A stretch of DNA of 64,000 bases from Methanoculleus frigidifontis. GTDB taxonomy: Archaea; Halobacteriota; Methanomicrobia; Methanomicrobiales; Methanoculleaceae. Location of the stretch: the NCBI RefSeq assembly GCF_030464345.1, contig NZ_VCYH01000006.1, forward strand, positions 124,001-188,000. Reading direction: 5' to 3'. Made by a program: the position numbers and the translations under genes. The notes under the pieces were generated by a model. It was not told the DNA's origin and did no database searches. It saw only the letters and a list, made by a program, of their open reading frames with translations. The first letter of the stretch is position 1. Each line of letters begins with the position of its first letter. Positions 1-64,000 of this stretch are shown piece by piece.

Positions 1-1
1 T

Positions 2-439
2 GATGAGGAGCGAGCGGCGCTCGGGGAATACCGGGAGGTCTACCTCCTGGAGGGTTCCATGAACGCCGCCGGAAACGTCATCCTTGCGAACGATTACTTT
101 GCTGCCGTCCACCCCGATATGGGAGTGGAGGTTGCCGAAGAGATCGGTTCTGTCCTCGGCGTTCCGGTTGTCCGGCTCTCCCTCGGCGGTATCAAGACCG
201 TCGGCATGGCCGGGTTTGCCACGAACAACGGCGTGCTGATCCACCCCCGCACCGGTGAGGCGGAGATCGCGGCGCTCGAACGGGTGACCGATCTTCCCAT
301 CGGCCTTGGCTCGGTCAATATGGGGAGCGGTCTTGTCGGTGCCGGCCTTCTTGCCAACTCGAAGGGGTATGTGGCAGGGTCGTTTACAAGCGGTTTCGAA
401 CTTGGACGAATTGAAGAAGTATTTGGCCTTTTGGAGTGA
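2..439 (+). CDS. eif6: Translation initiation factor 6 (aIF6), 5' end outside window
   Basis: This is the C-terminal two thirds of archaeal initiation factor 6, which binds the 50S subunit through L14e/L23 contacts and prevents premature joining with the 30S subunit. The frame is open from base 2 and gives about 145 residues; the family is about 220 long, so the start lies upstream. The pentein-like fold shows as repeated Gly-rich elements such as [16 protein letters not shown] and [20 protein letters not shown], typical of aIF6. The stop overlaps the region before the L18a gene, and aIF6, L18a, prefoldin alpha and FtsY form the usual archaeal order. Identification is secure; only the missing N-terminus is uncertain. 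Confidence 0.93.
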
Positions 440-444
440 TAATC

Positions 445-636
445 ATGGAAATGCAGAAGTTTGAGGTTGTCGGTGCGGTGAAGATCAACAACGAGTGGAA
501 GCCGTATACCTCCGTCATCGAGGCTCAGAGCGAGCGTCTTGCGGTGGAGCAGGCATATTGCACGATTGGGAGCAAACACCGCCTTAAGAGAAATTATATC
601 ACCGTCAAGACCGTTAACGTAGTAGATGGTGAATAA
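445..636 (+). CDS. rpl18a: 50S ribosomal protein L18a (LX)
   Basis: Small archaeal large-subunit ribosomal protein L18Ae/LX of 63 residues. The sequence KFEVVGAVKINNEWKPYTSV near the N-terminus and the Lys/Arg-rich tail SKHRLKRNYITVKTVNVVDG fit the family in length and pattern. I chose ATG 445; a GTG at 436 is also in frame and overlaps the aIF6 stop, but it adds only three residues not expected in the family. The stop overlaps the prefoldin alpha start by 11 bases, so translation is probably coupled within the aIF6 operon. Confidence 0.9.
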   Translation: MEMQKFEVVGAVKINNEWKPYTSVIEAQSERLAVEQAYCTIGSKHRLKRNYITVKTVNVVDGE

Positions 637-1087
637 CGTGGACCAGGTAGATCCCCGCGAAGCTCAGATGCTCCAGATGTATCTGAACGAGTACGGGCAG
701 CAGATGGAGATCCTTTCGCAGCAGCTCAACCTGATCGAGCAGCAGAGGCTCGAATCCCTGGGGGCTGTTGAGACCCTCCAGGCGCTTGAGCAGAGCGATG
801 ATGGGGAAGTCCTCCTTCCCATCGGCGGCGGTGCGGTTGTGCGGGTGAAGGTTCTCGACCCCGGGCACGTGATGGTAAACATCGGTGCGGACGTGGTTGT
901 CGAGCGGACCAGCTCCGATGCAGTGGAGTATCTCCAGGACCGGATCACCGAACTGGATGCGCTCGGGAAAAAGGTGGCCGGATCTATCGAACAGGTGAGG
1001 GGCCAGGTGAACGAGATCTCCCGCAGGCTTGAAGCCGTGTATCGGCAGCGAGGCCAGCCCCCTCGCCCGGCCCAGGGTGGTCAATAA
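626..1087 (+). CDS. pfdA: Prefoldin subunit alpha
   Basis: Alpha subunit of the hexameric archaeal prefoldin, a cytosolic holdase that captures unfolded proteins and hands them to the thermosome. The protein has 153 residues with two long heptad-rich helices, roughly residues 10-60 and 98-145, around a central beta hairpin segment (LLPIGGGAVVRVKV, then PGHVMVNIGADVVVER). This coiled-coil, hairpin, coiled-coil layout and the position between L18a and FtsY are diagnostic. The start overlaps the L18a end. The tail is Pro/Arg/Gln-rich and may be disordered. Confidence 0.93.
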   Translation: MVNNVDQVDPREAQMLQMYLNEYGQQMEILSQQLNLIEQQRLESLGAVETLQALEQSDDGEVLLPIGGGAVVRVKVLDPGHVMVNIGADVVVERTSSDAVEYLQDRITELDALGKKVAGSIEQVRGQVNEISRRLEAVYRQRGQPPRPAQGGQ

Positions 1088-1090
1088 GGT

Positions 1091-2203
1091 ATGTTTGATT
1101 CTCTCAGATCAAAACTCAAAAATATTCGTACAAAGTTTGGCTCCAGTATCGAGGATGCTGCAGAGCCGGTAGCAGAGCAGCCGCGTATCGAGGAGAAAGC
1201 GGCGGAGCCGGCAGTGCCGGCTCCCGAGCCCGGGCCTGCGCCGGCTGCCGATACGCCGGAGCAGAAGCCTGCGGCGCCCGCCCCCGCCCCTCCGAAAGAG
1301 GAGCGCACCAGCCCGACGTTTTTCAACAAGCTCAAGGTGCTGGTGACCGAACGGGAGGTGCTTCTGCAGGAGAAGGATATTGCAGAGCCGCTCTTTGAGC
1401 TTGAGATGGTGCTGCTCGAGAGCGACGTCGCCCTGCCGGTGACCGACGAGATCATCTCCCGGATGAAGAAGGAACTTGTCGGGAAGAACCGCAGGATCGG
1501 CTCGTCTGTGGACGATCTCGTTCTTGCAACGCTGCGAAGTGCACTCTGCGGCGTGCTCGGCGACGGCCTGGATCTCCGCGAGTATATCCGGCAGCACGAC
1601 CGGCCGGTGAAGATCCTCTTCACCGGGGTGAACGGTACCGGCAAGACCACAACGGTCGCAAAAGTCGGCCACTATCTCACGGAGAACGGGTTCTCCGTCG
1701 TCATCGGCGCCGGCGACACCTACCGCGCCGGGGCGATCGAGCAGATCAAGACGCATGCCGACCGTCTCGGGATCAAGGTCATCCAGCACCAGCAGGGTGC
1801 CGACCCGTCGGCGGTGCTCTTCGACGCCGTCCAGTACGCAAAAGCGCATAATGTCGACGTCGTCCTCGCCGACACGGCAGGCCGGTTCCACAATCGCGCC
1901 AACCTGATGAACCAGCTCGAGAAGATCCGCCGGGTCATGAAGCCGGACCTCGTCCTGTACGTCGACGAAGCGGTCGCCGGGAATGATGCGGTCATCCGGG
2001 CGGACGAGTTCAACCGGACGGTCGGCACCGATGCGGTCGTCCTGACGAAGGCGGATATGGACCCGAAGGGTGGTGCTGCGATATCGGTCGCGCATACCGT
2101 CGGAAAACCGATTGCGTTCCTCGGCACCGGGCAGGGGTACGGCGATATCATGCCGTTCGCCCCGAACAAGGTGGTGGACGAACTTCTGGGAGGTGAGACC
2201 TGA
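1091..2203 (+). CDS. ftsY: Signal recognition particle receptor FtsY
   Basis: SRP receptor GTPase that docks the ribosome-SRP complex at the membrane. The 370-residue protein has a basic N-terminus, a low-complexity Ala/Pro/Glu linker at about residues 20-75 of the kind seen in archaeal and bacterial FtsY, a helical N domain, then the NG GTPase core with the P-loop [10 protein letters not shown] near residue 180, DTAGR near 259 and TKAD near 321. The stop overlaps the SRP54 start by one base, so receptor and particle protein are translated together. Cytosolic and peripheral to the membrane. Confidence 0.96.
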
Positions 2204-3528
2204 TGCTGGACAAACTCGGCACGTCGCTCAAAGACGCCGTCAAGAAACTCGCCGGAAAGACTGTGATCGACCGGGCTGCGGTCGACGAACTCGTTCGCGA
2301 TCTGCAGCGCGGGCTTCTCCAGGCCGATGTCAACGTCAAACTGGTGATGCAGCTCTCGCAGGCGATCAAGCAGCGCGCCCTCGAAGAGGAGCCACCGCAG
2401 GGTATGGGGGTGCGCGAGCACGTCCTGCGGATCGTCTACCAGGAACTCGTCCGGCTGATGGGGAGCACGGCCGAGGTCACCCTGGGCCCGCAGAAGATCC
2501 TGATGGCAGGTCTGCAGGGCAGCGGTAAGACGACGACGACCGCAAAGCTCGCCCGCTACTTCCAGCGGAAAGGCCTGCGCGTCGGTGTCATCTGCGCCGA
2601 TACCTTCCGTCCGGGTGCGTACGACCAGGTCAAGACGCTCTGCGACCGGATCAGCGTCCCCTGCTTCGGAAACCCCGCGGAGACCGACGCTGAGAAGATC
2701 ACCCGTGAGGGGCTCGCCGCGTATAAGCACCTCGAAGTGATCATCATCGATACCCAGGGGCGGCACGCACTCGAGGATCACCTGATCGAGGAGATCATCA
2801 ATCTCAATACGATATCGAAGGCGGACCACCGGTGGCTCGTCATCGATGCGGCGCTCGGTCAGCAGGCGAGCGAACAGGCCCGCCGGTTCCACGACGCAAT
2901 CGGGATCGACGGCGTCATCGTCACCAAGATGGACGGAACGGCGAAGGGTGGCGGTGCTCTCTCCGCCGTTTCGGAGACGCAGAGCGGGATCGTCTTCATC
3001 GGAAGCGGGGAGACGATCGAGGACCTGGAACGCTTTGACCCCGACGGTTTCATCTCGCGGCTGCTCGGTATGGGCGATCTGCGCGCTCTTGTGGAGCGCG
3101 CGGAAGAGGCGGTCTCTGCGGAGGATCTCGACGTCAACGCCATGCTCAAGGGCAAGTTCACGCTCCGGGACATGTACAAGCAGCTCGAGGCGCTGAACAA
3201 GATGGGGCCCCTCAAGCAGATCATGAGTATGCTGCCTCTCGGCAATATGCAGATCCCGGACGACGCCTACGATATCACCAGCACCAAGATGCAGCGGTAC
3301 CGGGTGATCATGGACTCCATGACCGCCACCGAGCTCGATGATCCCACGGTGATTGGCGGGTCGCGGATTCAGCGGATCGCGCGGGGGGCGGGCGTTCCTC
3401 CCGACGACGTCCGGGAACTGATCAAGTACTACAAGACGATGCAGCGCGCCCTGAAGGGAATGCGCGGTATGGGCGGCGGCAAGTTCAACATGCAGCGCAT
3501 GATGAAGAAGTTCGGGCGGACACAGTGA
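2203..3528 (+). CDS. srp54: Signal recognition particle 54 kDa protein (SRP54/Ffh)
   Basis: GTPase of the signal recognition particle that binds signal sequences and 7S RNA. It has 441 residues: an N domain (about 1-85), a G domain with P-loop [15 protein letters not shown] near residue 103 and TKMDG near 243, and a methionine-rich M domain from about residue 300 (for example [17 protein letters not shown]) for RNA and signal peptide binding. The G3 motif reads DTQGRH where most homologues have DTAGRH; this is visible directly in the codons and is odd but in an otherwise intact protein. It partners with the FtsY encoded immediately upstream. Confidence 0.96.
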
Positions 3529-3529
3529 G

Positions 3530-4108
3530 ATGAAACGGTTTGCTATCGTCGGCCATCTCGCCGCTACCGCCGGCACCTTCAGTCTGAACGATCTTCCCGG
3601 CAGTGCCGGGAGGATGGACGTGCTCTGCCGCGCCGTGAACTCGGCCTTTTTCCTCTCGCACGACCTGCGCCGCGACGTTGAGTGCTACCTCGTGCTCTGC
3701 GGCAAGCCCGGGCCCGAGAAGACCGTTCTCTTTGTGGGCAGCGAGCTGCGCTATCTCAGCCCCGACGAGCGGAGCGCGGGAGCGCTGATCAAAAAGGCGC
3801 TCTCTCTTCCCTGTGGCGACGAGTTCCGCGAGTCGACGCCGGGTGTCTATGTCCGGCGCGGCGATCTGGCGCGCCTCCTCGCCGAGCACGACTTTGCGGT
3901 GCTCGACGAGGAGGGCGATGATATCAGGCATGCAGCGTCGCTCCCGACCGGGTACCTGCTGAGCGATCACCACAACTTTACGGAGGAGGAGATTGCCCTG
4001 ATCGCCGAGCGGCAGCGCCACTCGGTCGGTCCGCTCTCGCTGCACGCGGATCATACGATCACCGTTCTTCTGAATGAGATGGATAGGAGGGAACACGGAT
4101 GGAGCTAA
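3530..4108 (+). CDS. trmY: tRNA (pseudouridine(54)-N(1))-methyltransferase
   Basis: SPOUT-family methyltransferase that adds a methyl group to N1 of pseudouridine 54 in the tRNA T-loop, giving m1-psi, the archaeal replacement for ribothymidine. The 192-residue length and motifs (FAIVGHLAATAGTFSLNDLP at the start, GRMDVLCRAVNSAFFLSHDL, and LFVGSELRYLSPDERSAG) match the TrmY/DUF358 family. It starts one base after the SRP54 stop and overlaps by 10 bases the Pus10 gene that makes its substrate, so both steps of the modification sit in one transcript. Confidence 0.93.
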   Translation: MKRFAIVGHLAATAGTFSLNDLPGSAGRMDVLCRAVNSAFFLSHDLRRDVECYLVLCGKPGPEKTVLFVGSELRYLSPDERSAGALIKKALSLPCGDEFRESTPGVYVRRGDLARLLAEHDFAVLDEEGDDIRHAASLPTGYLLSDHHNFTEEEIALIAERQRHSVGPLSLHADHTITVLLNEMDRREHGWS

Positions 4109-5334
4109 TGGAGAAGGTTTCGTCGATTCTTGAATACGGGGAGATCTGCGATCACTGCCTGGGGCGGTTCTTCGGCAAGCGGTCGCACGGCCTTGCGAAC
4201 GCGGAGCGCGGGAGAGCGCTCAGGGTAGCACACGAGCTCCATGCAGACCTCCCCCACGCCGAACCGGTATCCGAGGCCTGCTGGATCTGTTCGGGAGAGT
4301 TTGAACGGGTCGATGCATGGGCGGCGCGGGCGGCAGGCGCGCTCGCCGGGATTGAGTTTGACACTCTCCTCGTCGGGACGAAAGTGCCGCCGCTGATGGC
4401 CGAGAGCGAAGAGATGGTCTGGAGCGATCTTTCGCTGCGCGATCCCGAACCGCTGAAGGCGGAGATGAACCGCGAAGTGGGCAAGGCAGTGGCCGTGAAG
4501 ACGGGCAAGACCGCGGATATCAGCCGTCCCGACGTCGTTGTCATCCTGGACCTTGCCGCAGAGACGGTCGAGGTGCAGATCAACCCGATCTTCATCGCGG
4601 GCAGATACCAGAAGTACGAACGGGGCATCCCGCAGACGCACTGGGACTGCCGGCTCTGCCGCGGGAAGGGGTGTCCGGAGTGCGATTTCACCGGCAAACA
4701 GTACCCCGACTCGGTGGAGGAGCTCATCGGCCGGCCGATGATCGCCGCGTTCGATGCCGAGAACGCCGTCCTGCACGGAGCAGGCCGGGAGGATATCGAC
4801 GCCCGGATGCTCGGCACCGGCCGGCCGTTTGTCATGGAGCTTGTATCGCCCCGGCGGCGGTGCGTCGATCTCGCAGAGCTTGAGGAGATCGTCAATGCAA
4901 GCGCCCGCGATCGCGTCGGCGTGACGCTCTCGGGATGGGCGGATCGCAGGACGGTGCAAAGCCTTAAATCGGACAAAGCGCATAAAAAATACAGGATCCT
5001 GGTCGAGATCGACGGTTCTGTATCGCAAGATGAGCTCAGAACAGCCCTCGATCAGCTCAAAGGTGCGACAATACGGCAGCGCACACCGAAGCGGGTGTCG
5101 CATAGACGGGCGGATAAGGTCCGGGAACGCAGGGTCATCGATATCGAATACGGAGGCACGCAGGACGACGCGTATTTCATCGACGTTGTCGGAGAGGCGG
5201 GCCTCTATATCAAAGAACTGATATCCGGTGACGGCGGGCGGACCCGACCAAGCCTGTCTGAGATCCTCGGAAAAGATGCACGCGTTACCAGCCTCGATGT
5301 GATGCTGGTCGAAACAGGTTATCAAGGTGAGTAG
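4099..5334 (+). CDS. pus10: tRNA pseudouridine synthase Pus10
   Basis: Archaeal pseudouridine synthase for U54 and U55 of tRNA. The 411-residue protein begins with a zinc-binding region ([10 protein letters not shown] near residue 15 and CWICSGEF near residue 61), followed by a THUMP-like RNA-binding part, another Cys cluster ([16 protein letters not shown] near residue 185), and a C-terminal catalytic domain with [18 protein letters not shown] near residue 230, which carries the probable catalytic Asp. It overlaps trmY, the methylase acting on its product. The order of domains and the length agree with archaeal Pus10. Confidence 0.93.
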
Positions 5335-5336
5335 GA

Positions 5337-5630
5337 ATGGCACTTCACAACGGACCTCGGAAGAAGACGAGATATAAATTCAAGAAAGACCTGAGGAAAC
5401 GCGGGCTCCCGCCGGTCACCTCGGTGATACAGAACTTTGAACTCGGTCAGAGAGTTCATATCGTGATCGAGCCCTCCGTGCAGAAGGGCATGCCCCACCG
5501 CCGGTTCCACGGCAGGACGGGGACGGTTGTCGGTCAGCGAGGTCGGGCCTGGGTTCTTGAAATCTGGGATGGAAACTCGACGAAACAGGTAATCGCAAGA
5601 CCGCAACATCTAAAAGCACAAAACGTATAA
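5337..5630 (+). CDS. rpl21e: 50S ribosomal protein L21e
   Basis: Archaeal and eukaryotic-type ribosomal protein L21e, 97 residues, basic, with an SH3-like barrel. The segment [20 protein letters not shown] is characteristic. It follows Pus10 by two bases and precedes RpoF, in the conserved archaeal order L21e, RpoF, DUF655, KsgA. The N-terminus is Lys/Arg-rich ([16 protein letters not shown]) as expected for rRNA binding. Confidence 0.95.
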
Positions 5631-5649
5631 TTTCCATCAAGTGATTGGC

Positions 5650-6000
5650 ATGAAGGTAAAACGAGTTGTGAGCGAAGAGCGTATTCTGCTTCCTGAAGTG
5701 CGTGAAACATTGCTCGAGGTTGAAGCGGAAAGGCTCGCTATGGGAGCGGAGATGTCCTACGAGCTTCGCAAGAGTATTGAGCATGCCAATCATCTCTCAA
5801 AAATCTCGGGTGCGAAGGCACGGGCGCTTCTCGAAGAACTCGTAAAACTCGAGAAGATGAAGGAAGACATCGCCTACCGCATTGTCAATCTCATGCCCAA
5901 AACAAGGGATGAGCTGCGTGCGATCTACGCAAAAGAGCGGTTTACACTGACGCCGGAAGAGCTGGACGAGATTCTCGATCTGGTGATGACCCACTTCTAG
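5650..6000 (+). CDS. rpoF: DNA-directed RNA polymerase subunit F (Rpb4)
   Basis: Subunit F of archaeal RNA polymerase, which with subunit E forms the stalk that binds emerging RNA and helps open the promoter. Residues such as ELRKSIEHANHLSKISGAKA and the C-terminal HRDC-like helices (IVNLMPKTRDELRAIYAKER, then LTPEELDEILDLV) fit RpoF. I start at ATG 5650, giving 116 residues; an in-frame GTG at 5641 would add three. The neighbours L21e and DUF655 are its usual partners. Confidence 0.92.
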   Translation: MKVKRVVSEERILLPEVRETLLEVEAERLAMGAEMSYELRKSIEHANHLSKISGAKARALLEELVKLEKMKEDIAYRIVNLMPKTRDELRAIYAKERFTLTPEELDEILDLVMTHF

Positions 6001-6005
6001 GGGGG

Positions 6006-6575
6006 GTGCCCGTGAAGACCGATAAAAAAGAGGTCAACGCCATAGTGATCGACTTCCTGCCGAAGGGGTATGCAAGCGATCCGAGGCCGGTATACAAGCG
6101 GGAACCGGTCGTTCTGGCCGTCGGTACGGACCAGTTCAAACTCCTCGAGCTCGTGCCGAAGGCCGGTGTCGACGTCCAGATCTACGATCAGGTGTATATC
6201 GGAGACGCGGAGCGGGATACGATCGAGCGCGTCAAACGGCGCATCGGATATGATGACCTGACCCATACCGCCAAGATGGAACTGCCGTTTGCGGTCGAGA
6301 CCATCGTCAAGGAGCACGAGGAGCGGTTCGTCGAATTTTTCAACAAGTCGATCTCCATCACCCCAAAGCTCCATATGCTGCATCTCCTGCCCGGCATCGG
6401 CAAGAAGCTGATGTGGGAGGTTATCGAGCAGCGGAACAAAAAGCCGTTCGAGAGTTTCGCCGACATCAGCCAGCGGATCAAGTCGATGCCCCATCCCGAC
6501 AAGATGATCGTCAATCGCGTCCTGCACGAGATTGAGGACCCCGACGAAAAATACCACCTCTTTACGACAAAATGA
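6006..6575 (+). CDS. DUF655 family protein with helix-hairpin-helix
   Basis: Conserved archaeal protein of 189 residues, GTG start, of the DUF655 family. The N-terminal half resembles an OB-like RNA-binding fold (DFLPKGYASDPRP, VVLAVGTDQFKLLELVPKAG), and the C-terminal half holds a helix-hairpin-helix (LHLLPGIGKKLMWEVIEQRN, about residues 123-142), suggesting non-specific nucleic acid binding. It sits between rpoF and ksgA and overlaps the latter by four bases, a conserved association that points to a role in ribosome or RNA metabolism. The exact function is unknown; no catalytic motif is visible. Confidence 0.85.
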   Translation: MPVKTDKKEVNAIVIDFLPKGYASDPRPVYKREPVVLAVGTDQFKLLELVPKAGVDVQIYDQVYIGDAERDTIERVKRRIGYDDLTHTAKMELPFAVETIVKEHEERFVEFFNKSISITPKLHMLHLLPGIGKKLMWEVIEQRNKKPFESFADISQRIKSMPHPDKMIVNRVLHEIEDPDEKYHLFTTK

Positions 6576-7336
6576 GCGCACCGAGAGATCAGCATTTTCT
6601 CGTCGACAGGCGGGCGATTGAGAAGATTGCCGGCTTTCTCGACGTCTCCGGCCGCCGGGTGCTCGAGGTCGGGCCGGGGGAAGGGCCGCTGACGCGGGCG
6701 CTCCTCGACCGCGGTGCGGAGGTGATCGCGGTCGAGCTCGATCGCGCCCTCTGCGAGGAGCTCGAGTACGTTTTTGCCGATGAGATCGCTGAAGGCAGGC
6801 TCCACCTCATCCCGGGCGATGCGACGCGGGTCGACATCCCGGAGTTCGATCTTGTGGTCGCCAACCTTCCTTATTCCGCATCCTCCAAGATAACCTTCCG
6901 GCTGCTTGAACGGGGGTTCGAGGTCGCCGTGCTGATGTACCAGAAGGAGTTTGCGCAGCGGATGATCGCCCGGCCGGGTACGCCCGGTGTGGGCCGCCTC
7001 TCGGTGATGGTGCAGACCTATGCAACGGTGAAACCGCTCCTTGAACTCTCACCGAATGCGTTCCGCCCGAGGCCACAGGTGCGGTCGTGGGTGGTGAAGA
7101 TCACGCCGCAGGAGCCCGCCTATCCCATCGACGACCGGAAGGCCTATGCCGACGTCGTCCGGGTGCTCTTCTCGCACCGGCGCAAGACGGTGCGCAAAGG
7201 TCTCAAGAGCGGGAAGGATACCTTCGACGCGGAGACGATCGAACGAGTGATCGCGAGCCTGCCGGAGGAGATCCTCCACCGTCGGCCCGAAGAGCTCGCC
7301 CTCGAGGACTTTGCGGCGATCGCAAACCTCGTCTGA
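6572..7336 (+). CDS. rsmA: 16S rRNA dimethyladenosine transferase KsgA/Dim1
   Basis: SAM-dependent enzyme that dimethylates two adjacent adenosines in the 3' terminal helix of 16S rRNA during small-subunit maturation. The 254-residue protein starts with the family signature QHFLVDRRAIEKIAGFL, has SAM motif I VLEVGPGEGPLTRALL near residue 30, and the catalytic NLPYSASSKITF near residue 97, followed by a C-terminal helical domain with FSHRRKTVRKGL. It overlaps the DUF655 gene by four bases, so translation is likely coupled. Confidence 0.95.
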   Translation: MSAPRDQHFLVDRRAIEKIAGFLDVSGRRVLEVGPGEGPLTRALLDRGAEVIAVELDRALCEELEYVFADEIAEGRLHLIPGDATRVDIPEFDLVVANLPYSASSKITFRLLERGFEVAVLMYQKEFAQRMIARPGTPGVGRLSVMVQTYATVKPLLELSPNAFRPRPQVRSWVVKITPQEPAYPIDDRKAYADVVRVLFSHRRKTVRKGLKSGKDTFDAETIERVIASLPEEILHRRPEELALEDFAAIANLV

Positions 7337-7351
7337 ACGGTGGAGTCTGTG

Positions 7352-7921
7352 ATGCACGACCAGGTCTATCAGCCGGAAGCGGATACCTTTCTTCTCCTCC
7401 GGGCGGCGCTCAGAGAAGTGCGCCCCACCGATCGAGTGCTCGAGGTCGGCACCGGGAGCGGCCGGATTGCCGCGGCCGTTCTCGAGACGGGTGCCCGGGT
7501 CGTCGGCACCGACATCAACCCGTATGCCGTACTTGCCGCACGCTCGTGCGGTGTCGAGACGGTCAGGACGGATCTCGCTGCCGGGTTTGCCGGCCCCTTC
7601 GATCTCGTCGTCTTCAACCCGCCGTACCTCCCGACTGTCCCGGAGGACCGTTTCGACGACTGGCTCGAGTACGCCCTCGACGGCGGGCCTGACGGCAGGC
7701 GGGTGATCGAGCGGTTTGTCCGCGATCTCGATCGCGTGCTGGCGCCGTACGGACGGCTGCTGCTGCTCGTCTCCTCGCTCACGGATCTCGATGCGGTACG
7801 GGAACTCCTCGGCAGTTATGGGTTCATAGCGATCGTGGTCGATCAGGAGGGCTGCGAAGGGGAGACGCTGTATGTGCTCCGGGCAATGCGCGATCTCTGC
7901 CGGGTCACTTCAGGAGACTGA
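7352..7921 (+). CDS. HemK2/Mtq2-type protein glutamine methyltransferase
   Basis: Class I SAM-dependent methyltransferase of the HemK family, probably methylating the glutamine of the GGQ motif in release factor aRF1 as its archaeal and eukaryotic relatives do. It has motif I VLEVGTGSGRIAAAVLE near residue 30 and the catalytic NPPY in VFNPPYLPTVPEDRF. At 189 residues it is the short form without the N-terminal helical domain of bacterial PrmC, as usual in archaea. I chose ATG 7352; GTG 7340 is an in-frame alternative. Its 3' end overlaps the end of the convergent gene at 7905 by 17 bases. Confidence 0.87.
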   Translation: MHDQVYQPEADTFLLLRAALREVRPTDRVLEVGTGSGRIAAAVLETGARVVGTDINPYAVLAARSCGVETVRTDLAAGFAGPFDLVVFNPPYLPTVPEDRFDDWLEYALDGGPDGRRVIERFVRDLDRVLAPYGRLLLLVSSLTDLDAVRELLGSYGFIAIVVDQEGCEGETLYVLRAMRDLCRVTSGD

Positions 7922-8618
7922 TGATCTTCGTCACTGCCATGAGCGTGGGTGTATTCTCCTGCACCGAACGGAGAAGCCTGATTCGTTCGTTCTGGCTTTC
8001 CGTTGTCAGGCAGTCGTAGAATACACAAAAACCGAAGAAACTGTGGTAGGTATACGCAGGGAGGGTTTCATCCTCCGCCGGAAGGTCTTCACCGGCGACG
8101 TCAAACCCGGAGTCGCTTATTATTCTGTCCCAATTCGCAATTATCCTCGCAATATTCCTGTTTTTCAGGGCAAGTTCGAAGAACAGTTCTGAATGCTCAA
8201 GCATCCCGCAGACCTCCGCATTCAGACCGTCGTCGCCGACCCGCAGCCGCTCCCGTGCAAGAAGATCCCACACCCGGGGACTGTTCCGGATTTCTGCACG
8301 GAGATCCGGGTTCTCGAGCCATATCCGGTAAAATGTCTCCGGGGTGTGCCGTATCCCGTACCGGCAGGGTGTCTGTTCATCCTCCTGTTCGGAGGACGTT
8401 GCTATGAGATACCCGTCGCCTCCGAGTTCCTTCAGGATCTCCGCGACCCGGCCGTTGCCGGAAGGACAGCCCTCGCTGAGTAAGGACTCGGTCGTCCATT
8501 CATGGTGCAACAGGTGTCTGAATATGGTTTCCCTGGTTCCGGGCATCGGGGTCTCCGCTGGTTCGCTGTTCCATAGAGTGTTGTTCGTCACCCGGCAAAA
8601 CTCTTCTGGAACGATCAT
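7905..8618 (-). CDS. Uncharacterised protein with a probable N-terminal winged helix
   Basis: A 237-residue protein that I do not recognise by name. Residues about 28-75 (ETIFRHLLHHEWTTESLL, then NGRVAEILKELGGDGYLI) look like a winged-helix DNA-binding domain, and the rest is largely helical and acidic with repeated aromatic residues near the end (YTYHSFFGFCVFYDCL). There is no signal peptide or membrane segment. It is convergent with the HemK2 gene and divergent from the oxidoreductase-desulfurase fusion; a role as regulator of the divergent gene is possible but inferred only from position. ATG 8618 is preceded by a purine-rich stretch. Confidence 0.7.
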   Translation of the reverse strand: MIVPEEFCRVTNNTLWNSEPAETPMPGTRETIFRHLLHHEWTTESLLSEGCPSGNGRVAEILKELGGDGYLIATSSEQEDEQTPCRYGIRHTPETFYRIWLENPDLRAEIRNSPRVWDLLARERLRVGDDGLNAEVCGMLEHSELFFELALKNRNIARIIANWDRIISDSGFDVAGEDLPAEDETLPAYTYHSFFGFCVFYDCLTTESQNERIRLLRSVQENTPTLMAVTKIISLLK

Positions 8619-8780
8619 TTCCCTCTCGGCGTGTTATGATCGCGGTATTTCACGTTTTGCCGCATTCAGGAAATATCTCTTCCTGATTTCCGGATGTTCG
8701 GGACGATTTGTTTCACCGGCTCGCTCGCGGCGCGAGGTGTCGGGAGGTGGTGCGCCGGGGAACACCGGAAGATTTGCAAT

Positions 8781-8793
8781 AACTTTTATGATG
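8781..8793 (+). promoter_or_regulatory. TATA box for the oxidoreductase-desulfurase fusion gene
   Basis: AACTTTTATGATG resembles an archaeal TATA element. Transcription would start near 8813, leaving a leader of about 46 bases that carries AGGAGG at 8845-8850, eight bases before the GTG start at 8859. Confidence 0.5.
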
Positions 8794-8858
8794 CCACCCG
8801 GCAGTAGGGTGCAGTATCGCCGGGGTGGGACGTTCCGCCCCGCCAGGAGGCAACCGGA

Positions 8859-11800
8859 GTGAGCGAGAAGACACCACGGGAATGCCGCGGCATCTGCGGC
8901 ATCTGCGCCGCGGGGTGCGGCGTCGTCGTCACCTACGACGACGAAGGGCGGATTGCGGACGTGCGGGCGGACGAGGATTCGGAGCTTGGGATCATCTGCA
9001 AACTCGGCGAGCGGACACCCGAGATCGTCTACTCAAAAGACCGGGTGCTCTACCCCCTGAAGAGAACCGGGCCGAAGGGCACGTATGCATTCGAACGGAT
9101 ATCGTGGGACGAGGCCTACGATATCATCGTGCAGCAGCTCCTCGCGATAAAGGAGCAGCATGGGCCGGAAGCGGCGGCCATCTACACGGGGTCAGGGAGT
9201 TTCGAGCTCTCGCACTGCGATGTCTTCCAGCCTAAAGACGTCGCGGTCTCGTCCGCATCGAGCGTGCTGTTTCCCTACGGCTCGCCGAATACGATGGGTG
9301 TCGGGGCGCTCTGCTATGTCGCGTTCGCCATGATAGCGCCGCACGTCACGATGGGGCGGCTGTACATCAACACCTACTCGGACTTTGAGAACGCAGACCT
9401 CATCCTGGTCTGGGGGACGAATCCGGCCACCGACTTTCCGCCCCGAAACCTCCAGAAGATCCTGGAGGCGCGCTCGCGCGGCGCCGAGGTGGTCGTCATC
9501 GATCCGCGACGGACGAAGACGGTCGATCTCGCCGATGCCGAGTGGGTCCCGATCCGCCCCGGGACCGACGGTGCACTCGCTCTCGGGATCTGCAACGTCC
9601 TCATCGAGGAGGAACTCTACGACGAGGAGTTCGTCCGCAGCTGGACACATGGGTTTGAGGAGTTTGCGACCTACGTCCAGCACTTCCGGCCCGAGGTCGT
9701 CGAGGAGATCACCGGGGTGCCTGCAGAGACCGTCACTGCCCTCGCCCGGCGGATCGCGCAGGCGGACGGCGCGACATGGGCGATGTACACCGGGCTTGAG
9801 TACAGCGATTCTGGCGTGCAGGCGATCCGCGCCGCTCTGGTGCTCTGGGCGCTTGCGGGCCAGCTGGACGTCCCGGGCGGCCGGTGTCTTACGATGCTGG
9901 AGAATACGTTCCCGATCAACCGCTCGGAGTATCTCGAGAACCCTGACCTGAACCGGGCGATCGGCGTCGACCGGTTCCCGGTCTATACGGCCTACCGCAA
10001 AGAGGCGCATCCGATCGCGCTTCCCGAGTCGGTTCTGCTCGGAAAGCCCTATGAAATCCGTGCCCTCATCATCCAGGCCGGGCACCTCCTGATCTCCTGG
10101 CCGCAGACGCCCGTCTGGCGGGAGACGCTGAAGAACCTGGATTTTCTGGTCTGTGTCGACCGGCATCTCACCGCAGACGCGGCCTATGCCGATATTGTCC
10201 TTCCCGCAACGACGATGTACGAGCGGGAGTCGTACATGACCTACGGTCCGATCTTCCGGATCCGGGAGCGGATCATCGAGCCGCAGGGCGAAGCTCGGCA
10301 CGATGTCTTCATCATGGCCGAGCTCGCCCGCCGCCTCGGCTACGGGCATCTCTATCCGCAGGACGAAGAGGCGATGCTCCGGCACGTCCTGAAGGGATCC
10401 GGGTACAGCCTCGAGGACGTCCGGGCGGCCGGCGGCATGGTGCAGTCGCCGACGGTCATGATGCAGTACCGCAAGTGGGAGAAAGGGCTTCTGCGGCCGG
10501 ACGGGAGGCCGGGGTTCGACACTCCGACCGGCAAGTTCGAGATCTGGTCGACGGTCCTCGAAGAGCACGGCTACGACCCGCTTCCGGTCTACACGGAGCC
10601 GCAGGAGAGCCCGGTCTCGCAGCCGGAGCGTGCAAAGGAGTATCCGCTGATCTTCAACTCCGGTGCCCGGGTGACGACCGATTTCCACGCGCAGCATCAC
10701 GGCATCAAAAGCCTCCTCGCCGAGCGACCCGAACCGACGGTGACGCTCAACACCCGGGATGCAGCCGCCCGCGGCATCGCGCACGGCGATCGTGTCGTTG
10801 TCAGGACGGTGCGGGGGCAGATCCCGCTGCGCGCCATCGTCACCAACGATATCGTTCCGGGCGCCGTCGAGGCGAACATGGGCGGCGGCTGTCACGTCGG
10901 CCCGAAGGCGTGGCAGGAGGCGAACGTCAACGAGCTGACCGACCTGCAGCGCTACGACCCGATATCCGGTTTTCCTATCTACAAAGTCCTCCTCTGCGAC
11001 GTCGTGCGGGCGGACGATGCGGCAGGTGGGACGGTCGCCATCGGTTCGGGCGAGATCGAGGCCGCTGCAGACCTCTCTGCTCTTCCTTCTTCGTCCGAGA
11101 CGGAGCGGATCTACCTCGACAACAATGCCACGACGCCGGTCGATCCCGATGTCTGGGAAGCGATGGTCGCGTTCGGGGAGAAGAACTTCGGGAACCCGTC
11201 GAGCATCTACCGGGAGGGGAAGGCGGCGAAGAGGGCGGTGGAGGATGCCCGGCGCACCCTCGCCCGGCTGCTCCACTGCACGGCAAGACGGGTTATCTTT
11301 ACCGGGTGCTGCACCGAGGCGAACAACTTCCTGATCAAAGGCCTGGCGTTTGCCACGTGGGGGAGTGAGCGAAAGCAGATCATCACTTCATCAGTCGAAC
11401 ACTCGTCGGTGCTCGAGCCGATACGGTGGCTTGCGAAGTTTGGCTACCAGGTGACGGAGCTCGGTGTGGACGGGACGGGCAGGGTCAGGCCGCAGGATCT
11501 TGCGGCGGCGATCACGCCGGATACCCTGCTCGTCAGCGTCATGACGGCGAACAACGAGACCGGTTCGATCCAGCCGATCCCCGAGCTCGTGCGGATCGCG
11601 CACGAGCAGGGGGCACTCTTCCACACGGATGCCACCCAGGCCATCGGAAAGATCCCGGTCGATGTACAGGAGATGGACGTCGACTTTCTCACCCTCTCCG
11701 GGCATAAGATCTACGGGCCGAAAGGGGTCGGCGCACTCTACATCCGGCACGGTGTCCGGCTTGATCCGCTGCTGCATGGCGGCGAGCAGGAGCGGGGGGT

Positions 11801-12263
11801 GCGTGCCGGCACCGAGAACGTCCTCGGCATCGTCGGTCTCGGACGTGCCGCCGAGCTCGCCGGCCGGCACCTTGAGCGGATGGATGAGGTGCAGCGGCTG
11901 CGCGACCGTCTTGAGATTGGGATCCGCGAGATCGTGCCGGAGGCGCGGTTGAACGGGCACCCGACCGAGCGCCTGGCGAACACCCTGAATATGGTTCTCC
12001 CCGGATACCGGGGCGAATCGGTCGTGCTCGCCCTCGACCAGGAGGGGATCGGCATATCCTCCGGCTCGGCATGCCATTCGGGTTCGCCGTCGCCGTCGCA
12101 CGTCCTGCTCGCTATGGGCATCTCCGAAGAGGACGTCCATTGCTCCGTCCGCATATCGCTCGGTGCCCGGACGACCGAAGGGGAGATCGACCGGACGCTC
12201 GCAGCGATGGACGACGTTCTGCACAACCGGACAGAGACCGTCCGGTTCGTCACCTGCCGGTAG
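8859..12263 (+). CDS. Molybdopterin oxidoreductase fused to a cysteine desulfurase
   Basis: An 1134-residue two-enzyme fusion. Residues 1 to about 715 form a Mo/W-bis-pyranopterin oxidoreductase: [4Fe-4S] cysteines at 13, 16, 20 and 47, a probable metal-ligand Cys152 in MGVGALCYVAF, and pterin-binding segments (LILVWGTNPATDFPPRN, VVVIDPRRTKTVDLADAEWV). Residues about 749-1134 form a complete NifS/IscS-type PLP desulfurase starting at RIYLDNNATTP, with PLP Lys950 in LSGHKIYGPKG and persulfide Cys1072 in SSGSACHSG. A 30-residue Ala/Gly/Ser linker separates them. The frame is uninterrupted and GTG 8859 has a good AGGAGG. No FdhB, electron-carrier subunit or FdhD gene is adjacent. The substrate is unknown; the desulfurase domain could sulfurate the metal cofactor as IscS does for formate dehydrogenase, or the protein could act in sulfur metabolism. 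Confidence 0.88.
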   Translation: MSEKTPRECRGICGICAAGCGVVVTYDDEGRIADVRADEDSELGIICKLGERTPEIVYSKDRVLYPLKRTGPKGTYAFERISWDEAYDIIVQQLLAIKEQHGPEAAAIYTGSGSFELSHCDVFQPKDVAVSSASSVLFPYGSPNTMGVGALCYVAFAMIAPHVTMGRLYINTYSDFENADLILVWGTNPATDFPPRNLQKILEARSRGAEVVVIDPRRTKTVDLADAEWVPIRPGTDGALALGICNVLIEEELYDEEFVRSWTHGFEEFATYVQHFRPEVVEEITGVPAETVTALARRIAQADGATWAMYTGLEYSDSGVQAIRAALVLWALAGQLDVPGGRCLTMLENTFPINRSEYLENPDLNRAIGVDRFPVYTAYRKEAHPIALPESVLLGKPYEIRALIIQAGHLLISWPQTPVWRETLKNLDFLVCVDRHLTADAAYADIVLPATTMYERESYMTYGPIFRIRERIIEPQGEARHDVFIMAELARRLGYGHLYPQDEEAMLRHVLKGSGYSLEDVRAAGGMVQSPTVMMQYRKWEKGLLRPDGRPGFDTPTGKFEIWSTVLEEHGYDPLPVYTEPQESPVSQPERAKEYPLIFNSGARVTTDFHAQHHGIKSLLAERPEPTVTLNTRDAAARGIAHGDRVVVRTVRGQIPLRAIVTNDIVPGAVEANMGGGCHVGPKAWQEANVNELTDLQRYDPISGFPIYKVLLCDVVRADDAAGGTVAIGSGEIEAAADLSALPSSSETERIYLDNNATTPVDPDVWEAMVAFGEKNFGNPSSIYREGKAAKRAVEDARRTLARLLHCTARRVIFTGCCTEANNFLIKGLAFATWGSERKQIITSSVEHSSVLEPIRWLAKFGYQVTELGVDGTGRVRPQDLAAAITPDTLLVSVMTANNETGSIQPIPELVRIAHEQGALFHTDATQAIGKIPVDVQEMDVDFLTLSGHKIYGPKGVGALYIRHGVRLDPLLHGGEQERGVRAGTENVLGIVGLGRAAELAGRHLERMDEVQRLRDRLEIGIREIVPEARLNGHPTERLANTLNMVLPGYRGESVVLALDQEGIGISSGSACHSGSPSPSHVLLAMGISEEDVHCSVRISLGARTTEGEIDRTLAAMDDVLHNRTETVRFVTCR

Positions 12264-12290
12264 CGTGCCGGCCCTTCTCCACAGAATCTA

Positions 12291-12300
12291 TTTATATCTT
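12291..12300 (+). promoter_or_regulatory. TATA box upstream of the EgtD-like gene
   Basis: TTTATATCTT lies about 26 bases before ATG 12321, the spacing expected if transcription starts at or next to that ATG. It therefore supports the long form of the gene as a leaderless message. Confidence 0.55.
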
Positions 12301-12320
12301 CATCGGGATCGACATGGGCT

Positions 12321-13508
12321 ATGACGCATTTCGACCAGGCATGGCAGAGACTCCGCAGCACCGGATCGCCGGACTGCTCCTCCGCCTCTCCCTGCCCCAG
12401 GCAGAAACGTCTGTTTCCGGAGACTGCGGATCTCCTGGATCTGCCGTCGCGCTCTGCCCTACCCCGAGTCAGGGGCGGCACCGAAACCGGGTATGGCGGG
12501 GAGGCTGTGGCGGCGGATCCGATCGGGCTCTTCGATTCGGCGAGGCTTGAGATCCGCAATTACCACATGACGTCGTACGCCGAGGAGCTCGCCCGCGATA
12601 TCAGAGCAGGGCTGTCGTCCGGCCAGAAACAGATCCCCAGCAAATACTTCTATGATGAGCGGGGGTCGCGGCTCTTCGAAGAGATATGCCGCCTCCCCGA
12701 ATACTATCCCACCCGGACGGAGATGGCAATCCTTGAGGAGCATGCCGGCGCGATCATGGAGCCGTTCACCGCCGGCGACCTCGTGGAGATGGGATCGGGT
12801 GCGAACTGGAAGATCTGCCGGCTCCTGGATGCGGCCGCGCAGCCGCACGGTGCCGGTATCCGCTATGTCCCGCTGGATGTGAGTGAATCCGCACTTCAGG
12901 CAGCCGCCGAAGAGCTGATCAGGATGTACGGAGGGCTGGAGGTGCTCGGTATCGTGGCAGACTTCACCAGGAACCTCGATCGTATCCCGGATGATGCCGA
13001 TCGTCTCATCACCCTCTTCGGCGGCACCATCGGGAACTTTACCGATGCTGAAGCGGCGGAGCTGCTTGAAGGAGTTTCCGCCCTCATGCGGCGCGGTGAT
13101 CGGTTCCTGATCGGGATGGATACCGTCAAGGATACAGATCTCCTCGAGGCTGCATACAACGATGCACGGGGCATCACCGCCGCATTTAATAAGAATGTCC
13201 TGAACGTTGTCAACCGCGAGCTCTGTGCCACGTTCGATCTCGACCTCTTCGATCACGTCGCCTTTTACAATGAAACCTCAGACCAGATCGAGATGCACCT
13301 CGCAGCACGCCAGGCGATGGCCGTCGAGATCGCCGCTCTCGATATGGTGGTGGAGTTTGAGAATGGCGAGACCATCCACACCGAGATCTCCCGCAAGTTC
13401 TCGCGGGAGCGTGCGATCCGCATCTTCGAGGATGCCGGCCTTGCACCGCAGCGCTGGTTTACCGATGAAAATGGGTGGTTTTCACTCGTGGAGCTCGTCC
13501 GGCGCTGA
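12321..13508 (+). CDS. EgtD-like histidine N-alpha-methyltransferase family protein
   Basis: SAM-dependent methyltransferase of the EgtD family, whose characterised members make hercynine (trimethylhistidine) for ergothioneine. The core is clear from ELARDIRAGL through PSKYFYDERGSRLFEEICRL and PEYYPTRTEMAILEEH, then the SAM motif LVEMGSGANWKI and LFGGTIGNFTDAEAAELLEG. From ATG 12567 the protein would be 313 residues, the usual size. From ATG 12321 it is 395, with an unmatched N-terminal tail rich in Ser, Pro and Arg. I give 12321 because the TATA box is placed for a leaderless start there; 12507 (GTG) and 12567 remain possible. No egtB-like sulfoxide synthase is visible nearby, so the substrate may not be histidine. 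Confidence 0.8.
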   Translation: MTHFDQAWQRLRSTGSPDCSSASPCPRQKRLFPETADLLDLPSRSALPRVRGGTETGYGGEAVAADPIGLFDSARLEIRNYHMTSYAEELARDIRAGLSSGQKQIPSKYFYDERGSRLFEEICRLPEYYPTRTEMAILEEHAGAIMEPFTAGDLVEMGSGANWKICRLLDAAAQPHGAGIRYVPLDVSESALQAAAEELIRMYGGLEVLGIVADFTRNLDRIPDDADRLITLFGGTIGNFTDAEAAELLEGVSALMRRGDRFLIGMDTVKDTDLLEAAYNDARGITAAFNKNVLNVVNRELCATFDLDLFDHVAFYNETSDQIEMHLAARQAMAVEIAALDMVVEFENGETIHTEISRKFSRERAIRIFEDAGLAPQRWFTDENGWFSLVELVRR

Positions 13509-13560
13509 CGGCTCTGCGTATGCTGCCGGTGGATGCCCGCACCTCTTCTGCACACCATCA

Positions 13561-13570
13561 TTTTATACTC
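13561..13570 (+). promoter_or_regulatory. TATA box for the flavodoxin gene
   Basis: TTTTATACTC lies 31-40 bases before ATG 13601, predicting a very short leader. No ribosome binding site is seen, so translation is probably near-leaderless. Confidence 0.5.
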
Positions 13571-13600
13571 TGCGCCTCTCCATCAGGCCCGCGTGGGATC

Positions 13601-14140
13601 ATGAAAACACTCGTTGTTTACACGTCGGTGCATCACGGGAATACGAAAAAAGTGGCAGAAGTCATGGCCGGGGAGCTGGAAGCCGATATGGTCAGAGCAT
13701 CCGATGCCGATCCCGCGGCGGTCGGTGGCTACGATCTCATCGGCTTCGGCTCGGGCATCTATCACAACCGGCATCACCAGAACCTCCTGCGGTTTGTCGA
13801 CCGGCTCCTGCCCGTCGGCAGGGATCTGCAGGAGACGATCGCTTCCATGGGGGTTGATCTTCCGTTTGCCGATCAGCTCCGGCCCGTCGGGGGGAAGCTG
13901 GCGTTTATCTTCTCGACAAGTGGACGGGGCATGGTGAAAGATCACGCCGTTCTCAGAGATCTGTTGGCGATGAAGGGGTTTCGGATCATCGGAGAGTTTG
14001 CCTGCAAGGGCTGGGACACCTATACCGTCCGTGAAGTTGTCGGTGGGATCAATCAGGGGAAACCGGATGCCGGGGATCTTGCGCGTGCCGCCGGGTTCGC
14101 CCGCGATATCGTGAAGACCTGGCAGAAGGCTGCAGCGTGA
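13601..14140 (+). CDS. Flavodoxin family protein
   Basis: A 179-residue FMN-binding flavodoxin-fold protein. The N-terminal strand and phosphate loop MKTLVVYTSVHHGNTKKVAE, the segment GYDLIGFGSGIYHNRHHQNL and FIFSTSGRGMVKDHAVLRDL are the three flavin-contact regions. The length fits long-chain flavodoxins. An electron-transfer role is likely, but the partner is unknown. Upstream codons remain open to 13475, yet ATG 13601 begins the conserved fold exactly. It stands alone between the EgtD-like gene and the secreted Lon-type protease. Confidence 0.88.
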   Translation: MKTLVVYTSVHHGNTKKVAEVMAGELEADMVRASDADPAAVGGYDLIGFGSGIYHNRHHQNLLRFVDRLLPVGRDLQETIASMGVDLPFADQLRPVGGKLAFIFSTSGRGMVKDHAVLRDLLAMKGFRIIGEFACKGWDTYTVREVVGGINQGKPDAGDLARAAGFARDIVKTWQKAAA

Positions 14141-14185
14141 TCCGGTTCCCCGAACCCTTGTCCCTCCCTTCACGAGCAGCCAAAG

Positions 14186-14194
14186 ACTTATATC
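14186..14194 (+). promoter_or_regulatory. TATA box for the secreted Lon-type protease
   Basis: ACTTATATC lies about 35 bases before ATG 14225. The predicted leader is about eight bases, too short for a normal ribosome binding site. Confidence 0.5.
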
Positions 14195-14224
14195 AGAGAA
14201 TCGAGTATCATCGGCTGATCTCCG

Positions 14225-15139
14225 ATGAAATACCATGCTCTCATCATCCTGCTTGCGGCTTCAGTGCTTGTAAATGTTTATTTTCTTGGCGTTGCGCCTG
14301 TTTCTTCGGGCACTGATCTCCGGGAGCTCCAGAACCGGATCCTGACGCTCGAGCAGGAGAACGCCGATCTCCTCGCCAGGGTGCAGCAGGGCAGCATGAC
14401 CGTGCAGGAGGTATCTCCCGAAACGGATCTGTCGACCCTGCCGGCGCAGGCGGGTGCTCCGGCGGTGACGGAGCCGGGCTCTGTGATTGACGGGGGCGCG
14501 ACGCTGCAGGCGCCGGTGATCGTTCAACAAATCGAGTACGTCCGTGATTATCCGTTTATACGCCAGCAGGTCACGGAAGGCGGTTCTCTGGTAAACATCT
14601 CGGTCGAGGTCGTCCCGGGGAAGGGCCGGGTTCTCGTCCAGACCACTCCCCTGATGGGTGTCGTCTTCCAGGACGCTGCCAATACTGCAGTCTCCGTCGC
14701 CCGGGAGCAGTCGGATGCCAATCTCTCCGGAAACGATGTGATCTTCTCGGTCGTTGCCGACAGTGCGGTGTCGGAGATCGACGGGCCGAGTGCCGGGGCA
14801 CTGATGACGGCGCTCCTCCTCGCGGTGCTGGAAGACCGGCCCGTGAACGGTTCCGTTACCCTGACCGGCACCATCGACGAGCAGGGTAGAGTGGGAGAGG
14901 TCGGCGGTGTCGTCGAGAAGGCAAAGGCTGCGAAGGCGAACGGCAAGGATCTCATTCTCCTGCCCCATGAAAACAGCCGGTATATTCAGTACCGGGATGT
15001 AGTCAGAACCATCGCCGGTCTGCGGCTCACCTTCAAGCAGCCTGAGCAGATCGATACAAAAGAGTATATTGAGGAGGAGATCGGCATCCGGGTGGAGTAT
15101 GTGGACGGAATCGACGATGTCATGCTGTATATCACCTGA
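14225..15139 (+). CDS. Membrane-anchored or secreted Lon-type (S16) serine protease
   Basis: A 304-residue protein with an N-terminal hydrophobic segment (about residues 5-25) that exports or anchors it, a short coiled coil (LRELQNRILTLEQENADLLA), a linker, and a Lon proteolytic domain without an ATPase. The catalytic dyad can be placed: Ser189 in EIDGPSAGALMTA and Lys232 in VVEKAKAAKANG, 43 residues apart as in Lon. Such ATPase-free S16 domains occur in archaea, but their substrates are not established. A decayed second copy follows at 15203. The domain should lie outside the cytoplasmic membrane. Confidence 0.85.
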   Translation: MKYHALIILLAASVLVNVYFLGVAPVSSGTDLRELQNRILTLEQENADLLARVQQGSMTVQEVSPETDLSTLPAQAGAPAVTEPGSVIDGGATLQAPVIVQQIEYVRDYPFIRQQVTEGGSLVNISVEVVPGKGRVLVQTTPLMGVVFQDAANTAVSVAREQSDANLSGNDVIFSVVADSAVSEIDGPSAGALMTALLLAVLEDRPVNGSVTLTGTIDEQGRVGEVGGVVEKAKAAKANGKDLILLPHENSRYIQYRDVVRTIAGLRLTFKQPEQIDTKEYIEEEIGIRVEYVDGIDDVMLYIT

Positions 15140-15202
15140 TCGTCCGCTGCCCAGATGGTATATGCAGACATGCCAGAGCCCACTCTTCCTGCCTGAAGAC
15201 CC

Positions 15203-15891
15203 ATGAAGGCTGCGCCTATCCTTGTCCTTCTCCTTGTTCTATCACTCTTCGCCAACGCCTACCTCGTGCGGTCATCGTCTCGCCGACTCTCCTCCCTGCA
15301 GGGGCTTTGCCGGTATCCACGGCGGCAACCGACCCCGGCGGTGCCCACTCCCGCCCTGCCGGAGGTTCTCCCGAGAGCAGGTGACGGAGGAGGGATCGCT
15401 CGTGAATAGCTCGGTCGAGGTCATCCTCGGGCGCGGGCGGGTGCTCGCCGCCCGGAACCGCTCGGACGTCAACTTCTCTGAGAGCGACGCGATCTTCTCG
15501 GGTATGGCGGAGAACGAGGTCTCGGCGATCGACGGGCAGCGGGCCGGGGCACTGATGACGGCACTCCTCATCTTGGTGCTCGAGAACCGGTCCGTCGCCA
15601 GTTCCATCATCCTGATCGGCACGGTCGATCCCTCCGGGAACGTCGGGGAGATCGCCGGCGCCGTTGAGAAGGTGAGGGGGGGCACGCGGGGTCGGCAAAG
15701 GCCTTTTTCTGCTCATCGGGGAGATCCGCAGGCTCATCCTGTACCGTGACGCCTTGCAGGATGTCGGCGGGTTTGGATCCGGCAGCAGCGACCAGGGGTT
15801 GTGGATGCGGAGACCTGCATCGAGGAGGAGATCGGTACCAGGGTGGAGTACATCGATACCATCGGCGACGTCATCTCCTTCCTGCGGTAGT
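15203..15891 (+). pseudogene. Decayed duplicate of the secreted Lon-type protease
   Basis: A broken copy of the gene at 14225. It begins with an intact signal-like segment (MKAAPILVLLLVLSLFANAY), then changes frame: the frame near 15390-15680 reads EQVTEEGSLVNSSVEV and AIDGQRAGALMTALLI, and a third frame at 15811-15888 restores CIEEEIGTRVEYIDTIGDV, matching the intact gene's C-terminus in order. About 25 codons are missing after the VEVILGRGRVL segment. The catalytic Ser is replaced by Arg (DGQRAGAL against DGPSAGAL). Frameshifts, deletion and active-site loss together make a pseudogene by tandem duplication. Confidence 0.85.
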
Positions 15892-15911
15892 GGGTCAGGA
15901 AAGGTTCTTCA

Positions 15912-15922
15912 TGGTTTATATT
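15912..15922 (+). promoter_or_regulatory. TATA box for lipoprotein gene 15946
   Basis: TGGTTTATATT is centred about 29 bases before ATG 15946, so the message would be leaderless or nearly so. Confidence 0.55.
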
Positions 15923-15945
15923 CGTCTCTCGCCAACCGATATGGC

Positions 15946-16686
15946 ATGAGAAGAGCGTTCATCCTTACTGCTCTCATTGCGGTCGCCCTGCTCGCATGCG
16001 GGTGCACGAACACCGCATCCGTCGGCGATCCGGCACCGACCACGACCCCTGCCGCCGGGGCGGCAGCCCCGGAGACTCAGACCCCCGAACCGTCCGTACC
16101 TGAGGCGGCCGTGCCGGTCCTGGAGTTCTCCGGGAAAGGCGAAGGCTCGCACATCGTCGATCTGGAGACGGGCACGTATATCCTCACCACCGTGCGCGAG
16201 GGCACCGGGTTCTTCATGGTTGAGCTGGAGAAGGAAAACTGCCATATCGGCCTTCGTGGGACGGATGGCCCGTATCCCGGGACACAGGCTCTCGGGATAC
16301 GGATGCCCGGCCGCTACCAGATGAAGGTGACGGACGAGGGAGACAGCCCCTGGACGATCCGGATCGACCGTGCGGCAGGCACCGTCGACCAGAGCCTGCC
16401 CTATCACTTTGCGGGAATGGGCGGCCTGGTCACGGGCTTTTTCGACCTGCCCGAGGGAGAGATCCCGTTTGCCGTCCGGCACGACAGTCAGGACGACCCG
16501 TATATCTGGCTCTTCGATGAGCAGGGAAATGACATCTACGCGTATCCCGGGTGGGAAGCGCCGCTTCGCTCTCCCTGGGAGGCGCCACCGTCCGAGGGGA
16601 CCGTGATCCTCACTATCCCGGAGAGCAGGGCATATCTGCTTGCCGTGGAGTGCAATGGGAACTGGACCGTGGATATCGGAGAGTAA
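15946..16686 (+). CDS. Lipoprotein, paralogue of the gene at 17293
   Basis: A 246-residue exported protein with a lipoprotein-like signal: hydrophobic residues 5-16, then LACGC with candidate lipidated Cys18 or Cys20. A Thr/Pro/Ala-rich linker (residues about 22-55) precedes a beta-rich domain that looks duplicated (SGKGEGSHIVDLETGTYILT, later LPYHFAGMGGLVTGFFDLPE). The same pattern, including FSG/LSG at the start of the domain, LPYxFxGxG and a final NGxWTV-type strand, occurs in the protein from 17293, so the two are paralogues. The function is unknown. I chose ATG 15946 because the signal peptide begins there and the TATA box is correctly spaced. Confidence 0.8.
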   Translation: MRRAFILTALIAVALLACGCTNTASVGDPAPTTTPAAGAAAPETQTPEPSVPEAAVPVLEFSGKGEGSHIVDLETGTYILTTVREGTGFFMVELEKENCHIGLRGTDGPYPGTQALGIRMPGRYQMKVTDEGDSPWTIRIDRAAGTVDQSLPYHFAGMGGLVTGFFDLPEGEIPFAVRHDSQDDPYIWLFDEQGNDIYAYPGWEAPLRSPWEAPPSEGTVILTIPESRAYLLAVECNGNWTVDIGE

Positions 16687-16696
16687 TCTCCCTCTT

Positions 16697-17185
16697 TTAT
16701 TTTCCGTTCTGGCGGATGACCTCGTAGGTGACCCGCTGCTGCAGAATGCAGTCGCGGACGGCACGCTCCCGCTCGGAGAGGTTCGATCGCCCGCTCTTCA
16801 CCTCGACGAAGGCGACGCTGGTCACCTCGCCGTCAGAGAGGCCGTTGAAGACGATGAAGTCGATAGGGGCGCCGAGGAACCGTGCATCCTTCGGGTTGTA
16901 AGCAAACTCCGGGAAGTAGGGGATGAGGTGTTCGGTCACCTTGCCCCGGATCACCGCCTCGCTCCGCGTGACGGCGTCGCGGCGGATGGTCTTCTCCTCC
17001 GCCATCTTCCACTCGCGGAAGAGCACGTCCGCCTTCTCGTCGACGAGGCGCTGCATCTCGGTCGACCGCCACTCTTCAAAGAGCGATCGCGCCCGGCGTT
17101 CGACCCGCCCTGAGAGGCGGGCGTAGCGCCAGGCGAGATAGGCAAGCAGGAGCAGCAGGGCGGCGATGATGACCGGTTCTAGCAT
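16697..17185 (-). CDS. Predicted membrane-anchored nuclease, Holliday-junction-resolvase-like
   Basis: A 162-residue protein with one N-terminal membrane helix (EPVIIAALLLLLAYLAWRYA), a charged helical stalk (about residues 28-75), and a C-terminal restriction-endonuclease-like core: GAPIDFIVFNG followed by SVAFVEVKSGRSNLSERERA gives the D...ExK arrangement of PD-(D/E)xK nucleases. It matches the archaeal group described as predicted secreted or membrane endonucleases distantly related to archaeal Holliday junction resolvase (COG4741). The biological substrate is unknown. It lies in opposite orientation between the two paralogous lipoprotein genes. Confidence 0.82.
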   Translation of the reverse strand: MLEPVIIAALLLLLAYLAWRYARLSGRVERRARSLFEEWRSTEMQRLVDEKADVLFREWKMAEEKTIRRDAVTRSEAVIRGKVTEHLIPYFPEFAYNPKDARFLGAPIDFIVFNGLSDGEVTSVAFVEVKSGRSNLSERERAVRDCILQQRVTYEVIRQNGK

Positions 17186-17260
17186 ATAGTACGAATAAAC
17201 GGCAGAGAATATAGGGATTTTTAAATTCCCTGCTTGAGAGCGCTTCAGGGAGATCCACGA

Positions 17261-17270
17261 CTTTTATATC
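17261..17270 (+). promoter_or_regulatory. TATA box for lipoprotein gene 17293
   Basis: CTTTTATATC is centred about 27 bases before ATG 17293, predicting a leaderless message and supporting that start over 17275 or 17278. Confidence 0.55.
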
Positions 17271-17292
17271 CTCTTTGATGCCATACCCCAAT

Positions 17293-17997
17293 ATGAAACC
17301 CTCTCTCCCCTTTATCCTTCTCCTCGCTGCAGCGATCGCCGTCTGCGGGTGTTTCGGGAGCGCACCCACTGCCGACGAACCGGGCGCTTCACCGATGCCG
17401 ACCCTCGAACCCGGCCCGGGCGTCTCCTTTCTGACCCTCAGCGGGACCGGGAACGCCTCCCATGCCGCCAGGCTCGATGCGGGTCTGTATCTCGCAGCGA
17501 TCGAGCATACGGGAGAGGGCGCCTTCGCTCTCACCGACGCAGGCGGTGAGTTCGTGACGGTCGTGGGGCGGTTTGACGGCGGGCCTGAGCCCTACACCGG
17601 GACAACGGCGTTCGTCGTGCCCGCCGACGGCACCTACTCGCTCAAAGCCGTCGCGAACGGTTCCTGGACAATCTCCCTCGAGCGGCCGGAGCATCTCACC
17701 GACCTTGCTCTGCCCTACACCTTCGGCGGCACCGGTGACGGTGCGACCGGACTGTTTGATCTCCCTGCCGGCAATGCCACCGTTGCCATGACAAACGACG
17801 GCACCGGTCTCTTCGAGGTCTGGCTCTACGCCGAGGACGGTTCGCTCGTCCTCGACCCGACCGGCGAGCATATCGAGCCCCTCTCCTGGCACACGGGTGC
17901 GTTCGACGGTATGCGGACCGCTGCCGTGCCCGAATCCGGGACATACCTGCTCAATATCTTCTCGGATGGGGCATGGACGGTCGAGGTCCGGGTCTAA
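17293..17997 (+). CDS. Lipoprotein, paralogue of the gene at 15946
   Basis: A 234-residue exported protein with a lipobox-like signal (MKPSLPFILLLAAAIAVCGC; candidate Cys18 or Cys20), a short Pro-rich linker, and a duplicated beta-rich domain. Shared features with the protein from 15946 are LSGTGNASHAARLDAGLYLA, ALPYTFGGTGDGATGLFDLP, and a Trp-containing end strand, at the same relative positions. No known domain name comes to mind. The two genes flank a nuclease-like gene on the other strand, so they probably arose by local duplication. In-frame starts at 17275 and 17278 are less likely given the signal peptide and promoter spacing. Confidence 0.8.
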   Translation: MKPSLPFILLLAAAIAVCGCFGSAPTADEPGASPMPTLEPGPGVSFLTLSGTGNASHAARLDAGLYLAAIEHTGEGAFALTDAGGEFVTVVGRFDGGPEPYTGTTAFVVPADGTYSLKAVANGSWTISLERPEHLTDLALPYTFGGTGDGATGLFDLPAGNATVAMTNDGTGLFEVWLYAEDGSLVLDPTGEHIEPLSWHTGAFDGMRTAAVPESGTYLLNIFSDGAWTVEVRV

Positions 17998-18081
17998 TCC
18001 CTCTCCCGCCCTGCAGCCCGGTGTGATCGGATCACCGCAAAACCCTTTTCTGCTCACCGTCCAACCTTCCCGGGAAGTACC

Positions 18082-18615
18082 ATGAAACACCGATGGATAC
18101 TGCTGTTTGTAGTTCTCCTGATCGCGGCCGTTACCGCTGCATGCGTAGGAGCCCCGGAGGCCTCCGGCCGCACCTACACGGACACGGCATACGGGTATAC
18201 CCTCACCTATCCGGATGGGTGGCGGTATACCGAGTCCGGCAGCAGCGTTGCGTTCCTCTCTCCGGACGGTCACGAGGAGATGCGGATCACCGCCGACCGC
18301 CTCTCGGAGAACCGGTCGGCGCTGCCGCCTGAAGATCTTCTCAGCCTGCTGAACGCCAGTTACAGCGAAGACTTTGCGCGCGATATCCCCGGAACCGAGT
18401 GGGTCTCGACGACACAGACAGAGCTCGACGGCGCCCCGGCGTACGAAAGCGTCTACTCGATCCCCCTGCAGGGCGATGAGCGTTATACCTTCGTCGCCCG
18501 CTACGCCGTGCACGACGATGTCATCTACTCCGTGATGTACACGGAGTTTCCGCCCGAGTACGATCCCTATACCGGGCACGGACCGGAGATGCTTGGGTCG
18601 TTCCGGTTCGTCTGA
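18082..18615 (+). CDS. Lipoprotein with a PsbP-like domain
   Basis: A 177-residue exported lipoprotein: signal segment WILLFVVLLIAAVTAACVG with candidate Cys21, followed by a domain beginning TYTDTAYGYTLTYPDGW, a pattern common in PsbP-like and related extracytoplasmic domains (YGY/F-x-x-x-YP-x-GW). The remaining sequence alternates beta strands and one helix and ends EMLGSFRFV, also typical of that fold. The role is not known in methanogens. It follows the paralogous lipoprotein by 84 bases and may have its own promoter. Confidence 0.72.
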   Translation: MKHRWILLFVVLLIAAVTAACVGAPEASGRTYTDTAYGYTLTYPDGWRYTESGSSVAFLSPDGHEEMRITADRLSENRSALPPEDLLSLLNASYSEDFARDIPGTEWVSTTQTELDGAPAYESVYSIPLQGDERYTFVARYAVHDDVIYSVMYTEFPPEYDPYTGHGPEMLGSFRFV

Positions 18616-18728
18616 TGGAGTGACGAGGCCTTCGGCACCCTTGCTCATGCCGGCGGGAACCGGACGGCCACCATCGAGGCGTAACAATCCCCCCTCCTTT
18701 TTCCGCCCGCGCTCCTCCAGTGGAAAAA

Positions 18729-18740
18729 CCTTCAAATACT
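18729..18740 (+). promoter_or_regulatory. Probable TATA box for the HDAC-family gene
   Basis: CCTTCAAATACT lies about 29 bases before ATG 18764. The AT-rich core is weak but correctly spaced for a leaderless message. Confidence 0.4.
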
Positions 18741-18763
18741 CGGGAGCAGATCCCTGATCACCG

Positions 18764-19765
18764 ATGCCTGCCTGCGCTGCGATCACCGGGGAGGTCTTTG
18801 CCGGGCACAACGACCCGCGCCATCCCGAGTCCCAGAGCCGCCTTGAATGTGCGCTTGCGGGTGTTCCAAAGAGCGTGCGGCGCATTGCGCCGGAGCGTGC
18901 AGCGGTGGCGGATCTCCTGCGTGTCCATGCGCCGGAGTACATCGACGGCATCAGGGAGCGCTGCAACCGCTGCAGTCCGGGAAACGTCTGCTACCTGGAC
19001 GTCGACACGTATGTCACGTCCCGCTCGTTCGAGGCCGCGCTTTACGCCGTCGGTGCCGCCTGCCAGGCCGCCGACCGTGCACAGAGCGGCGGCCATGCGT
19101 TTGCACTCGTGCGGCCGCCGGGGCATCACGCTACCCCGAGCCGGGCGATGGGATTCTGTCTCTTCAATAACATCGCCGTTGCAGCCGCGACGGCGCTGGA
19201 GAAGACCGACAGGATCGCCATCATCGACTGGGACGTCCACCACGGCAACGGCACCCAGCAGGTCTTCTACGGCACCGACCGGGTGCTCTATATCTCGCTG
19301 CACCAGGCAGGGATCTTCCCGGGCACCGGCTGGCCCGAAGAACGGGGGAGCGGTGCCGGGATCGGGTATACGGTCAACCTCCCCCTGGAGTGGGGGTCGG
19401 GGGGTGCCGACTACGATACAATCTTCGAGAAAGTCGTCTGCCCCGCCGTCGAAGCCTACCGGCCTGGCCTCCTGCTCGTCTCTGCGGGGTTCGATACTTC
19501 CTCGGACGATCCGCTCGGCTCGATGCGCCTCGAACCGGTCGACTACGGGCGGATGGTGCAGAGGCTCCTTTCCGTCTACGACGGCGGCATTGCGCTCATG
19601 CTGGAGGGAGGCTACGGCCCTTCCTCGCAGGAAGCGGTCTCCCGGGTCTATGAGGCTCTCGCCGGCCGGCGTTCTCCACCCGCTGCGGGGGCTATCCGGG
19701 AAACGACCCGTATGCTTGTGGACTCCTGGTCCGGTGCCGGGAACCGCCCGATCCCGTCTCCCTGA
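18764..19765 (+). CDS. Histone deacetylase superfamily protein (class II-like)
   Basis: A 333-residue zinc-dependent deacetylase of the arginase/HDAC fold. The active-site elements are all present: RPPGHHATPSRAMGFCLFNN (tandem His), IIDWDVHHGNGTQ (metal-binding Asp and His), SAGFDTSSDDPLG (metal-binding Asp), and LEGGYGPSS near the C-terminus. Substrates of archaeal members may be acetylated proteins, polyamines or other small acetylamides; nothing here decides. It is monocistronic by its TATA box and lies before threonine ammonia-lyase, with 45 bases between them. Confidence 0.9.
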   Translation: MPACAAITGEVFAGHNDPRHPESQSRLECALAGVPKSVRRIAPERAAVADLLRVHAPEYIDGIRERCNRCSPGNVCYLDVDTYVTSRSFEAALYAVGAACQAADRAQSGGHAFALVRPPGHHATPSRAMGFCLFNNIAVAAATALEKTDRIAIIDWDVHHGNGTQQVFYGTDRVLYISLHQAGIFPGTGWPEERGSGAGIGYTVNLPLEWGSGGADYDTIFEKVVCPAVEAYRPGLLLVSAGFDTSSDDPLGSMRLEPVDYGRMVQRLLSVYDGGIALMLEGGYGPSSQEAVSRVYEALAGRRSPPAAGAIRETTRMLVDSWSGAGNRPIPSP

Positions 19766-19776
19766 AAGGGAACCGA

Positions 19777-19787
19777 AAATGTATAGC
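19777..19787 (+). promoter_or_regulatory. Probable TATA box for the threonine ammonia-lyase gene
   Basis: AAATGTATAGC lies about 28 bases before ATG 19811, again fitting a leaderless message. Confidence 0.4.
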
Positions 19788-19810
19788 AGGGAAGCGCCCT
19801 TACCAGAGTA

Positions 19811-21019
19811 ATGGTCTCCCCAGAGCTCGTCCGGCAGGCTGCGGCGCGTCTGCATGGCCGGGTCATTCATACGCCGCTCACCTACTCGCCGAGTTTTTCC
19901 CGTATGACCGGGGCGGAGGTCTTCCTGAAACTTGAAAACCTGCAGAAGACCGGGTCGTTCAAGGTCAGGGGTGCTGCGAACGCGATCCTTGCGCAGTCCG
20001 CCGAGATCGGCCCCGGCGGTGTCGTCACGGCGTCTGCCGGGAACCACGCGCAGGGTGTTGCCCTCGCCGCCCGCGAGGCCGGCATCCCGGCCACGATCGT
20101 CATGCCGAGGGATGCATCCCTCTCGAAGCAGGAGGCGACGCGGGGATACGGCGCGACGCTGCTCCTGCAGGGTGAGACGCTCGCCGAAAGCCTCTTGATC
20201 GCCGGGGAGATGGCAGAAGAGAAGGATCTCTTCTTTATTCACCCGTATGACGATCCGCACGTCATTGCCGGGCAGGGGACCGTCGGGCTTGAGGTCCTGG
20301 AAGACTGCCCGAACCCCGATATCATCTTTGTTCCCGTCGGCGGCGGAGGCCTCGCTGCGGGCCTTGCCGTTGCCGTCAGGGATCAGAGGCCGGATCTGCG
20401 GATCGTCGGCGTCCAGGCAGCAGCATGTCCGTCCGCATGCGAAGCGTGCAGGGCGGGGGCACGGGTCTCTATCGATCCCGGGCACTCGATCGCTGACGGC
20501 ATCACCGTCAGGCAGGTCGGTGCCGCGACGTTTCCGACCATCCGGGACCTGGTGGACGAGATTGTTCTCGTCACCGAAGATCAGATTGCCGCTGCCATTG
20601 TCCTCCTCCTCGAACGGAAGAAAATACTTGCCGAGGGTGCCGGCGCCGTAACGCTCGCTGCGCTCCTGAGCGGCGCCGTCCGGGCGCCGGCAGGATCCAG
20701 AGTCGTCCTCGTCGTCAGCGGGGGAAACCTTGACCCGCTGATCCTCGACCGCGTACTCCGCCGGCAGTTCCTTGCCATGGGCAGGATTATGCGGTTCTCT
20801 GTCTGCCTGCCCGACGAACCGGGGGCGCTCGTCGCCCTTCTCTCCCTCCTCCGGGATATCCGGGCAAATATCCTCGCCATCGACCATGTACGGCACGGCC
20901 CCGGGATTCCCCTCTTTTCGTCGCGGGTCGATATCGAGATGGAGACCCGCGGGCACGAGCATATCGCCGCGATCAGGGCCGACCTCGCCGGTGCAGGCTA
21001 CGCCATCCGGGTCCGGTAG
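19811..21019 (+). CDS. ilvA: Threonine ammonia-lyase
   Basis: PLP-dependent enzyme converting threonine to 2-oxobutanoate and ammonia, a source of isoleucine precursor. In the 402-residue protein, the catalytic Lys51 sits in KTGSFKVRGAANAIL, the phosphate-binding Gly loop is VGGGGLAAGL near residue 177, and the last 80 residues form an ACT-like regulatory domain (RFSVCLPDEPGALVALLSLL). Many methanogens make 2-oxobutanoate from citramalate, so this enzyme may be catabolic or a parallel route; the ACT domain suggests allosteric control by an amino acid. Serine dehydration is a possible side activity. Confidence 0.93.
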   Translation: MVSPELVRQAAARLHGRVIHTPLTYSPSFSRMTGAEVFLKLENLQKTGSFKVRGAANAILAQSAEIGPGGVVTASAGNHAQGVALAAREAGIPATIVMPRDASLSKQEATRGYGATLLLQGETLAESLLIAGEMAEEKDLFFIHPYDDPHVIAGQGTVGLEVLEDCPNPDIIFVPVGGGGLAAGLAVAVRDQRPDLRIVGVQAAACPSACEACRAGARVSIDPGHSIADGITVRQVGAATFPTIRDLVDEIVLVTEDQIAAAIVLLLERKKILAEGAGAVTLAALLSGAVRAPAGSRVVLVVSGGNLDPLILDRVLRRQFLAMGRIMRFSVCLPDEPGALVALLSLLRDIRANILAIDHVRHGPGIPLFSSRVDIEMETRGHEHIAAIRADLAGAGYAIRVR

Positions 21020-21031
21020 AGCGGAACCTTC

Positions 21032-21685
21032 ATGCTCCGGCGGGAGCATGGTGCCGGCATGCACCGCTTGGATCTGAGGCGCGGGCGCGAACCGGTGCGG
21101 ATACTGATCGGCGCCATGGTTATCTCCCTCCTCGCCGTGCTGGTTTCCTGCGCGGCCGCGTCCTCGATCACTGCGTACCTCGGGGAGGAGATACCTCTCT
21201 CCGGCTCCGGCACCGGAACCGATACGGTCTACCTCTTTGTGACCGGCCCGAACCTCCCGGCAGACGGCGGCAGCCTGAGCCGGCCGTTCTCTCCGGTCGT
21301 GACCGGAGAGCCGGGTACGTTCACCACGGCAGAGGTCGGAGCCGATACTGGATGGACGGTGACCTGGGATACCACGGGTATCGGGCTCGACGCCGGGACG
21401 TACCTGGTCTATGCCGTGGATGCTCCTGTCAGCCGCTCCGGTCTCGCCGGGCACGCGTATGCCGTCACCCCGGTGATCCTGATCGGCCCGGGCTCCGGGG
21501 GCGGCGTCACTACCGCGACCACACTCCCCGCATCACCGGACTCGACCACCCTGCCGCTCCGAACGGCCCGGACGGCTGCACCCACGCCGACATCTCCTGC
21601 GCCGACCCCGATGCCGGCTCCGGTCGCCGCCGCCCTCCTTGCCTGTGCCGCTCTCGGTGTTCTCCGGGTAGTGCGGCGGCGGTGA
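21032..21685 (+). CDS. Surface protein with N-terminal signal and C-terminal anchor
   Basis: A protein of 217 residues, or about 189 from ATG 21116. After a basic stretch comes a hydrophobic signal (ILIGAMVISLLAVLVSCAAA), then a beta-rich ectodomain of about 120 residues (YLGEEIPLSGSGTGTDTVYL, later TVTWDTTGIGLDAGTYLVYA) resembling the DUF3821-type domain common in Methanomicrobiales surface proteins, a Thr/Pro-rich stalk, and a C-terminal membrane helix followed by Arg residues (AALLACAALGVLRVVRRR). It is probably a cell-surface protein. The gene follows threonine ammonia-lyase by 12 bases but is functionally unrelated. Confidence 0.68.
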   Translation: MLRREHGAGMHRLDLRRGREPVRILIGAMVISLLAVLVSCAAASSITAYLGEEIPLSGSGTGTDTVYLFVTGPNLPADGGSLSRPFSPVVTGEPGTFTTAEVGADTGWTVTWDTTGIGLDAGTYLVYAVDAPVSRSGLAGHAYAVTPVILIGPGSGGGVTTATTLPASPDSTTLPLRTARTAAPTPTSPAPTPMPAPVAAALLACAALGVLRVVRRR

Positions 21686-21724
21686 GATGCCATGCCCGCC
21701 CTCCGTGCTGCGGCGGATCCCAGA

Positions 21725-21736
21725 ATATTTATACTT
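21725..21736 (+). promoter_or_regulatory. TATA box for the ECF transporter operon
   Basis: ATATTTATACTT would place the transcription start near 21757, giving a leader of about 155 bases before ATG 21914, long compared with other genes in this region. A second AT-rich element (CATATACATAG) follows at about 21748. I saw no recognisable riboswitch in the leader. Confidence 0.45.
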
Positions 21737-21913
21737 GAATGTACAACCATATACATAGATGTTTGAATGCGTTAGACCTCGCTCGTCCCCCGGGGCATAC
21801 CTCTTCTGGCCGCTGCCGCAGCCCCGCTGGCGCACCTGGTGACGTTGCGTTTTCTACAATACCCATCACCCCCTCTCGCAGTGCCGTATGAACACCGAAA
21901 TAACCTGATTGAC

Positions 21914-24016
21914 ATGAAATCACGTGACATAGCAATTGTCGGCATCCTTCTTGCCATAGGGGCGATCGTGAGGTATCTCTCCCTCATGGTGCCGGGACCC
22001 ATCGTCTCGAACCTTGTGATCGCCTTCTACTGCCTTGCCGTCATCCTCATCCTCCCGACGGTCAGGGAGGCAATCGGCATCGGTATCGTCTCGGGCGTCG
22101 TCTGTGCGCTGATCAGCCACTCGATCTTCCCGCCCGGAAACCTGATCAGCGAACCGGTCGGCGCGGTCGTCTGCCTCGGCGTCGCCCTCCTGCTCCGCGA
22201 CCGCATCGTCGTGGCACCTGCCGTGACGACCTTTATCGCAACGCTGGCAAGCGGGCTCACATTCGTTGCGATTGCCATTGCGGTTCAGTTCCCGGTCATC
22301 GTCGGCAAGTACGGCACGATCGATGCGTTCCTGGTCGTTACGGTGCCGATCGTCGTGATGGCCGCTGCCGTCAACGGCGTGGTGGCGCAGGCTCTCTACA
22401 TGCCCGCATCCCGTGTTCTGCTGCGGACGCAGCACCGCCCCGCGCCGGACGGCGGTGCGAGGATCTCCGGCGGAGCCGCCCGGACTACGACGACGAACGC
22501 GCCGATCAGCATGCGAGACGTTTCCTACACCTATCCGCAGGGGACGCGCCCCGCCCTCGCCGGCATCGACCTCGATGTCGCACGGGGGGAGTGCCTCCTC
22601 GTCACCGGCCCGACCGGTGCCGGGAAGACGACGCTCTGCCTGGCTGCATCCGGCATCCTCTATCACGAGTACGGCGGGTCGTTCACCGGCACGCTCAGCC
22701 TTGCCGGGAAGGACGTCGCAGCATACCGCGACATGGGGGAGATCGGGAGAACGATCGGCGTTGTCTTCGACGATGCCGACGCCCAGCTCATCTTCACGAC
22801 GGTCGAAGAGGAGGTGGCCTCTGGCCTTGAGAACCAGGGGCTCGATCGCGCCGAGATGCAGCGGAGGATGGACTACGTCGTCGACGTGACCGGTATCGGC
22901 CACCTTCTGGAGCGTGCACCGCACACCCTCTCTGGAGGCCAGAAACAGCGGGTGGCGATCGCAGCCACACTGGCGCTCGGGACGGACGTCCTCTTCCTCG
23001 ATGAACCCACCGCCGAGCTCGATACGATCGCCACCGACGCCATCTTCCGGATTCTGCAGCGCCTGAAGGAGGAGGGAAAGACGATCGTGATCGTCGAGCA
23101 CAAGATCGATGAGCTCTCCCGGCTCGCCGATCGCATGATCCTGATCGAAGACGGACGGATTGCCGATGAAGGCGTCCCGGAGATGCTGCTGAAGAGCGAT
23201 CGCGTCAGAAGTCTCATCGAGGTTGCCTGCGAACCCGAACCCGTCACCGCCCCCGCCGCTCCGGTTTCTGCTCCGGTGCACCTCTCTGCCGGCGTCACCC
23301 CGATCATAACCGTGCACGGGCTCGTCCACCGGTATGATGAGACGGCTGCTCTTGCAGGCGTCGATCTTGAGATATTCCCGGGAGAGATCGTCGCCATCGT
23401 CGGTGAGAACGGGTCCGGGAAGACGACGCTCGTCAAACATTTCAACGGGCTGCTCAGGCCGACCGAGGGCACCGTTCTCGTTGACGGGCTCGATACGGCC
23501 ACGACGTCCATCACGGAGCTCGCCCGGCACGTCGGCCTCGTCTTCCAGAACCCTGACACCATGCTCTTTGCCGAGACGGTTGCAGAGGAGATAGCATTCG
23601 GCCTCGGGAATATCGGGCTTGCCAACCACGGAGAACTGATCGATGCCGTCCTCGCAGAGGTTGGCCTTTCTGATTACCGGGATCAGTACCCCCGCTCCCT
23701 CAGCCGCGGCGAACGCCAGCGGCTTGCCCTTGCCTGCGTCATCGCCATGCGCCCGAAGGTGATCGTCCTCGACGAACCGACGACCGGACTCGATGCCCGG
23801 GAGACGCAGCGTGTGATGGAGATCGTCCAGAGGCTCCAGAGAGAGGGGTGCACCATCCTGATGGTCACTCACAACATGCGGCTCGTGCGTGAGTACGCCG
23901 ACCGTATCATTGCAATGGAACACGGAACCATCCTCCGGGACACCCGGAACTTTGAGGAGATTGCATGCCAGAAATTATGCAGTATATCAACAGGGACAGC
24001 TACTTTCACCGCGTAA
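21914..24016 (+). CDS. ECF transporter: S component fused to two ABC ATPases
   Basis: A single polypeptide of 700 residues. Residues 1 to about 175 form a five- or six-helix membrane domain (AIVGILLAIGAIVRYLSLMV at the start), apparently the substrate-binding S component. Two full EcfA-type ATPases follow: the first with GPTGAGKTTLC, LSGGQKQRVAIAA and VLFLDEPTAELD, the second with GENGSGKTTLVKHF, LSRGERQRLALAC and VIVLDEPTTGLD. The EcfT gene begins inside its last 52 bases. Substrate is not evident; a vitamin or amino-acid precursor is the usual cargo. An in-frame GTG at 21839 could extend the N-terminus by 25 residues, but ATG 21914 starts the membrane domain cleanly. Confidence 0.88.
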   Translation: MKSRDIAIVGILLAIGAIVRYLSLMVPGPIVSNLVIAFYCLAVILILPTVREAIGIGIVSGVVCALISHSIFPPGNLISEPVGAVVCLGVALLLRDRIVVAPAVTTFIATLASGLTFVAIAIAVQFPVIVGKYGTIDAFLVVTVPIVVMAAAVNGVVAQALYMPASRVLLRTQHRPAPDGGARISGGAARTTTTNAPISMRDVSYTYPQGTRPALAGIDLDVARGECLLVTGPTGAGKTTLCLAASGILYHEYGGSFTGTLSLAGKDVAAYRDMGEIGRTIGVVFDDADAQLIFTTVEEEVASGLENQGLDRAEMQRRMDYVVDVTGIGHLLERAPHTLSGGQKQRVAIAATLALGTDVLFLDEPTAELDTIATDAIFRILQRLKEEGKTIVIVEHKIDELSRLADRMILIEDGRIADEGVPEMLLKSDRVRSLIEVACEPEPVTAPAAPVSAPVHLSAGVTPIITVHGLVHRYDETAALAGVDLEIFPGEIVAIVGENGSGKTTLVKHFNGLLRPTEGTVLVDGLDTATTSITELARHVGLVFQNPDTMLFAETVAEEIAFGLGNIGLANHGELIDAVLAEVGLSDYRDQYPRSLSRGERQRLALACVIAMRPKVIVLDEPTTGLDARETQRVMEIVQRLQREGCTILMVTHNMRLVREYADRIIAMEHGTILRDTRNFEEIACQKLCSISTGTATFTA

Positions 24017-24747
24017 ACCCCCTGACAAAGGTTGTGTTCACCGTTGTCGTGGTCGTCCTCGCCGTCATCCTGACCGATGTTGCGGCGCTCACGCTGCTCG
24101 TCGGGCTGATCCTGCTTGCAGCAGCGGTGAGCGGCCTTGCCCGCGAGCTCCTGCGGCAGGCGCCCCTCCTCGTATCCCTCGCGGTCAGCCTGCTCCTCCT
24201 GACGGTGCTGACCCTGCAGAGCGGCGAGGTGCTGGGATACCTGATCCCGATCTTCGGCGGGTACGTCCCGATCACCACCGGAGCCGTCGATCTTGCGGCA
24301 TCGATGACCCTGCGGTTTGTCGCGATGATTTTTGCTTTCCAGCTCTTCATCGTCTCCACGCAGCCCCGCGACCTCGTGCAGGTGATGGACCGGCTGCATA
24401 TGCCGGTCGATTACACCCTGATGTTCCTGATCGCGCTGCGGTTCATCCCGAGCCTCCAGCTCGAGGGGAAGCGGATCCACGAAGCACAGCTTGCCCGGGC
24501 ATATGCGCCCGGCAAGGGACTTATGGGAAAGATCCGGAGCCTTTTCCCGGTGGTCATCCCCCTGGTCTCAAACTCCCTTGGAAAAGCGAACGTTCTCGGC
24601 CTGACCATCGACCTGCGGGGATATCGGAACGGGATGCGGACGTCGATGCGCGATCTCGGGTTCGGGACGGCGGACGGCGTCGGGTTCGCCCTGATGGGGG
24701 TCTGCACCGCCGGGTTCGTTGCGCTTATACTGCTGCAGAGCGCATAA
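23965..24747 (+). CDS. ecfT: ECF transporter transmembrane protein EcfT
   Basis: Energy-coupling membrane subunit of the ECF transporter, 260 residues. Membrane helices occupy about residues 22-60, 66-84, 95-130 and the C-terminus. The two Ala-Arg/Arg-Gly type coupling motifs that contact the ATPases are seen as LARAYAPGKG near residue 178 and LRGYRNG near residue 220. It overlaps the fused S-ATPase gene by 52 bases in a different frame, so production of the two is tightly coupled. With the fusion it completes the transporter in two polypeptides. Confidence 0.9.
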   Translation: MPEIMQYINRDSYFHRVNPLTKVVFTVVVVVLAVILTDVAALTLLVGLILLAAAVSGLARELLRQAPLLVSLAVSLLLLTVLTLQSGEVLGYLIPIFGGYVPITTGAVDLAASMTLRFVAMIFAFQLFIVSTQPRDLVQVMDRLHMPVDYTLMFLIALRFIPSLQLEGKRIHEAQLARAYAPGKGLMGKIRSLFPVVIPLVSNSLGKANVLGLTIDLRGYRNGMRTSMRDLGFGTADGVGFALMGVCTAGFVALILLQSA

Positions 24748-24753
24748 GATCGC

Positions 24754-25179
24754 ATGACCGGCCGGACAGAAGGCGGGAATGCCCATCCCCTCCGGGATTC
24801 GTTTTTTGAGTTTTACATCGGGGGAGGTGCTGCATCGCCGCTCTACGTCAAAATCCACGACGGCACGCTGCACTGTGAGCAGCCGTCGGGAGACCGGTTC
24901 TCCGGTGAGGTGCAAACCCTCGCCCCTGACCCCGGTGCATGGGCGGCATTCTGCGATGCGCTTGACCGGATCGGTGTCCGGGACTGGGAGCCGGAGTATG
25001 CCGCCCCGCACGGCTGCTCTGATGTAACCTACTGGTATCTCCGCCTGGAGACAGACGGGTGCGTGGTTGCATCGTGCGGCGCGGATGCGTATCCGCCCGG
25101 CGGCTCCGGTGGGCCCACCGAACCGTTCCGGGAGTTTGTTGCTGCAGTGCGGCGGTTCATCGGCGCTTGCAGCCGGTAA
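24754..25179 (+). CDS. Uncharacterised 141-residue protein
   Basis: A soluble 141-residue protein that I do not recognise. It has a beta-rich N-terminal half (SFFEFYIGGGAASPLYVKIH) and the segments FCDALDRIGVRDWEPEY and VTYWYLRLETDGCVVASCGA, ending in a helix (REFVAAVRRFIGA). This mixture resembles small proteins in which a Trp/Tyr-rich sheet packs on two helices. It begins seven bases after ecfT and could be co-transcribed, but no link to transport is visible. Codon use and third-position GC are like the neighbours, supporting a real gene. Confidence 0.6.
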   Translation: MTGRTEGGNAHPLRDSFFEFYIGGGAASPLYVKIHDGTLHCEQPSGDRFSGEVQTLAPDPGAWAAFCDALDRIGVRDWEPEYAAPHGCSDVTYWYLRLETDGCVVASCGADAYPPGGSGGPTEPFREFVAAVRRFIGACSR

Positions 25180-25196
25180 ATCTACAGGTGCCATAA

Positions 25197-25207
25197 CCTC
25201 TTATTTT
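25197..25207 (+). promoter_or_regulatory. TATA box for the GTPase-like gene at 25231
   Basis: CTCTTATTTTT is centred about 29 bases before ATG 25231, fitting a leaderless message. Confidence 0.45.
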
Positions 25208-25230
25208 TCCGCGGCGAACCTCTATGCACC

Positions 25231-26202
25231 ATGGGAAACCTGAATGTAGCAGTGCTGGCGCCGGAGGGCTATGCCAAAGACCTCGGCAAGAAAGGCACGA
25301 CCTCCGATATCACGTTCTATAATCTCAAGAAAGGTGAGGATACGGTCACCCTCATCGAACCGACCCGCTACCCTGACCGCCTGGCTCCGCTCTTTTTTGC
25401 GGCGTCGATGGCCGACTACGCCATCGTCGTGCTCGACGCGATAACCCCGACCTTCGGCGAATGGGTGCTGATGCTCCAGTCGACCGGCGTTGTGCAGGGT
25501 GCGATCATCCTGAAGAACTACCTGATGCCCGACGCCGTCAGGCCGCTCACCAAGGGGACGGTGCTCGAGGGCTACGAGTTCGTCGAGGAGGACATGATCG
25601 CCATGCGGGAGCGGCTGCTCGACGCGGCTGCGGCGAAAACCCCCGCACCTCCCGATGCAAAGTCGCCGTCCTGCGGCACGGTCTCGATCGATCATCACTT
25701 CAATGTGCGGGGTATCGGCACCGTCGTCCTCGGCGGCGTGGAGCGTGGATACATCAAAAAGCACGATTCCCTGAAGATCTACCCCGGGGAAAAACCGGTA
25801 CAGCTCCGGTCTATCCAGAAACACGACGACGACGCCGATTGGGCTGGTGCCGGCGACCGGGTCGGCCTTGCACTGAAGAACATCGAGGCGGAAGACCTCG
25901 ACCGCGGCTTCGTCCTCTCAAACGACGAGTCGCTGCAGGTCCGTGATACCCTTGAGGCGGAGGCGGCCCTCGTCGCTTACTGGCCGGCGCCGCTCAAGGA
26001 AGGGATGGTGCTCCATCTCGGGCACTGGATGCAGTTTGTCCCGGCGCGTATCGATGCGGTGACCGACGACGGCGACTGGCGACGGCCGCGGCTGACCCTG
26101 ACGCTTGAAAAGGAGATCGTCTCCCTGCCGGGCGGACGTGCGGTGCTGCACTACCTCGACGGCGGGAAGCTTCGTATCGCCGGAACGATCGATCTGCCCT
26201 GA
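25231..26202 (+). CDS. EF-Tu/SelB-like protein lacking a P-loop
   Basis: A 323-residue protein with the outline of a translational GTPase but a degenerate G domain. The N-terminal part (LNVAVLAPEGYAKDLGKKGT, ADYAIVVLDAITPTFGEWV) follows the EF-Tu fold, yet no GxxxxGK[ST] loop is present. Residues about 148-235 read as EF-Tu domain 2 (FNVRGIGTVVLGGVERGYIK, AGDRVGLALKNIEAEDLDRG), and the C-terminus as domain 3. Related EF-1A/SelB-like paralogues without nucleotide-binding residues exist in methanogens; their function is not known to me. It may bind a tRNA or ribosome without GTP hydrolysis. It converges with the mtr operon. Confidence 0.75.
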   Translation: MGNLNVAVLAPEGYAKDLGKKGTTSDITFYNLKKGEDTVTLIEPTRYPDRLAPLFFAASMADYAIVVLDAITPTFGEWVLMLQSTGVVQGAIILKNYLMPDAVRPLTKGTVLEGYEFVEEDMIAMRERLLDAAAAKTPAPPDAKSPSCGTVSIDHHFNVRGIGTVVLGGVERGYIKKHDSLKIYPGEKPVQLRSIQKHDDDADWAGAGDRVGLALKNIEAEDLDRGFVLSNDESLQVRDTLEAEAALVAYWPAPLKEGMVLHLGHWMQFVPARIDAVTDDGDWRRPRLTLTLEKEIVSLPGGRAVLHYLDGGKLRIAGTIDLP

Positions 26203-26401
26203 AAAACTGCAGAATTGCAGGTCTTCAGAGCCGGGTATCTTTTTTCGCTATCTCCGATCCGTTCGCCTTCCTGAAGGACTCGGGAAATGGCGCTGGGGAT
26301 GCGACGCTACCGGTTTTCTCCGTCTGGCGTGGGCTTTCGCAAGCAAAATCCCTTCGGAAATGACCGAAGATCCGTATTGCCGGGAGCACCCGGACGGCTG
26401 C

Positions 26402-26409
26402 AAAAAAAA
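26402..26409 (-). terminator. Oligo-T terminator after mtrH
   Basis: A run of eight T on the minus strand lies nine bases after the mtrH stop. Similar T8 runs follow mcrA and fwdC, as expected for archaeal intrinsic termination. Confidence 0.6.
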
Positions 26410-26417
26410 GGGAGTGT

Positions 26418-27440
26418 TTAGACCAGCTTGAAGAGCGGGTGGTTCTCGGTCTGGGGCTGGAGTCCGAGCTCCCGGGCTGCCTCTGCAAGGACGATATCGG
26501 AGAACGCGATAGCGGTGGATGCACCTTCACAGTTCTCGATAGGCCCGTACATGATGAGGTCGGCGCCGAGCGTGGCTGCCATGATGTTGCACCCGATATC
26601 GGGGCTCGACCATGCGGCCTGGCGGATACCCTCGAATCCACCGAAGTGGTGGTGCGCCATCTGCTCGAGGAGAAGGTCCTTGCCCTTGTACTGGTCGGCG
26701 AGAACGCTCTTTCTCCAGCGCTTGAGCCACGTCCAGGAGACGGTCATGTTGTGGTAGGCACCGCCGGTCGGCAGTCCGTGGATGGCCTTGCAGGCGAGGA
26801 TCTCACGGAAGGAGCCGCCTGAACCGAGACCGAGCGGGGTTGCCGCGGTGTCGAGAATCGGGCGGGTGATACCGCACTCTTCTGCGATACCCATCATGCT
26901 CTTTTCCTGTCCGGCGACGCCACCTTCGGCGAGCACCTGCTCACGGCCGCGGACGGACGGGTCGCCGGGATTGAATGCAAGGACGATAGCGGCGTTGACG
27001 TCGCTCTCTTTCAGTGCCTGCATGTTCTCCGGCGTGATGGAACCGTTGATCGAGTTGTAGATCGCACGGTCGGCGAGACCGACCTCGGTCACGTACTTGC
27101 AGGCGTGGGCGAGTGCCGCCGGCGCCGACGAGTCCATCAGGAACGCGGTCGTGTTGTCGATGCTGTCGAACCAGCTGAAGTAGCTCTCGAAAGCCTCACC
27201 GTACTCGGCGATGATCTGGATGAAGTGGGGAATTCCGGTGATGTCGGAGAGTTCCTGACAGCGGTTCCAGAGCGCCTCTGCGCGTGCCTTGTCAATCTTG
27301 CCAGTGTGGTCGTCGAGCACTGTCTCGTGCTTGTTATAGAAGATCGATGCACCGAGAACCCGCGGGTATTCGCCAGGCTGCCCACCGATCTTGGTACCGT
27401 TGAAATCAAGTACCGTCTGCTCTTTCTCAAACTTGAACAT
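26418..27440 (-). CDS. mtrH: Tetrahydromethanopterin S-methyltransferase subunit H
   Basis: Soluble methyltransferase subunit that moves the methyl group from methyl-tetrahydro(sarcina)methanopterin to the corrinoid carried by MtrA. The 340-residue protein begins MFKFEKEQTVLDFNGTKIGG and carries the family segments YNKHETVLDDHTGKIDKARA and ILDTAATPLGLGSGGSFREI; the fold is a TIM barrel. It is the last gene of the mtr operon, 14 bases after the MtrA-MtrG fusion gene, and is followed by an oligo-T terminator. Confidence 0.97.
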   Translation of the reverse strand: MFKFEKEQTVLDFNGTKIGGQPGEYPRVLGASIFYNKHETVLDDHTGKIDKARAEALWNRCQELSDITGIPHFIQIIAEYGEAFESYFSWFDSIDNTTAFLMDSSAPAALAHACKYVTEVGLADRAIYNSINGSITPENMQALKESDVNAAIVLAFNPGDPSVRGREQVLAEGGVAGQEKSMMGIAEECGITRPILDTAATPLGLGSGGSFREILACKAIHGLPTGGAYHNMTVSWTWLKRWRKSVLADQYKGKDLLLEQMAHHHFGGFEGIRQAAWSSPDIGCNIMAATLGADLIMYGPIENCEGASTAIAFSDIVLAEAARELGLQPQTENHPLFKLV

Positions 27441-27454
27441 ATTTTCAATCCTCC

Positions 27455-28195
27455 TTACGCAATGCCACCCAGTTTCGGCAGCAATACCAACAACATCATG
27501 AATACAATCAGGCCTGCGACCAGTCCGTACAGGATGCCGATATCGCGGCCGACTTTTCTGCCGACCCGCTGGGCGATCTCTGCATCGACGAATTCGATCT
27601 GCTCTTCGATTGCATCGAGCCTGGACTCGATCTCAAGGAACTGCGGGTTTGCACCTGCAACCGCGCCGCCCATCTCTGCGCCGCCTGCTTCCTTGACCTC
27701 GATGACCATGGGTTCGGCACCGAACGCGCCGGGGTCTTTTGCCGTGAGTTCCTTGATCTTCGCGGAGATCGCACCCATGTCCTCGGATTCCATGATGTCG
27801 ACCATCTCGACCTGTTCCTGGAACCGGCCGATGGCTGCGTCATCAAGGTTCTCGATGAAGGGGATTGCGCCCTGGGCGCCGACGATCTTTCCTCCGGAGA
27901 CACCGCCCGCGTGCAGAGCGATGAAGCTCTGTCCGGAGAGGTGGCCTTTGACCTCGGTTCCACAGTTCAGGACGAACCTGATGTTGGGGTTTGAGATGAT
28001 GTTTGCGATGATCTTCTCAAGACCCAGGTTCTCGGTCTTACAGGAGCCGGCGATTGCGGCTCCTGCATCGCAGATGCCCTGCTCGTCGAGGTGAGATCCC
28101 ATGGTGACGACGGCGACGCAGCTCTGTGGGTCTCCCGTGTGGAAGTCACCCTGAACAATCGGCCATCCGCTGGCTGGAGATTTCTTCTCTGCCAT
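27455..28195 (-). CDS. mtrG: MtrA corrinoid domain fused to MtrG
   Basis: A 246-residue fusion. Residues 1 to about 171 are identical to the MtrA encoded at 28415-29137, including the probable cobalt-ligand His85 in [12 protein letters not shown]. After a Gly/Ala linker (about 174-186), residues about 187-246 are a whole Mtr[21 protein letters not shown], then [13 protein letters not shown] and one membrane helix. It occupies exactly the mtrG position of the operon, between mtrF and mtrH, and no separate mtrG exists here. ATG 28195 follows the mtrF stop by one base. The predicted complex would hold two corrinoid domains per protomer, one on MtrA and one on MtrG. Whether the extra domain binds cobalamin is not known. 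Confidence 0.9.
27684..28195 (-). repeat. Near-identical MtrA-domain repeat, copy in the mtrA-mtrG fusion
   Basis: A 512-base segment matching 28626-29137 at a constant offset of 942 bases. By eye only four bases differ (27704, 27719, 27845 and one near 28187), all at codon third positions, so the proteins are identical here. Such identity beside wholly different 3' ends indicates recent duplication or gene conversion. Confidence 0.93.
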
Positions 28196-28196
28196 G

Positions 28197-28409
28197 TTAG
28201 ATCGCCCCCAGGAGGACTGCCGGCACCAGGATGAACAACATGGCGGCGATGATGCCGACTGCAAAGCCGACGAGACCGCCGCTCTGGATGCCTGACTCAA
28301 GCTTGTTCGTGCGGGCCATAATCTGAGCCTTATAGCGGATGTTGCCCATCGTTCTGTCGATGGCGGCCATCCTGATAGGGCCTGCTGATTTAGTACCTTC
28401 TTCTGCCAC
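28197..28409 (-). CDS. mtrF: Tetrahydromethanopterin S-methyltransferase subunit F
   Basis: Small MtrF subunit, 70 residues: a soluble N-terminal part ([20 protein letters not shown]) and one C-terminal membrane helix ([20 protein letters not shown]). MtrF resembles the membrane end of MtrA and sits between mtrA and mtrG in all known mtr operons, as here. It is five bases from mtrA and one base from the MtrA-MtrG fusion gene. Confidence 0.95.
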
Positions 28410-28414
28410 TTATA

Positions 28415-29137
28415 TCACCCGAGCAATATGAACCCCAGAATGGCGAACGACACGATCAGACCGATCATGAGCCCTTCGATCTTTCCTGCATACACGCCGG
28501 CTGCAAACCTGTCGCGGTATCCGATGTCGGTGACCATCTGCTCGATGATCTTCATGCGGGCATGGATGAGAGCAAGTTCACCGGAGAGCGGTCTGACTTC
28601 ACCGCCGACCTCCTCTTCGCCTGCACCTGCTTCCTTGACCTCGATAACCATGGGTTCGGCGCCGAACGCGCCGGGGTCTTTTGCCGTGAGTTCCTTGATC
28701 TTCGCGGAGATCGCACCCATGTCCTCGGATTCCATGATGTCGACCATCTCGACCTGTTCCTGGAACCGGCCGATGGCTGCGTCATCGAGGTTCTCGATGA
28801 AGGGGATTGCGCCCTGGGCGCCGACGATCTTTCCTCCGGAGACACCGCCCGCGTGCAGAGCGATGAAGCTCTGTCCGGAGAGGTGGCCTTTGACCTCGGT
28901 TCCACAGTTCAGGACGAACCTGATGTTGGGGTTTGAGATGATGTTTGCGATGATCTTCTCAAGACCCAGGTTCTCGGTCTTACAGGAGCCGGCGATTGCG
29001 GCTCCTGCATCGCAGATGCCCTGCTCGTCGAGGTGAGATCCCATGGTGACGACGGCGACGCAGCTCTGTGGGTCTCCCGTGTGGAAGTCACCCTGAACAA
29101 TCGGCCATCCGCTGGCTGGAGATTTCTTTTCTGCCAT
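28415..29137 (-). CDS. mtrA: Tetrahydromethanopterin S-methyltransferase subunit A
   Basis: Corrinoid-carrying subunit of the sodium-pumping Mtr complex; its cobamide accepts the methyl group from MtrH and passes it to coenzyme M. The 240-residue protein has the corrinoid domain (residues 1 to about 172, with probable ligand His85), a Glu-rich linker, and the usual C-terminal helix and membrane anchor ([20 protein letters not shown], later [20 protein letters not shown]). This canonical tail marks it as the true MtrA, in contrast to the fusion copy downstream. Confidence 0.97.
28626..29137 (-). repeat. Near-identical MtrA-domain repeat, copy in mtrA
   Basis: Partner of the segment at 27684-28195. 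The match runs from the ATG through the corrinoid domain and stops at the linker, where one gene continues as mtrA and the other as mtrG. Confidence 0.93.
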
Positions 29138-29148
29138 GTTCTTTCACC

Positions 29149-29433
29149 TCACACAAGTCCGAATACAATGACACCTGCAATCAGCAGGCCGACTGCCATT
29201 CCGTACCAGAATGCGGTCACGCTGCCGGCGATCGTGAGGACGCCCTCTCTGTTCGGGAACGACGCGAGGAAGTTCCCTTCACCGGAGAGCATGCCCACGA
29301 GGTCGTCGGCGATCGTCTCGAGCTCGGCCACCTGGTCGATCACCGGTGCATACGATTCACCGGCGGTGGTAACAAGGCCGATGATCGGGTCTGCGACGAG
29401 ACCGAATTCGGGCAGTACAAGAACGTATCCCAT
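29149..29433 (-). CDS. mtrB: Tetrahydromethanopterin S-methyltransferase subunit B
   Basis: MtrB subunit, 94 residues, a small protein with an amphipathic N-terminal part (VLPEFGLVADPIIGLVTTAG) and one C-terminal membrane helix (GSVTAFWYGMAVGLLIAGVI). It lies between mtrC, which it abuts without a gap, and mtrA. Confidence 0.95.
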   Translation of the reverse strand: MGYVLVLPEFGLVADPIIGLVTTAGESYAPVIDQVAELETIADDLVGMLSGEGNFLASFPNREGVLTIAGSVTAFWYGMAVGLLIAGVIVFGLV

Positions 29434-30285
29434 TTATGCACCTCCCTTCGGCTCAAGGATCGGCTTTGCATCGAGCCATGCGTAGGCATCGCGCTTGGAG
29501 AGCTCGATGTACTTCGCATAGGTGTAGTACCAGCCTGCGACGGAGACCACGAGCGAGATGACCGCCGGGATGAACCCGATGAACGCGAACGACATGACCG
29601 AGATGACGATCATCGAGAGGAAGCCGCACTCTGCAGCGAGCATGAGTGTGCGGTCCTGCTGCTCGCCGGGGCCGAGACAGGCGTTGAACGAGTGCTGAAT
29701 GGCGATTGCACCGAGCATGAAGAGAACGGCAACGATGCTGCCGCCGATGACCGATGCGGCGTACGACTCAACGGTGAACCCGAGGAACGTCGTGGTGCCG
29801 ACGGCGAGGCCGAGGAAGTCGAACGTTCCGCCGACCATGACCGCGAACCCGAGAAGCGTCAGCGCACCGACGATTGCAAGCTCGGTCAGCGACATGATCA
29901 TGACCGGGATGTCCATACGGACGACCTTGTTCGCCAGGAACCCGGCGATGGCGCCGACGATCGCCGAGACGATCAGGGCGACGATCGGAGCGAGGATGCC
30001 GGTCGTGGTTGCAAGCAGCATGGCCACGACACCGGAACCGAGTGCGATCATACCTGCGGAGGGCACACCCGTACCGAGACCGTAGCTGCAGAGGTGCTTG
30101 ATCGTGTCGGTTCCCCATACGAGCGCTGCGACGGCACCAAGGCCGCCGAGGAACGAGAAGACCGTCGTGTCAAAGATCACGTTCAGGTAGGTCAGGTAGA
30201 TGAGCACCAGGGATCCCACGAGGCCGTAGATCAGAATCTGGTTGTGCGGGATTCCGCCTGCACCGACTTCTACTTTCACTGTCAT
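29434..30285 (-). CDS. mtrC: Tetrahydromethanopterin S-methyltransferase subunit C
   Basis: Integral membrane subunit of Mtr, 283 residues with about seven to eight predicted helices. Segments such as GLVGSLVLIYLTYLNVIFDT and AALVWGTDTIKHLCSYGLGT are family-specific. MtrC, MtrD and MtrE form the membrane core through which sodium moves. The gene directly follows mtrD and precedes mtrB without spacing. Confidence 0.96.
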   Translation of the reverse strand: MTVKVEVGAGGIPHNQILIYGLVGSLVLIYLTYLNVIFDTTVFSFLGGLGAVAALVWGTDTIKHLCSYGLGTGVPSAGMIALGSGVVAMLLATTTGILAPIVALIVSAIVGAIAGFLANKVVRMDIPVMIMSLTELAIVGALTLLGFAVMVGGTFDFLGLAVGTTTFLGFTVESYAASVIGGSIVAVLFMLGAIAIQHSFNACLGPGEQQDRTLMLAAECGFLSMIVISVMSFAFIGFIPAVISLVVSVAGWYYTYAKYIELSKRDAYAWLDAKPILEPKGGA

Positions 30286-31128
30286 TTAGAGCACCCCCAC
30301 CAGCATGATTGCAACGATCCCGGTTACGGCGGAAGCGACTGCTGCTGCAATCACTGCACGCGGGAACCGCTTGAACTTGGGGTCGTGCGGGCCTTCGATG
30401 GTACCGGTGATGTTGTATGCTGCCAGAACGGCGTTTACAAGGAACATACCGACTGCGAAGATACCGGCAAGCGAGACTGCCACGGGTGCGATCTCCTCGA
30501 CGGATGCGTTCAGGGTAACGGGGAGAACTTCCTCATAGACCCCGAGGAGCATGAGGTAGATCAGCGTTCCGCCAAGGCCGCCGAGCGTACCGCCGATAAC
30601 ACCGCCAACATAGGAGATGAACGGAAGTCCGTGTCCCTCGGTTCCCTGGCTCTTGTATGCCGGGAATGTGTCGCCCGTGATCGGGTCTTTGTCGACCTTA
30701 CCGGATGCGGCAGGGATACCCATGCCGAAGATGTAGGTGACGTTGACCATGAGACAGGTGATCGCCATCATCAGGCCGCCACCGACTGCGCCGCCGGCAA
30801 GTGCGACGGCGAGGCCGAACTCAGCTGCCCATGCGCCGCCGAAGAGTCCGGCAAGGCCGGCACCGGCTGCGAGCATCGCCACACCGGTAGCGATACCGGG
30901 GGCCTGACCCATTGCAGCGGGAGCACCGCCGACAGGGACGAAGTGGACACCGAAGGCGACCAGAACGCCGCCGATGATGATGCCGATGAGCGCGATGAGG
31001 CCTGCCATCTGAACGACGAAGAACGCGATGGCGAGGGCGATGATGATGAGAACAAGTCCGCCGACGATACCGATTGCGGTTGGCTGCTGAACGCCGCCGG
31101 TCTGTGCGGGTCCGCCGAGTGCGCTCAT
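30286..31128 (-). CDS. mtrD: Tetrahydromethanopterin S-methyltransferase subunit D
   Basis: Integral membrane subunit, 280 residues with several glycine-rich helices (GIVGGLVLIIIALAIAFFVV, GGAWAAEFGLAVALAGGAVG). The soluble loop FGMGIPAASGKVDKDPITGD is typical of MtrD. It overlaps mtrE by four bases and abuts mtrC. It forms part of the sodium-translocating core. Confidence 0.96.
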   Translation of the reverse strand: MSALGGPAQTGGVQQPTAIGIVGGLVLIIIALAIAFFVVQMAGLIALIGIIIGGVLVAFGVHFVPVGGAPAAMGQAPGIATGVAMLAAGAGLAGLFGGAWAAEFGLAVALAGGAVGGGLMMAITCLMVNVTYIFGMGIPAASGKVDKDPITGDTFPAYKSQGTEGHGLPFISYVGGVIGGTLGGLGGTLIYLMLLGVYEEVLPVTLNASVEEIAPVAVSLAGIFAVGMFLVNAVLAAYNITGTIEGPHDPKFKRFPRAVIAAAVASAVTGIVAIMLVGVL

Positions 31129-32024
31129 GCTGCAGCCTCCTCGGTTTCAGTCGTGTAGGGTCCGAAGTTCTTGCGTGCCCAGACCTCGATGTAACGGTCG
31201 ATGACCATGAAGACGAGGATAATGACGACACCAACGATGATCGGTGCCCAGACGTTGAGTTCTTCAAAGACAACGGTACGCCAGAGTTCGAAGAACACGA
31301 TCAAACCGAAACAGACACCCGATGCCGGGCCTCCGAGTTTGGTCGTGAACCAGCCGTTGTCGATGGAGCTCCTCTGACCGGCTTCCGCGTAGCGGACGAT
31401 GTTGCCGGACGCGGAGATCGGAACACCGGCGCCGAACTTCTGTTCCTGGTACTGCCGCTCCTTTCCGTAGAACGGGTTACCGGTTGCAGAGCCGGCTGCA
31501 CCGAGCGCAATACCCCATACGAGGCCGAGCAGCGGCAGCGGGAAGGGGTGCCCGAGTGCGGCGTTCATCAGGTGGCACATCGCTACCGTCGTGAAGATCG
31601 CGACGAACGCATGCGCCATGGTCACGGTGGTTACCGACTTGATGATGTCGATGTACACCGGCTGTCCGAATTTTGCGAGACTTGCGGTACGCCCAAGATA
31701 CGCAGTCGTTGCGTACACACCCTGTACGAAGACTGCAAGGGCGCTCCCGATTACGATTGCAAGAATCGCGTTTATCTGCATCGCCATGAATGCCCAGGCA
31801 ATGCCAGCGCCCAGCGCAACCCAGAGACCGTAGGCGGGCGGTTCACCGGCAACAGCCTTGTTGAAAATACGGTGAATATAGCCCATCTGCGGAGCAAGCT
31901 GAACCTGTGAGTTCGGATCACCCTGTGATCCGATGTCAGACTCAGTGTCCTCCGCAGCGCCGGCAACGGTTGCAAGAGCACCTGCCATTGCGGTAATTCC
32001 GATGCCAAACAATATCTGTTCCAT
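31125..32024 (-). CDS. mtrE: Tetrahydromethanopterin S-methyltransferase subunit E
   Basis: First gene of the mtr operon; membrane subunit of 299 residues thought to carry the sodium path. Signatures include MEQILFGIGITAMAGALATV at the N-terminus, SQGDPNSQVQLAPQMGYIHR, and NPFYGKERQYQEQKFGAGVP. The ATG is preceded by a good ribosome binding site (GGGAGGATG on the minus strand near 32033). It is separated from mcrA by 194 bases that should hold the mtr promoter. Confidence 0.96.
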   Translation of the reverse strand: MEQILFGIGITAMAGALATVAGAAEDTESDIGSQGDPNSQVQLAPQMGYIHRIFNKAVAGEPPAYGLWVALGAGIAWAFMAMQINAILAIVIGSALAVFVQGVYATTAYLGRTASLAKFGQPVYIDIIKSVTTVTMAHAFVAIFTTVAMCHLMNAALGHPFPLPLLGLVWGIALGAAGSATGNPFYGKERQYQEQKFGAGVPISASGNIVRYAEAGQRSSIDNGWFTTKLGGPASGVCFGLIVFFELWRTVVFEELNVWAPIIVGVVIILVFMVIDRYIEVWARKNFGPYTTETEEAAA

Positions 32025-32102
32025 TTAGCATCCTCCCTGCGTGCTTCTACGCACCAGAGTTCAGTACAAAACCTTTGTGGTTCATCTAACAGTTGTTTAT
32101 GA

Positions 32103-32113
32103 CTTAATTAAAG
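32103..32113 (-). promoter_or_regulatory. Possible mtr promoter element
   Basis: On the minus strand CTTTAATTAAG sits about 80 bases before the mtrE start in an AT-rich gap. It is the best TATA-like element I see, but another lies near 32133 (AAATTTAAAC), so the assignment is weak. Confidence 0.35.
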
Positions 32114-32198
32114 GTTTCGAAAAGTTTTGGCGTTTAAATTTGCGAAATGCAAAAAGTCGCTCAAACCACTCGTTTTCGCATGTGCGTTTACGCTAAAG

Positions 32199-32206
32199 AA
32201 AAAAAA
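32199..32206 (-). terminator. Oligo-T terminator after mcrA
   Basis: T8 on the minus strand, 12 bases past the mcrA stop, in the gap before mtrE. It probably ends most mcr transcripts, leaving mtr with its own promoter or partial read-through. Confidence 0.55.
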
Positions 32207-32218
32207 GTTGTGTTGGGT

Positions 32219-33934
32219 TTACCGTGCCGGAATGATGAGCGAACGCTCGCCGGCGGGCATGAACTCGCGGATTGCTCCCTTCGCGAACTCGCGGCGGGGC
32301 TCGGCGAAGTTGAACTTCAGGGACGGGTCCGCGAAGCAGATCTTCACGAGCGGGTTGAACGACCAGGCGTCGCCGCGGCTGTAGTGGGCACTGCCGACGA
32401 TGGCGGCGTACTCGCCCTGGTGTCCGACGTTCATTGCGTAGTTCGGGTAGTTCGGTCCGCGCACTTCTCCCATCGCACCCTCGTCGGGCCGCATGGAGAG
32501 CGAGTTCGAGGAACCGCACTGGTCCTGCAGGTCGTAGCCGAAGAAGCCGAGACGCGACCAGCCGTCCTTGTGCAGGAGCATGGAGAGGTACCATCCGTTC
32601 AGACCGGCGTTGGAGTTGCCGGTAGCGATTGCGGTGGAGAGACCGCAGGCGGCAGCCATGACACCGGCACGCTGGGAACCGCCGAAGTGGTCCTCCATCA
32701 GGGTCGGGAACTGCTCGTACTGCTCCATGGCGTTGAGGTTGACCTCGGTTGCGATGTCGTTGACGACTTCCTGGGTGGGCTTGACCTTGTCGTCCGGGTT
32801 CGGGTTCTTCCAGTCGACGTTGTACTTGTCCTTGATGTAGTCCATACCGTAGTAGGTGTACTCATCCAGGATGTTGTCGGTGTATGCCGCGGTCGCGTAC
32901 TGGGTGAACCCGACACCGCCGGACATGTAGGAGCCGAGCCAGATCTGGTCAAAGAGCATGGTGCCGGCACCGACAACCTCAAGGGACGCCTTGGCGGGGT
33001 CGTGCGGGTGCGTGCGGTCAGTCTGGATGATGTCGGAGAAGAGACCGAACATGATACCACCGGGCTCGTTCGGGCCGCGGGCACGGCGGGCGGGCAGGTG
33101 GGATGCCATCTGGATGACGCCTGCGTGCTTTGCGGCGTACGACAGGTCGGCGACGGCTGCCTCACCGGCGCACATGCGGTACGCACCGATGAAGGACATA
33201 CCGATCTGCATGGCGGACCACCGGGAGGTCGTTCCACCGTCGCAGGTGCGGGAGACCGAGGTCGGGATGTGGATTGCCTGGTACATCGACTTGCCGACGG
33301 CCGCCTTCAGGGCTTCCGCCTGCTTTGCCGGGAAGAGCTTCTCGATGTTGAGCAGGAACTGGGGCTCGATGTCGTCGGCCATCTCGTCGTCGCCGGTGAA
33401 GACCTTGACGTAACAGTCGTCGACGAGGCCGGGGTGGGTCTCGACCATGTGCTCCTGAACGACTGCCGCGCCGGGCATTGCGTGGTTCAGGACATGGAGG
33501 TACTCGTTGATCGTCTCGGGGGTAACTTCCTTGCCGAGACGCTTCTGCAGGGTCTGGTGGGCAAGGTCCATGCCGACGATGACCGTCCTGCGGATGTCGT
33601 CCCAGAACTGCTGCATGGCAGCGTTGTTGACGAAGTGCAGGTCGTCACCCTCCACAAAGACGCCGGTGCCGGAGACCTCGTAGGTCATCAGCTGGCGCTG
33701 GCCGAGCGGGATACCGCCGAGGTGGCAGCGCTCGGGTTCATACATGGAGATGCCACGGTCCATCTCGATGGCGCGGCTCGCCTTCATGAACTCCATCTTG
33801 CGGGGAGACTGTTTCAGACCGCCGAACTTGTAGAACTCGGTCGTCTCGGACTCGACGTCCTGTCCCTGGAACTTCTCCTTGAGGGCTTTCAGGAACAGTT
33901 TCTGGGATCTCTCAATCTTTGCCATGTGAATCAC
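32219..33934 (-). CDS. mcrA: Methyl-coenzyme M reductase subunit alpha
   Basis: Catalytic alpha subunit of the nickel F430 enzyme that releases methane from methyl-coenzyme M and coenzyme B. It has 571 residues. The [18 protein letters not shown] segment near residue 160 contains the expected Gln ligand of F430, and [17 protein letters not shown] followed by [20 protein letters not shown] is the diagnostic active-site region with the modified-residue positions. The gene overlaps mcrG by four bases and ends the mcrBDCGA operon. It is cytosolic, in an alpha2-beta2-gamma2 complex. Confidence 0.99.
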
Positions 33935-34707
33935 TCCTCCTTGGGCATGAAGCCGTATTTCGTACGCAGCGAGTGGATCCGCTGAACGTATTCGACATAT
34001 TCAGCATCGTCACGGTAGGCGGTGCCGACGAGCGAGTGGTAGATGGTGCTGTGCGCCTTGAGCCAGTTCTCGTCGAGGGGCTTGCCGACTTCGACGGCAC
34101 GGTCGAGGGGCTCACCGATCTGGTCCTTGACGTAGCGGACGACGCCGTCCTCGCCGAGGACACAGCGCTGGAGCATATCGAACATCATGCCGTCCTCTGC
34201 GAGACGGAGCGAGTGGCCGTGCACGGTCGCACCACGGATGCCGATGCGGGCAGGGTCGAACATCTCGGTCTCGATGAGTTCCTTGGAGTACTTCTCGAGG
34301 TCACGCTCGCGGCACTCGACGATCTGACGGCCGGAGAGCGTACCGGGGTCGATACCACGGAACCGGTAGCACTCGGTGTAGGTCCGCTGGTAGGGCTGGG
34401 ACGGGGCGTTGAACATCGAGTCCGCGAACTGGATGTAGCGGACGCGGTCGCCGGCCTTGGCGCCCTCGGTCGCGGCGACGATCTTGCGGATGGGGCAGTC
34501 GGGTTCCTGCTGCTCGGCGAGCGGCGGGTGGGCGGTCGGGTAGGCGGATCCCGGGGCGCGGTGGCCGAGGATCAGCACGACGTCCTCATCGGTGATGTCC
34601 CGCATCTTCTCAAGTTTGTACTCCGGGTTCATCTGCTTGCGCCGGTTCTCGGCGACCTGCGTGGTTCCCGGTCCATACTGGGGTTTGTATGCCATATTGC
34701 TTTTCAC
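33931..34707 (-). CDS. mcrG: Methyl-coenzyme M reductase subunit gamma
   Basis: Gamma subunit of MCR, 258 residues, beginning [20 protein letters not shown] (from residue 5). The motifs [20 protein letters not shown] and [20 protein letters not shown] are typical. It overlaps mcrA by four bases and follows mcrC by one base. The first codons offer two Met starts; ATG 34695 with its upstream GAGGTG is a plausible alternative that shortens the protein by four residues. Confidence 0.97.
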
Positions 34708-34708
34708 C

Positions 34709-35332
34709 TCATGTTGAGTTTTTAATAACCTTCATAACGGCACGAATGACCTCTGCCAGTTTCTCACGCGAAGGGGTCTGTCCGCGCGTCACCCCGCTGA
34801 CGATCTCCATCACCATACCCTGGGTGGTGACCTTGTCGGGCGGCGGCATGACGTATGCGGTCCTGATGCCTTCTCGTGCCAGGTCCTCGTAGTCGATGGG
34901 TGCCTGTGAGACGACGATTGCCTTGATATTTGCATGTTCGAGGATGAAGCGAACCTTCTGCACCACGTGAGAGCGTACGTTCCCGTGATGGAGGATCGCT
35001 ACTTTATGCTGCTCGATCTGCGCGATCTCTTTCGGAGTAAGCCCGAAATACGCGCCGAGCACGTGGCCCGCAACCGGTGAGTCGGCGGGGACGCCGCTCC
35101 CTGCGTTCAGCACCAGGGTGGTGACCGAAAACTCTGCTCCCTCACGGCGGAGGCCGGAGGTGATATCGCAGACCGGTTTGGTTACGTGACGGCGGCCGGG
35201 AGACATGCCGATGACGATGACATCGGGGTTTCTGGACTCGGAGATGGTGCCCCGCTGGGCAAGCCCGCCTCCTTTTCCCATCCCCATGCTCTCGCGGCAG
35301 TCAACGACCTGGGTTACTCTTCCGATTGGCAT
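34709..35332 (-). CDS. mcrC: MCR operon protein C
   Basis: McrC, 207 residues, needed with other factors for ATP-dependent activation of MCR rather than being an enzyme subunit. MPIGRVTQVVDCRESMGMGK and GMSPGRRHVTKPVCDITSGL are family motifs. It overlaps mcrD by one base and is followed by mcrG, the regular mcrBDCGA order. Confidence 0.95.
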   Translation of the reverse strand: MPIGRVTQVVDCRESMGMGKGGGLAQRGTISESRNPDVIVIGMSPGRRHVTKPVCDITSGLRREGAEFSVTTLVLNAGSGVPADSPVAGHVLGAYFGLTPKEIAQIEQHKVAILHHGNVRSHVVQKVRFILEHANIKAIVVSQAPIDYEDLAREGIRTAYVMPPPDKVTTQGMVMEIVSGVTRGQTPSREKLAEVIRAVMKVIKNST

Positions 35333-35811
35333 TATCTTCCCTGAACAACGGTGAATCTGTCTTTCCGCTTCGGATCGACGAGCCCGAGCACCATAGTGTC
35401 GGCGTCGGGACCGTATTTGGCGTAGTCAGACATTGTCGGCTGCGTCTTCATGTAGCGCCCCTGCTGGAACGTATAGGAAAATCCCAGGTCTCCGAAGACC
35501 TCGTCGCATGCCTCTTTCATGGCGGAAGCGGGACTTTCATCCTCAAGTTCCAGGAGGATGGTGCCGACCTGTACTCTGAGCTGCAGTTCCTGATCGCCGA
35601 TATGGATGACCTTCCTGTCCGGATGGGGATTGGGTTTCCCCCGGGCAGGGCCGTAGGGGACGGTGGCGGGAATGGACGGTCCGTTGATGGACATCCGTCG
35701 GATCCCGCCGATCTCGACGATCCGGTTCAGGAGGCGCTCCGCTGTATCGGGTTTGAGGAACCGCGCGGAAATGATTCGATACTGAGGGTATGTGGCGTCA
35801 GTCATTCTCAA
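35332..35811 (-). CDS. mcrD: MCR operon protein D
   Basis: McrD, 159 residues, a protein that associates with MCR and is thought to help in its assembly or cofactor loading. The segments YRIISARFLKPDTAERLLNR and IRRMSINGPSIPATVPYGPA mark the family. It lies 12 bases after mcrB and overlaps mcrC by one base. Confidence 0.95.
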   Translation of the reverse strand: MRMTDATYPQYRIISARFLKPDTAERLLNRIVEIGGIRRMSINGPSIPATVPYGPARGKPNPHPDRKVIHIGDQELQLRVQVGTILLELEDESPASAMKEACDEVFGDLGFSYTFQQGRYMKTQPTMSDYAKYGPDADTMVLGLVDPKRKDRFTVVQGR

Positions 35812-35823
35812 TCTCTATGATAT

Positions 35824-37128
35824 TTACACACCGTTGGCGATCTGCTGGATCGGTGCGTTGAACACGTCGACCTGGCCGAAGGTGTCGCCGTAGACCTTGG
35901 ATGTGCTCTCGGGCGAGAACATCTGGGTTCCTGCGTCGAGCGCAGCTGCAGCGACCACACACGGGATGGCGACACCGGCGGCGTGCCGGGTCACGACGTG
36001 GTTTCCGTTGAAGACACCGGGACCGCCGCCACCGTAGATCGAGTGGCTGAAGAACGAGAACCCGACGGCAGTACCCATCACACGGCCGTAGTCACAGCCG
36101 GGCAGGCCGGTCTCGTGCTCAAGCAGGTCGTTGAAGTACAGCAGCGTCGAGGAGACTGCCTGGGCGAACCGTCCGGCACCACAGTTGACCATGGTTGCTG
36201 CCATGGTTCCGGCTGCAGCGTAGGCGTTCCAGAGCATGGGGTCCTTGGTGTCGTAGAACTGGAAGTAGCCGCCCTTCTTGCCGGGGACGATGACCTTGTC
36301 CTCGATGGCCTTCTCGACGACGCTCTGGACGACGGTACCGATGGTTCCGGTCTGGCCGTTCTCCTTGACGAGGTCGTAGACCATGTTGTTGGCGTTTAAG
36401 CCCTGGTAGGCGTAGGTCAACAGCTGGGCGCGCTCGAACGGGCCGATTGCGTTGCCCATCTCGAACATTCCCGCCTGCTCGAGCGTGGACGAAAGTGCCG
36501 CACCCTGCATTGCGTTCCGCTTGGTCATCATGACCACGTGGTTGACCGGAATGTTCCGGAGAGCATACCCGAGACCCTCGTTGTTCTGGGGGTTGGACAG
36601 AACGGACGTGACGTTTGCGCCGACCATGTCCATGGTGTGCGGGTAGCTGCCCCAGACTGCCGCCTTGACCGTCGATGCGTTGAACATGTCGATGCCGAAC
36701 TGCTCGACGATGGCGTAGGTGGTCGCGGATGCAACCGAGGTCACGGCAGCGTCGTAGGTGGATGCAGCGTCGAGACGAACCTTGGGGACTTCGACGAGGA
36801 GCAGTTTGCCGCCGCCGAACTCACGGATGTTGGTGTCGTCGCCGTCTTCAACCTGCACCATCTCCTTGATCTTGGCAACGATTGCGTCCTTGTTGCCGGC
36901 GATGTCAAGGTCGAGCTCACGGCCGAGGATGTTGCCCTTGGCGATCTTGCCGGTCTTGAGTCCGGCCTCGATGCCGCCGAGGTTGACCGCAATCGTCCTC
37001 TTCGTGAGGTCGATGAGCTTCCTGGTTGCCGGGTTGACCAGCGGGCTGATCTTTTCGAGTGATACACCACTCTTCAGCAGCTTGCCTGCATCGTCGTACA
37101 GGTCAATTGTTTCTGAGTATTTTGCCAT
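35824..37128 (-). CDS. mcrB: Methyl-coenzyme M reductase subunit beta
   Basis: Beta subunit of MCR, 434 residues and first gene of the operon. It starts AKYSETIDLYDDAGKLLKSG after Met and contains NIPVNHVVMMTKRNAMQGAA and FSFFSHSIYGGGGPGVFNGN, the latter close to the substrate channel. A strong GGAGG precedes the ATG on the minus strand (about 37133-37137), following a leader of 100-150 bases. Confidence 0.98.
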   Translation of the reverse strand: MAKYSETIDLYDDAGKLLKSGVSLEKISPLVNPATRKLIDLTKRTIAVNLGGIEAGLKTGKIAKGNILGRELDLDIAGNKDAIVAKIKEMVQVEDGDDTNIREFGGGKLLLVEVPKVRLDAASTYDAAVTSVASATTYAIVEQFGIDMFNASTVKAAVWGSYPHTMDMVGANVTSVLSNPQNNEGLGYALRNIPVNHVVMMTKRNAMQGAALSSTLEQAGMFEMGNAIGPFERAQLLTYAYQGLNANNMVYDLVKENGQTGTIGTVVQSVVEKAIEDKVIVPGKKGGYFQFYDTKDPMLWNAYAAAGTMAATMVNCGAGRFAQAVSSTLLYFNDLLEHETGLPGCDYGRVMGTAVGFSFFSHSIYGGGGPGVFNGNHVVTRHAAGVAIPCVVAAAALDAGTQMFSPESTSKVYGDTFGQVDVFNAPIQQIANGV

Positions 37129-37470
37129 ATTTTTCCTCCATTTACCCTCTTTTAATACATACGGTCTGTAACTGAATACTGAACGCTAAAAGTCATTCTG
37201 ATGATGGATGGAAGTCACTACTGCACGTCCTCATGGGGACAAAAGGTAATAACTCTCTCCGCGCATATAAGCATTGCTATTTATATGTGCCGGGGAATAT
37301 ATAAAATTCTGAAAATAATAAATCGTCCCGTTTTTCGGCGTAAACGCCCAATATATTATTTTTTTTATACTTTCTCTGGAGTGTGATGAACGGTATGAAA
37401 AAGTAGCACTATTTTATATTTCTGGTGCATGTGCATTATAAACCCCGGCGGGTGGAAAAAAAATGAGTGA
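37129..37470 (-). promoter_or_regulatory. AT-rich promoter region of the mcr operon
   Basis: The 342 bases before mcrB are much richer in A and T than the genes. On the minus strand TATA-like elements occur at 37296-37307 (ATTTTATATATT), 37278-37288 (ACATATAAATA) and 37264-37272 (GCTTATATG), predicting starts near 37275, 37255 or 37241 and a leader of 110-150 bases. A further GGGTTTATAATG lies near 37435-37446. I cannot decide among them; several starts are possible. A 61-codon reading frame on the plus strand (37201-37386) looks fortuitous. Confidence 0.5.
37456..37463 (-). terminator. Oligo-T terminator after fwdC
   Basis: T8 on the minus strand, seven bases past the fwdC stop, closing the ten-gene fwd-hdr cluster. 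Confidence 0.6.
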
Positions 37471-38271
37471 TTAATATTTCTGGTAGAGCTTGCCGTAAAT
37501 GACCTCGCCCTTTCGTTTGCGGTGCCGCTCGCCGATATCACCCTCGTAGAGGGCGAACCTGGCCGAGATGCCGTCGACCTCGAGGTCGACGTCCTTGCGG
37601 TAGATGAACCCGGGCATCATGACCTCGATATCACCGAAGACGATGATCTCGCCCTCGACCATCTGGCCGCCGACCCTGCTCTTTGCATTGCCCTTGACGA
37701 CGATCTTGCCGCCCTCGGCATGGGTGGCCACGTGGACGTCGACGTCGCCGCCGATGACGATCTCGCCGCCGTTCATGAAGGTGCCGATATCGCTGCCGGC
37801 GTTGCCCTTGACGGTGATCTTTCCGCCCTGCATGCCACGCCAGTCGCCGCGGTAGGCGGCGCCGAGGTAGTTGCCTGCGTCGCCGTCGATGACGATCTCG
37901 CCGCCCTTCATACCGGTGCCGGCAAAGGCATCGACATTGCCCTTGACGGTGATCTTTCCGCCCTGCATCCAGGCGCCGACATACATGTCGGGGTTTCCGT
38001 TGACGACGATCTCGCCGCCGGTCATCTTCATGCCGATGTACTTAACCTTCGAGACGTCGCCGTTGACGATGATCCTGGTCTCGGTCGCGGTGGCACCGCC
38101 CTTGCCGGAGATCTCGAAGTGGTCGCCGAGCGTCGTCTGCGTGTTGCCCTCGTATGCGTGCAGAGCAGCGATATTTTCGGCGCTCTTGCCTGCAAAGGCA
38201 TCGGGGCTGATGTTGTCAGCCTCGAGGTAGAGTGAGGGCTGGTTTTTTATGGTGAGTGTAACAGTCTCCAT
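37471..38271 (-). CDS. fwdC: Formylmethanofuran dehydrogenase subunit C
   Basis: FwdC/FmdC, 266 residues. The middle is a right-handed beta helix made of repeats such as MTGGEIVVNGNPDMYVGAWM and MQGGKITVKGNAGSDIGTFM with regularly spaced glycines, as in the glutamate-synthase-like GXGXG domain. It scaffolds the FwdAB catalytic pair. It is the last gene of the cluster, 12 bases after fwdA. Confidence 0.96.
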   Translation of the reverse strand: METVTLTIKNQPSLYLEADNISPDAFAGKSAENIAALHAYEGNTQTTLGDHFEISGKGGATATETRIIVNGDVSKVKYIGMKMTGGEIVVNGNPDMYVGAWMQGGKITVKGNVDAFAGTGMKGGEIVIDGDAGNYLGAAYRGDWRGMQGGKITVKGNAGSDIGTFMNGGEIVIGGDVDVHVATHAEGGKIVVKGNAKSRVGGQMVEGEIIVFGDIEVMMPGFIYRKDVDLEVDGISARFALYEGDIGERHRKRKGEVIYGKLYQKY

Positions 38272-38283
38272 TGTCTTTGCACC

Positions 38284-39993
38284 TCACTGTGTTGCATCTA
38301 CCTCGATGACGTACGGGTTCGGCACGTAGTGGTGGCCTGCAACCTCGTAGTTGTTCTGCGTGACGGTGTAGTAGCGGAGGAACTTCTCTTTCACATCGCG
38401 CATGACCTGGGGGTTTTCGTTGACTCTGGCGTTCACCCAGAGGGTGCGCTTGTTGCCGTTGCTGACGATCTCGCCCTCGTTGATGATCTGCATGCCCGTC
38501 TTGAAGAGATGGCGTGCATTGCCGAAGGCCTTCTCGATATCGTCGGGCGCGTGCTCCTGCTCGGGGTTGAAGTCGTAGACTGCGACGTCCGCCTCGAGCC
38601 CGGGCTTCAGGCTGCCGTACATGTGTCCGAGACCGAGCGCCTTGGCGGTTCCTGCACGGGTCATCTGGGCGATCTCGTAGAGCGAGAGTTCGCGGTCGAT
38701 GCCCATGAGGTGCGTGGCGTCGATGACCTTCTCACTGTGCTTGAAGCCGTTCAGCATCTCCTCACGCGACTGCTGGCTCATCAGCCACTTTATGACACGC
38801 GGGTAGCGGATGAACGGTCCGGCGTTCGGATGATCGGTCGTGATGAAGACGCGCATCGGGTCCTTTGCGAGGAGTCCGAGCTCGAGACCGATAGCCCACT
38901 GGATGGCGCAGACCTTGATCGTGGGGCTGTAGACGTACGGAACGACACCGGATCCGGTCTCGAGCTCCACATCGGTGTTCGCCCACTTGAGATGGTTGAG
39001 CTCGGTCAGGTGGTGCTCGAACGGCCCGTCCGCGGTCATCGTCGTCGTCTCGTCCAGGGTGACCTGGCCGATGTCGATGGTGATGTTGTCGTGGCTGTTC
39101 ACGTAGTCCATGATCTCGGGCGACTTGGACTCGAAGTTGCCCCAGTTGTCGCCGCCGTAGGAGTGGAACTGGACGTGCGTGTGGTGCATCACCTGGTCGC
39201 GGCCCCACCCGCCGCGGGGCTTGATCCCCTCGGAGAGCTTGAAGGTGTCCAGGGTGGTCGTGTAGTTGCCCGGATTTCCGAGGTTGTTTGCGTGAACGTG
39301 CATCGAGTGCGGCAGGCCGAGGTACTCATTCGCCTCGATCAGGCCCTTCACGATCTGTGCAGGGGTGATGTCGAAGAAGGGCACCGGGTCGTGAATGTTC
39401 TCGCAGTTCAGACCCCAGCCCCATGCCTCGGTGCCGCCGGGGTTGACGACCTTGACGGCGTATCCCTTGGTTGCCCGGAGCAGCCAGGCGATGTAGGATG
39501 CCGTGTTCTCGATCTCGTTGTTCTTCAGGTACTCGAGCACGAACCAGTTGTTCCCGAAGACCGGGAAGGCTGCCTGATCGATGATCGGGGTGTCCCGGAT
39601 CTCCTCGTGGGTGTGGCGTGCATAGAGCGGCGGCATGGCCGCTTCCATGACAGTCGTGTAGCCCATCCGAGCGTAGTCGTAGCCGGTCTTGAAGGTGGTC
39701 GGAACCGAGAATCCGCCCTGCATCCGCTCGACACCCCTGCGCGGGGTGCAGTTGAAGAGCTTGTCTTCGGGCCGGAAGTTTCTGCCGGTGTTGACCTTCG
39801 GGCCGGCCACGTGGGCGTGGATGTCGACGGCTCCGGCCATGACGGTCATGCCGGTAGCGTCGATCGTCTTCGGGTTTGCGAGCTGTGTCGTCTCGACGAA
39901 CTTGCCGTCTTTGATGGCGACGTCCGTCTTGTCCCCGTTGATGCCGAGAACCGGATCGAAGACGAAACCATTCTTGATGATATACTCTGCCAT
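38284..39993 (-). CDS. fwdA: Formylmethanofuran dehydrogenase subunit A
   Basis: Metal-dependent amidohydrolase subunit that condenses formate, made by FwdB and delivered by an internal tunnel, with methanofuran. The 569-residue protein has the metal-binding GAVDIHAHVAGPK near residue 55, further His in HSMHVHANNLGNPGN and VMHHTHVQFHSYGG, and the family C-terminus. It overlaps nothing and sits three bases after fwdB and 12 before fwdC. Confidence 0.97.
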   Translation of the reverse strand: MAEYIIKNGFVFDPVLGINGDKTDVAIKDGKFVETTQLANPKTIDATGMTVMAGAVDIHAHVAGPKVNTGRNFRPEDKLFNCTPRRGVERMQGGFSVPTTFKTGYDYARMGYTTVMEAAMPPLYARHTHEEIRDTPIIDQAAFPVFGNNWFVLEYLKNNEIENTASYIAWLLRATKGYAVKVVNPGGTEAWGWGLNCENIHDPVPFFDITPAQIVKGLIEANEYLGLPHSMHVHANNLGNPGNYTTTLDTFKLSEGIKPRGGWGRDQVMHHTHVQFHSYGGDNWGNFESKSPEIMDYVNSHDNITIDIGQVTLDETTTMTADGPFEHHLTELNHLKWANTDVELETGSGVVPYVYSPTIKVCAIQWAIGLELGLLAKDPMRVFITTDHPNAGPFIRYPRVIKWLMSQQSREEMLNGFKHSEKVIDATHLMGIDRELSLYEIAQMTRAGTAKALGLGHMYGSLKPGLEADVAVYDFNPEQEHAPDDIEKAFGNARHLFKTGMQIINEGEIVSNGNKRTLWVNARVNENPQVMRDVKEKFLRYYTVTQNNYEVAGHHYVPNPYVIEVDATQ

Positions 39994-39996
39994 CGT

Positions 39997-41310
39997 TCAC
40001 TCCCCCTTGATCTCTTTGATCCGTACGAGAACCTTCTCGAGGAACTCCTCATCGGTCATCATGCCTTCGGGGGCCTCGACGACCTTGCGGGTCTCGATCG
40101 GAACGTTATCCATACGATACGCACAGCCGCCGATCTCGACGCCGACGAAGGCGACCGGGACGTGCAACTTGCAGACTGCCGTGGTGGGCGTCTGGTGCGG
40201 GTCGATGCAGACCGACGGCAGCTCCGAGATCTTCTTCACCGAGCTGAACGGGAAGTGTGCACCCGGGTCGCTGCCGAGGACGAAGACGGAGTCTACCTCG
40301 CCCCTGCGCAAGAGGTCGTTCGATGTCGTCTCGCCGGGGTTGTAGCGTGCAAACCCGCGGGAGAGATCGACCGCGAAGGGGAAGCCGAACTGCCAGCCCC
40401 AGACCGCGCCGGAGCCGGTCACGTTGTAGTGGCCGCGCATCGGCATGATGGCAGCTTTCGTGTACTCGTTTAAGTCACGGGTGACCGCGATTGCTTCATC
40501 GATGTTGTGGTTCTTCCCGAGTGACTGGGTGACACCCATACCGAAGAAGATGATCACAAAGCGGCCGCTCTTGAGAACTTCGGCGGCCTCGTAGATCTGC
40601 TCCTTCGGGATACCTGCCACGACATCGGGCAGCGGAAGGCCTTTGAAGGCGACACGGAGCGCGTCGAGGAGCTCGTAATCGCGCCCCTGCTCGATCTGCA
40701 GGTGGACATCGGCGACGTTCGCCGTGTCGGTCTTCCGCGGGTCGATGACGATTACCTTCCGACCCTTGTGGCCCTTCCCGGTGAAGAATCCGCGGGGGAA
40801 GATCGAGTAGCGGGACATGTGCCGCGGGTGGGCGTGGGCCGGGTTGCAGCCCCAGAAGACAACGCGGTCGGCACGGTTCTTGACCTCACCGAGCGTGCAG
40901 TGCGGGATACCGATATCCTGCACGGCGATCAGGCTGGTGCCGTGGCAGACGGTTGCGGTGTTGTCCATGACAGCACCGGTGATCTCGCCGATCTCGGAAC
41001 CGACGCCCTGTGCTTCGCAGTTCGTGGAACTCCACCCGTACATGAGTGGTTTTGTCGACGAAGCGAGCATCTGTGCGGTGTACTCGATTGCCTCGTCGTA
41101 GGTGACGTCCTTCCAGGAGCCGTCTTCCTGCTGCAGGCGCGGCCGGGTCAGCCGGTCCTCTGCCTGGGAGTGGAGGAACTTCTCGGCGCCGATGGCGCAG
41201 GCGTTGTAAACTTCGAGAAGCTGCTTGCCGTCGTCGCTGACGACAACCTCAAGGTCGTCGCAGAGCGTTCCGCAGAAGGGGCAGACGACATCGGTAACAG
41301 TCTTTGTCAT
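39997..41310 (-). CDS. fwdB: Formylmethanofuran dehydrogenase subunit B (Mo/W)
   Basis: Tungsten- or molybdenum-pterin subunit that reduces CO2 to formate, 437 residues. The N-terminal iron-sulfur motif is CPFCGTLCDDL with a later Cys in NACAIG; the metal ligand is probably the Cys in ATVCHGTSLIA, encoded by TGC, so this is the Cys and not the selenocysteine form. Metal choice cannot be read from sequence alone. It overlaps fwdD by four bases. Confidence 0.95.
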   Translation of the reverse strand: MTKTVTDVVCPFCGTLCDDLEVVVSDDGKQLLEVYNACAIGAEKFLHSQAEDRLTRPRLQQEDGSWKDVTYDEAIEYTAQMLASSTKPLMYGWSSTNCEAQGVGSEIGEITGAVMDNTATVCHGTSLIAVQDIGIPHCTLGEVKNRADRVVFWGCNPAHAHPRHMSRYSIFPRGFFTGKGHKGRKVIVIDPRKTDTANVADVHLQIEQGRDYELLDALRVAFKGLPLPDVVAGIPKEQIYEAAEVLKSGRFVIIFFGMGVTQSLGKNHNIDEAIAVTRDLNEYTKAAIMPMRGHYNVTGSGAVWGWQFGFPFAVDLSRGFARYNPGETTSNDLLRRGEVDSVFVLGSDPGAHFPFSSVKKISELPSVCIDPHQTPTTAVCKLHVPVAFVGVEIGGCAYRMDNVPIETRKVVEAPEGMMTDEEFLEKVLVRIKEIKGE

Positions 41311-41717
41311 ACTACTTCACCCCTGCATGCTTTCCGCACGAGATCGAGCGAGTCCAGAACCTGTCCGTTCTTTGCAATCTCGACCTCGACGGGCGTGCCC
41401 TTGAAGGTCGGCATACCGGTTGAATAGGTGTTCGGGTTGATCACCATGTTGGCCCACGGGCCCATGGGGATATAGGCAACCCCCGGGTGCGGCCCCTGGG
41501 TTGCCTCGACTGCCTTGACGATAACACTGCCGTACTCGCTGGTGACGCGGACGTTGGTGTTCCGGTACGTACCCAGCCGCTTGAATTCGGCAGGGTCAAG
41601 TTCGATGATACCGCAGGCAGCGGTATAGGCGGGTTTTTCTTTCCCGCCTTCCATCGAGACGCCCTGCTGAATCGAACGACCCGTGATCAGATTTACTTTG
41701 ATTGCCAATTTTTTCAT
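41307..41717 (-). CDS. fwdD: Formylmethanofuran dehydrogenase subunit D
   Basis: FwdD, 136 residues, equivalent to the C-terminal pterin-binding domain of molybdopterin oxidoreductases, here a separate subunit. VNLITGRSIQQGVSMEGGKE and VAYIPMGPWANMVINPNTYS are typical. It overlaps fwdB by four bases and follows mvhD by 38 bases. Confidence 0.94.
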   Translation of the reverse strand: MKKLAIKVNLITGRSIQQGVSMEGGKEKPAYTAACGIIELDPAEFKRLGTYRNTNVRVTSEYGSVIVKAVEATQGPHPGVAYIPMGPWANMVINPNTYSTGMPTFKGTPVEVEIAKNGQVLDSLDLVRKACRGEVV

Positions 41718-41755
41718 CCCCTGTTTAATATATTGGTGAGATTATATTGATATAT

Positions 41756-42181
41756 TTACTTGGCAAACTCTTTGATCGGGCTCGGGCCGAGGTCTTTAAC
41801 CGTCTTGATGACGTCCGTCATGACCGTTCCCCACTTTGCACCCTCGGATGCGGAGACGAAGGTCATGCGGAGACGCTTGTCGTCAATACCGAGGTTCTTG
41901 AGCACGCTCTTTAAGAGGAACATCCTCTTGGCGCACTTGTAGTTGCCCTCGAGATAGTGGCAGTCACCGAAGTGACACCCGGAGACGAGAACCCCGTCTG
42001 CTCCATCCTGGAATGCCTTCAGGATGAAGAGGGGGTCAACACGTCCGGTGCACATGACACGGATGGCGCGGACATCGGGCGGGTACTGAATACGGGCGCC
42101 GCCGGCAAGGTCTGCCCCTGCGTACGAACACCAGTTGCAGATGATTGCGATGATCTTCGGTTTCCAGTTCTCTTCTGCCAT
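41756..42181 (-). CDS. mvhD: MvhD-type iron-sulfur protein of the heterodisulfide reductase complex
   Basis: Delta subunit (MvhD/FlpD), 141 residues with a [2Fe-2S]-binding Cys pattern (CNWCSYAGADLAGG; GCHFGDCHYLEGNYKC). It passes electrons from a hydrogenase or formate dehydrogenase into HdrA. It abuts hdrA directly. No mvhAG or fdhAB is in the window, so the electron donor must be encoded elsewhere; in Methanomicrobiales a formate dehydrogenase or F420-reducing hydrogenase has been proposed. Confidence 0.93.
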   Translation of the reverse strand: MAEENWKPKIIAIICNWCSYAGADLAGGARIQYPPDVRAIRVMCTGRVDPLFILKAFQDGADGVLVSGCHFGDCHYLEGNYKCAKRMFLLKSVLKNLGIDDKRLRMTFVSASEGAKWGTVMTDVIKTVKDLGPSPIKEFAK

Positions 42182-44206
42182 TTACTGTTCACCTCCAAGG
42201 AGGAATGCATCAATCTGTGCAACGATCTGCGGGGTCGCGAAGTGCTGCATCCAGATTGCGCCGCCGGGGCAGAATCCGCCGCAGGTACCGCAGCCCTTAC
42301 ACTTTGCTTCCGTGACCTGCATGACCGTCCTGCCGTCCTTCTCGACGAGTGCGAGTGCGGAGTAGGGGCACTGGGGTACGCAGAGACCACAGCCTGCACA
42401 CTTCTCCTCAATACACTGGGCGAAGTAGGGCTCAAGCTCGACCTCTCCCTTGTGGATCGGGATGGATGCTGCGGACGCGGCACCTTCGGCCTGTGCGACC
42501 GTGTCGGGAATGTCCTTTGGTCCCTGGCAGACACCTGCGAGGTAGACACCGGCAGTCGTGGTTCCGCACGGGTTCAGCTTCGGGTGCGCCTCAAGGAGCC
42601 AGCCGTCCTGCGAGCAGGAAACACCGAAGAGTCTCCGGGTCTTCTCAGTCTCGGCGGTGGGCTGGATGGCTGCGGCGAGCACGACCATGTCGACCTCGAG
42701 GTCAACCGGCCGCCCGAGGAGCGTGTCCTCAGCGTGGACGTAGAGGTTCTTGGTCTCGGGGTCTTCGGTGATGTTTGCGACCCTGCCGCGGATGAACTTC
42801 GCGCCCTCGTCCTGGATACGGTAGTAGAACTCCTCGTACATCTTGCCGAAGGACCTGATGTCCATGTAGAAGATATACGGGATTGCGCCGGGCATCTTCT
42901 CGATGATCTGGTGGGCGTGCTTCAGGGAGTACATACAGCAGAACCGCGAGCAGTACGGCTTGCCGATGCCGGTGGTGTCACGCGACCCTGCACAGAGCAC
43001 GAAGGCGACCTTCTTCGGCTTATCGCCGTCGCTCGGCCGGATCAGCTTGCCGCCGGTCGGGCCGGACGCACAGATCAGCCGCTCGAACTCGAGGGACGTG
43101 ATGACGTTGTCGAAGTTCTTGTACCCCCACTCGAACTTCTTCTCGATGGGGAAGATCTCGTACCCGGTTGCAAGGACGACGGTTCCGACCTTGACGGTCA
43201 TGAGCTCGTCTTCCATCTCGAGGTCGATTGCCTTCTTATCGCCGCATGCCTCAACACAGAGGCCGCACTTGACACAGGAGTCGAAGTCGACGGTGTAGAT
43301 CAGGGGGACGACCTGCGGGTGGTAGACGTAGATTGCCTTCCTCGGAGCCATGCCGAGCTCGAAGGGGTTCGGCTTGATGACGGGGCAGACTGCGACACAG
43401 TCACCGCAGCCGGTACATCCGCCGCCGACGATGCCCTTTGCCTCGGCCTCGTCGGGGGTGATGACACCGCGGGCCTTCTTTCTGAGGGTGACGTCGAAGT
43501 TGCCGATGTATCCGGCCACTTCCTCGACCTCGGTGTAGGTGAGGAGCTCGATGTTCTCGTTCCTGAAGACGTCCACCATCTTCGGGGTCAGGATACACTG
43601 CGAGCAGTCCAGCGTCGGGAACGTCTTGTCGAGCTGGGACATCCGTCCGCCGATCGTCGGGGTCTTCTCGACGAGGTAGGTCTTGATGCCTGCGTCGGCA
43701 AGGTCGAGTGCTGCCTGCATGCCGCCGACACCACCGCCGACGACCATGGCCGTCTTCTCGACGGGCACGCTCTTCGGGTAGAGGTCCTCGAGCTTGGAGG
43801 CCTTTGCGACGGCAATCCTGACGGCGTCCTTTGCCTTCTCCGTTGCCTCTTCGGGCTGGTGCATGTGCACCCAGGAGTTCTGCTCACGGATGTTTGCCAT
43901 CTCGAACCGGAAGGGGTTTAAGCCGCCCGCCTTGGTTGCATTTCTGAAGGTGGGTTCGTGGAGACGCGGGGAACACGCCGCAACGACGATGCCGGTCAGG
44001 TTGTGCTCTTTGATGGCGTCGGCGATCTTTCCCTGTCCGGGTGTCGAGCACATGTACTGGTACTCATCGGAGACGGCAACATTCGGGAGCGTCTTGGCGT
44101 AATCCATGACGTCCTGAATGTTGACGGAACCTGCAATATTGGTGCCGCAGTGGCACACAAAAACGCCAATTCTCGGCTGTTCTTCCTTCTTGTTTACTTC
44201 TGCCAT
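42182..44206 (-). CDS. hdrA: Heterodisulfide reductase subunit A
   Basis: Flavin-bifurcating subunit of HdrABC, 674 residues from ATG 44206. It has the FAD fold AMVVGGGVGGMQAALDLADA, four ferredoxin-type Cys clusters (CTGCGDCVAVCP, CVKCGLCVEAC, CAGCGLCVPQCP, CKGCGTCGGFCP), and CVCHCGTNIAG-like and CSQC motifs for extra clusters. The site that is selenocysteine in some methanogens is an ordinary Cys here. ATG 44206 has GAGGTG seven bases upstream; a GTG at 44215 would add three residues. FAD-based bifurcation couples CoM-S-S-CoB reduction to ferredoxin reduction for Fwd. Confidence 0.97.
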   Translation of the reverse strand: MAEVNKKEEQPRIGVFVCHCGTNIAGSVNIQDVMDYAKTLPNVAVSDEYQYMCSTPGQGKIADAIKEHNLTGIVVAACSPRLHEPTFRNATKAGGLNPFRFEMANIREQNSWVHMHQPEEATEKAKDAVRIAVAKASKLEDLYPKSVPVEKTAMVVGGGVGGMQAALDLADAGIKTYLVEKTPTIGGRMSQLDKTFPTLDCSQCILTPKMVDVFRNENIELLTYTEVEEVAGYIGNFDVTLRKKARGVITPDEAEAKGIVGGGCTGCGDCVAVCPVIKPNPFELGMAPRKAIYVYHPQVVPLIYTVDFDSCVKCGLCVEACGDKKAIDLEMEDELMTVKVGTVVLATGYEIFPIEKKFEWGYKNFDNVITSLEFERLICASGPTGGKLIRPSDGDKPKKVAFVLCAGSRDTTGIGKPYCSRFCCMYSLKHAHQIIEKMPGAIPYIFYMDIRSFGKMYEEFYYRIQDEGAKFIRGRVANITEDPETKNLYVHAEDTLLGRPVDLEVDMVVLAAAIQPTAETEKTRRLFGVSCSQDGWLLEAHPKLNPCGTTTAGVYLAGVCQGPKDIPDTVAQAEGAASAASIPIHKGEVELEPYFAQCIEEKCAGCGLCVPQCPYSALALVEKDGRTVMQVTEAKCKGCGTCGGFCPGGAIWMQHFATPQIVAQIDAFLLGGEQ

Positions 44207-44216
44207 GTTTTGCACC

Positions 44217-45122
44217 TCACAGGATCTTCTTCAGGAACGGCTCAACGTCGACAGCGTGGAGGTCGAGAGCAAGTTCGTCCGGGTTCATGCCCTGTGCCAA
44301 TCCGAGGAGCTCGTTGTAGTGCAGTACCGGGAGGCCGTATGTGCTGCCGAACTTCTCCTGGATCTCAATCTGGCCTCTGTCATACTGGAGCTGGCAGAAC
44401 GGACAGACCTCGGTCAGTGCGTCGGCACCGACTTCCTGCAGGTTGATCATCTTCTCGTTCGTGATATCGAGCGCATGGGCAAGGTCGTATCCACGGACAC
44501 CGCCGCCTGCACCGCAGCACTGCATCTTGTTGCGGTACTGGACGGGCTCGGCGCCGAGTGCAGCGACCAGTTCCTCGATCCACATCGGGTTTTCGGTGTT
44601 GCCGAAGTGCCGCTCCTTCTTGGGCTTCATCAGGTGGCAGCCGTAGTGGACGGCAATCTTCGCACCGGTGAGGGGGCGCGTGACGCTGTCGGCGAGCTTC
44701 TTGATACCGACGATCTCGGGGTCGTAGTAGAGCTCGGCAAGGTGCCAGACATCGACGGTTCCCTTGAACTCCATGTCGATCTCCTTGAGCACCTCGTTGA
44801 CGCCGTCACGGAGCTCGTCGTTGTGTTTCAGTTTGTGGTTGACCTCGTAGATTGACTTGTAGCAGCCGTTGCAGATCAGGGCGATGTCCATATTCATCTG
44901 CTCGGCGAGGACGACGTTCCGGGCTGCCATCGCATACCAGATGTTCAGGTCGATAGAACCGAACGCACCGGGGGCAGGGCAGCAGCTCGCTCCCTTCAGG
45001 GGTAAGAGCTCGATCCCGACTTTTTTGCTGGTCTTGATGGCCGCCGCCTCGATGCCAGGGTACCGGTTCGGGGCAATGCATCCCAGGAAAAATGCATATT
45101 GACGCATGTTGTTTCCGCTCAT
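44217..45122 (-). CDS. hdrB: Heterodisulfide reductase subunit B
   Basis: Catalytic subunit with two non-cubane [4Fe-4S] clusters, 301 residues. The two CCG-type motifs are visible as CCPAPGAFGSIDLN near residue 42 and CCGAGGGVRGYDLAH near residue 195, with matching distal CxxC segments. It reduces the heterodisulfide to CoM and CoB thiols. It lies three bases after hdrC and just before hdrA; the start at 45122 follows GGTGAG within hdrC. Confidence 0.96.
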   Translation of the reverse strand: MSGNNMRQYAFFLGCIAPNRYPGIEAAAIKTSKKVGIELLPLKGASCCPAPGAFGSIDLNIWYAMAARNVVLAEQMNMDIALICNGCYKSIYEVNHKLKHNDELRDGVNEVLKEIDMEFKGTVDVWHLAELYYDPEIVGIKKLADSVTRPLTGAKIAVHYGCHLMKPKKERHFGNTENPMWIEELVAALGAEPVQYRNKMQCCGAGGGVRGYDLAHALDITNEKMINLQEVGADALTEVCPFCQLQYDRGQIEIQEKFGSTYGLPVLHYNELLGLAQGMNPDELALDLHAVDVEPFLKKIL

Positions 45123-45125
45123 TCT

Positions 45126-45707
45126 TTACTCACCCTGTGCCACTAATCTGTCTGCTTTCGCTTTCAGCTCGTAGTGATCGATGATCTTCTGGATGCCGGG
45201 GATGTACTCGGGGTACTTGTGCGTGGTCTCAGGCTCTGCCTCAAGGCCGAGTTTCACGCGGGCTGCCCGGTTGACGTCGTTATTGGGGACGCCATGTCCG
45301 GACTTATAGATGAGCTGGACGGTCTGGAGGAAGTTGCGCGGAACGATGTCGCGCTTGGCTGCCAGATTCCTCATTGCCATGATGACATCCGTTGGTGCGA
45401 TGTCGCGGGGGCAGCGGTCCGTGCAGCTGTAGCAGGTAGTGCAGAGCCAGAGGTCCGGGTCGGTGAGCGCTTCCTCTTCGAGCCCGAGGACGGCCTTGCG
45501 CATAAACAGCCGGATCCGGTAGGAACTCCGGGGTGCCGACGGGCACGAACCGGTGCAGGTACCGCACTGGTAGCACATGTGGGCGATCGTCTGCCCGATC
45601 TTCTCGACTTCCTTGAGGAAATCAGGGTTGCTGTCGGTCGCGTAGTACTTCCGATCCTTCAGTTTCTCTTCCAGTTTTGGGTCTTGGTAATTCTTCGATC
45701 TTGCCAT
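45126..45707 (-). CDS. hdrC: Heterodisulfide reductase subunit C
   Basis: Iron-sulfur relay subunit, 193 residues, with two [4Fe-4S] motifs, CYQCGTCTGSCP near residue 46 and CTTCYSCTDRCP near residue 88. It hands electrons from HdrA to HdrB. It follows fwdF by nine bases and has a GAGGGAT ribosome binding site before ATG 45707. Confidence 0.96.
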   Translation of the reverse strand: MARSKNYQDPKLEEKLKDRKYYATDSNPDFLKEVEKIGQTIAHMCYQCGTCTGSCPSAPRSSYRIRLFMRKAVLGLEEEALTDPDLWLCTTCYSCTDRCPRDIAPTDVIMAMRNLAAKRDIVPRNFLQTVQLIYKSGHGVPNNDVNRAARVKLGLEAEPETTHKYPEYIPGIQKIIDHYELKAKADRLVAQGE

Positions 45708-45716
45708 GACTATCCC

Positions 45717-46877
45717 TCACGCTTCTTCCAGAACTTTGACCTCGCCCTCACCGGATACGGTCTCTTTGACCTTCGACGTCCTCGGTGTGAGGAGTTTCTC
45801 CTTGATGCGCTTGAAGAGATCGGTCTCCTTGCCTTTCATGCGGACACCGGTGCGCCGCAGGACGATGACATCTTCACCGGGGCAGGCGTTGACGCATGCA
45901 CCGCAGAGGATACAGTAGTCCTTGTTGACGGCGATGTTCGGCTCGATCTGGCCCTTCATCTCCTTTGCGGGGGAGGGGCTGGGCAGATAGATTGCATTGC
46001 AGGGGCAGACTTCCACGCAGGTGGAGCAGCCGCCGGGGCACTTCTCGGGGTGGAACTCGATGTCGCCCTCGAAGATCTTCTCGACCGTGATCGCTTCTTC
46101 AGGGCAGGACTCGACACACCAGGTGCAGGTGCAGCAGGTGTCCTGGGCGATATCGACCTTGCCGGGGAGCTTGTCGCTGACGACCTCGCGCTCGACGGTG
46201 ATGCAGTCCTCGGGGCAGGCTTCGACACAGATGCCGCAGGCGTCGCACTGCGCCTCGTCCCACACGACCTCACCCTCGATCTTGCCGCTCTCGGCACTGA
46301 CGGGCTTGCGTTTTACGTCGATAGCGGGGCAGAGCTCACCGCAGATGCCGCAGATATTGCATTTCTCGGTATCGACGTTGAATGTGGTCTTGGTCTCAAG
46401 AGCCGCCTGACGGGGTTTGCCTTCCTCGGAGGCACCCTCAAATGCGGGCACATCGCGGACGATGGCGTCTCTCGGACAGACTTCCTCACAGGTAGTACAC
46501 CTGCTGCACTTCTCTTCGTCGATCGCAGTGACCATGTCGTACTGGGGGAACCCTTCCTGTTCGAGGATCGGAAGCCGCTCCTCGTCATCGATCTTCAGGG
46601 TCATCGCGTTGAACGGACACATGATCACGCAGACACCACAGTACGAACACTTCTCAGCGTCGACATCGACGGGTGCTGCATATTCAACCGCACCGCGCCG
46701 TGCTGCGCCGACGGGTCCGAGCGCGATGGCCTCCTCAGGACACGCATCGACACAGATGCCGCATCCCGTGCATGTCTCGGAGTTCAGGACAAGGTTGTTG
46801 ACGCTTTTGAGGAGCCGCTGCTCCATAATAACGTTCTGACCTTCCTGTTTCTTCGAGTATTTCGGAAACATTGTCAT
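45717..46877 (-). CDS. fwdF: Polyferredoxin FwdF
   Basis: Polyferredoxin of 386 residues carrying eight [4Fe-4S] motifs in a row (for example CTGCGICVDACP, CSYCGVCVIMCP, CSRCTTCEEVCP, CNICGICGELCP, CDACGICVEACP, CCTCTWCVESCP, a CPGGCSTCVEVCP variant, and CILCGACVNACP). FwdF forms the electron wire in the Fwd complex and can contact Hdr. Its position between fwdG and hdrC links both complexes. The first residues offer a second Met, but ATG 46877 fits. Confidence 0.95.
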   Translation of the reverse strand: MTMFPKYSKKQEGQNVIMEQRLLKSVNNLVLNSETCTGCGICVDACPEEAIALGPVGAARRGAVEYAAPVDVDAEKCSYCGVCVIMCPFNAMTLKIDDEERLPILEQEGFPQYDMVTAIDEEKCSRCTTCEEVCPRDAIVRDVPAFEGASEEGKPRQAALETKTTFNVDTEKCNICGICGELCPAIDVKRKPVSAESGKIEGEVVWDEAQCDACGICVEACPEDCITVEREVVSDKLPGKVDIAQDTCCTCTWCVESCPEEAITVEKIFEGDIEFHPEKCPGGCSTCVEVCPCNAIYLPSPSPAKEMKGQIEPNIAVNKDYCILCGACVNACPGEDVIVLRRTGVRMKGKETDLFKRIKEKLLTPRTSKVKETVSGEGEVKVLEEA

Positions 46878-46892
46878 AATCTAGAATCACTC

Positions 46893-47165
46893 CTACACTA
46901 CCGCTTTCCGGGTCTTAGCTCTCGTTTCCCAGGGTCCAACAAGCTTGATAACGTCGTAGGGGCAGGCCTGGACACACACGCCGCAACCGGCGCAGAGCTC
47001 GGAATTGAAGTCAAGAACAATGGCTTTGCCATCCTTCACCCGGTAAATCTTCTCTTTGGTCACCGGGTCTTCAGTGTAGAGCTCAAGGGCGTCAACAGGG
47101 CATGCCACCACGCAGTTGTTGCAGCCTGTACATCGTTCCATATTGATGTGCAATGCAAATGCCAT
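46893..47165 (-). CDS. fwdG: Two-cluster ferredoxin FwdG
   Basis: A 90-residue ferredoxin with two [4Fe-4S] motifs (CTGCNNCVVACP, CAGCGVCVQACP), similar to FwdG, and the first gene of the ten-gene cluster. I start at ATG 47165 (MAFALHINMERC); upstream in-frame codons to 47219 lie across the promoter and are unlikely to be translated. It precedes fwdF by 15 bases. Confidence 0.9.
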   Translation of the reverse strand: MAFALHINMERCTGCNNCVVACPVDALELYTEDPVTKEKIYRVKDGKAIVLDFNSELCAGCGVCVQACPYDVIKLVGPWETRAKTRKAVV

Positions 47166-47185
47166 GGTATCACGCACCAGATCTG

Positions 47186-47202
47186 ATCGATTAAAAATCG
47201 AT
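47186..47202. promoter_or_regulatory. Inverted repeat overlapping the fwd-hdr promoter
   Basis: ATCGATT-AAA-AATCGAT, seven-base perfect arms with a three-base spacer. It partly overlaps the minus-strand TATA box and reaches toward the predicted start of transcription, the usual place for an archaeal repressor site. No regulator can be assigned from sequence. Confidence 0.5.
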
Positions 47203-47212
47203 ATAAAAAAAG
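47199..47212 (-). promoter_or_regulatory. TATA box for the fwdG-fwdC cluster
   Basis: On the minus strand CTTTTTTATATCG gives a strong TATA element centred about 41 bases before the fwdG ATG, predicting a start of transcription near 47180 and a leader of about 15 bases. Confidence 0.6.
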
Positions 47213-47219
47213 TTGTCAA

Positions 47220-47957
47220 GTGGTATACATAAACCTTCTGTATTTTAGCAGTTTTTAAATCCGATGACGCAATGAAATATTCATTGCAATCTGTTAAATA
47301 GTTTACTTAATTAACTAAAACAACTTATTCTCGAGTCTGTCGGTCTATGCGTTCCCGGGACGTAACAGGAAGGTTTATATTCGGAAAGTATGAACGTTCG
47401 CCCCGTATCCCCTGAATTAGAGATTCCTTCCGGATGGTACGTCCGTTGCAGTATCCTGCAGACTATTTTGCAGATCTATATCCTCTGCAGCCCGGAATGT
47501 CAGATGCGCTCTGTTATTCAATCTTTTTCCCGGATTTAGGTCTGTTCGGGTACTATTTCCGGAGCGAATGCAGATGTGAGATCGGCGGCCTGCCGGTCCG
47601 GCCGGCCGGTGTGTGCATATGCATCTCTCGTCCAGCTGATGCGGATGCGGCATCCGTCTTCCCGCCATCGCTGCGTTTTTATCCATGCATACGGGTGCAC
47701 GAGAGCGAAGATGCGACCGCACCTGCTCGTGGCAGCCGGTGTGCCGGCGAGGGCATCTCGCACTGCAGGTATTTCGGGAGGCGGGGTGTTCCGCCTGTCG
47801 GTAGCGATCTGCCGGTACGCTGCGACCGGAAGGCCGGGACGGCTCCTGCAGGCGGGGACTTTCGCCTCCGGCATCCCAGCGACTCCCGGTTGGAGATGAA
47901 AAAGAAACCTTCTTTTACCAACATCATGACATTGTAGAAACGAGGTGAATACCGTTT
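47220..47957. other. Long gap between the fwd-hdr cluster and ftr
   Basis: A 740-base stretch without an assigned gene. Its first 180 bases are AT-rich. A strong plus-strand TATA (AGGTTTATAT at 47371-47380) points into the gap, about 560 bases before ftr. A 167-codon frame, 47434-47937, starts about 30 bases after the predicted transcription start, but it has no domain I recognise and an uneven composition. Another weak TATA-like element is near 47911. The ftr gene has GAGGTGA at 47943-47949. The stretch may hold a long leader, an RNA or an unusual small gene. Confidence 0.45.
47371..47384 (+). promoter_or_regulatory. Plus-strand TATA box far upstream of ftr
   Basis: AGGTTTATATTCGG is as good a TATA element as those of expressed genes in the window. 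Transcription would begin near 47403, leaving more than 550 bases before the ftr start. Confidence 0.5.
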
Positions 47958-48863
47958 ATGGAACTGAATGGCGTACCAATTGACGATACGTATGCAGAGG
48001 CCTTCCCGACCTGGGTATCGCGTGTCATCATCACTGCGGTCACCGAGGAGTGGGCATACAAGGCAGCCGTTGAGGCGACCGGCTTTGCCACCTCCGCAAT
48101 CGGCTGCCCTGCCGAGGCAGGGATCGACTGCTTTGTCTCGCCCGACGAGACTCCCGACGGCAGACCCGGCTATGCAATCCTCATCTGTGCTACCAAGAAG
48201 AAACTGAAAGAGCAGCTCGTCGAGCGTATCGGTGAGTGTATCCTCACCGCCCCGACGACGGCGGTCTTCGACGGCCTCTCCGATGTCGTAGCGGAGGTCA
48301 CGGAGAAGATCCCGGTCAAGCTCCACTTCTTCGGTGACAAATACGAGGAGCAGCGCGAGGTCGGCGGCAGGACCGTCTGGGCAATCCCGATCATGGGCGG
48401 CGAGTACATCGGTGAGGAGGAGTTCGGCGCCGTGAAGGGTGTTGCCGGCGGCAATCTCTTCGTCATGGGCGAAACCCAGATGTCCGCTCTCATCGGAGCC
48501 CAGGCAGCGGTCGACGCAATCAGCGGCGTCTGCGGTGTCATTACCCCGTTCCCCGGCGGTATCGTGTCGAGCGGCTCGAAGGTCGGCAGCAAGTACAAGT
48601 TCATGGTTGCCAGCACCAACGAGGCCTACTGCCCCACCCTGAAGGACAAGGTTGAGGGGAGCAAGGTGCCCGAGGGTGTCAACGCCCTCTACGAGATCGT
48701 CATCGACGGTGTCGACGAGGACGCAGTCAAGATGGCCATGGCCGAGGGCATCAAGGCTGCAAGCAAGGTTCCCGGCGTCACGTTCATCAGTGCCGGCAAC
48801 TTCGGCGGCAACCTCGGCCCGTTCAAGTTCGATCTCAAGGACGTCCTTGCGGACGAACTCTAA
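47958..48863 (+). CDS. ftr: Formylmethanofuran-tetrahydromethanopterin formyltransferase
   Basis: Second enzyme of methanogenesis from CO2: it moves the formyl group from methanofuran to tetrahydromethanopterin. The 301-residue protein begins [20 protein letters not shown] and contains [20 protein letters not shown] and [20 protein letters not shown], both characteristic of Ftr. GAGGTGA lies nine bases before the ATG. It diverges from the fwd-hdr cluster, its metabolic supplier. Confidence 0.97.
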
Positions 48864-48868
48864 ACACC

Positions 48869-48874
48869 TTTTTT
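48869..48874 (+). terminator. Oligo-T terminator after ftr
   Basis: Six T six bases after the ftr stop, in the same position as the longer T runs after mtrH, mcrA and fwdC. Confidence 0.4.
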
Positions 48875-49588
48875 GTTCCGGTGAATCACGCCTGCACCGT
48901 GAGTGCGGACGTTCGCACCTTTGCCCGGATGCGTTGCGGCGCCCCGGACGCTGACCGTGGGAAGCACCATCACGAGGGCAGGCTCTGGGGAATGGGCTCG
49001 ACTCCCCGGCATGGCTGCCTTCCCTGATCCCGAAAACCCGATCCGAACGTCTGCAGGTGGAGGGGGAAGTAAGGCAGGATGGATTCTGCCGATGAAACGC
49101 ACGCAATTTCTCCAAATGCCTTCCTTAAACGTTTAAATGTCCGAAATGTTGTGAAATATACTCCGGAATTATAATCCGCACAGATGCCTTCAGACGGACG
49201 ATCTCGGGGTGAGCCGGGTGAGACATCCTCCTGAACATTATTCTCCCTCATATAGCCGTCATGGGTCTGTGATTCTGCCTTCGTTCGCTCATCCGGCCGC
49301 CATTCTTCTTCGGAATTATTCCGGAGAAATCTGCGGTCAAAAACCTCCGCGAATATCGGAAAAGAGCGGTGATACGGCCTTTGTTCAAGCCGGCGAAGGG
49401 GTGGTTTCTCCTTCCTCGATACGGCCGCCACTCCCGCTCCGGGATATCCCGGACAGGTGCTGCGGGGAATGACCGATACAACCCGCGAAGGATTGCCAGA
49501 GCCGTTTTTCTGCTCGTTTCGGCGTGGATCGATCTGCTTATATATCTTTGTCAACGATAAACCTGTTAACGAGATTTTCGGTGATATC
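48875..49588. other. Gap between ftr and the coenzyme B operon
   Basis: About 700 bases with overlapping fortuitous frames on both strands but no product I can support. It includes a 12-base palindrome TTAAACGTTTAA at 49125-49136, an AT-rich patch at 49130-49190, and the TATA box of the downstream operon near 49540. No tRNA-like cloverleaf was noticed. Confidence 0.4.
49537..49546 (+). promoter_or_regulatory. TATA box for the coenzyme B operon
   Basis: CTTATATATC predicts a transcription start near 49568 and a leader of about 20 bases carrying GGTGAT at 49580-49585 just before GTG 49589. Confidence 0.6.
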
Positions 49589-50545
49589 GTGATCATACTT
49601 ACTCCGGACGATGTCAGGAAACGCTACGGACAGCTCTTTGCACAGAAATTTCTGGTCATGGTCGACGAAAAGGCTGGCCTTGCAGAGATCCGCGAGCAGT
49701 GCCGGGCACGGGGGACGATCGAGTGGGACGCAGCAAACCGCCTGCGGGCGAAGGGAGCCCTCCGTTCGGCCTGTGTTGAGGGCACCACCATGACGATGCT
49801 CGCCTCTCTCGGCACGTCGCCGGCGCAGTTCGGTGCCGCCGACCGCGAGATCGGCGGTCAGGCCCTGGAGGGCGTGGAGGTGCAGGGCGATGAGGTGGTG
49901 ACCATCTGGTCAGGGATTGCCGGGGCGGGTGTCGGTGTTGCCGCCTGCCTTCCGCAGGCGCCCGGCGTGATCCGCGCCGAGTATCCGAGCGAAGAGGACC
50001 TGAAGATCGGCGGTGCCCGCAAAAACCGTGTCCGGATCGTCTCACCGCGCTATGAGAAGATCACCATCGGCATCGACGACACCGACACCAAGGAAGAAGG
50101 TGCCACCTGGGTGCTCGCCCTGCAGTGTGCTGAAGCCTGCTCCATCCCTGGTGTGGAGCACCTGAATATGCGGCTCGTGCAGCTCAACCCCGCCGTGCCG
50201 AAGAAGACGACGAACTGCGTCGGCTCGGCGCTGAACTTCGCCGTGCGGCCCGGCAGGGTCGACGAGCTGCTCGCCTACGTGCGTGACTTTATAGAATCCC
50301 GTGCAGTCAGTGACGACACCGGTATTGCGGTCTACCGGGGGCTTGCCTTTGCCGACGAGTCGGAGTACCTCCGGAGGGTGAAGACCGACATCCTCACCGT
50401 CCCCGAGGCCGAGGCAGAGGCAGAGCGATTGGGTATCGAGTACATCGACTCGACCGGGAGAAAAGGGCGCATCGGTGCTCTGGGTGCAGTGCTCTGGGCA
50501 AACCGGGGTCTCGAAGCGGCAGGTCTCTATGGAGAAGATCTCTGA
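49589..50545 (+). CDS. MMP11-like protein with a GIDDTD domain
   Basis: A 318-residue protein and first gene of the nine-gene operon. Its second half contains GIDDTDTKEEGATWVLAL near residue 160, the nucleotide-binding signature shared by methanogenesis marker protein 11 and tRNA agmatinylcytidine synthase TiaS. It resembles the next gene product along most of its length (GAGVGVAACLPQAPGVIRAE here against GGGVGASICRASAPGVLRYR there), so the pair are paralogues. The GTG at 49589 is favoured by the TATA box; earlier in-frame codons cross the promoter. The biochemical role is unknown; ATP use is likely from the motif. Confidence 0.75.
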   Translation: MIILTPDDVRKRYGQLFAQKFLVMVDEKAGLAEIREQCRARGTIEWDAANRLRAKGALRSACVEGTTMTMLASLGTSPAQFGAADREIGGQALEGVEVQGDEVVTIWSGIAGAGVGVAACLPQAPGVIRAEYPSEEDLKIGGARKNRVRIVSPRYEKITIGIDDTDTKEEGATWVLALQCAEACSIPGVEHLNMRLVQLNPAVPKKTTNCVGSALNFAVRPGRVDELLAYVRDFIESRAVSDDTGIAVYRGLAFADESEYLRRVKTDILTVPEAEAEAERLGIEYIDSTGRKGRIGALGAVLWANRGLEAAGLYGEDL

Positions 50546-51422
50546 TCCCTATACGATCCGGTATCCCCAGATCGTCGCGGTCGCTGATGGCGAGGGGAGA
50601 CGCGTCGAACTCGTAGAGTTCTTCGAGTGCATCGGCGGAGCGATGTGGGTGAAGCGCCACTATGCACAGAGCCCGCTCGTCGAATCCGTCCGGACGATCG
50701 GGGCGACGAACCGCTACGTCCTCGCGACCGGCGCTGCTGATCTTGCCCTTGAAGGCTCCCGGTTTCCGGCCGGCATCGCCGGTGTCGACGTGACTGCGGA
50801 CGAGATCGCGATCACCTACCGCGGGCTCGGCGGCGGCGGTGTCGGTGCGTCCATCTGCCGTGCCTCTGCTCCCGGCGTCCTCCGCTACCGGAGCGATCCT
50901 GCCGGCGGCGGAAAGCTTGCCGGTTCCACGATCTGGCTGCCGCGGCGGGAGCGGGTGATCATCGGCGTCGACGACACGGACACCCCCGAGGAGGGAGCGA
51001 CCTGGACGCTGGCACATAATATTGCTCAGGCGGTCCAGGACGACCGCTCCCGGTATCTCTCCCACACCATCGTCCAGCTCTACCCCGTTCCCTACCGGAC
51101 CAAAAACTGCGTCGCCATCGCCTGCGAGTTCGCCTCCGCCGATCCGGAAGGCCTTGTCCGGCGGTATCGGGAGTATCTTGAGGAGTACACCCTCTCGGAG
51201 AAGACCGGGATGGCCGTCTACCGGGGCTTTGACCCCGCCCCGCTCGAACCGTTCGGCCGGAAGGTAAAGTCCGGCGAGGTTGCGCATGCTGATCTGGCGG
51301 CACTGGACGACCCGCGGCTCTCCATCGTCCTGGACGGCCGGGGGGTCATCGGGGCGGTGGCGGCAATACCTTTTGCGACCAGATACGATGAGGCACTCGG
51401 GTTATGGACTGGAGACGACTGA
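50529..51422 (+). CDS. Methanogenesis marker protein 11
   Basis: MMP11 family, 297 residues, found across methanogens and of unproven function. Characteristic segments are VELVEFFECIGGAMWVKRHY, TYRGLGGGGVGASICRASAP and GVDDTDTPEEGATWTLAHNI. The GVDDTD motif is shared with TiaS, which uses ATP to modify tRNA, so a kinase or ligase activity is conceivable. It overlaps the preceding paralogue by 17 bases and the radical SAM gene by 19. Its place in a coenzyme B operon is suggestive of a role in cofactor synthesis, which is inference. Confidence 0.82.
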   Translation: MEKISDPYTIRYPQIVAVADGEGRRVELVEFFECIGGAMWVKRHYAQSPLVESVRTIGATNRYVLATGAADLALEGSRFPAGIAGVDVTADEIAITYRGLGGGGVGASICRASAPGVLRYRSDPAGGGKLAGSTIWLPRRERVIIGVDDTDTPEEGATWTLAHNIAQAVQDDRSRYLSHTIVQLYPVPYRTKNCVAIACEFASADPEGLVRRYREYLEEYTLSEKTGMAVYRGFDPAPLEPFGRKVKSGEVAHADLAALDDPRLSIVLDGRGVIGAVAAIPFATRYDEALGLWTGDD

Positions 51423-52375
51423 AGGCAGCCCTGCTCGAGCAGGGATCGGTGCGGCTGGCAGGCGAGGACGCGGACGCATATATCTCCCGGTCCGCCGCCG
51501 GCCCCTCCGCAGGCTCAGCGGGTTCGGTCTTCTTTGCCGTCGGGAACCGCCGGGTACGGCTCGGCATCGATCCGGCGAGCCCGGTGACGCTGGTGCATGA
51601 CGGCGGCGGGGTCGCGACCCTCGCCCTCGGCGGCGAACGTGTTTGGGGGCGGCTTGAACAGGCGGCGCTCCACTGCCCCCGCCAGGCATACATCACCGTG
51701 ACCGGAGCGTGCATCTTCGGGTGCCGCTACTGCCCGGTGCCGTCCCTTGCCGGAAGGCGAAAATCGGTCGGGGAGATCGCCCGCCTTGTCGAGAGCGTGA
51801 AAGGCCGCATCGATGCCGTCTCGATCACCTCCGGCGTTGCATCGACCGTCGAAGAGGAGGAAGAGTATGTACTTGAGGTTGTCAGGGCGCTCCGACAGTT
51901 TGACCTGCCGATCGGCGTCGCCATCTACCCGACGCCGGATTCCCCCCGCCGCCTTCACGACCTCGGCGTCGTCGAGGTAAAATTCAATCTCGAGACGGCG
52001 ACACCTGCGCTCTTTGCGGAGATCTGTCCGGGTCTCGACCGCGATGCGGTCTGGGAGGCGCTCCGGCAGTCGGTCGCGCTCTTCGGGCGCGGCAGGGTCT
52101 TCTCCAACGTCATCGTCGGCCTCGGCGAGACTGACGAGGAGATCGGGCAGTGCATCGACGAACTCGCCTGGATCGGCGTCATCCCGGTCATCAGGCCTCT
52201 CTCGCCGGCGGCTGATCTCGCAGATCTACCGCGCCCTTCGGCGGAGCGGCTTCTTGGCATCTTCGATCTGCACAAGCAGGCCCTGCAGCGTGCCGGCCTG
52301 CACCCGGAGGAGGCGCTGACCATGTGTTCGGCCTGCACTGCATGCGACCTGGTGCCGGGGAGGGATTCGCCATGA
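51404..52375 (+). CDS. Radical SAM protein of the coenzyme B operon
   Basis: A 323-residue radical SAM enzyme. The cluster motif C103-x3-C107-x2-C110 is in TGACIFGCRYCPVP, and the barrel continues through VKFNLETATPALFAEICPG and FSNVIVGLGETDEEIGQCID. The C-terminal CSACTACDL could bind a second iron-sulfur cluster, as in sulfur-inserting or other auxiliary-cluster members. It is not the arginine methylase Mmp10, whose motif and length differ. It overlaps both neighbours, suggesting coupled translation. The substrate is unknown; sulfur insertion in coenzyme B formation is one idea to test. Confidence 0.8.
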   Translation: MDWRRLKAALLEQGSVRLAGEDADAYISRSAAGPSAGSAGSVFFAVGNRRVRLGIDPASPVTLVHDGGGVATLALGGERVWGRLEQAALHCPRQAYITVTGACIFGCRYCPVPSLAGRRKSVGEIARLVESVKGRIDAVSITSGVASTVEEEEEYVLEVVRALRQFDLPIGVAIYPTPDSPRRLHDLGVVEVKFNLETATPALFAEICPGLDRDAVWEALRQSVALFGRGRVFSNVIVGLGETDEEIGQCIDELAWIGVIPVIRPLSPAADLADLPRPSAERLLGIFDLHKQALQRAGLHPEEALTMCSACTACDLVPGRDSP

Positions 52376-53643
52376 GGGGAGTTCTTGCACTTGCCGCGGC
52401 GCTCCGGCGGTCTGCCGACCGTTTCTACACCGTCCCGGGCTACCCGGTCTCGGACCTCGCCTCGCTCCTTGACGCGGAGATTGTGATCAACGAGAAGACG
52501 GCGCTCGAGTACGCCCTCGGCGACTCGCTCTCCGGGCGCCGGGCCTGTGTCATCGTCAAGCACGTCGGGATGAACGCCTGCGCCGACCCGCTGGTCAACG
52601 CTACCACCCAGGGGCTCTGCTCCGGCGTGGTGATCGTTGCGGGGGACGACGTCGATGCGGTTGCGTCGCAGAACGCACAGGACTCCCGGTACTACGGCGA
52701 GATCGCCCAGATCCCGGTGCTCGAGCCGGATGCCGGAACCTGCCCTGCGGCGGTGGAGGAGGCTTTCCGGGCATCCGAGGCGTTCTCCCGCGCGGCTCTA
52801 CTCAGGATCACGCCCGCGCTTCTTGAGGGGGAGATCCCCTGGACAGAATCGGTGCGCAAAGACGCCTCCGGGCAGCTCGCAGACCCGGGACTGACCCTTC
52901 CCGGGAAGGCGGTCGCCGCCGGGCAGCGCACGGCCGCAGTCTTTGCCTGGTCACGCGGATCGCCGCTGAACCGGATCGGGGGCGGGACGGTCGGCGCCGG
53001 TGCTGCTCCCGGACAGTCACGTGCCGTCACCGTCTACCCGCCGCCTGCAGACCCGGCGCTTCTTGCCGATACGCACGAGTACGGCCGGCCGTTTCTGCGG
53101 GAGCACCGCTGGTGTGAACCGCCTGCGACCGGAGGGGTTCCGGAGCGGATGGAGATGCGGGGCTACCACCGTACATTCTGCCGCGACTGCCCGTTTCACC
53201 CGGTCTTTGCGATCCTGAAGGAGCGGGGCTTTCGGGTGATCTGCGATGCGGGCTGCTCGCTGCTCGCAATGAACCCGCCGTACGGCATCGGGGCGGCGAG
53301 TTACGGCCTCGGCTCCTCCATCGGCGTCGCTGCGACGAGCACCCGGCTAGCACTCACGGGCGACTACGCCCTGCTCCATTCCGGCATGAATGCCCTCATT
53401 GATGTCTATGAGAAGCGGACGCCGCTCCTCTGTATCGTATTGAAGAACAACCGCATGGGGATGACCGGCGGTCACCCCGCGTATGATAGTATGACGTACC
53501 TCACCTGGGCGAAGCCGATCGTCTGCCGTGCAGATGACGAGGCGGCGCTCCGTGAGGCTCTGCATGTGCCCGACGAGCCCCGAACCGTGGTGATCGAGGG
53601 CGCCTGCCCGGAGGATGGACGACATGAAACCGTGGCATATTGA
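52372..53643 (+). CDS. TPP-dependent enzyme related to indolepyruvate ferredoxin oxidoreductase alpha
   Basis: A 423-residue thiamine diphosphate enzyme. The N-terminal PYR domain has the activating-Glu region VINEKTALEYALGDSL and IVKHVGMNACADPLVNATTQ, as in IorA; the C-terminal PP domain has GDYALLHSGMNALIDVYE with the paired NN about 30 residues later. Unlike IorA it has no C-terminal ferredoxin domain and no IorB partner gene, so it may decarboxylate a 2-oxoacid without oxidation. A small CxxC pair (FCRDCPFHPV) sits between the domains. It overlaps radical SAM and AksA genes. I infer a 2-oxosuberate decarboxylase, the step after AksF that has no assigned enzyme to my knowledge. Confidence 0.72.
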   Translation: MRGVLALAAALRRSADRFYTVPGYPVSDLASLLDAEIVINEKTALEYALGDSLSGRRACVIVKHVGMNACADPLVNATTQGLCSGVVIVAGDDVDAVASQNAQDSRYYGEIAQIPVLEPDAGTCPAAVEEAFRASEAFSRAALLRITPALLEGEIPWTESVRKDASGQLADPGLTLPGKAVAAGQRTAAVFAWSRGSPLNRIGGGTVGAGAAPGQSRAVTVYPPPADPALLADTHEYGRPFLREHRWCEPPATGGVPERMEMRGYHRTFCRDCPFHPVFAILKERGFRVICDAGCSLLAMNPPYGIGAASYGLGSSIGVAATSTRLALTGDYALLHSGMNALIDVYEKRTPLLCIVLKNNRMGMTGGHPAYDSMTYLTWAKPIVCRADDEAALREALHVPDEPRTVVIEGACPEDGRHETVAY

Positions 53644-54751
53644 GATTTGTGACGTTACGCTGCGAGACGGGGAGCAGACTCCCGGTGTATCGTTCAGCTG
53701 TGAAGAGAAGATGACGATTGCCGGGCGTCTCGACGCCATCGGCGTCGATGTGATCGAAGCGGGTTTTCCGGTTGTCTCCCCGGCCGAGAAGGACTGCGTC
53801 ACGTCGATCGCCCGGAGCGGGCTCTCCGCTCGGGTCTGCTGTCTTGCCCGGGCGCTGCAGGGCGACGTCGATACCGCCCTTGACTGCGACGTCGATATGG
53901 TCAGCATCTTCATCGCGACCTCGCCGCTCCATGTCAGGCTCAAGTACCGCAAACCCCGGGAGCAGGTGCTCGACAATGCCCTGAAGATGGTGGAGTACGC
54001 CTCCGATCATGGTGTCGAGGTCCGTTTCGCGGCCGAAGACGCCTCCCGCACCGATATAGCGTTTCTCGTGGAGATGTATACGCGGGGCGCCGAGCACGGC
54101 GCCAGCCTCGTGAGTTTCGCCGACACGGTTGGATATTTAACGCCCCTCGAGATGCAGAGCGCCGTTGCAGAGATCGTCCGGGCGGTCGACCACCCCCTCT
54201 GCGTGCACTGCCACAACGATCTCGGGTTTGCATCGGCGAACACCATCACGGCAGCGGCGGCGGGGGCGTATCAACTGCACACCACCGTCAACGGCATCGG
54301 CGAGCGTGCCGGGAATGCTGCGCTCGAAGAGGTGCTGGTCGCTCTCCGCCTGAAAGGCGGCATCGATCGCTACGACCTCACCCCCCTCTGCGACCTCTCC
54401 CGGTATGTGGCCGATGTCTCGGGCGTCTTCCCGGCGAAGACGAAGGCGATCGTCGGCGAGCATGCCTTCGCCCATGAGAGCGGAATCCACATCGCGGCGA
54501 TCCTCGAAGATCCGCTGACCTACGAGTATATCCCGCCGGAGATGGTGGGGGGCGAGCGGCGGTTCATCCTCGGCAAGCATACCGGGAGGCGCGCCGTCGA
54601 GCACGTGGCACAGGCGTACGGCTATACGCTCGCTGACGGCCAGGTCCAGTGGGTGCTGGAGCAGATCAAGATGCGCAGCGAAGGGAAATGCAGCATCACC
54701 CCGGACGTGCTCTGCGCTATCCTGAAGGCGGCGAAGGAAGATGCGAAATGA
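53624..54751 (+). CDS. aksA: Homocitrate synthase AksA
   Basis: Acyltransferase of the isopropylmalate synthase family that condenses 2-oxoglutarate, and then its longer homologues, with acetyl-CoA to lengthen the chain toward 2-oxosuberate. The 375-residue protein has VTLRDGEQTPGVSFSCEEK near the N-terminus, and the metal-binding CVHCHNDLGFASANTITAA near residue 185. The genes aksD, aksE and aksF follow, which decides it in favour of AksA over LeuA or citramalate synthase. ATG 53624 has GGAGG nine bases upstream; ATG 53615 touches that site and is less likely. Confidence 0.88.
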   Translation: MKPWHIEICDVTLRDGEQTPGVSFSCEEKMTIAGRLDAIGVDVIEAGFPVVSPAEKDCVTSIARSGLSARVCCLARALQGDVDTALDCDVDMVSIFIATSPLHVRLKYRKPREQVLDNALKMVEYASDHGVEVRFAAEDASRTDIAFLVEMYTRGAEHGASLVSFADTVGYLTPLEMQSAVAEIVRAVDHPLCVHCHNDLGFASANTITAAAAGAYQLHTTVNGIGERAGNAALEEVLVALRLKGGIDRYDLTPLCDLSRYVADVSGVFPAKTKAIVGEHAFAHESGIHIAAILEDPLTYEYIPPEMVGGERRFILGKHTGRRAVEHVAQAYGYTLADGQVQWVLEQIKMRSEGKCSITPDVLCAILKAAKEDAK

Positions 54752-55959
54752 GCACCCTCTGCGAGCAGATCCTTGGGGCTCCTGCCGGTGAATACGTCGA
54801 CCGGCCGGTCGATCTCGCCTTCGCCCACGACGGAACCGGCGTCCTCACCCGCGAGACCCTCCGGGAGATGGGCGTCGATACCATCCCGCACCCCGAGCGG
54901 GTGCGCCTGATCTTCGACCACATCGTCCCCGCCAACACCTCGATTACGGCAGACCTGCAGAAGGAGCTGCGCGAGTACGCCTGCTCCTCCGGGATTGCGC
55001 TCTCCGACGTCGGCGGCGGTATCTGCCACCAGGTCATGAGCGAGGGCGTCGTCCGGCCGGGGCAGATCGTGGTGGGCGCCGATTCCCATACCTGCACGCT
55101 CGGTGCGTTCGGGGCGTTTGCTACCGGTGTCGGGGCGACCGATATGGCCGCGATCTGGGCGTCGGGGTCGACCTGGTTCCGGGTTCCGGAGACCGTCCGG
55201 GTGACGCTGGCCGGACGATTGGACGGGGCTGCAGAGCCGAAGGACGTGGCGCTCGCCTACGTCGGAAAGCTCGGGATGGACGGTGCGTCGTACCGCGCCC
55301 TCGAATTCCTGGGTGACGGTGCGGCGGGCATATCCATGGCGGGACGGCTCACGCTCTGCAACATGGCGGTGGAGACCGGGGCGAAGACCGGGATGTTCTA
55401 TGCCGACGACGTCACGCTGCAGTACCTGGCCGGGTACGGTGTCGCGGCGGAACGGCAGGAGCCGGAGGAGTGCTGCGCCGCGGCCTCGGTCGCGATCGAC
55501 CTTGACGCCGTCGCCCCGCTGGTGGCGGTGCCGCACCGGGTGGATACCGTCCGTCCGGTCGCCGAGGTTGCGGGCACGCCGCTCGATCAGGTCTTCGTCG
55601 GGACGTGCACGAACGGCAGGTTCGAGGACCTGCAGCGGTTCGCCCGTATCGTCCGCGGGCGACAGGTGGCGGTGAGGACGATCGTCGTGCCCGCTTCCCG
55701 CAGCGTGCTCCGGCAGGCGGCCGCCACCGGCGTCCTTGCGGATATCGTGGAGGCCGGGTGTATGATCGCGGCCCCCGGCTGCGGGCCCTGCCTCGGCGCA
55801 CATTCCGGTGTTCTCGGCGAGGGGGAGGTCTGCCTCTCGACCGCGAACCGGAACTTCAAGAACCGGATGGGTGTCGGCGGCGAGATCTACCTCTCCTCGG
55901 TCGCCACCGCCGCTGCAAGCGCTCTTACGGGCACCATCACCGAGCCGGAGGGGGCATAA
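54748..55959 (+). CDS. aksD: Homoaconitase large subunit AksD
   Basis: Large subunit of the aconitase-family isomerase for homocitrate and its longer homologues, 403 residues. The iron-sulfur ligands are seen in FVGTCTNGRFEDLQ and in APGCGPCLGAHSG, and the substrate region includes VGADSHTCTLGAFGAFATGV. It overlaps aksA by four bases and aksE by one. The specificity for the CoB pathway is inferred from the small subunit and operon. Confidence 0.9.
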   Translation: MSTLCEQILGAPAGEYVDRPVDLAFAHDGTGVLTRETLREMGVDTIPHPERVRLIFDHIVPANTSITADLQKELREYACSSGIALSDVGGGICHQVMSEGVVRPGQIVVGADSHTCTLGAFGAFATGVGATDMAAIWASGSTWFRVPETVRVTLAGRLDGAAEPKDVALAYVGKLGMDGASYRALEFLGDGAAGISMAGRLTLCNMAVETGAKTGMFYADDVTLQYLAGYGVAAERQEPEECCAAASVAIDLDAVAPLVAVPHRVDTVRPVAEVAGTPLDQVFVGTCTNGRFEDLQRFARIVRGRQVAVRTIVVPASRSVLRQAAATGVLADIVEAGCMIAAPGCGPCLGAHSGVLGEGEVCLSTANRNFKNRMGVGGEIYLSSVATAAASALTGTITEPEGA

Positions 55960-56429
55960 TGCACGGTGCCGGACACGCGGTCTGCCTCGGCAGCGATATT
56001 GATACCGACATCATCATCGCCGGCCGCTACCTCAGAACGAAAAACCGCTCCGTCTGGGCGGAGCACATCTTCGAGGACCTCGATCCCGCACTTGCTCCCC
56101 GCCTTGCCGGTGCGGTCATTCTGGCCGGCAAGAACATGGGGTGCGGGTCGTCCCGCGAGCAGGCGGTCATCGCCCTCAAAGAGGCGGGTGTGGCCGGGAT
56201 CGTCGCCCCGTCCTTCGCCCGCATCTTCTTTCGGAACGCCATCAACGTCGGCCTCCCCGTCATCGAGGCGGAGGTGCCCTGCCGGGAGGGCGCTTCCGTC
56301 CGCTTCGACCTCGATGCAGGATGGGTCGAGGTGGACGGCGACCGCTTCCCGGTCCGTCCCCTCTCACCGCGGATGATCGAGATCCTCCGGGCCGGCGGCC
56401 TTGTGGATCACTGGAGGTCGCAGCGGTGA
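55959..56429 (+). CDS. aksE: Homoaconitase small subunit AksE
   Basis: Small (swivel) subunit, 156 residues, with GSDIDTDIIIAGRYLRTKNR near the N-terminus and NMGCGSSREQAVIALKEAGV in the middle. The YLRT loop at residues about 28-31 is the signature described for methanogen homoaconitase, as opposed to the YLV-type loop of isopropylmalate isomerase, so substrate assignment to the CoB pathway is well supported. A GGAGGGGG ribosome site lies just before ATG 55959. Confidence 0.92.
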   Translation: MHGAGHAVCLGSDIDTDIIIAGRYLRTKNRSVWAEHIFEDLDPALAPRLAGAVILAGKNMGCGSSREQAVIALKEAGVAGIVAPSFARIFFRNAINVGLPVIEAEVPCREGASVRFDLDAGWVEVDGDRFPVRPLSPRMIEILRAGGLVDHWRSQR

Positions 56430-57247
56430 TCGTTCCGGAGCACTGCAAGGTGGTCGGCTACGACACCGGCTGCCGGCCCTGCGGCGAGCGCGTCTACTTT
56501 CTCACGAAGTACATCATCCGGGAGACGCCGGAAGGATACGAGGTGCTGGAGGTCACGCCCGATCCGGCCGGGGAAGGGCTGATGCGGCGGGTGACCGGCG
56601 CGGCCGTTCTCGCGGCAGGGGACGAGGTCTGCCGCTACCCGGAGAAGGTGCAGCTCCACGACCGGGCGGGGCTTGTGGCGAAGGCTCTCGAGACCGGGCG
56701 GCGGTGCACCATCTTCACCGGTTACGACGAGCATACCACATTCGTGCTCGACCCCGAGATCTCCGGGTTTCTCCGGGTTCACGTCTACGATATCGCCCCG
56801 CCCCGCCCGCATCTCTCCGCCACGCTCCGGGAGCTCGAAGCGTGCGGGCTCTTCGGAGATCTCGCCGTGGTCTTCGACCACCACGTCCGGGATATCAGCA
56901 GGCTTGCTGCCGACATCTATCCCTGCAGGGCGGCGGGGTTCGAGCGCACACTCGACGCCGATCCCGTACGGGCGGGTGACCGGGTGGCCGGGTGCCTGAC
57001 CGGCTCGCAGCTGGTGCGCGAGTGCTACGGGGAGGAGTTTGCAATCGAGAATACCTGCCCCCTCGCTGCCGTGGAGCACGAGCCCTTCATTGCCCGCTGC
57101 TGCCGGAGCGAACGCGAGGGTGTCGGGCTGTACGACGGCAGGTTCGGGGCCGTGGTGCACTGGGGGGCATCGCCGGCGGCGATCGCCGGGGCGGTGACCG
57201 AGGTTGCCAGGAGGTGGAGGAGCGATGGTGCGGATAGCGGTTGTTGA
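56426..57247 (+). CDS. Uncharacterised protein of the coenzyme B operon
   Basis: A 273-residue protein beginning at GTG 56426, overlapping aksE by four bases and aksF by 23. I do not recognise a named catalytic family. It has a Cys-rich N-terminus (YDTGCRPCGERVYFLTKYII), a central region VFDHHVRDISRLAADIYPC, and further Cys near the end (ENTCPLAAVEHEPFIARCC). The Cys and His could hold a metal. Its fixed place between aksE and aksF suggests a role in the same pathway; ligation of phosphothreonine or handling of the thiol are unassigned steps that it could serve, but this is guesswork. Confidence 0.7.
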   Translation: MIVPEHCKVVGYDTGCRPCGERVYFLTKYIIRETPEGYEVLEVTPDPAGEGLMRRVTGAAVLAAGDEVCRYPEKVQLHDRAGLVAKALETGRRCTIFTGYDEHTTFVLDPEISGFLRVHVYDIAPPRPHLSATLRELEACGLFGDLAVVFDHHVRDISRLAADIYPCRAAGFERTLDADPVRAGDRVAGCLTGSQLVRECYGEEFAIENTCPLAAVEHEPFIARCCRSEREGVGLYDGRFGAVVHWGASPAAIAGAVTEVARRWRSDGADSGC

Positions 57248-58196
57248 GGGCGACGGCATCGGGCACGAGGTCATTCCCGTTGCGCGCAGCGTTCTCGGTG
57301 CGGTACGGCCGGATTTTGAGTTTTTTGACGTCGAGGTCGGCTACGGGCGATGGGAGCGTACCGGCAGCGCCTGTGATTCGGGGACGATCGCCGATCTCCG
57401 GTCGGCCGACGCCATCCTCTTCGGGGCGGTGACGACGCCGCCCGACCCCGGGTACCGGAGCGTAGTCCTGCAGATCCGCCACGACCTCGACCTCTATGCA
57501 AATATCCGGCCCGTCCGCGGCGAGGGATTCAATATCGTCATCGTGCGGGAGAACACCGAGGGGCTCTATTCGGGGATCGAGTGGCGGGAGTCTGACCGTG
57601 CCTGCACGCTGCGGGTGATCTCGGAGAAGGGAAGCCGGCGGATTGCCCGGTGCGCCTGCACGCTCGCCCGGCAGCGCCGGCACCTGACGATCGGCAACAA
57701 GGCGAACGTCCTGAAATCGGATGTACTCTTTGTCGACATCTGCCGCCAGGAGGCCGAACGGGCGGGCGTCCCGTACGAAACCCGGTATATCGATGCCCTC
57801 TGCCTGGACATTCTGATGCACCCGGACCGCTACGACGTCATCGTCACCACGAATATCTTCGGCGATATTCTCTCCGATACGGCAGGGTATCTGGCCGGAG
57901 GTCTCGGGATGCTCCCAAGCGCCAACATCGGTGACCGGTACGCGTTCTTCGAGCCCGTTCACGGGAGTGCGCCCGATATCGCAGGGCAGAACATCGCCAA
58001 TCCCATCGCGGCGATACGGAGCGGGGTGATGCTGCTCAGGCACTTCGACGATACCGGGAATGCGGCGGCGGTCGAAGAGGCGGTGGGAAAGACGCTTGCG
58101 AAGGGGATCCGGACACCCGACCTCGGCGGCACGACCGGGACACGGGAGTTTGGGGAGGCCGTGCTCCGCGAACTTTCGCACGGCACAAAGACGTAA
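57225..58196 (+). CDS. aksF: Homoisocitrate-type dehydrogenase AksF
   Basis: NAD-dependent oxidative decarboxylase of the isopropylmalate/isocitrate dehydrogenase family, 323 residues, completing each cycle of chain extension to 2-oxosuberate. It has GDGIGHEVIPVARSVL near the N-terminus, VRENTEGLYSGIEW in the substrate site, TTNIFGDILSDTAGYLAGGL for metal and coenzyme binding, and EPVHGSAPDIAGQNIANP. ATG 57225 has GGAGG five bases upstream. It ends the operon or is followed with 26 bases by the endonuclease IV gene. Confidence 0.92.
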   Translation: MVRIAVVEGDGIGHEVIPVARSVLGAVRPDFEFFDVEVGYGRWERTGSACDSGTIADLRSADAILFGAVTTPPDPGYRSVVLQIRHDLDLYANIRPVRGEGFNIVIVRENTEGLYSGIEWRESDRACTLRVISEKGSRRIARCACTLARQRRHLTIGNKANVLKSDVLFVDICRQEAERAGVPYETRYIDALCLDILMHPDRYDVIVTTNIFGDILSDTAGYLAGGLGMLPSANIGDRYAFFEPVHGSAPDIAGQNIANPIAAIRSGVMLLRHFDDTGNAAAVEEAVGKTLAKGIRTPDLGGTTGTREFGEAVLRELSHGTKT

Positions 58197-58222
58197 GCCT
58201 TCGCCGGTGCATATCTACGGTG

Positions 58223-59071
58223 ATGGTTCGGGTCGGATGTCACGTCTCGATCGCCGGGTCGATCGACCGGGCGGTCGGGCGAGCGGAGGAGCGGGGTTGC
58301 GACACATTTCAGATCTTTTCACGAAATCCCCGGGGATGGAGGGCGAAGGAACTCGATCCGAATGCTGTGGCTGCATTCCGCGCCGGGGTGCAATCGTCCG
58401 GGCTTGGCCCCGTCGTCGATCACATGCCCTATCTGCCGAACCTGGCCTCATCGAATGACGAGATCGCTGAAAAATCCGTCGCCGCACTGACTGCAGAACT
58501 CGTTCGGTGCGATGCCCTGGGCGTTCCCTATCTGGTGACGCACCTCGGGCACCACGGCGTGGGCGGCATTGAGTCCGGGCGGCAGCGGGTTGCGGACGCC
58601 GTCAACCGGGCGCTCGGGAGTGCGGGCGACGGTGTGATGCTCCTCCTCGAGAACACGGCAGGCGAGAAGAACAGCGTCGGAACGACTTTCTCAGAGATCC
58701 GGCAGATCATCGACGGCATCGAGGAGCCCGGACGCATCGGCATCTGCTTCGATACCTGTCATGCCTTTGCGGGCGGGTACGAGCTGCGGACCGAAGAGAG
58801 CGTAGAGGAGATGTTCGGAGAGTTCGACGACCTGCTCGGCCTTGAGCGCCTGAAGGTGATCCATTTCAACGACTGCAGGGGCGACCTCGGGAGCCACCTC
58901 GACCGGCACGAGCACATCGGCCTTGGCTCCATCGGTGAGGAAGCGTTCCGCCACATCCTCCGCTATCCCGGCATCCGGGACATCCCCCTGATCTGCGAGA
59001 CTCCCGTCGACGAGCGGCGCGACGATGCCGGGAATATCGCCACGGTGCGCAGGCTCGCGGAAGAAGAGTAG
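58223..59071 (+). CDS. nfo: Endonuclease IV
   Basis: AP endonuclease with a TIM barrel and three metal ions, 282 residues. The metal-binding sites are visible in VVDHMPYLPNLAS, LLENTAGEKNSVGTT, CFDTCHAFAGGYE, HFNDCRGDLGSHLDRHEHIG and ICETPVDE. It acts in base-excision repair by cutting at abasic sites. I chose ATG 58223; the GTG at 58220 directly before it is an alternative. It lies 26 bases after aksF without an obvious promoter, so may be read through from the coenzyme B operon. Confidence 0.95.
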   Translation: MVRVGCHVSIAGSIDRAVGRAEERGCDTFQIFSRNPRGWRAKELDPNAVAAFRAGVQSSGLGPVVDHMPYLPNLASSNDEIAEKSVAALTAELVRCDALGVPYLVTHLGHHGVGGIESGRQRVADAVNRALGSAGDGVMLLLENTAGEKNSVGTTFSEIRQIIDGIEEPGRIGICFDTCHAFAGGYELRTEESVEEMFGEFDDLLGLERLKVIHFNDCRGDLGSHLDRHEHIGLGSIGEEAFRHILRYPGIRDIPLICETPVDERRDDAGNIATVRRLAEEE

Positions 59072-59385
59072 ATCCCGGTGGGCACATTTAACGTGCCTGG
59101 CAATTATTTTATTATTTATATAATATTCTTTTCTCCGGGAACTCAGCCGCATCACTGTGCCGTCAGAGATACTTTTTTATATGATTGTGATGCTCTCCCC
59201 CATCACCCTGGTGTCAGCCGGGGAGCGGCAACCGGAATCACCATATGCGTTGTTCTGTACGCGGTATCGGGCGAACAGTACTGTCTGCTCTCCCGAGGTG
59301 ACCCGGCACGTCTGGCTGTACAACCGCCCGCACCACCGTGTGAGGATGCACAGGGGGGAACGCTCTCATGCATGGTGATCAAAAG
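59072..59385. promoter_or_regulatory. AT-rich leader region of the surface propeller protein gene
   Basis: Two plus-strand TATA-like elements are present, ATTTATATAAT at about 59114-59124 and CTTTTTTATATG at about 59172-59183, predicting leaders of roughly 180-240 bases before ATG 59386. A short frame at 59157-59378 shows no features of a gene. GGTGATC at 59374-59380 is the likely ribosome binding site. Confidence 0.45.
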
Positions 59386-62300
59386 ATGTCACGACACAGA
59401 GAAACGGCTCTATTATGCATAGCTCTTCTGGCAGCCGGCCTGATTCAGCCGGTTTTCGCCGCATCGACGGACTTCGGTACCGAGACGCCTGTATGCACGG
59501 CCTCCGGGTGGCAGGTCATGCCCCGGATCGACGGTGACCTGGTTGTCTGGGCTGATTATCGCAACGGCAACTGGGATGTCTATCTTGCCGACCTGTCGAC
59601 CGGGACGGAGAAGCGGGTCACGGCAAATTCCGCCAACCAGACCTCTCCGGCGGTCTCCGGGAACAGGATTGTCTGGGAGGACGACCGGCACGGCAATCTG
59701 GATATTTATCTGTACGACCGTTCTACCGGGAAGGAAACACGGATAACCGATGAGACGGCCAGCCAGTGGCACCCGGTCATCGAAGGCGACCGGATCGTCT
59801 GGTACGATGTCAGGGGCGCCGATCTGAACCTCTATCTCTACGATATCGCTTCGGAGACGGAGACGCGTATCCCCTGCAGCCCCGTGACGGAGTGGTGGCC
59901 GGCCGTCTCCGGCGACCTGGTGGCCTGGGAGGACGACCGGCACGGCAACGGGGATATTTATCTGTATGACGCCGCGACACAGACCCAGCAGCGCATCACC
60001 ACGAACACAGCCCGGCAGGCCTATCCTGCGCTCTCCGGCGGCATTGTTCTCTGGGAAGATGAGCGGAACGGCAACGCCGATATCTACCAGTTTGACCTTG
60101 CAACCGGCACCGAAACACGAATCACTACTCATTCCGCCTCGCAGGTCTCGCCCGCGATAGACGGTGACCTGATAGCCTGGGAGGACCGGCGGGCCGGCAA
60201 CTGGGATATCTGTCTCTACAACAGTGCCACCAATACCGAAGTGATGATCACGGACGAGAGCGCGAACCAGTGGTTCCCGTCGGTCTCGAAAAACCGGGTC
60301 GTCTGGGAAGACCTCCGCAGCGGAGCTGGGGACATTTATCTCTTCACCGTCGCCGGCGGCGGCAGCCCGACGGCATCGTTCAGTGCTACGCCGCGGTTCG
60401 GTGAAGCGCCTCTCACGGTTCAGTTCACCGACAGATCGAGCGGCAGCCCGACATCGTGGAGCTGGGACTTTGAGAATGACGGTATCATCGACAGCACCGA
60501 CCAGAACCCACAGCACACCTACACGGCGGCAGGGGACTACACGATTACCCTGACGGCAACGAGCGCCGGCGGCTCCGACACGGGTACGCGGACCAAATAC
60601 ATCCGTGTCACCGCCCCGCCCCTCCCGACCGCTGCCTTCGATGCGAACGTTACCGGCGGTGCAGCGCCGCTCACGGTGCAGTTCGCCGATCGGTCGGCAG
60701 GGGATCCGACGGTGTGGTCGTGGGACCTCGGTGACGGATCGGTCTCGAACGAGACAAACCCCGTACACACCTACACTGCCGTCGGCACCTACACAGTATC
60801 GCTGACGATCGAAAACGAGCTTGGGAACAGCACGGAGGAGAAAACCGGCTACATCACCGTCGCAGAGTATCCAAAAGCGGCGTTCGCTGCGAACGTGACC
60901 GGCGGCGCCGCCCCGCTTGCGGTTCAGTTCACCGATCGTTCAACCGGAGCGCCGGTATCGTGGTTCTGGGATTTCGGTGACGGCGCGACCTCGGAAGAGC
61001 AGAACCCGGTTCATGTGTATGCGGAAGCAGGCACCTATACCGTCGCCCTGACCGCAGCCAATGCGGCCGGGAGCGATACGGCGGATGCGGCCGACGCCAT
61101 CGCCGTGCTCGAACCGCCGGCAGCCTCTTTTACGGCGAACGTGACAGCAGGGCTTGTGCCGTTCGCAGTCCGGTTCAATGACACGTCGACCGGAAACCCG
61201 ACCTCATGGTCGTGGGACTTCGGCGACGGCGCGACCTCGGCGGAGGCAAATCCGGTTCACGTCTACACTGAGCCGGGCACCTACAACGTTTCCCTGACGG
61301 TTGCAAACGATATTGCAGATGATACTCTGGTCAGGAGCGGGTACATCGTTGCCGACGCTCCGCCCGTCGCTGCCTTCGATGCGGACGTGACGCTCGGTGC
61401 AGCGCCGCTGGTCGTCCAGTTCACCGATCGGTCGACCGGGAACCCGGACAGATGGAAATGGGATTTTGGTGACGGCCGTTCATCGATGAAGCAGAATCCC
61501 GTCCATACCTACACTGCCGTCGGCAACTACTCGGTCGCCCTGACGGTGACAAACGACTTCGGCAGCGTCACCGAAGAGGTGGTTGATTATATCTGTGTCG
61601 TGGCGCCGCCGTCCGCAAACTTCACGGCCGACCCTACGGCCGGCACAGCACCGGTCACCGTCACCTTCACGGATACCTCCGGCGGTATTCCGACCGGCTG
61701 GCTCTGGTATTTCGGTGACGGTGCGACCTCGACCGACCAGAACCCCGTCCATACCTATGCGGCGTCGGGGACCTATACGGTCTCTCTCAACGTTACGAAT
61801 CCCGCGGGGTCGGACTCTCTCGTGAAGGCCGATCTGGTAGCAGTTGCCCCGCCGCCGGCCACAGTCGTTCCATCCTCCGGTGGTGGAGGCGGAGGCGGCG
61901 GAGGAGGTGGCGGGGGGAGCTCCCGTTCCTTCGTGAGCGATACGACCCCTGTTCCCACGCCGACGCCGACACCCACCGCTGAGCCGGTGACCGATCTCGG
62001 CGTGAACACCTCCGGTCTGATGACCCGGTCGGTGCGGATCTCCTCGGACGACAACGTGACCATGCTGCAGCTTGATGAGGGTGTCCGCGCGACCGATGCC
62101 GCAGGCGCCCCCCTCTCGAGCATCACCGTGAACCGTATCGCGCCTGAAGATCTGCCACAGCTGCCCGGCGGGGCTACGCTGCTGGTTGCCGACTACGCCT
62201 ACCGGTTTGGTCCTGAAGGTGCGGTCTTCGACCCGGCCGTGCCGCTGACATTCGCCGTGCCTGAAGACGTATGGGAGGAGTACTCCGGCAGCGACGGCGG

Positions 62301-62592
62301 GTTTACCGTCCGCTGGTATGACCCGGGCAACAGGACATGGGAGGTTCTCCCGGCCGATCTGGATGGGGAAGCACGGACGATCGCTGTCAGGGTCTCGCAT
62401 TTCAGCACCTATGCGCTCTTCGGTGAATCACAGGCCGCCATCTCGCCCGATGCGGAATTTGCTGGATCCGTAGAGCAGATCTCCGGCGTGCACTCATCGG
62501 GACTGCCGTTTACGCAGATCGCCGTCGGCCTCTTCGCACTTCTTGCGCTCCTCGGCGGCGCATATCTCTATGTCGAGAAAAACCGACCCTGA
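59386..62592 (+). CDS. Surface protein with beta-propeller, six PKD domains and a membrane anchor
   Basis: A large exported protein of 1068 residues. After a signal peptide (ALLCIALLAAGLIQPVFA) there are seven repeats of about 42 residues with the pattern VxWxDxRxGNxDIYLYD, suggesting a seven-blade TolB-like propeller. Six PKD domains follow, each with FxDRSxGxPxxWxWDFGDG, to about residue 830. A run of 13 Gly, a Thr/Pro linker, a domain seen in Methanomicrobiales surface proteins, and a C-terminal membrane helix (IAVGLFALLALLGGAYLYVE) complete it. It is probably an adhesin or envelope protein. ATG 59386 has GGTGATC upstream; ATG 59368 is an in-frame alternative. Confidence 0.85.
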   Translation: MSRHRETALLCIALLAAGLIQPVFAASTDFGTETPVCTASGWQVMPRIDGDLVVWADYRNGNWDVYLADLSTGTEKRVTANSANQTSPAVSGNRIVWEDDRHGNLDIYLYDRSTGKETRITDETASQWHPVIEGDRIVWYDVRGADLNLYLYDIASETETRIPCSPVTEWWPAVSGDLVAWEDDRHGNGDIYLYDAATQTQQRITTNTARQAYPALSGGIVLWEDERNGNADIYQFDLATGTETRITTHSASQVSPAIDGDLIAWEDRRAGNWDICLYNSATNTEVMITDESANQWFPSVSKNRVVWEDLRSGAGDIYLFTVAGGGSPTASFSATPRFGEAPLTVQFTDRSSGSPTSWSWDFENDGIIDSTDQNPQHTYTAAGDYTITLTATSAGGSDTGTRTKYIRVTAPPLPTAAFDANVTGGAAPLTVQFADRSAGDPTVWSWDLGDGSVSNETNPVHTYTAVGTYTVSLTIENELGNSTEEKTGYITVAEYPKAAFAANVTGGAAPLAVQFTDRSTGAPVSWFWDFGDGATSEEQNPVHVYAEAGTYTVALTAANAAGSDTADAADAIAVLEPPAASFTANVTAGLVPFAVRFNDTSTGNPTSWSWDFGDGATSAEANPVHVYTEPGTYNVSLTVANDIADDTLVRSGYIVADAPPVAAFDADVTLGAAPLVVQFTDRSTGNPDRWKWDFGDGRSSMKQNPVHTYTAVGNYSVALTVTNDFGSVTEEVVDYICVVAPPSANFTADPTAGTAPVTVTFTDTSGGIPTGWLWYFGDGATSTDQNPVHTYAASGTYTVSLNVTNPAGSDSLVKADLVAVAPPPATVVPSSGGGGGGGGGGGGGSSRSFVSDTTPVPTPTPTPTAEPVTDLGVNTSGLMTRSVRISSDDNVTMLQLDEGVRATDAAGAPLSSITVNRIAPEDLPQLPGGATLLVADYAYRFGPEGAVFDPAVPLTFAVPEDVWEEYSGSDGGFTVRWYDPGNRTWEVLPADLDGEARTIAVRVSHFSTYALFGESQAAISPDAEFAGSVEQISGVHSSGLPFTQIAVGLFALLALLGGAYLYVEKNRP

Positions 62593-62912
62593 TATCCTCC
62601 TCACCTCTTTTCCACAAGCCCGTCGCCCGCTGGCTGCACGCGATGCTGATGCGCATGCTGCCAGCAATCCCCGCAGCTCGATAAAAACTGTTCAAATCTT
62701 CGAGGTATATTTTTAAAAATATAGTATCGCTGGGGGGCGACCGGGAGAGCAGGGCTATCGGCGCAATCTCTATATACTAGGTCCCGTATTATTCAGCACG
62801 AAGCGGCCTTTCGCACCGGGGAGATAATTGCGGCGCTCTGGAGCCGCGATTGGCCTATCCGCACAAATTTCCGGATATCCCTCCCGGTGTGCAGCGCTTC
62901 GGTGGTGACCCG
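62593..62912. promoter_or_regulatory. Intergenic region and promoter of the repeat protein gene
   Basis: About 320 bases. An AT-rich stretch (GGTATATTTTTAAAAATATAG) shortened here as 62703-62724 contains an inverted AT palindrome, and TCTCTATATACTAG at 62767-62780 is the best TATA element, predicting a start of transcription near 62800 and a leader of about 110 bases. GGTGACC at 62904-62910 precedes ATG 62913. Confidence 0.4.
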
Positions 62913-64000
62913 ATGACAACCCGAGATCCCTACTCCATTGCCGTGGCGGTGATGCTCACGCTCTGTCTGGTGCAGGCGGCGTTTGCAGAGGTTTCGGTCG
63001 GCAGGACGGAGCGGCATCCCGCCGTGCCCTCCTCGCGCTTCTCACCGGAGGATGCCGCCGTTCTGCCGCCGGTTCCCGAGTGGCAGGCGGCCTGCGGCGG
63101 CAGCGGCTGGGATGCCGGGGTGGATCTCCGGTCTACCGGAGATGGTGGCGTGATCGCGGTTGGGAGCAGCCGGTCGGACGACGGCGAGGTCTCCGGGAAC
63201 CACGGCCATACCGATATCTGGGTGGTGAAAATTGACGCCGACGGCACGCCTCTCTGGCAGCGCTGTCTCGGCGGCAGCGGTGATGACTACGCGGCAGGGG
63301 TGGCAGAGACTGTCGATGGAGGATATATTGCCGTTGGGACGACCTGGTCATGCGATGGTGACGTCTGTGGAAACCATGGTGGCTGTGATCTCTGGGTGGT
63401 GAAACTTGACGACAGCGGCACGCTTCTCTGGCAGCGGTGTCTCGGCGGCACCGGCCTTGATTCCGGTTCTGCGGTTCGGCCGTCCGCGGACGGCGGGTAT
63501 GTCATTGTCGGCTCCACGCTCTCGAGCGACGGTGACGTCTGCGGCAATCACGGGAGCAGCGACCTCTGGGTGGTGAAACTTGACGGTGGCGGTTCCCTCC
63601 TCTGGCAGGCCTGCCTCGGCGGCAGCGGTTATGACGAGGGCTGGGGCATTACAGAGACGGCGGACGGCGGGTATGTCGTGGTGGGCAGTGTCGCTTCGCC
63701 CGATGGGGATGTCTCCGGAAACCACGGGAGCAGCGATCTGTGGGTGGTGAACCTGGACGCCGCCGGCAATCTCCGGTGGAAAAGCGCGCTTGGGGGGAGC
63801 GGGGGTGATTACGGCTACGATATCTGCCGGACTGCTGATGGGGGATATGCCGTTGCCGGGATGACCGATTCGTGCGACGGTGATGTCTCCGGCAATCATG
63901 GTGCATGGGATGCATGGGTTGTGCGCCTGGATGCCGACGGAGACCTTCTCTGGCAGCGGTGCTTCGGCGGCAGCGATCTTGATGCGGCGAGGAGTATCCG
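62913..64000 (+). CDS. Secreted protein with 58-residue repeats, cut by window edge
   Basis: The frame is open from ATG 62913 to the end of the window (362 codons so far) and was not closed by a stop. A signal peptide (SIAVAVMLTLCLVQAAFA) is followed by at least five repeats of 58 residues (174 bases) of the form GNHGxxDLWVVKLDxxGxLLWQRCLGGSGxD...DGGYxxxG. Trp and Gly-Gly positions fit propeller-like repeats of extracellular proteins. Most likely another surface protein. GGTGACC lies just before the ATG. The C-terminus is unknown. Confidence 0.8.
   Translation, partial: MTTRDPYSIAVAVMLTLCLVQAAFAEVSVGRTERHPAVPSSRFSPEDAAVLPPVPEWQAACGGSGWDAGVDLRSTGDGGVIAVGSSRSDDGEVSGNHGHTDIWVVKIDADGTPLWQRCLGGSGDDYAAGVAETVDGGYIAVGTTWSCDGDVCGNHGGCDLWVVKLDDSGTLLWQRCLGGTGLDSGSAVRPSADGGYVIVGSTLSSDGDVCGNHGSSDLWVVKLDGGGSLLWQACLGGSGYDEGWGITETADGGYVVVGSVASPDGDVSGNHGSSDLWVVNLDAAGNLRWKSALGGSGGDYGYDICRTADGGYAVAGMTDSCDGDVSGNHGAWDAWVVRLDADGDLLWQRCFGGSDLDAARSI
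63137..64000 (+). repeat. Tandem 174-base coding repeats
   Basis: The GNHG codons recur with a period of 174 bases (for example 63198, 63372 and 63546), with third-position differences between copies, so the array is under selection for protein rather than freshly expanded. Confidence 0.7.

Follow-up and report, generated by a model that had tools for sequence, protein, structure and literature searches.

Within the window, the 64,000-nucleotide stretch of Methanoculleus frigidifontis DNA analysed here, positions 8859-12263 of the forward strand form a single, uninterrupted reading frame of 1134 codons, initiated by GTG and preceded by a ribosome-binding site, AGGAGG (8845-8850), located in the sequence and by pattern search. 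Pfam matches in the 1134-residue protein, all far above their cut-offs, are Molybdopterin (residues 62-491), Molydop_binding (601-710) and Aminotran_5 (751-1112). The protein consists of an N-terminal metallopterin module (residues ~1-718, 8859-11012), assigned by Pfam and with acetylene hydratase 2e7z as its best solved relative; a linker (residues ~719-749, 11013-11105), which reads in frame and has low model confidence; and a C-terminal NifS/IscS-type cysteine desulfurase module (residues ~750-1134, 11106-12260), assigned by Pfam Aminotran_5, NCBIfam NifS/IscS models and matches in the PDB and in the fold search. An earlier, sequence-only reading of this DNA had described the product as a molybdopterin oxidoreductase and a cysteine desulfurase in one polypeptide. 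The intact frame and the Pfam domains of both halves bear this out.

That reading had also proposed a search for the same fusion and its neighbours. An uninterrupted fusion of this kind is also encoded by another genome of the genus (84% identity), by further Methanomicrobiales (~73-76%) and by members of many bacterial phyla; where a gene for EgtD is on the same contig, it adjoins the fusion as a rule. Bacterial fusions with 56-66% identity come from Zixibacteria, Gemmatimonadota, Desulfobacterota, Calditrichota, Aminicenantes, Nitrospirota, Myxococcota, Pseudomonadota, Geobacteraceae isolates and others. The linker region (~11000-11100) is free of stops and frameshifts in the window sequence. 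Since the uninterrupted fusion recurs across the genus, the order and many bacterial phyla, it is neither a chance read-through nor a misassembly, and an assembly artefact or a frameshift in the linker could be ruled out by this wide conservation.

Comparison of the N-terminal half with solved structures gave the highest score for acetylene hydratase (2e7z, 266 bits), followed by thiosulfate reductase (205 bits) and formate dehydrogenase H (175 bits). In the fold search, 2e7z was the sole Mo/W enzyme among the 50 matches listed. Acetylene hydratase from Pelobacter/Syntrophotalea acetylenica and the N-terminal half have in common the fold, the 4Fe4S and bis-MGD sites and the cysteine metal ligand, but are only ~25% identical in the fold alignment; 2e7z also lacks a fused desulfurase and catalyses a hydration, which is a non-redox reaction. 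The C-terminal half shares with NifS/IscS cysteine desulfurases the PLP lysine, the persulfide cysteine loop and the fold (~38-43% identity in the fold alignment). Whereas those enzymes are free-standing and serve many acceptors, the desulfurase of the window is fused and carries an extra C-terminal cysteine. An AlphaFold2 model of the fusion (pLDDT 71.4, pTM 0.54) was unreliable at residues 107-154 (including Cys120 and Cys152), 428-483, 1071-1076 and 1132-1134. Because the model is poor around the key cysteines, no distances were drawn from it and the fold matches alone were used.

The same arrangement is known from CaMES, the metallopterin-dependent ergothioneine synthase (MES) of Caldithrix abyssi, a protein of 1136 residues with an acetylene-hydratase-like module and a NifS/IscS module (PMC9516567). 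A Calditrichota protein in our set (L132) is also 1136 residues long and has nine residues at exactly the numbers published for CaMES. On the strength of this agreement in length and in all nine residue numbers, it was used as a stand-in for CaMES. The window protein is 63.7% identical to it over 1132 positions, and all nine residues are matched (C13, C16, C20, C47, C152, K950, C1072, C1095 and C1133) and are invariant in 35/35 full-length fusions. Cys13, Cys16, Cys20 and Cys47 (8895-8999) are predicted 4Fe4S ligands, equivalent to CaMES Cys14, Cys17, Cys21 and Cys48. Cys152 (9312-9314) is the predicted Mo/W ligand and aligns with CaMES Cys153, of which the C153S substitution abolishes activity. 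By position and conservation, Lys950 (11706-11708) corresponds to the PLP lysine, CaMES Lys952, and Cys1072 (12072-12074) to the desulfurase persulfide cysteine, CaMES Cys1074. The four cluster ligands, Cys152, Lys950 and Cys1072 had been placed correctly by the sequence-only reading. It had overlooked Cys1133 (12255-12257), the penultimate residue, which by the same evidence corresponds to the second relay cysteine, CaMES Cys1135. CaMES requires Cys153, Lys952, Cys1074 and Cys1135 for activity, but not Cys1097, the equivalent of C1095 of the window protein (PMC9516567).

Two further cysteines, Cys120 (9216-9218) and Cys713 (10995-10997), are invariant in 35/35 MES sequences. In the four nearest unfused relatives, Cys120 is replaced by K or N and Cys713 is kept. 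From this pattern of conservation, Cys120 is a candidate for an extra sulfur-relay or active-site residue. In the main text of the MES paper (PMC9516567), no counterpart of Cys120 is mentioned and Cys713 is not discussed.

The gene directly following the fusion on the forward strand, 12321-13508, had escaped the sequence-only reading. It encodes EgtD, the L-histidine N-alpha-methyltransferase (TIGR03438, 365 bits against an equivalog cut-off of 290.9; PF10017 match), with a conserved core at ~12588-13490 and an uncertain start. By eye, a TATA-box-like tttatatct is present in the interval 12280-12330, at ~12290, ~27 bases before the first ATG of EgtD, and would fit a separate leaderless EgtD transcript.

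EgtD was found on the same contig as the fusion in ~31 distinct loci, mostly immediately upstream or downstream. Ten fusion genomes without an adjacent EgtD were searched in full. Six of them encode EgtD, and in the remaining four (L043, L048, L052 and L065) it was undetected; its absence there may reflect assembly incompleteness, uptake of trimethylhistidine or the use of another substrate. In one of the six (L055), EgtD lies on the same contig at a distance of ~3.6 kb from the fusion; the other five encode it outside the fusion locus. Across 232 genomes of Methanomicrobiales, MES is present in 11, EgtD above cut-off in 11, and both in 10 (hypergeometric 1.2e-15, a value that ignores shared ancestry). 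In the sole MES genome of the order without EgtD (G069), the contig ends right behind the MES gene. In the one genome with EgtD and without MES (G053), no trace of MES was found near EgtD. An EanB gene in its place was considered and rejected, as the site is occupied by a gene for a MATE transporter and by a methyltransferase frame that is unrelated. In this genome, as in the window, a HemK-type methyltransferase gene precedes EgtD (here L131:7867-9078) by a few kb; the MATE transporter gene lies between the two in G053.

EanB (rhodanese-type) and EgtB (an iron sulfoxide synthase) belong to pathways that lead to the same product downstream of EgtD, but their folds and sulfur chemistry are unrelated to those of MES. 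No match to EgtB was found in the host genome. The host has rhodanese-domain proteins, some in frames of 460-467 residues, and given these an EanB-type enzyme may also be present.

Taken as a whole, the window protein is a further complete member of the known MES family: a bis-MGD module related to acetylene hydratase and a C-terminal cysteine desulfurase occur in one chain, and the genome encodes EgtD, adjoining MES. It resembles CaMES in domain order, in length (1134 versus 1136 residues), in the cluster, ligand, PLP and relay residues and in its association with EgtD. It differs in that its host is a methane-producing archaeon of the Methanomicrobiales, in being ~64% identical to the L132 stand-in, and in that its activity is predicted. 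In a tree of the N-terminal module, archaeal MES proteins form one clade (98/98); the root is too weak to tell whether transfer ran from bacteria to archaea or the other way. The 2022 MES paper counted 55 genomes, and the window genome may be among them. From the open frame, the Pfam and NCBIfam matches, the family-wide residue conservation and the identity to the Calditrichota protein, it is almost certain that the predicted function of the gene is that of a metallopterin-dependent ergothioneine synthase, forming ergothioneine without oxygen.

In the proposed mechanism, EgtD would trimethylate histidine to give trimethylhistidine, the substrate of MES. The PLP-dependent desulfurase, through Lys950, would convert L-cysteine to alanine, with the sulfur retained on Cys1072 as a persulfide. 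This sulfur would pass to Cys1133 and then to the bis-MGD Mo/W centre at Cys152 of the same chain, from where the metal-bound sulfur would be delivered to the imidazole C2 of trimethylhistidine, so that ergothioneine is formed in an oxygen-free reaction. Sulfur transfer in CaMES is strictly intramolecular, with the desulfurase supplying the metallopterin site of its own polypeptide, and four MES homologues, one of them euryarchaeal (EaMES), produced ergothioneine in E. coli (PMC9516567). Because the residues concerned are completely conserved, we infer that the steps from desulfurase to ring, shown or proposed for CaMES, apply to the window protein; the Mo=S transfer mechanism is tentative in the MES paper too (PMC9516567). 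The sequence-only reading had left the natural partner of the protein unclear for want of electron-transfer subunits. The partner is the adjoining EgtD, and the absence of such subunits would be accounted for by the proposed cycle, because a net transfer of sulfane sulfur to trimethylhistidine needs no external electron carrier.

It had been suggested earlier, by reference to the activation of formate dehydrogenase, that a built-in desulfurase would let the enzyme sulfurate its own metal site, or that reductase-made sulfide would feed cluster assembly. On this view, the protein would be a formate dehydrogenase or a sulfur/selenate reductase whose fused desulfurase matures the metal site once only. 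The NCBIfam models for Fdh-alpha and PhsA do match the N-terminal half, but far below their cut-offs (298 versus 666 bits and 266 versus 694 bits, respectively), which also leaves the supply of sulfide to cluster assembly unsupported. The nearest solved relative is acetylene hydratase, no electron-transfer subunits are encoded nearby, and EgtD both adjoins the gene and is co-inherited with it. Homologues of FdhD are located elsewhere in the host genome, one of them ~2-3 kb from an Fdh-like gene, so the window protein is not needed for the maturation of formate dehydrogenase. In CaMES, the desulfurase is required for turnover and not for activation (PMC9516567). A formate dehydrogenase or reductase matured in this way is therefore extremely improbable. 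What stands of the suggestion, by homology with CaMES, is that the desulfurase sulfurates the metal site of its own chain, in the role of a donor at each turnover for ergothioneine and not in the maturation of formate dehydrogenase.

A MES homologue might instead have come to sulfurate or selenate a different heterocycle in this lineage, as the four fusion genomes without detectable EgtD could indicate, and according to the MES paper heterocycles may be sulfurated by other Mo enzymes whose function is unassigned (PMC9516567). However, EgtD adjoins MES in the window and, within the archaeal clade, stands beside MES in almost all members for which flanking sequence exists, and the euryarchaeal homologue made ergothioneine in E. 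coli. We consider a different heterocycle very unlikely for the window protein, and the assignment as an ergothioneine synthase is preferred.

Unfused metallopterin proteins ~50% identical to the N-terminal module of MES, with the metal-ligand cysteine present, were observed in Desulfobacterota and relatives (L075, L077 and L079). These loci contain no desulfurase and no EgtD, and each protein is encoded directly behind a SAM methyltransferase (with a Trm112p-like domain in L077 and L079); possibly they transfer sulfur to another methylated heterocycle. In Anaerolineae (L076:6376-16354), an unfused MES-like metallopterin protein (54%) is flanked by two MTTB-family methyltransferase genes, with a DAO/GCV_T demethylase-like gene nearby, which suggests that a quaternary amine is broken down there, perhaps trimethylhistidine or ergothioneine itself. 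We consider it a speculative and rather unlikely combination that Cys120 is an added persulfide-relay station and that the unfused proteins of L075, L076, L077 and L079 are heterocycle sulfur-transfer or ergothioneine-desulfurating enzymes of undescribed pathways.

A second desulfurase fusion was noticed in the host, on a contig of ~376 kb (C1, L007:1495-4155). Its translation, read by eye, has a PAPS-reductase-like N-terminal half and a SufS-type desulfurase, and an FdhD-like gene adjoins it. It resembles a CysH-SufS fusion, as reported for Methanomicrobiales (PMC11237513).

If the prediction is true, the locus places oxygen-independent ergothioneine synthesis in the Methanomicrobiales. These archaea are strict anaerobes, in which a use of ergothioneine as an antioxidant is not obvious. 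For the family as a whole, Cys120 and Cys713 are candidate parts of the sulfur path, and MES and EgtD travel together, both in archaea and in many phyla of bacteria.

Follow-up and report, generated by a model that had tools for sequence, protein, structure and literature searches.

The gene in the mtrG slot of the Mtr operon of Methanoculleus frigidifontis encodes an MtrA corrinoid head fused to MtrG and is a further member of the mtrA-2b kind, already known since 2015. It is likely that it goes back to a single old fusion, that its head and that of the canonical MtrA both act as cobamide shuttles, and that the two are kept alike by gene conversion. In hydrogenotrophic methanogenesis, Mtr catalyzes the step that pumps Na+ and conserves energy. 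Wang, Chen, Cao and Lou (G3, 2015; PMC4632066) described mtr operons of Methanomicrobiales and Methanococcales in which mtrA is present twice, the second copy being fused to mtrG in Methanomicrobiales (mtrA-2b) and to mtrF in Methanococcales and Methanocella arvoryzae (mtrA-2a). In their data, identity of the copies is higher within than between species, the trees pair the paralogues by species, and conversion of the heads is backed by topology tests and GENECONV/RDP. The mtrA-2b survey covered eight genomes, including Methanoculleus, Methanospirillum, Methanoregula and Methanocorpusculum, and is extended here to 81 complete pairs from 23 genera. A survey from 2018 also counts mtrA among the long-lasting concerted genes (PMC6053082). 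The initial annotation had treated the fusion as an anomaly against a norm of one MtrA; it is instead the published order-wide state of Methanomicrobiales.

In the window, i.e., the whole stretch of 64,000 nucleotides that was analyzed, the operon is located on the minus strand and reads mtrE, D, C, B, A, F, the fusion in the G slot, and H. The genes mtrC, mtrD and mtrE (29434..32024), coding for three multi-spanning membrane subunits, were assigned by position and length (ORFs 29434-30285, 30286-31128 and 31125-32024), with the conserved order mtrEDCBAFGH taken from PMC4632066. They are followed by mtrB (29149..29433, 94 aa, Pfam match), by mtrA-1 (28415..29137), supported as an ORF and by Pfam and NCBIfam and encoding a canonical MtrA of 240 aa that has a C-terminal anchor of its own, and by a stand-alone mtrF (28197..28409, 70 aa), which sits between both MtrA copies. 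The mtrF stop codon lies one base ahead of the ATG of the fusion gene (27455..28195), and mtrH (26418..27440, 340 aa) comes last, with an order-specific insertion of about 26 residues near 245-271. The range 27455-29137, to which the fusion was originally assigned, does contain it and also takes in mtrF and mtrA-1. Downstream of mtrH, a 323-aa protein is encoded on the opposite strand (25231-26202), whose sole match is an elongation-factor-Tu domain 2.

The 246 aa fusion ORF is composed of the corrinoid head (residues 1-171), a Gly/Ala linker (about 172-183) and the MtrG anchor (184-246). This composition, proposed earlier, was verified with Pfam matches to MtrA at residues 4-174 (1.2e-84) and to MtrG at residues 184-237 (6e-23), and the protein scores above the NCBIfam cut-offs for mtrA and mtrG alike (TIGR01111 and TIGR01149). 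The MtrG match is genuine, but the anchor is not the full MtrG that had been assumed: the match begins at position 10 of the 64-position profile and extends over positions 10-63, and the linker stands in for the N-terminal nine or so. The C-terminal transmembrane anchor of MtrA is absent, with the MtrG tail in its place. A search of the genome revealed no mtrG besides the fusion, so that the separate intact copy considered initially does not exist here, and the corresponding MtrA search yielded these two matches and no third.

By comparison of the two frames, the fusion head and MtrA-1 (29137-28415) are identical in protein over exactly residues 1-171, with the presumed cobalt-ligand His at residue 85 in both; K53, T54, E55 and the GAIPF meander are likewise present in both heads. 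Over the first 512 bases the two frames are set apart by four silent third-position changes (bases 9, 351, 477 and 492), and from base 513 onward the linker and anchor of the fusion are unrelated to mtrA-1, in agreement with the initial annotation. The repeat search delimited a near-identical core (99%, spacing 942) at 28626..28925 in the mtrA-1 copy and at 27684..27983 in the fusion copy, both on the minus strand. DNA identity of the heads is 99.2% within this genome vs. 89.4% to the nearest other genome, and in the tree the two form a sister pair with a support of 100/100.

For the comparison across Methanomicrobiales, operon regions from another 88 genomes of the order, obtained by an order-wide search and a phylum-wide MtrG search, were analyzed together with the window. 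Both heads were complete in 81 genomes, which represent 23 genus codes and each of the six family codes in the order, and every one of these 81 pairs shows the order MtrA-1, MtrF, MtrA-MtrG, MtrH. In the remaining eight genomes the region runs into a contig end or has N in it, and a stand-alone MtrG with intact upstream sequence could be found in none of the eight. Genomes seemingly devoid of the fusion were rejected as exceptions, as all of them have contig ends inside the repeat, save G166 with runs of N in both heads; in G134 the contig stops within the repeat and the reading frame of the head is broken as well. The repeat breaks short-read assemblies, so that MtrA or the fusion may look missing or truncated in drafts, e.g., G089 and G060. 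Among the matches listed in the phylum-wide search, MtrG open frames are at most 143 aa long outside the order and, truncated ones aside, about 244 aa or more inside it. A linker motif around NPQFLEIE is common to the aligned fusions, which supports a single origin.

Both heads are probably working corrinoid carriers, judging from the constraint on their sequences. The best evidence here for a working fused head comes from lineages in which conversion has lapsed. Eleven genomes (the Methanospirillum-type group g36, g21, g22 and part of g13) carry pairs at 80–84% DNA identity, with a dS of 0.7–1.2 and a dN/dS of 0.05–0.12, indicative of strong purifying selection, and in orthologue comparisons each copy is constrained separately (0.00–0.08). 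In none of the 81 pairs does either copy deviate at residues D17, H35, K53, T54, E55, G58, N65, H85, A110 and I111. Of these, D17, K53, T54, E55, G58, N65 and H85 are the MtrA cobamide-binding residues of PMC4915002, with a one-residue shift after D17; the roles of the cobalt-ligand His (84 or 85), its Glu hydrogen-bond partner and the Lys-Thr loop follow the same work. No paralogue-specific changes at the invariant cobamide contacts were detected in the diverged pairs. Lineages such as Methanospirillum, in which conversion has lapsed, are best suited for studying a division of labour, as their two heads yield distinguishable peptides; in Methanospirillum the heads differ at ~11% of residues.

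A content of two corrinoids per protomer, and of six per trimer, can reasonably be inferred and would be consistent with all findings, and the second corrinoid may affect methyl transfer or Na+ pumping. Conservation reflects selection on both heads, from which their simultaneous presence in one complex does not follow; protein, stoichiometry or cobamide measurements of the Mtr complex of Methanomicrobiales were not found in the literature searched. If two carriers per protomer are indeed present, the complex represents a natural variant for probing the shuttle movement between MtrH and MtrCDE.

A second head is not needed in general, as the canonical Mtr runs on one. A credible, though less favoured, explanation is gene dosage, in which redundant heads double the corrinoid supply and no new mechanism is involved. 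It agrees with the interchangeability of the heads and with the parallel MtrA-MtrF fusion in Methanococcales and Methanocella (PMC4632066; L211), but Sarmiento et al. (2013), as far as they are cited in PMC4632066, found both mtrA copies to be essential, which argues against simple redundancy. It is improbable that the fused head serves as structural ballast or stays an apo-domain, with only the MtrG part mattering and conversion preserving the head passively. At a copy identity of about 99% conversion alone could preserve the residues, whereas the fused heads of the diverged pairs (dS 0.7–1.2) retain the low dN/dS of 0.05–0.12 and the invariant contacts including His85.

As far as sequence comparison can tell, the heads are homogenised by gene conversion, as proposed initially and as supported by the 81 genomes together with Wang et al. 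(PMC4632066). Over 170 codons, DNA identity of the heads averages 94.7% within a genome (range 80.4–100%, 81 genomes) vs. 75.1% between genomes, and 14 of the 81 pairs are identical in protein. Exclusive sister pairs account for 52 of 81 in the full FastTree tree, most others falling into small clades of close relatives; in a tree with one genome per lineage the two heads group as sisters in 28 of 30 cases, most of them fully supported. A single clade of all fused heads was rejected (p-AU 3e-67). The codon differences between the copies are low and flat up to residue ~150, rise mildly to ~168 and jump at ~169–176, which coincides with the border between head and linker. Near-identity within a genome would likewise be expected from recent duplications and fusions that occurred independently in each lineage, with no gene conversion, but this is highly improbable: position and linker motif are shared and the MtrG tails have diverged in 81 of 81 genomes, which points to a single old fusion, for which Wang et al. 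also argue (PMC4632066). An assembly duplicate, conceivable for near-identical repeats 942 bases apart that break drafts such as G089, G001, G127, G134, G182, G191 and G044, is excluded for all practical purposes by the same architecture and spacing in the 24 single-contig assemblies among the 81, by the pairs diverged to 80–84% DNA identity, which cannot arise by assembly, and by a fusion tail that is a genuine in-frame MtrG.

The favoured explanation, an old fusion with two cobamide-binding heads, can be placed in the solved Mtr complexes, in which MtrA, B, F and G form the central stalk with cytosolic N-termini, MtrG being a single-span subunit and the MtrA head being held on a flexible tether (PMC10998594, PMC12774963). 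Due to the cytosolic N-terminus of MtrG, a head at this position is topologically straightforward and would face the cytosol beside the MtrA head. In the AlphaFold model of the fusion, the head has a high pLDDT, residues 170-183 are below 50 and residues 184-245 form a single long helix; the best Foldseek matches include 5L8X, 5LAA and 9QTR, a confident MtrA fold. In a single event that preceded the radiation of the order, a duplicated corrinoid head would have replaced the short N-terminal part of MtrG. Both heads would bind cobamide and carry the methyl groups that pass from MtrH to coenzyme M, which would make two carriers per protomer and six per trimer, provided that the complex takes up the fusion in intact form. 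The heads would stay interchangeable through DNA conversion between the two closely spaced repeats, the probable reason being that each of them has to fit MtrH and MtrCDE. The MtrH dimer has two active sites per protomer, and MtrA reaching the membrane-distal one was considered sterically unlikely for Methanosarcina mazei (PMC12774963); the second head could serve the second site. MtrH itself is 338–346 aa long in all 86 compared genomes of the order vs. 311–318 aa in 11 relatives outside it, owing to an insertion of about 26–32 residues after about residue 244, which forms two helices in the AlphaFold model. Insertion and fusion co-occur, each as one event of shared ancestry.

A gene of the connectase family (PF09894) was found in this genome (G000:C3:70589-71134). 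The family is distributed patchily (73 of 232 genomes of the order), with at least nine changes on the MtrH tree of the 81 genomes. Cleavage of MtrA by the ligase connectase takes place within KDPGA, between its D and P, at a point that separates head and anchor (PMC10154401), and KDPGA is present at 153-157 in both heads of this genome. Among the 81 genomes, mean head similarity is 0.984 in connectase carriers vs. 0.930 in the others (raw p 2e-6), and 25 of 25 carriers vs. 49 of 56 others have an intact [KR]DPGA in each of their heads. The link to head similarity disappeared with independent pairs on the MtrH tree (sign-test median p 1, 1 and 0.625 at three thresholds), and the link to intact [KR]DPGA was likewise lost after correction for relatedness. 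A more elaborate scheme of six cobamide shuttles, in which the MtrG-borne head serves the membrane-distal MtrH site and connectase may exchange heads between anchors, is rather doubtful as a whole.

Outside the order, further arrangements were observed. In Methanocella sp. PtaU1.Bin125 (L211), an MtrA-MtrF fusion with a head identical to MtrA-1 is adjoined by a second MtrG of 106 aa with an MtrB-like N-terminal arm (L211:5299-5619). The N-terminal arm of MtrB docks MtrH in M. mazei (PMC12774963); four genomes of family f24 whose MtrG frames are long showed no MtrB-armed MtrG. In two Methanoxibalbensis/Methanophagales genomes, the single MtrA head bears an MtrF-like tail (L217, 3498-4232; L218 likewise), and an adjoining small gene is weakly similar to the MtrA tail (L217:4293-4511; L218 likewise; E 0.01–0.02), a possible anchor swap judging by these matches. 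From the arrangements in L211 and L217/L218, corrinoid heads therefore seem to change anchors repeatedly.

In comparison with the canonical Mtr of Methanothermobacter marburgensis (8Q3V) and M. mazei (9QTS), the stalk subunits and the head fold are the same, whereas the canonical complex has a single corrinoid head in each protomer and its MtrG stands alone. With mtrA-2a the fusion shares a second MtrA head on a single-span stalk subunit and the conversion that keeps the heads alike; unlike here, the anchor of mtrA-2a is MtrF instead of MtrG, and its origin is independent. With the published mtrA-2b (PMC4632066) it shares the fusion itself, the slot between mtrF and mtrH and the homogenisation of the heads, and nothing about it is different in kind.
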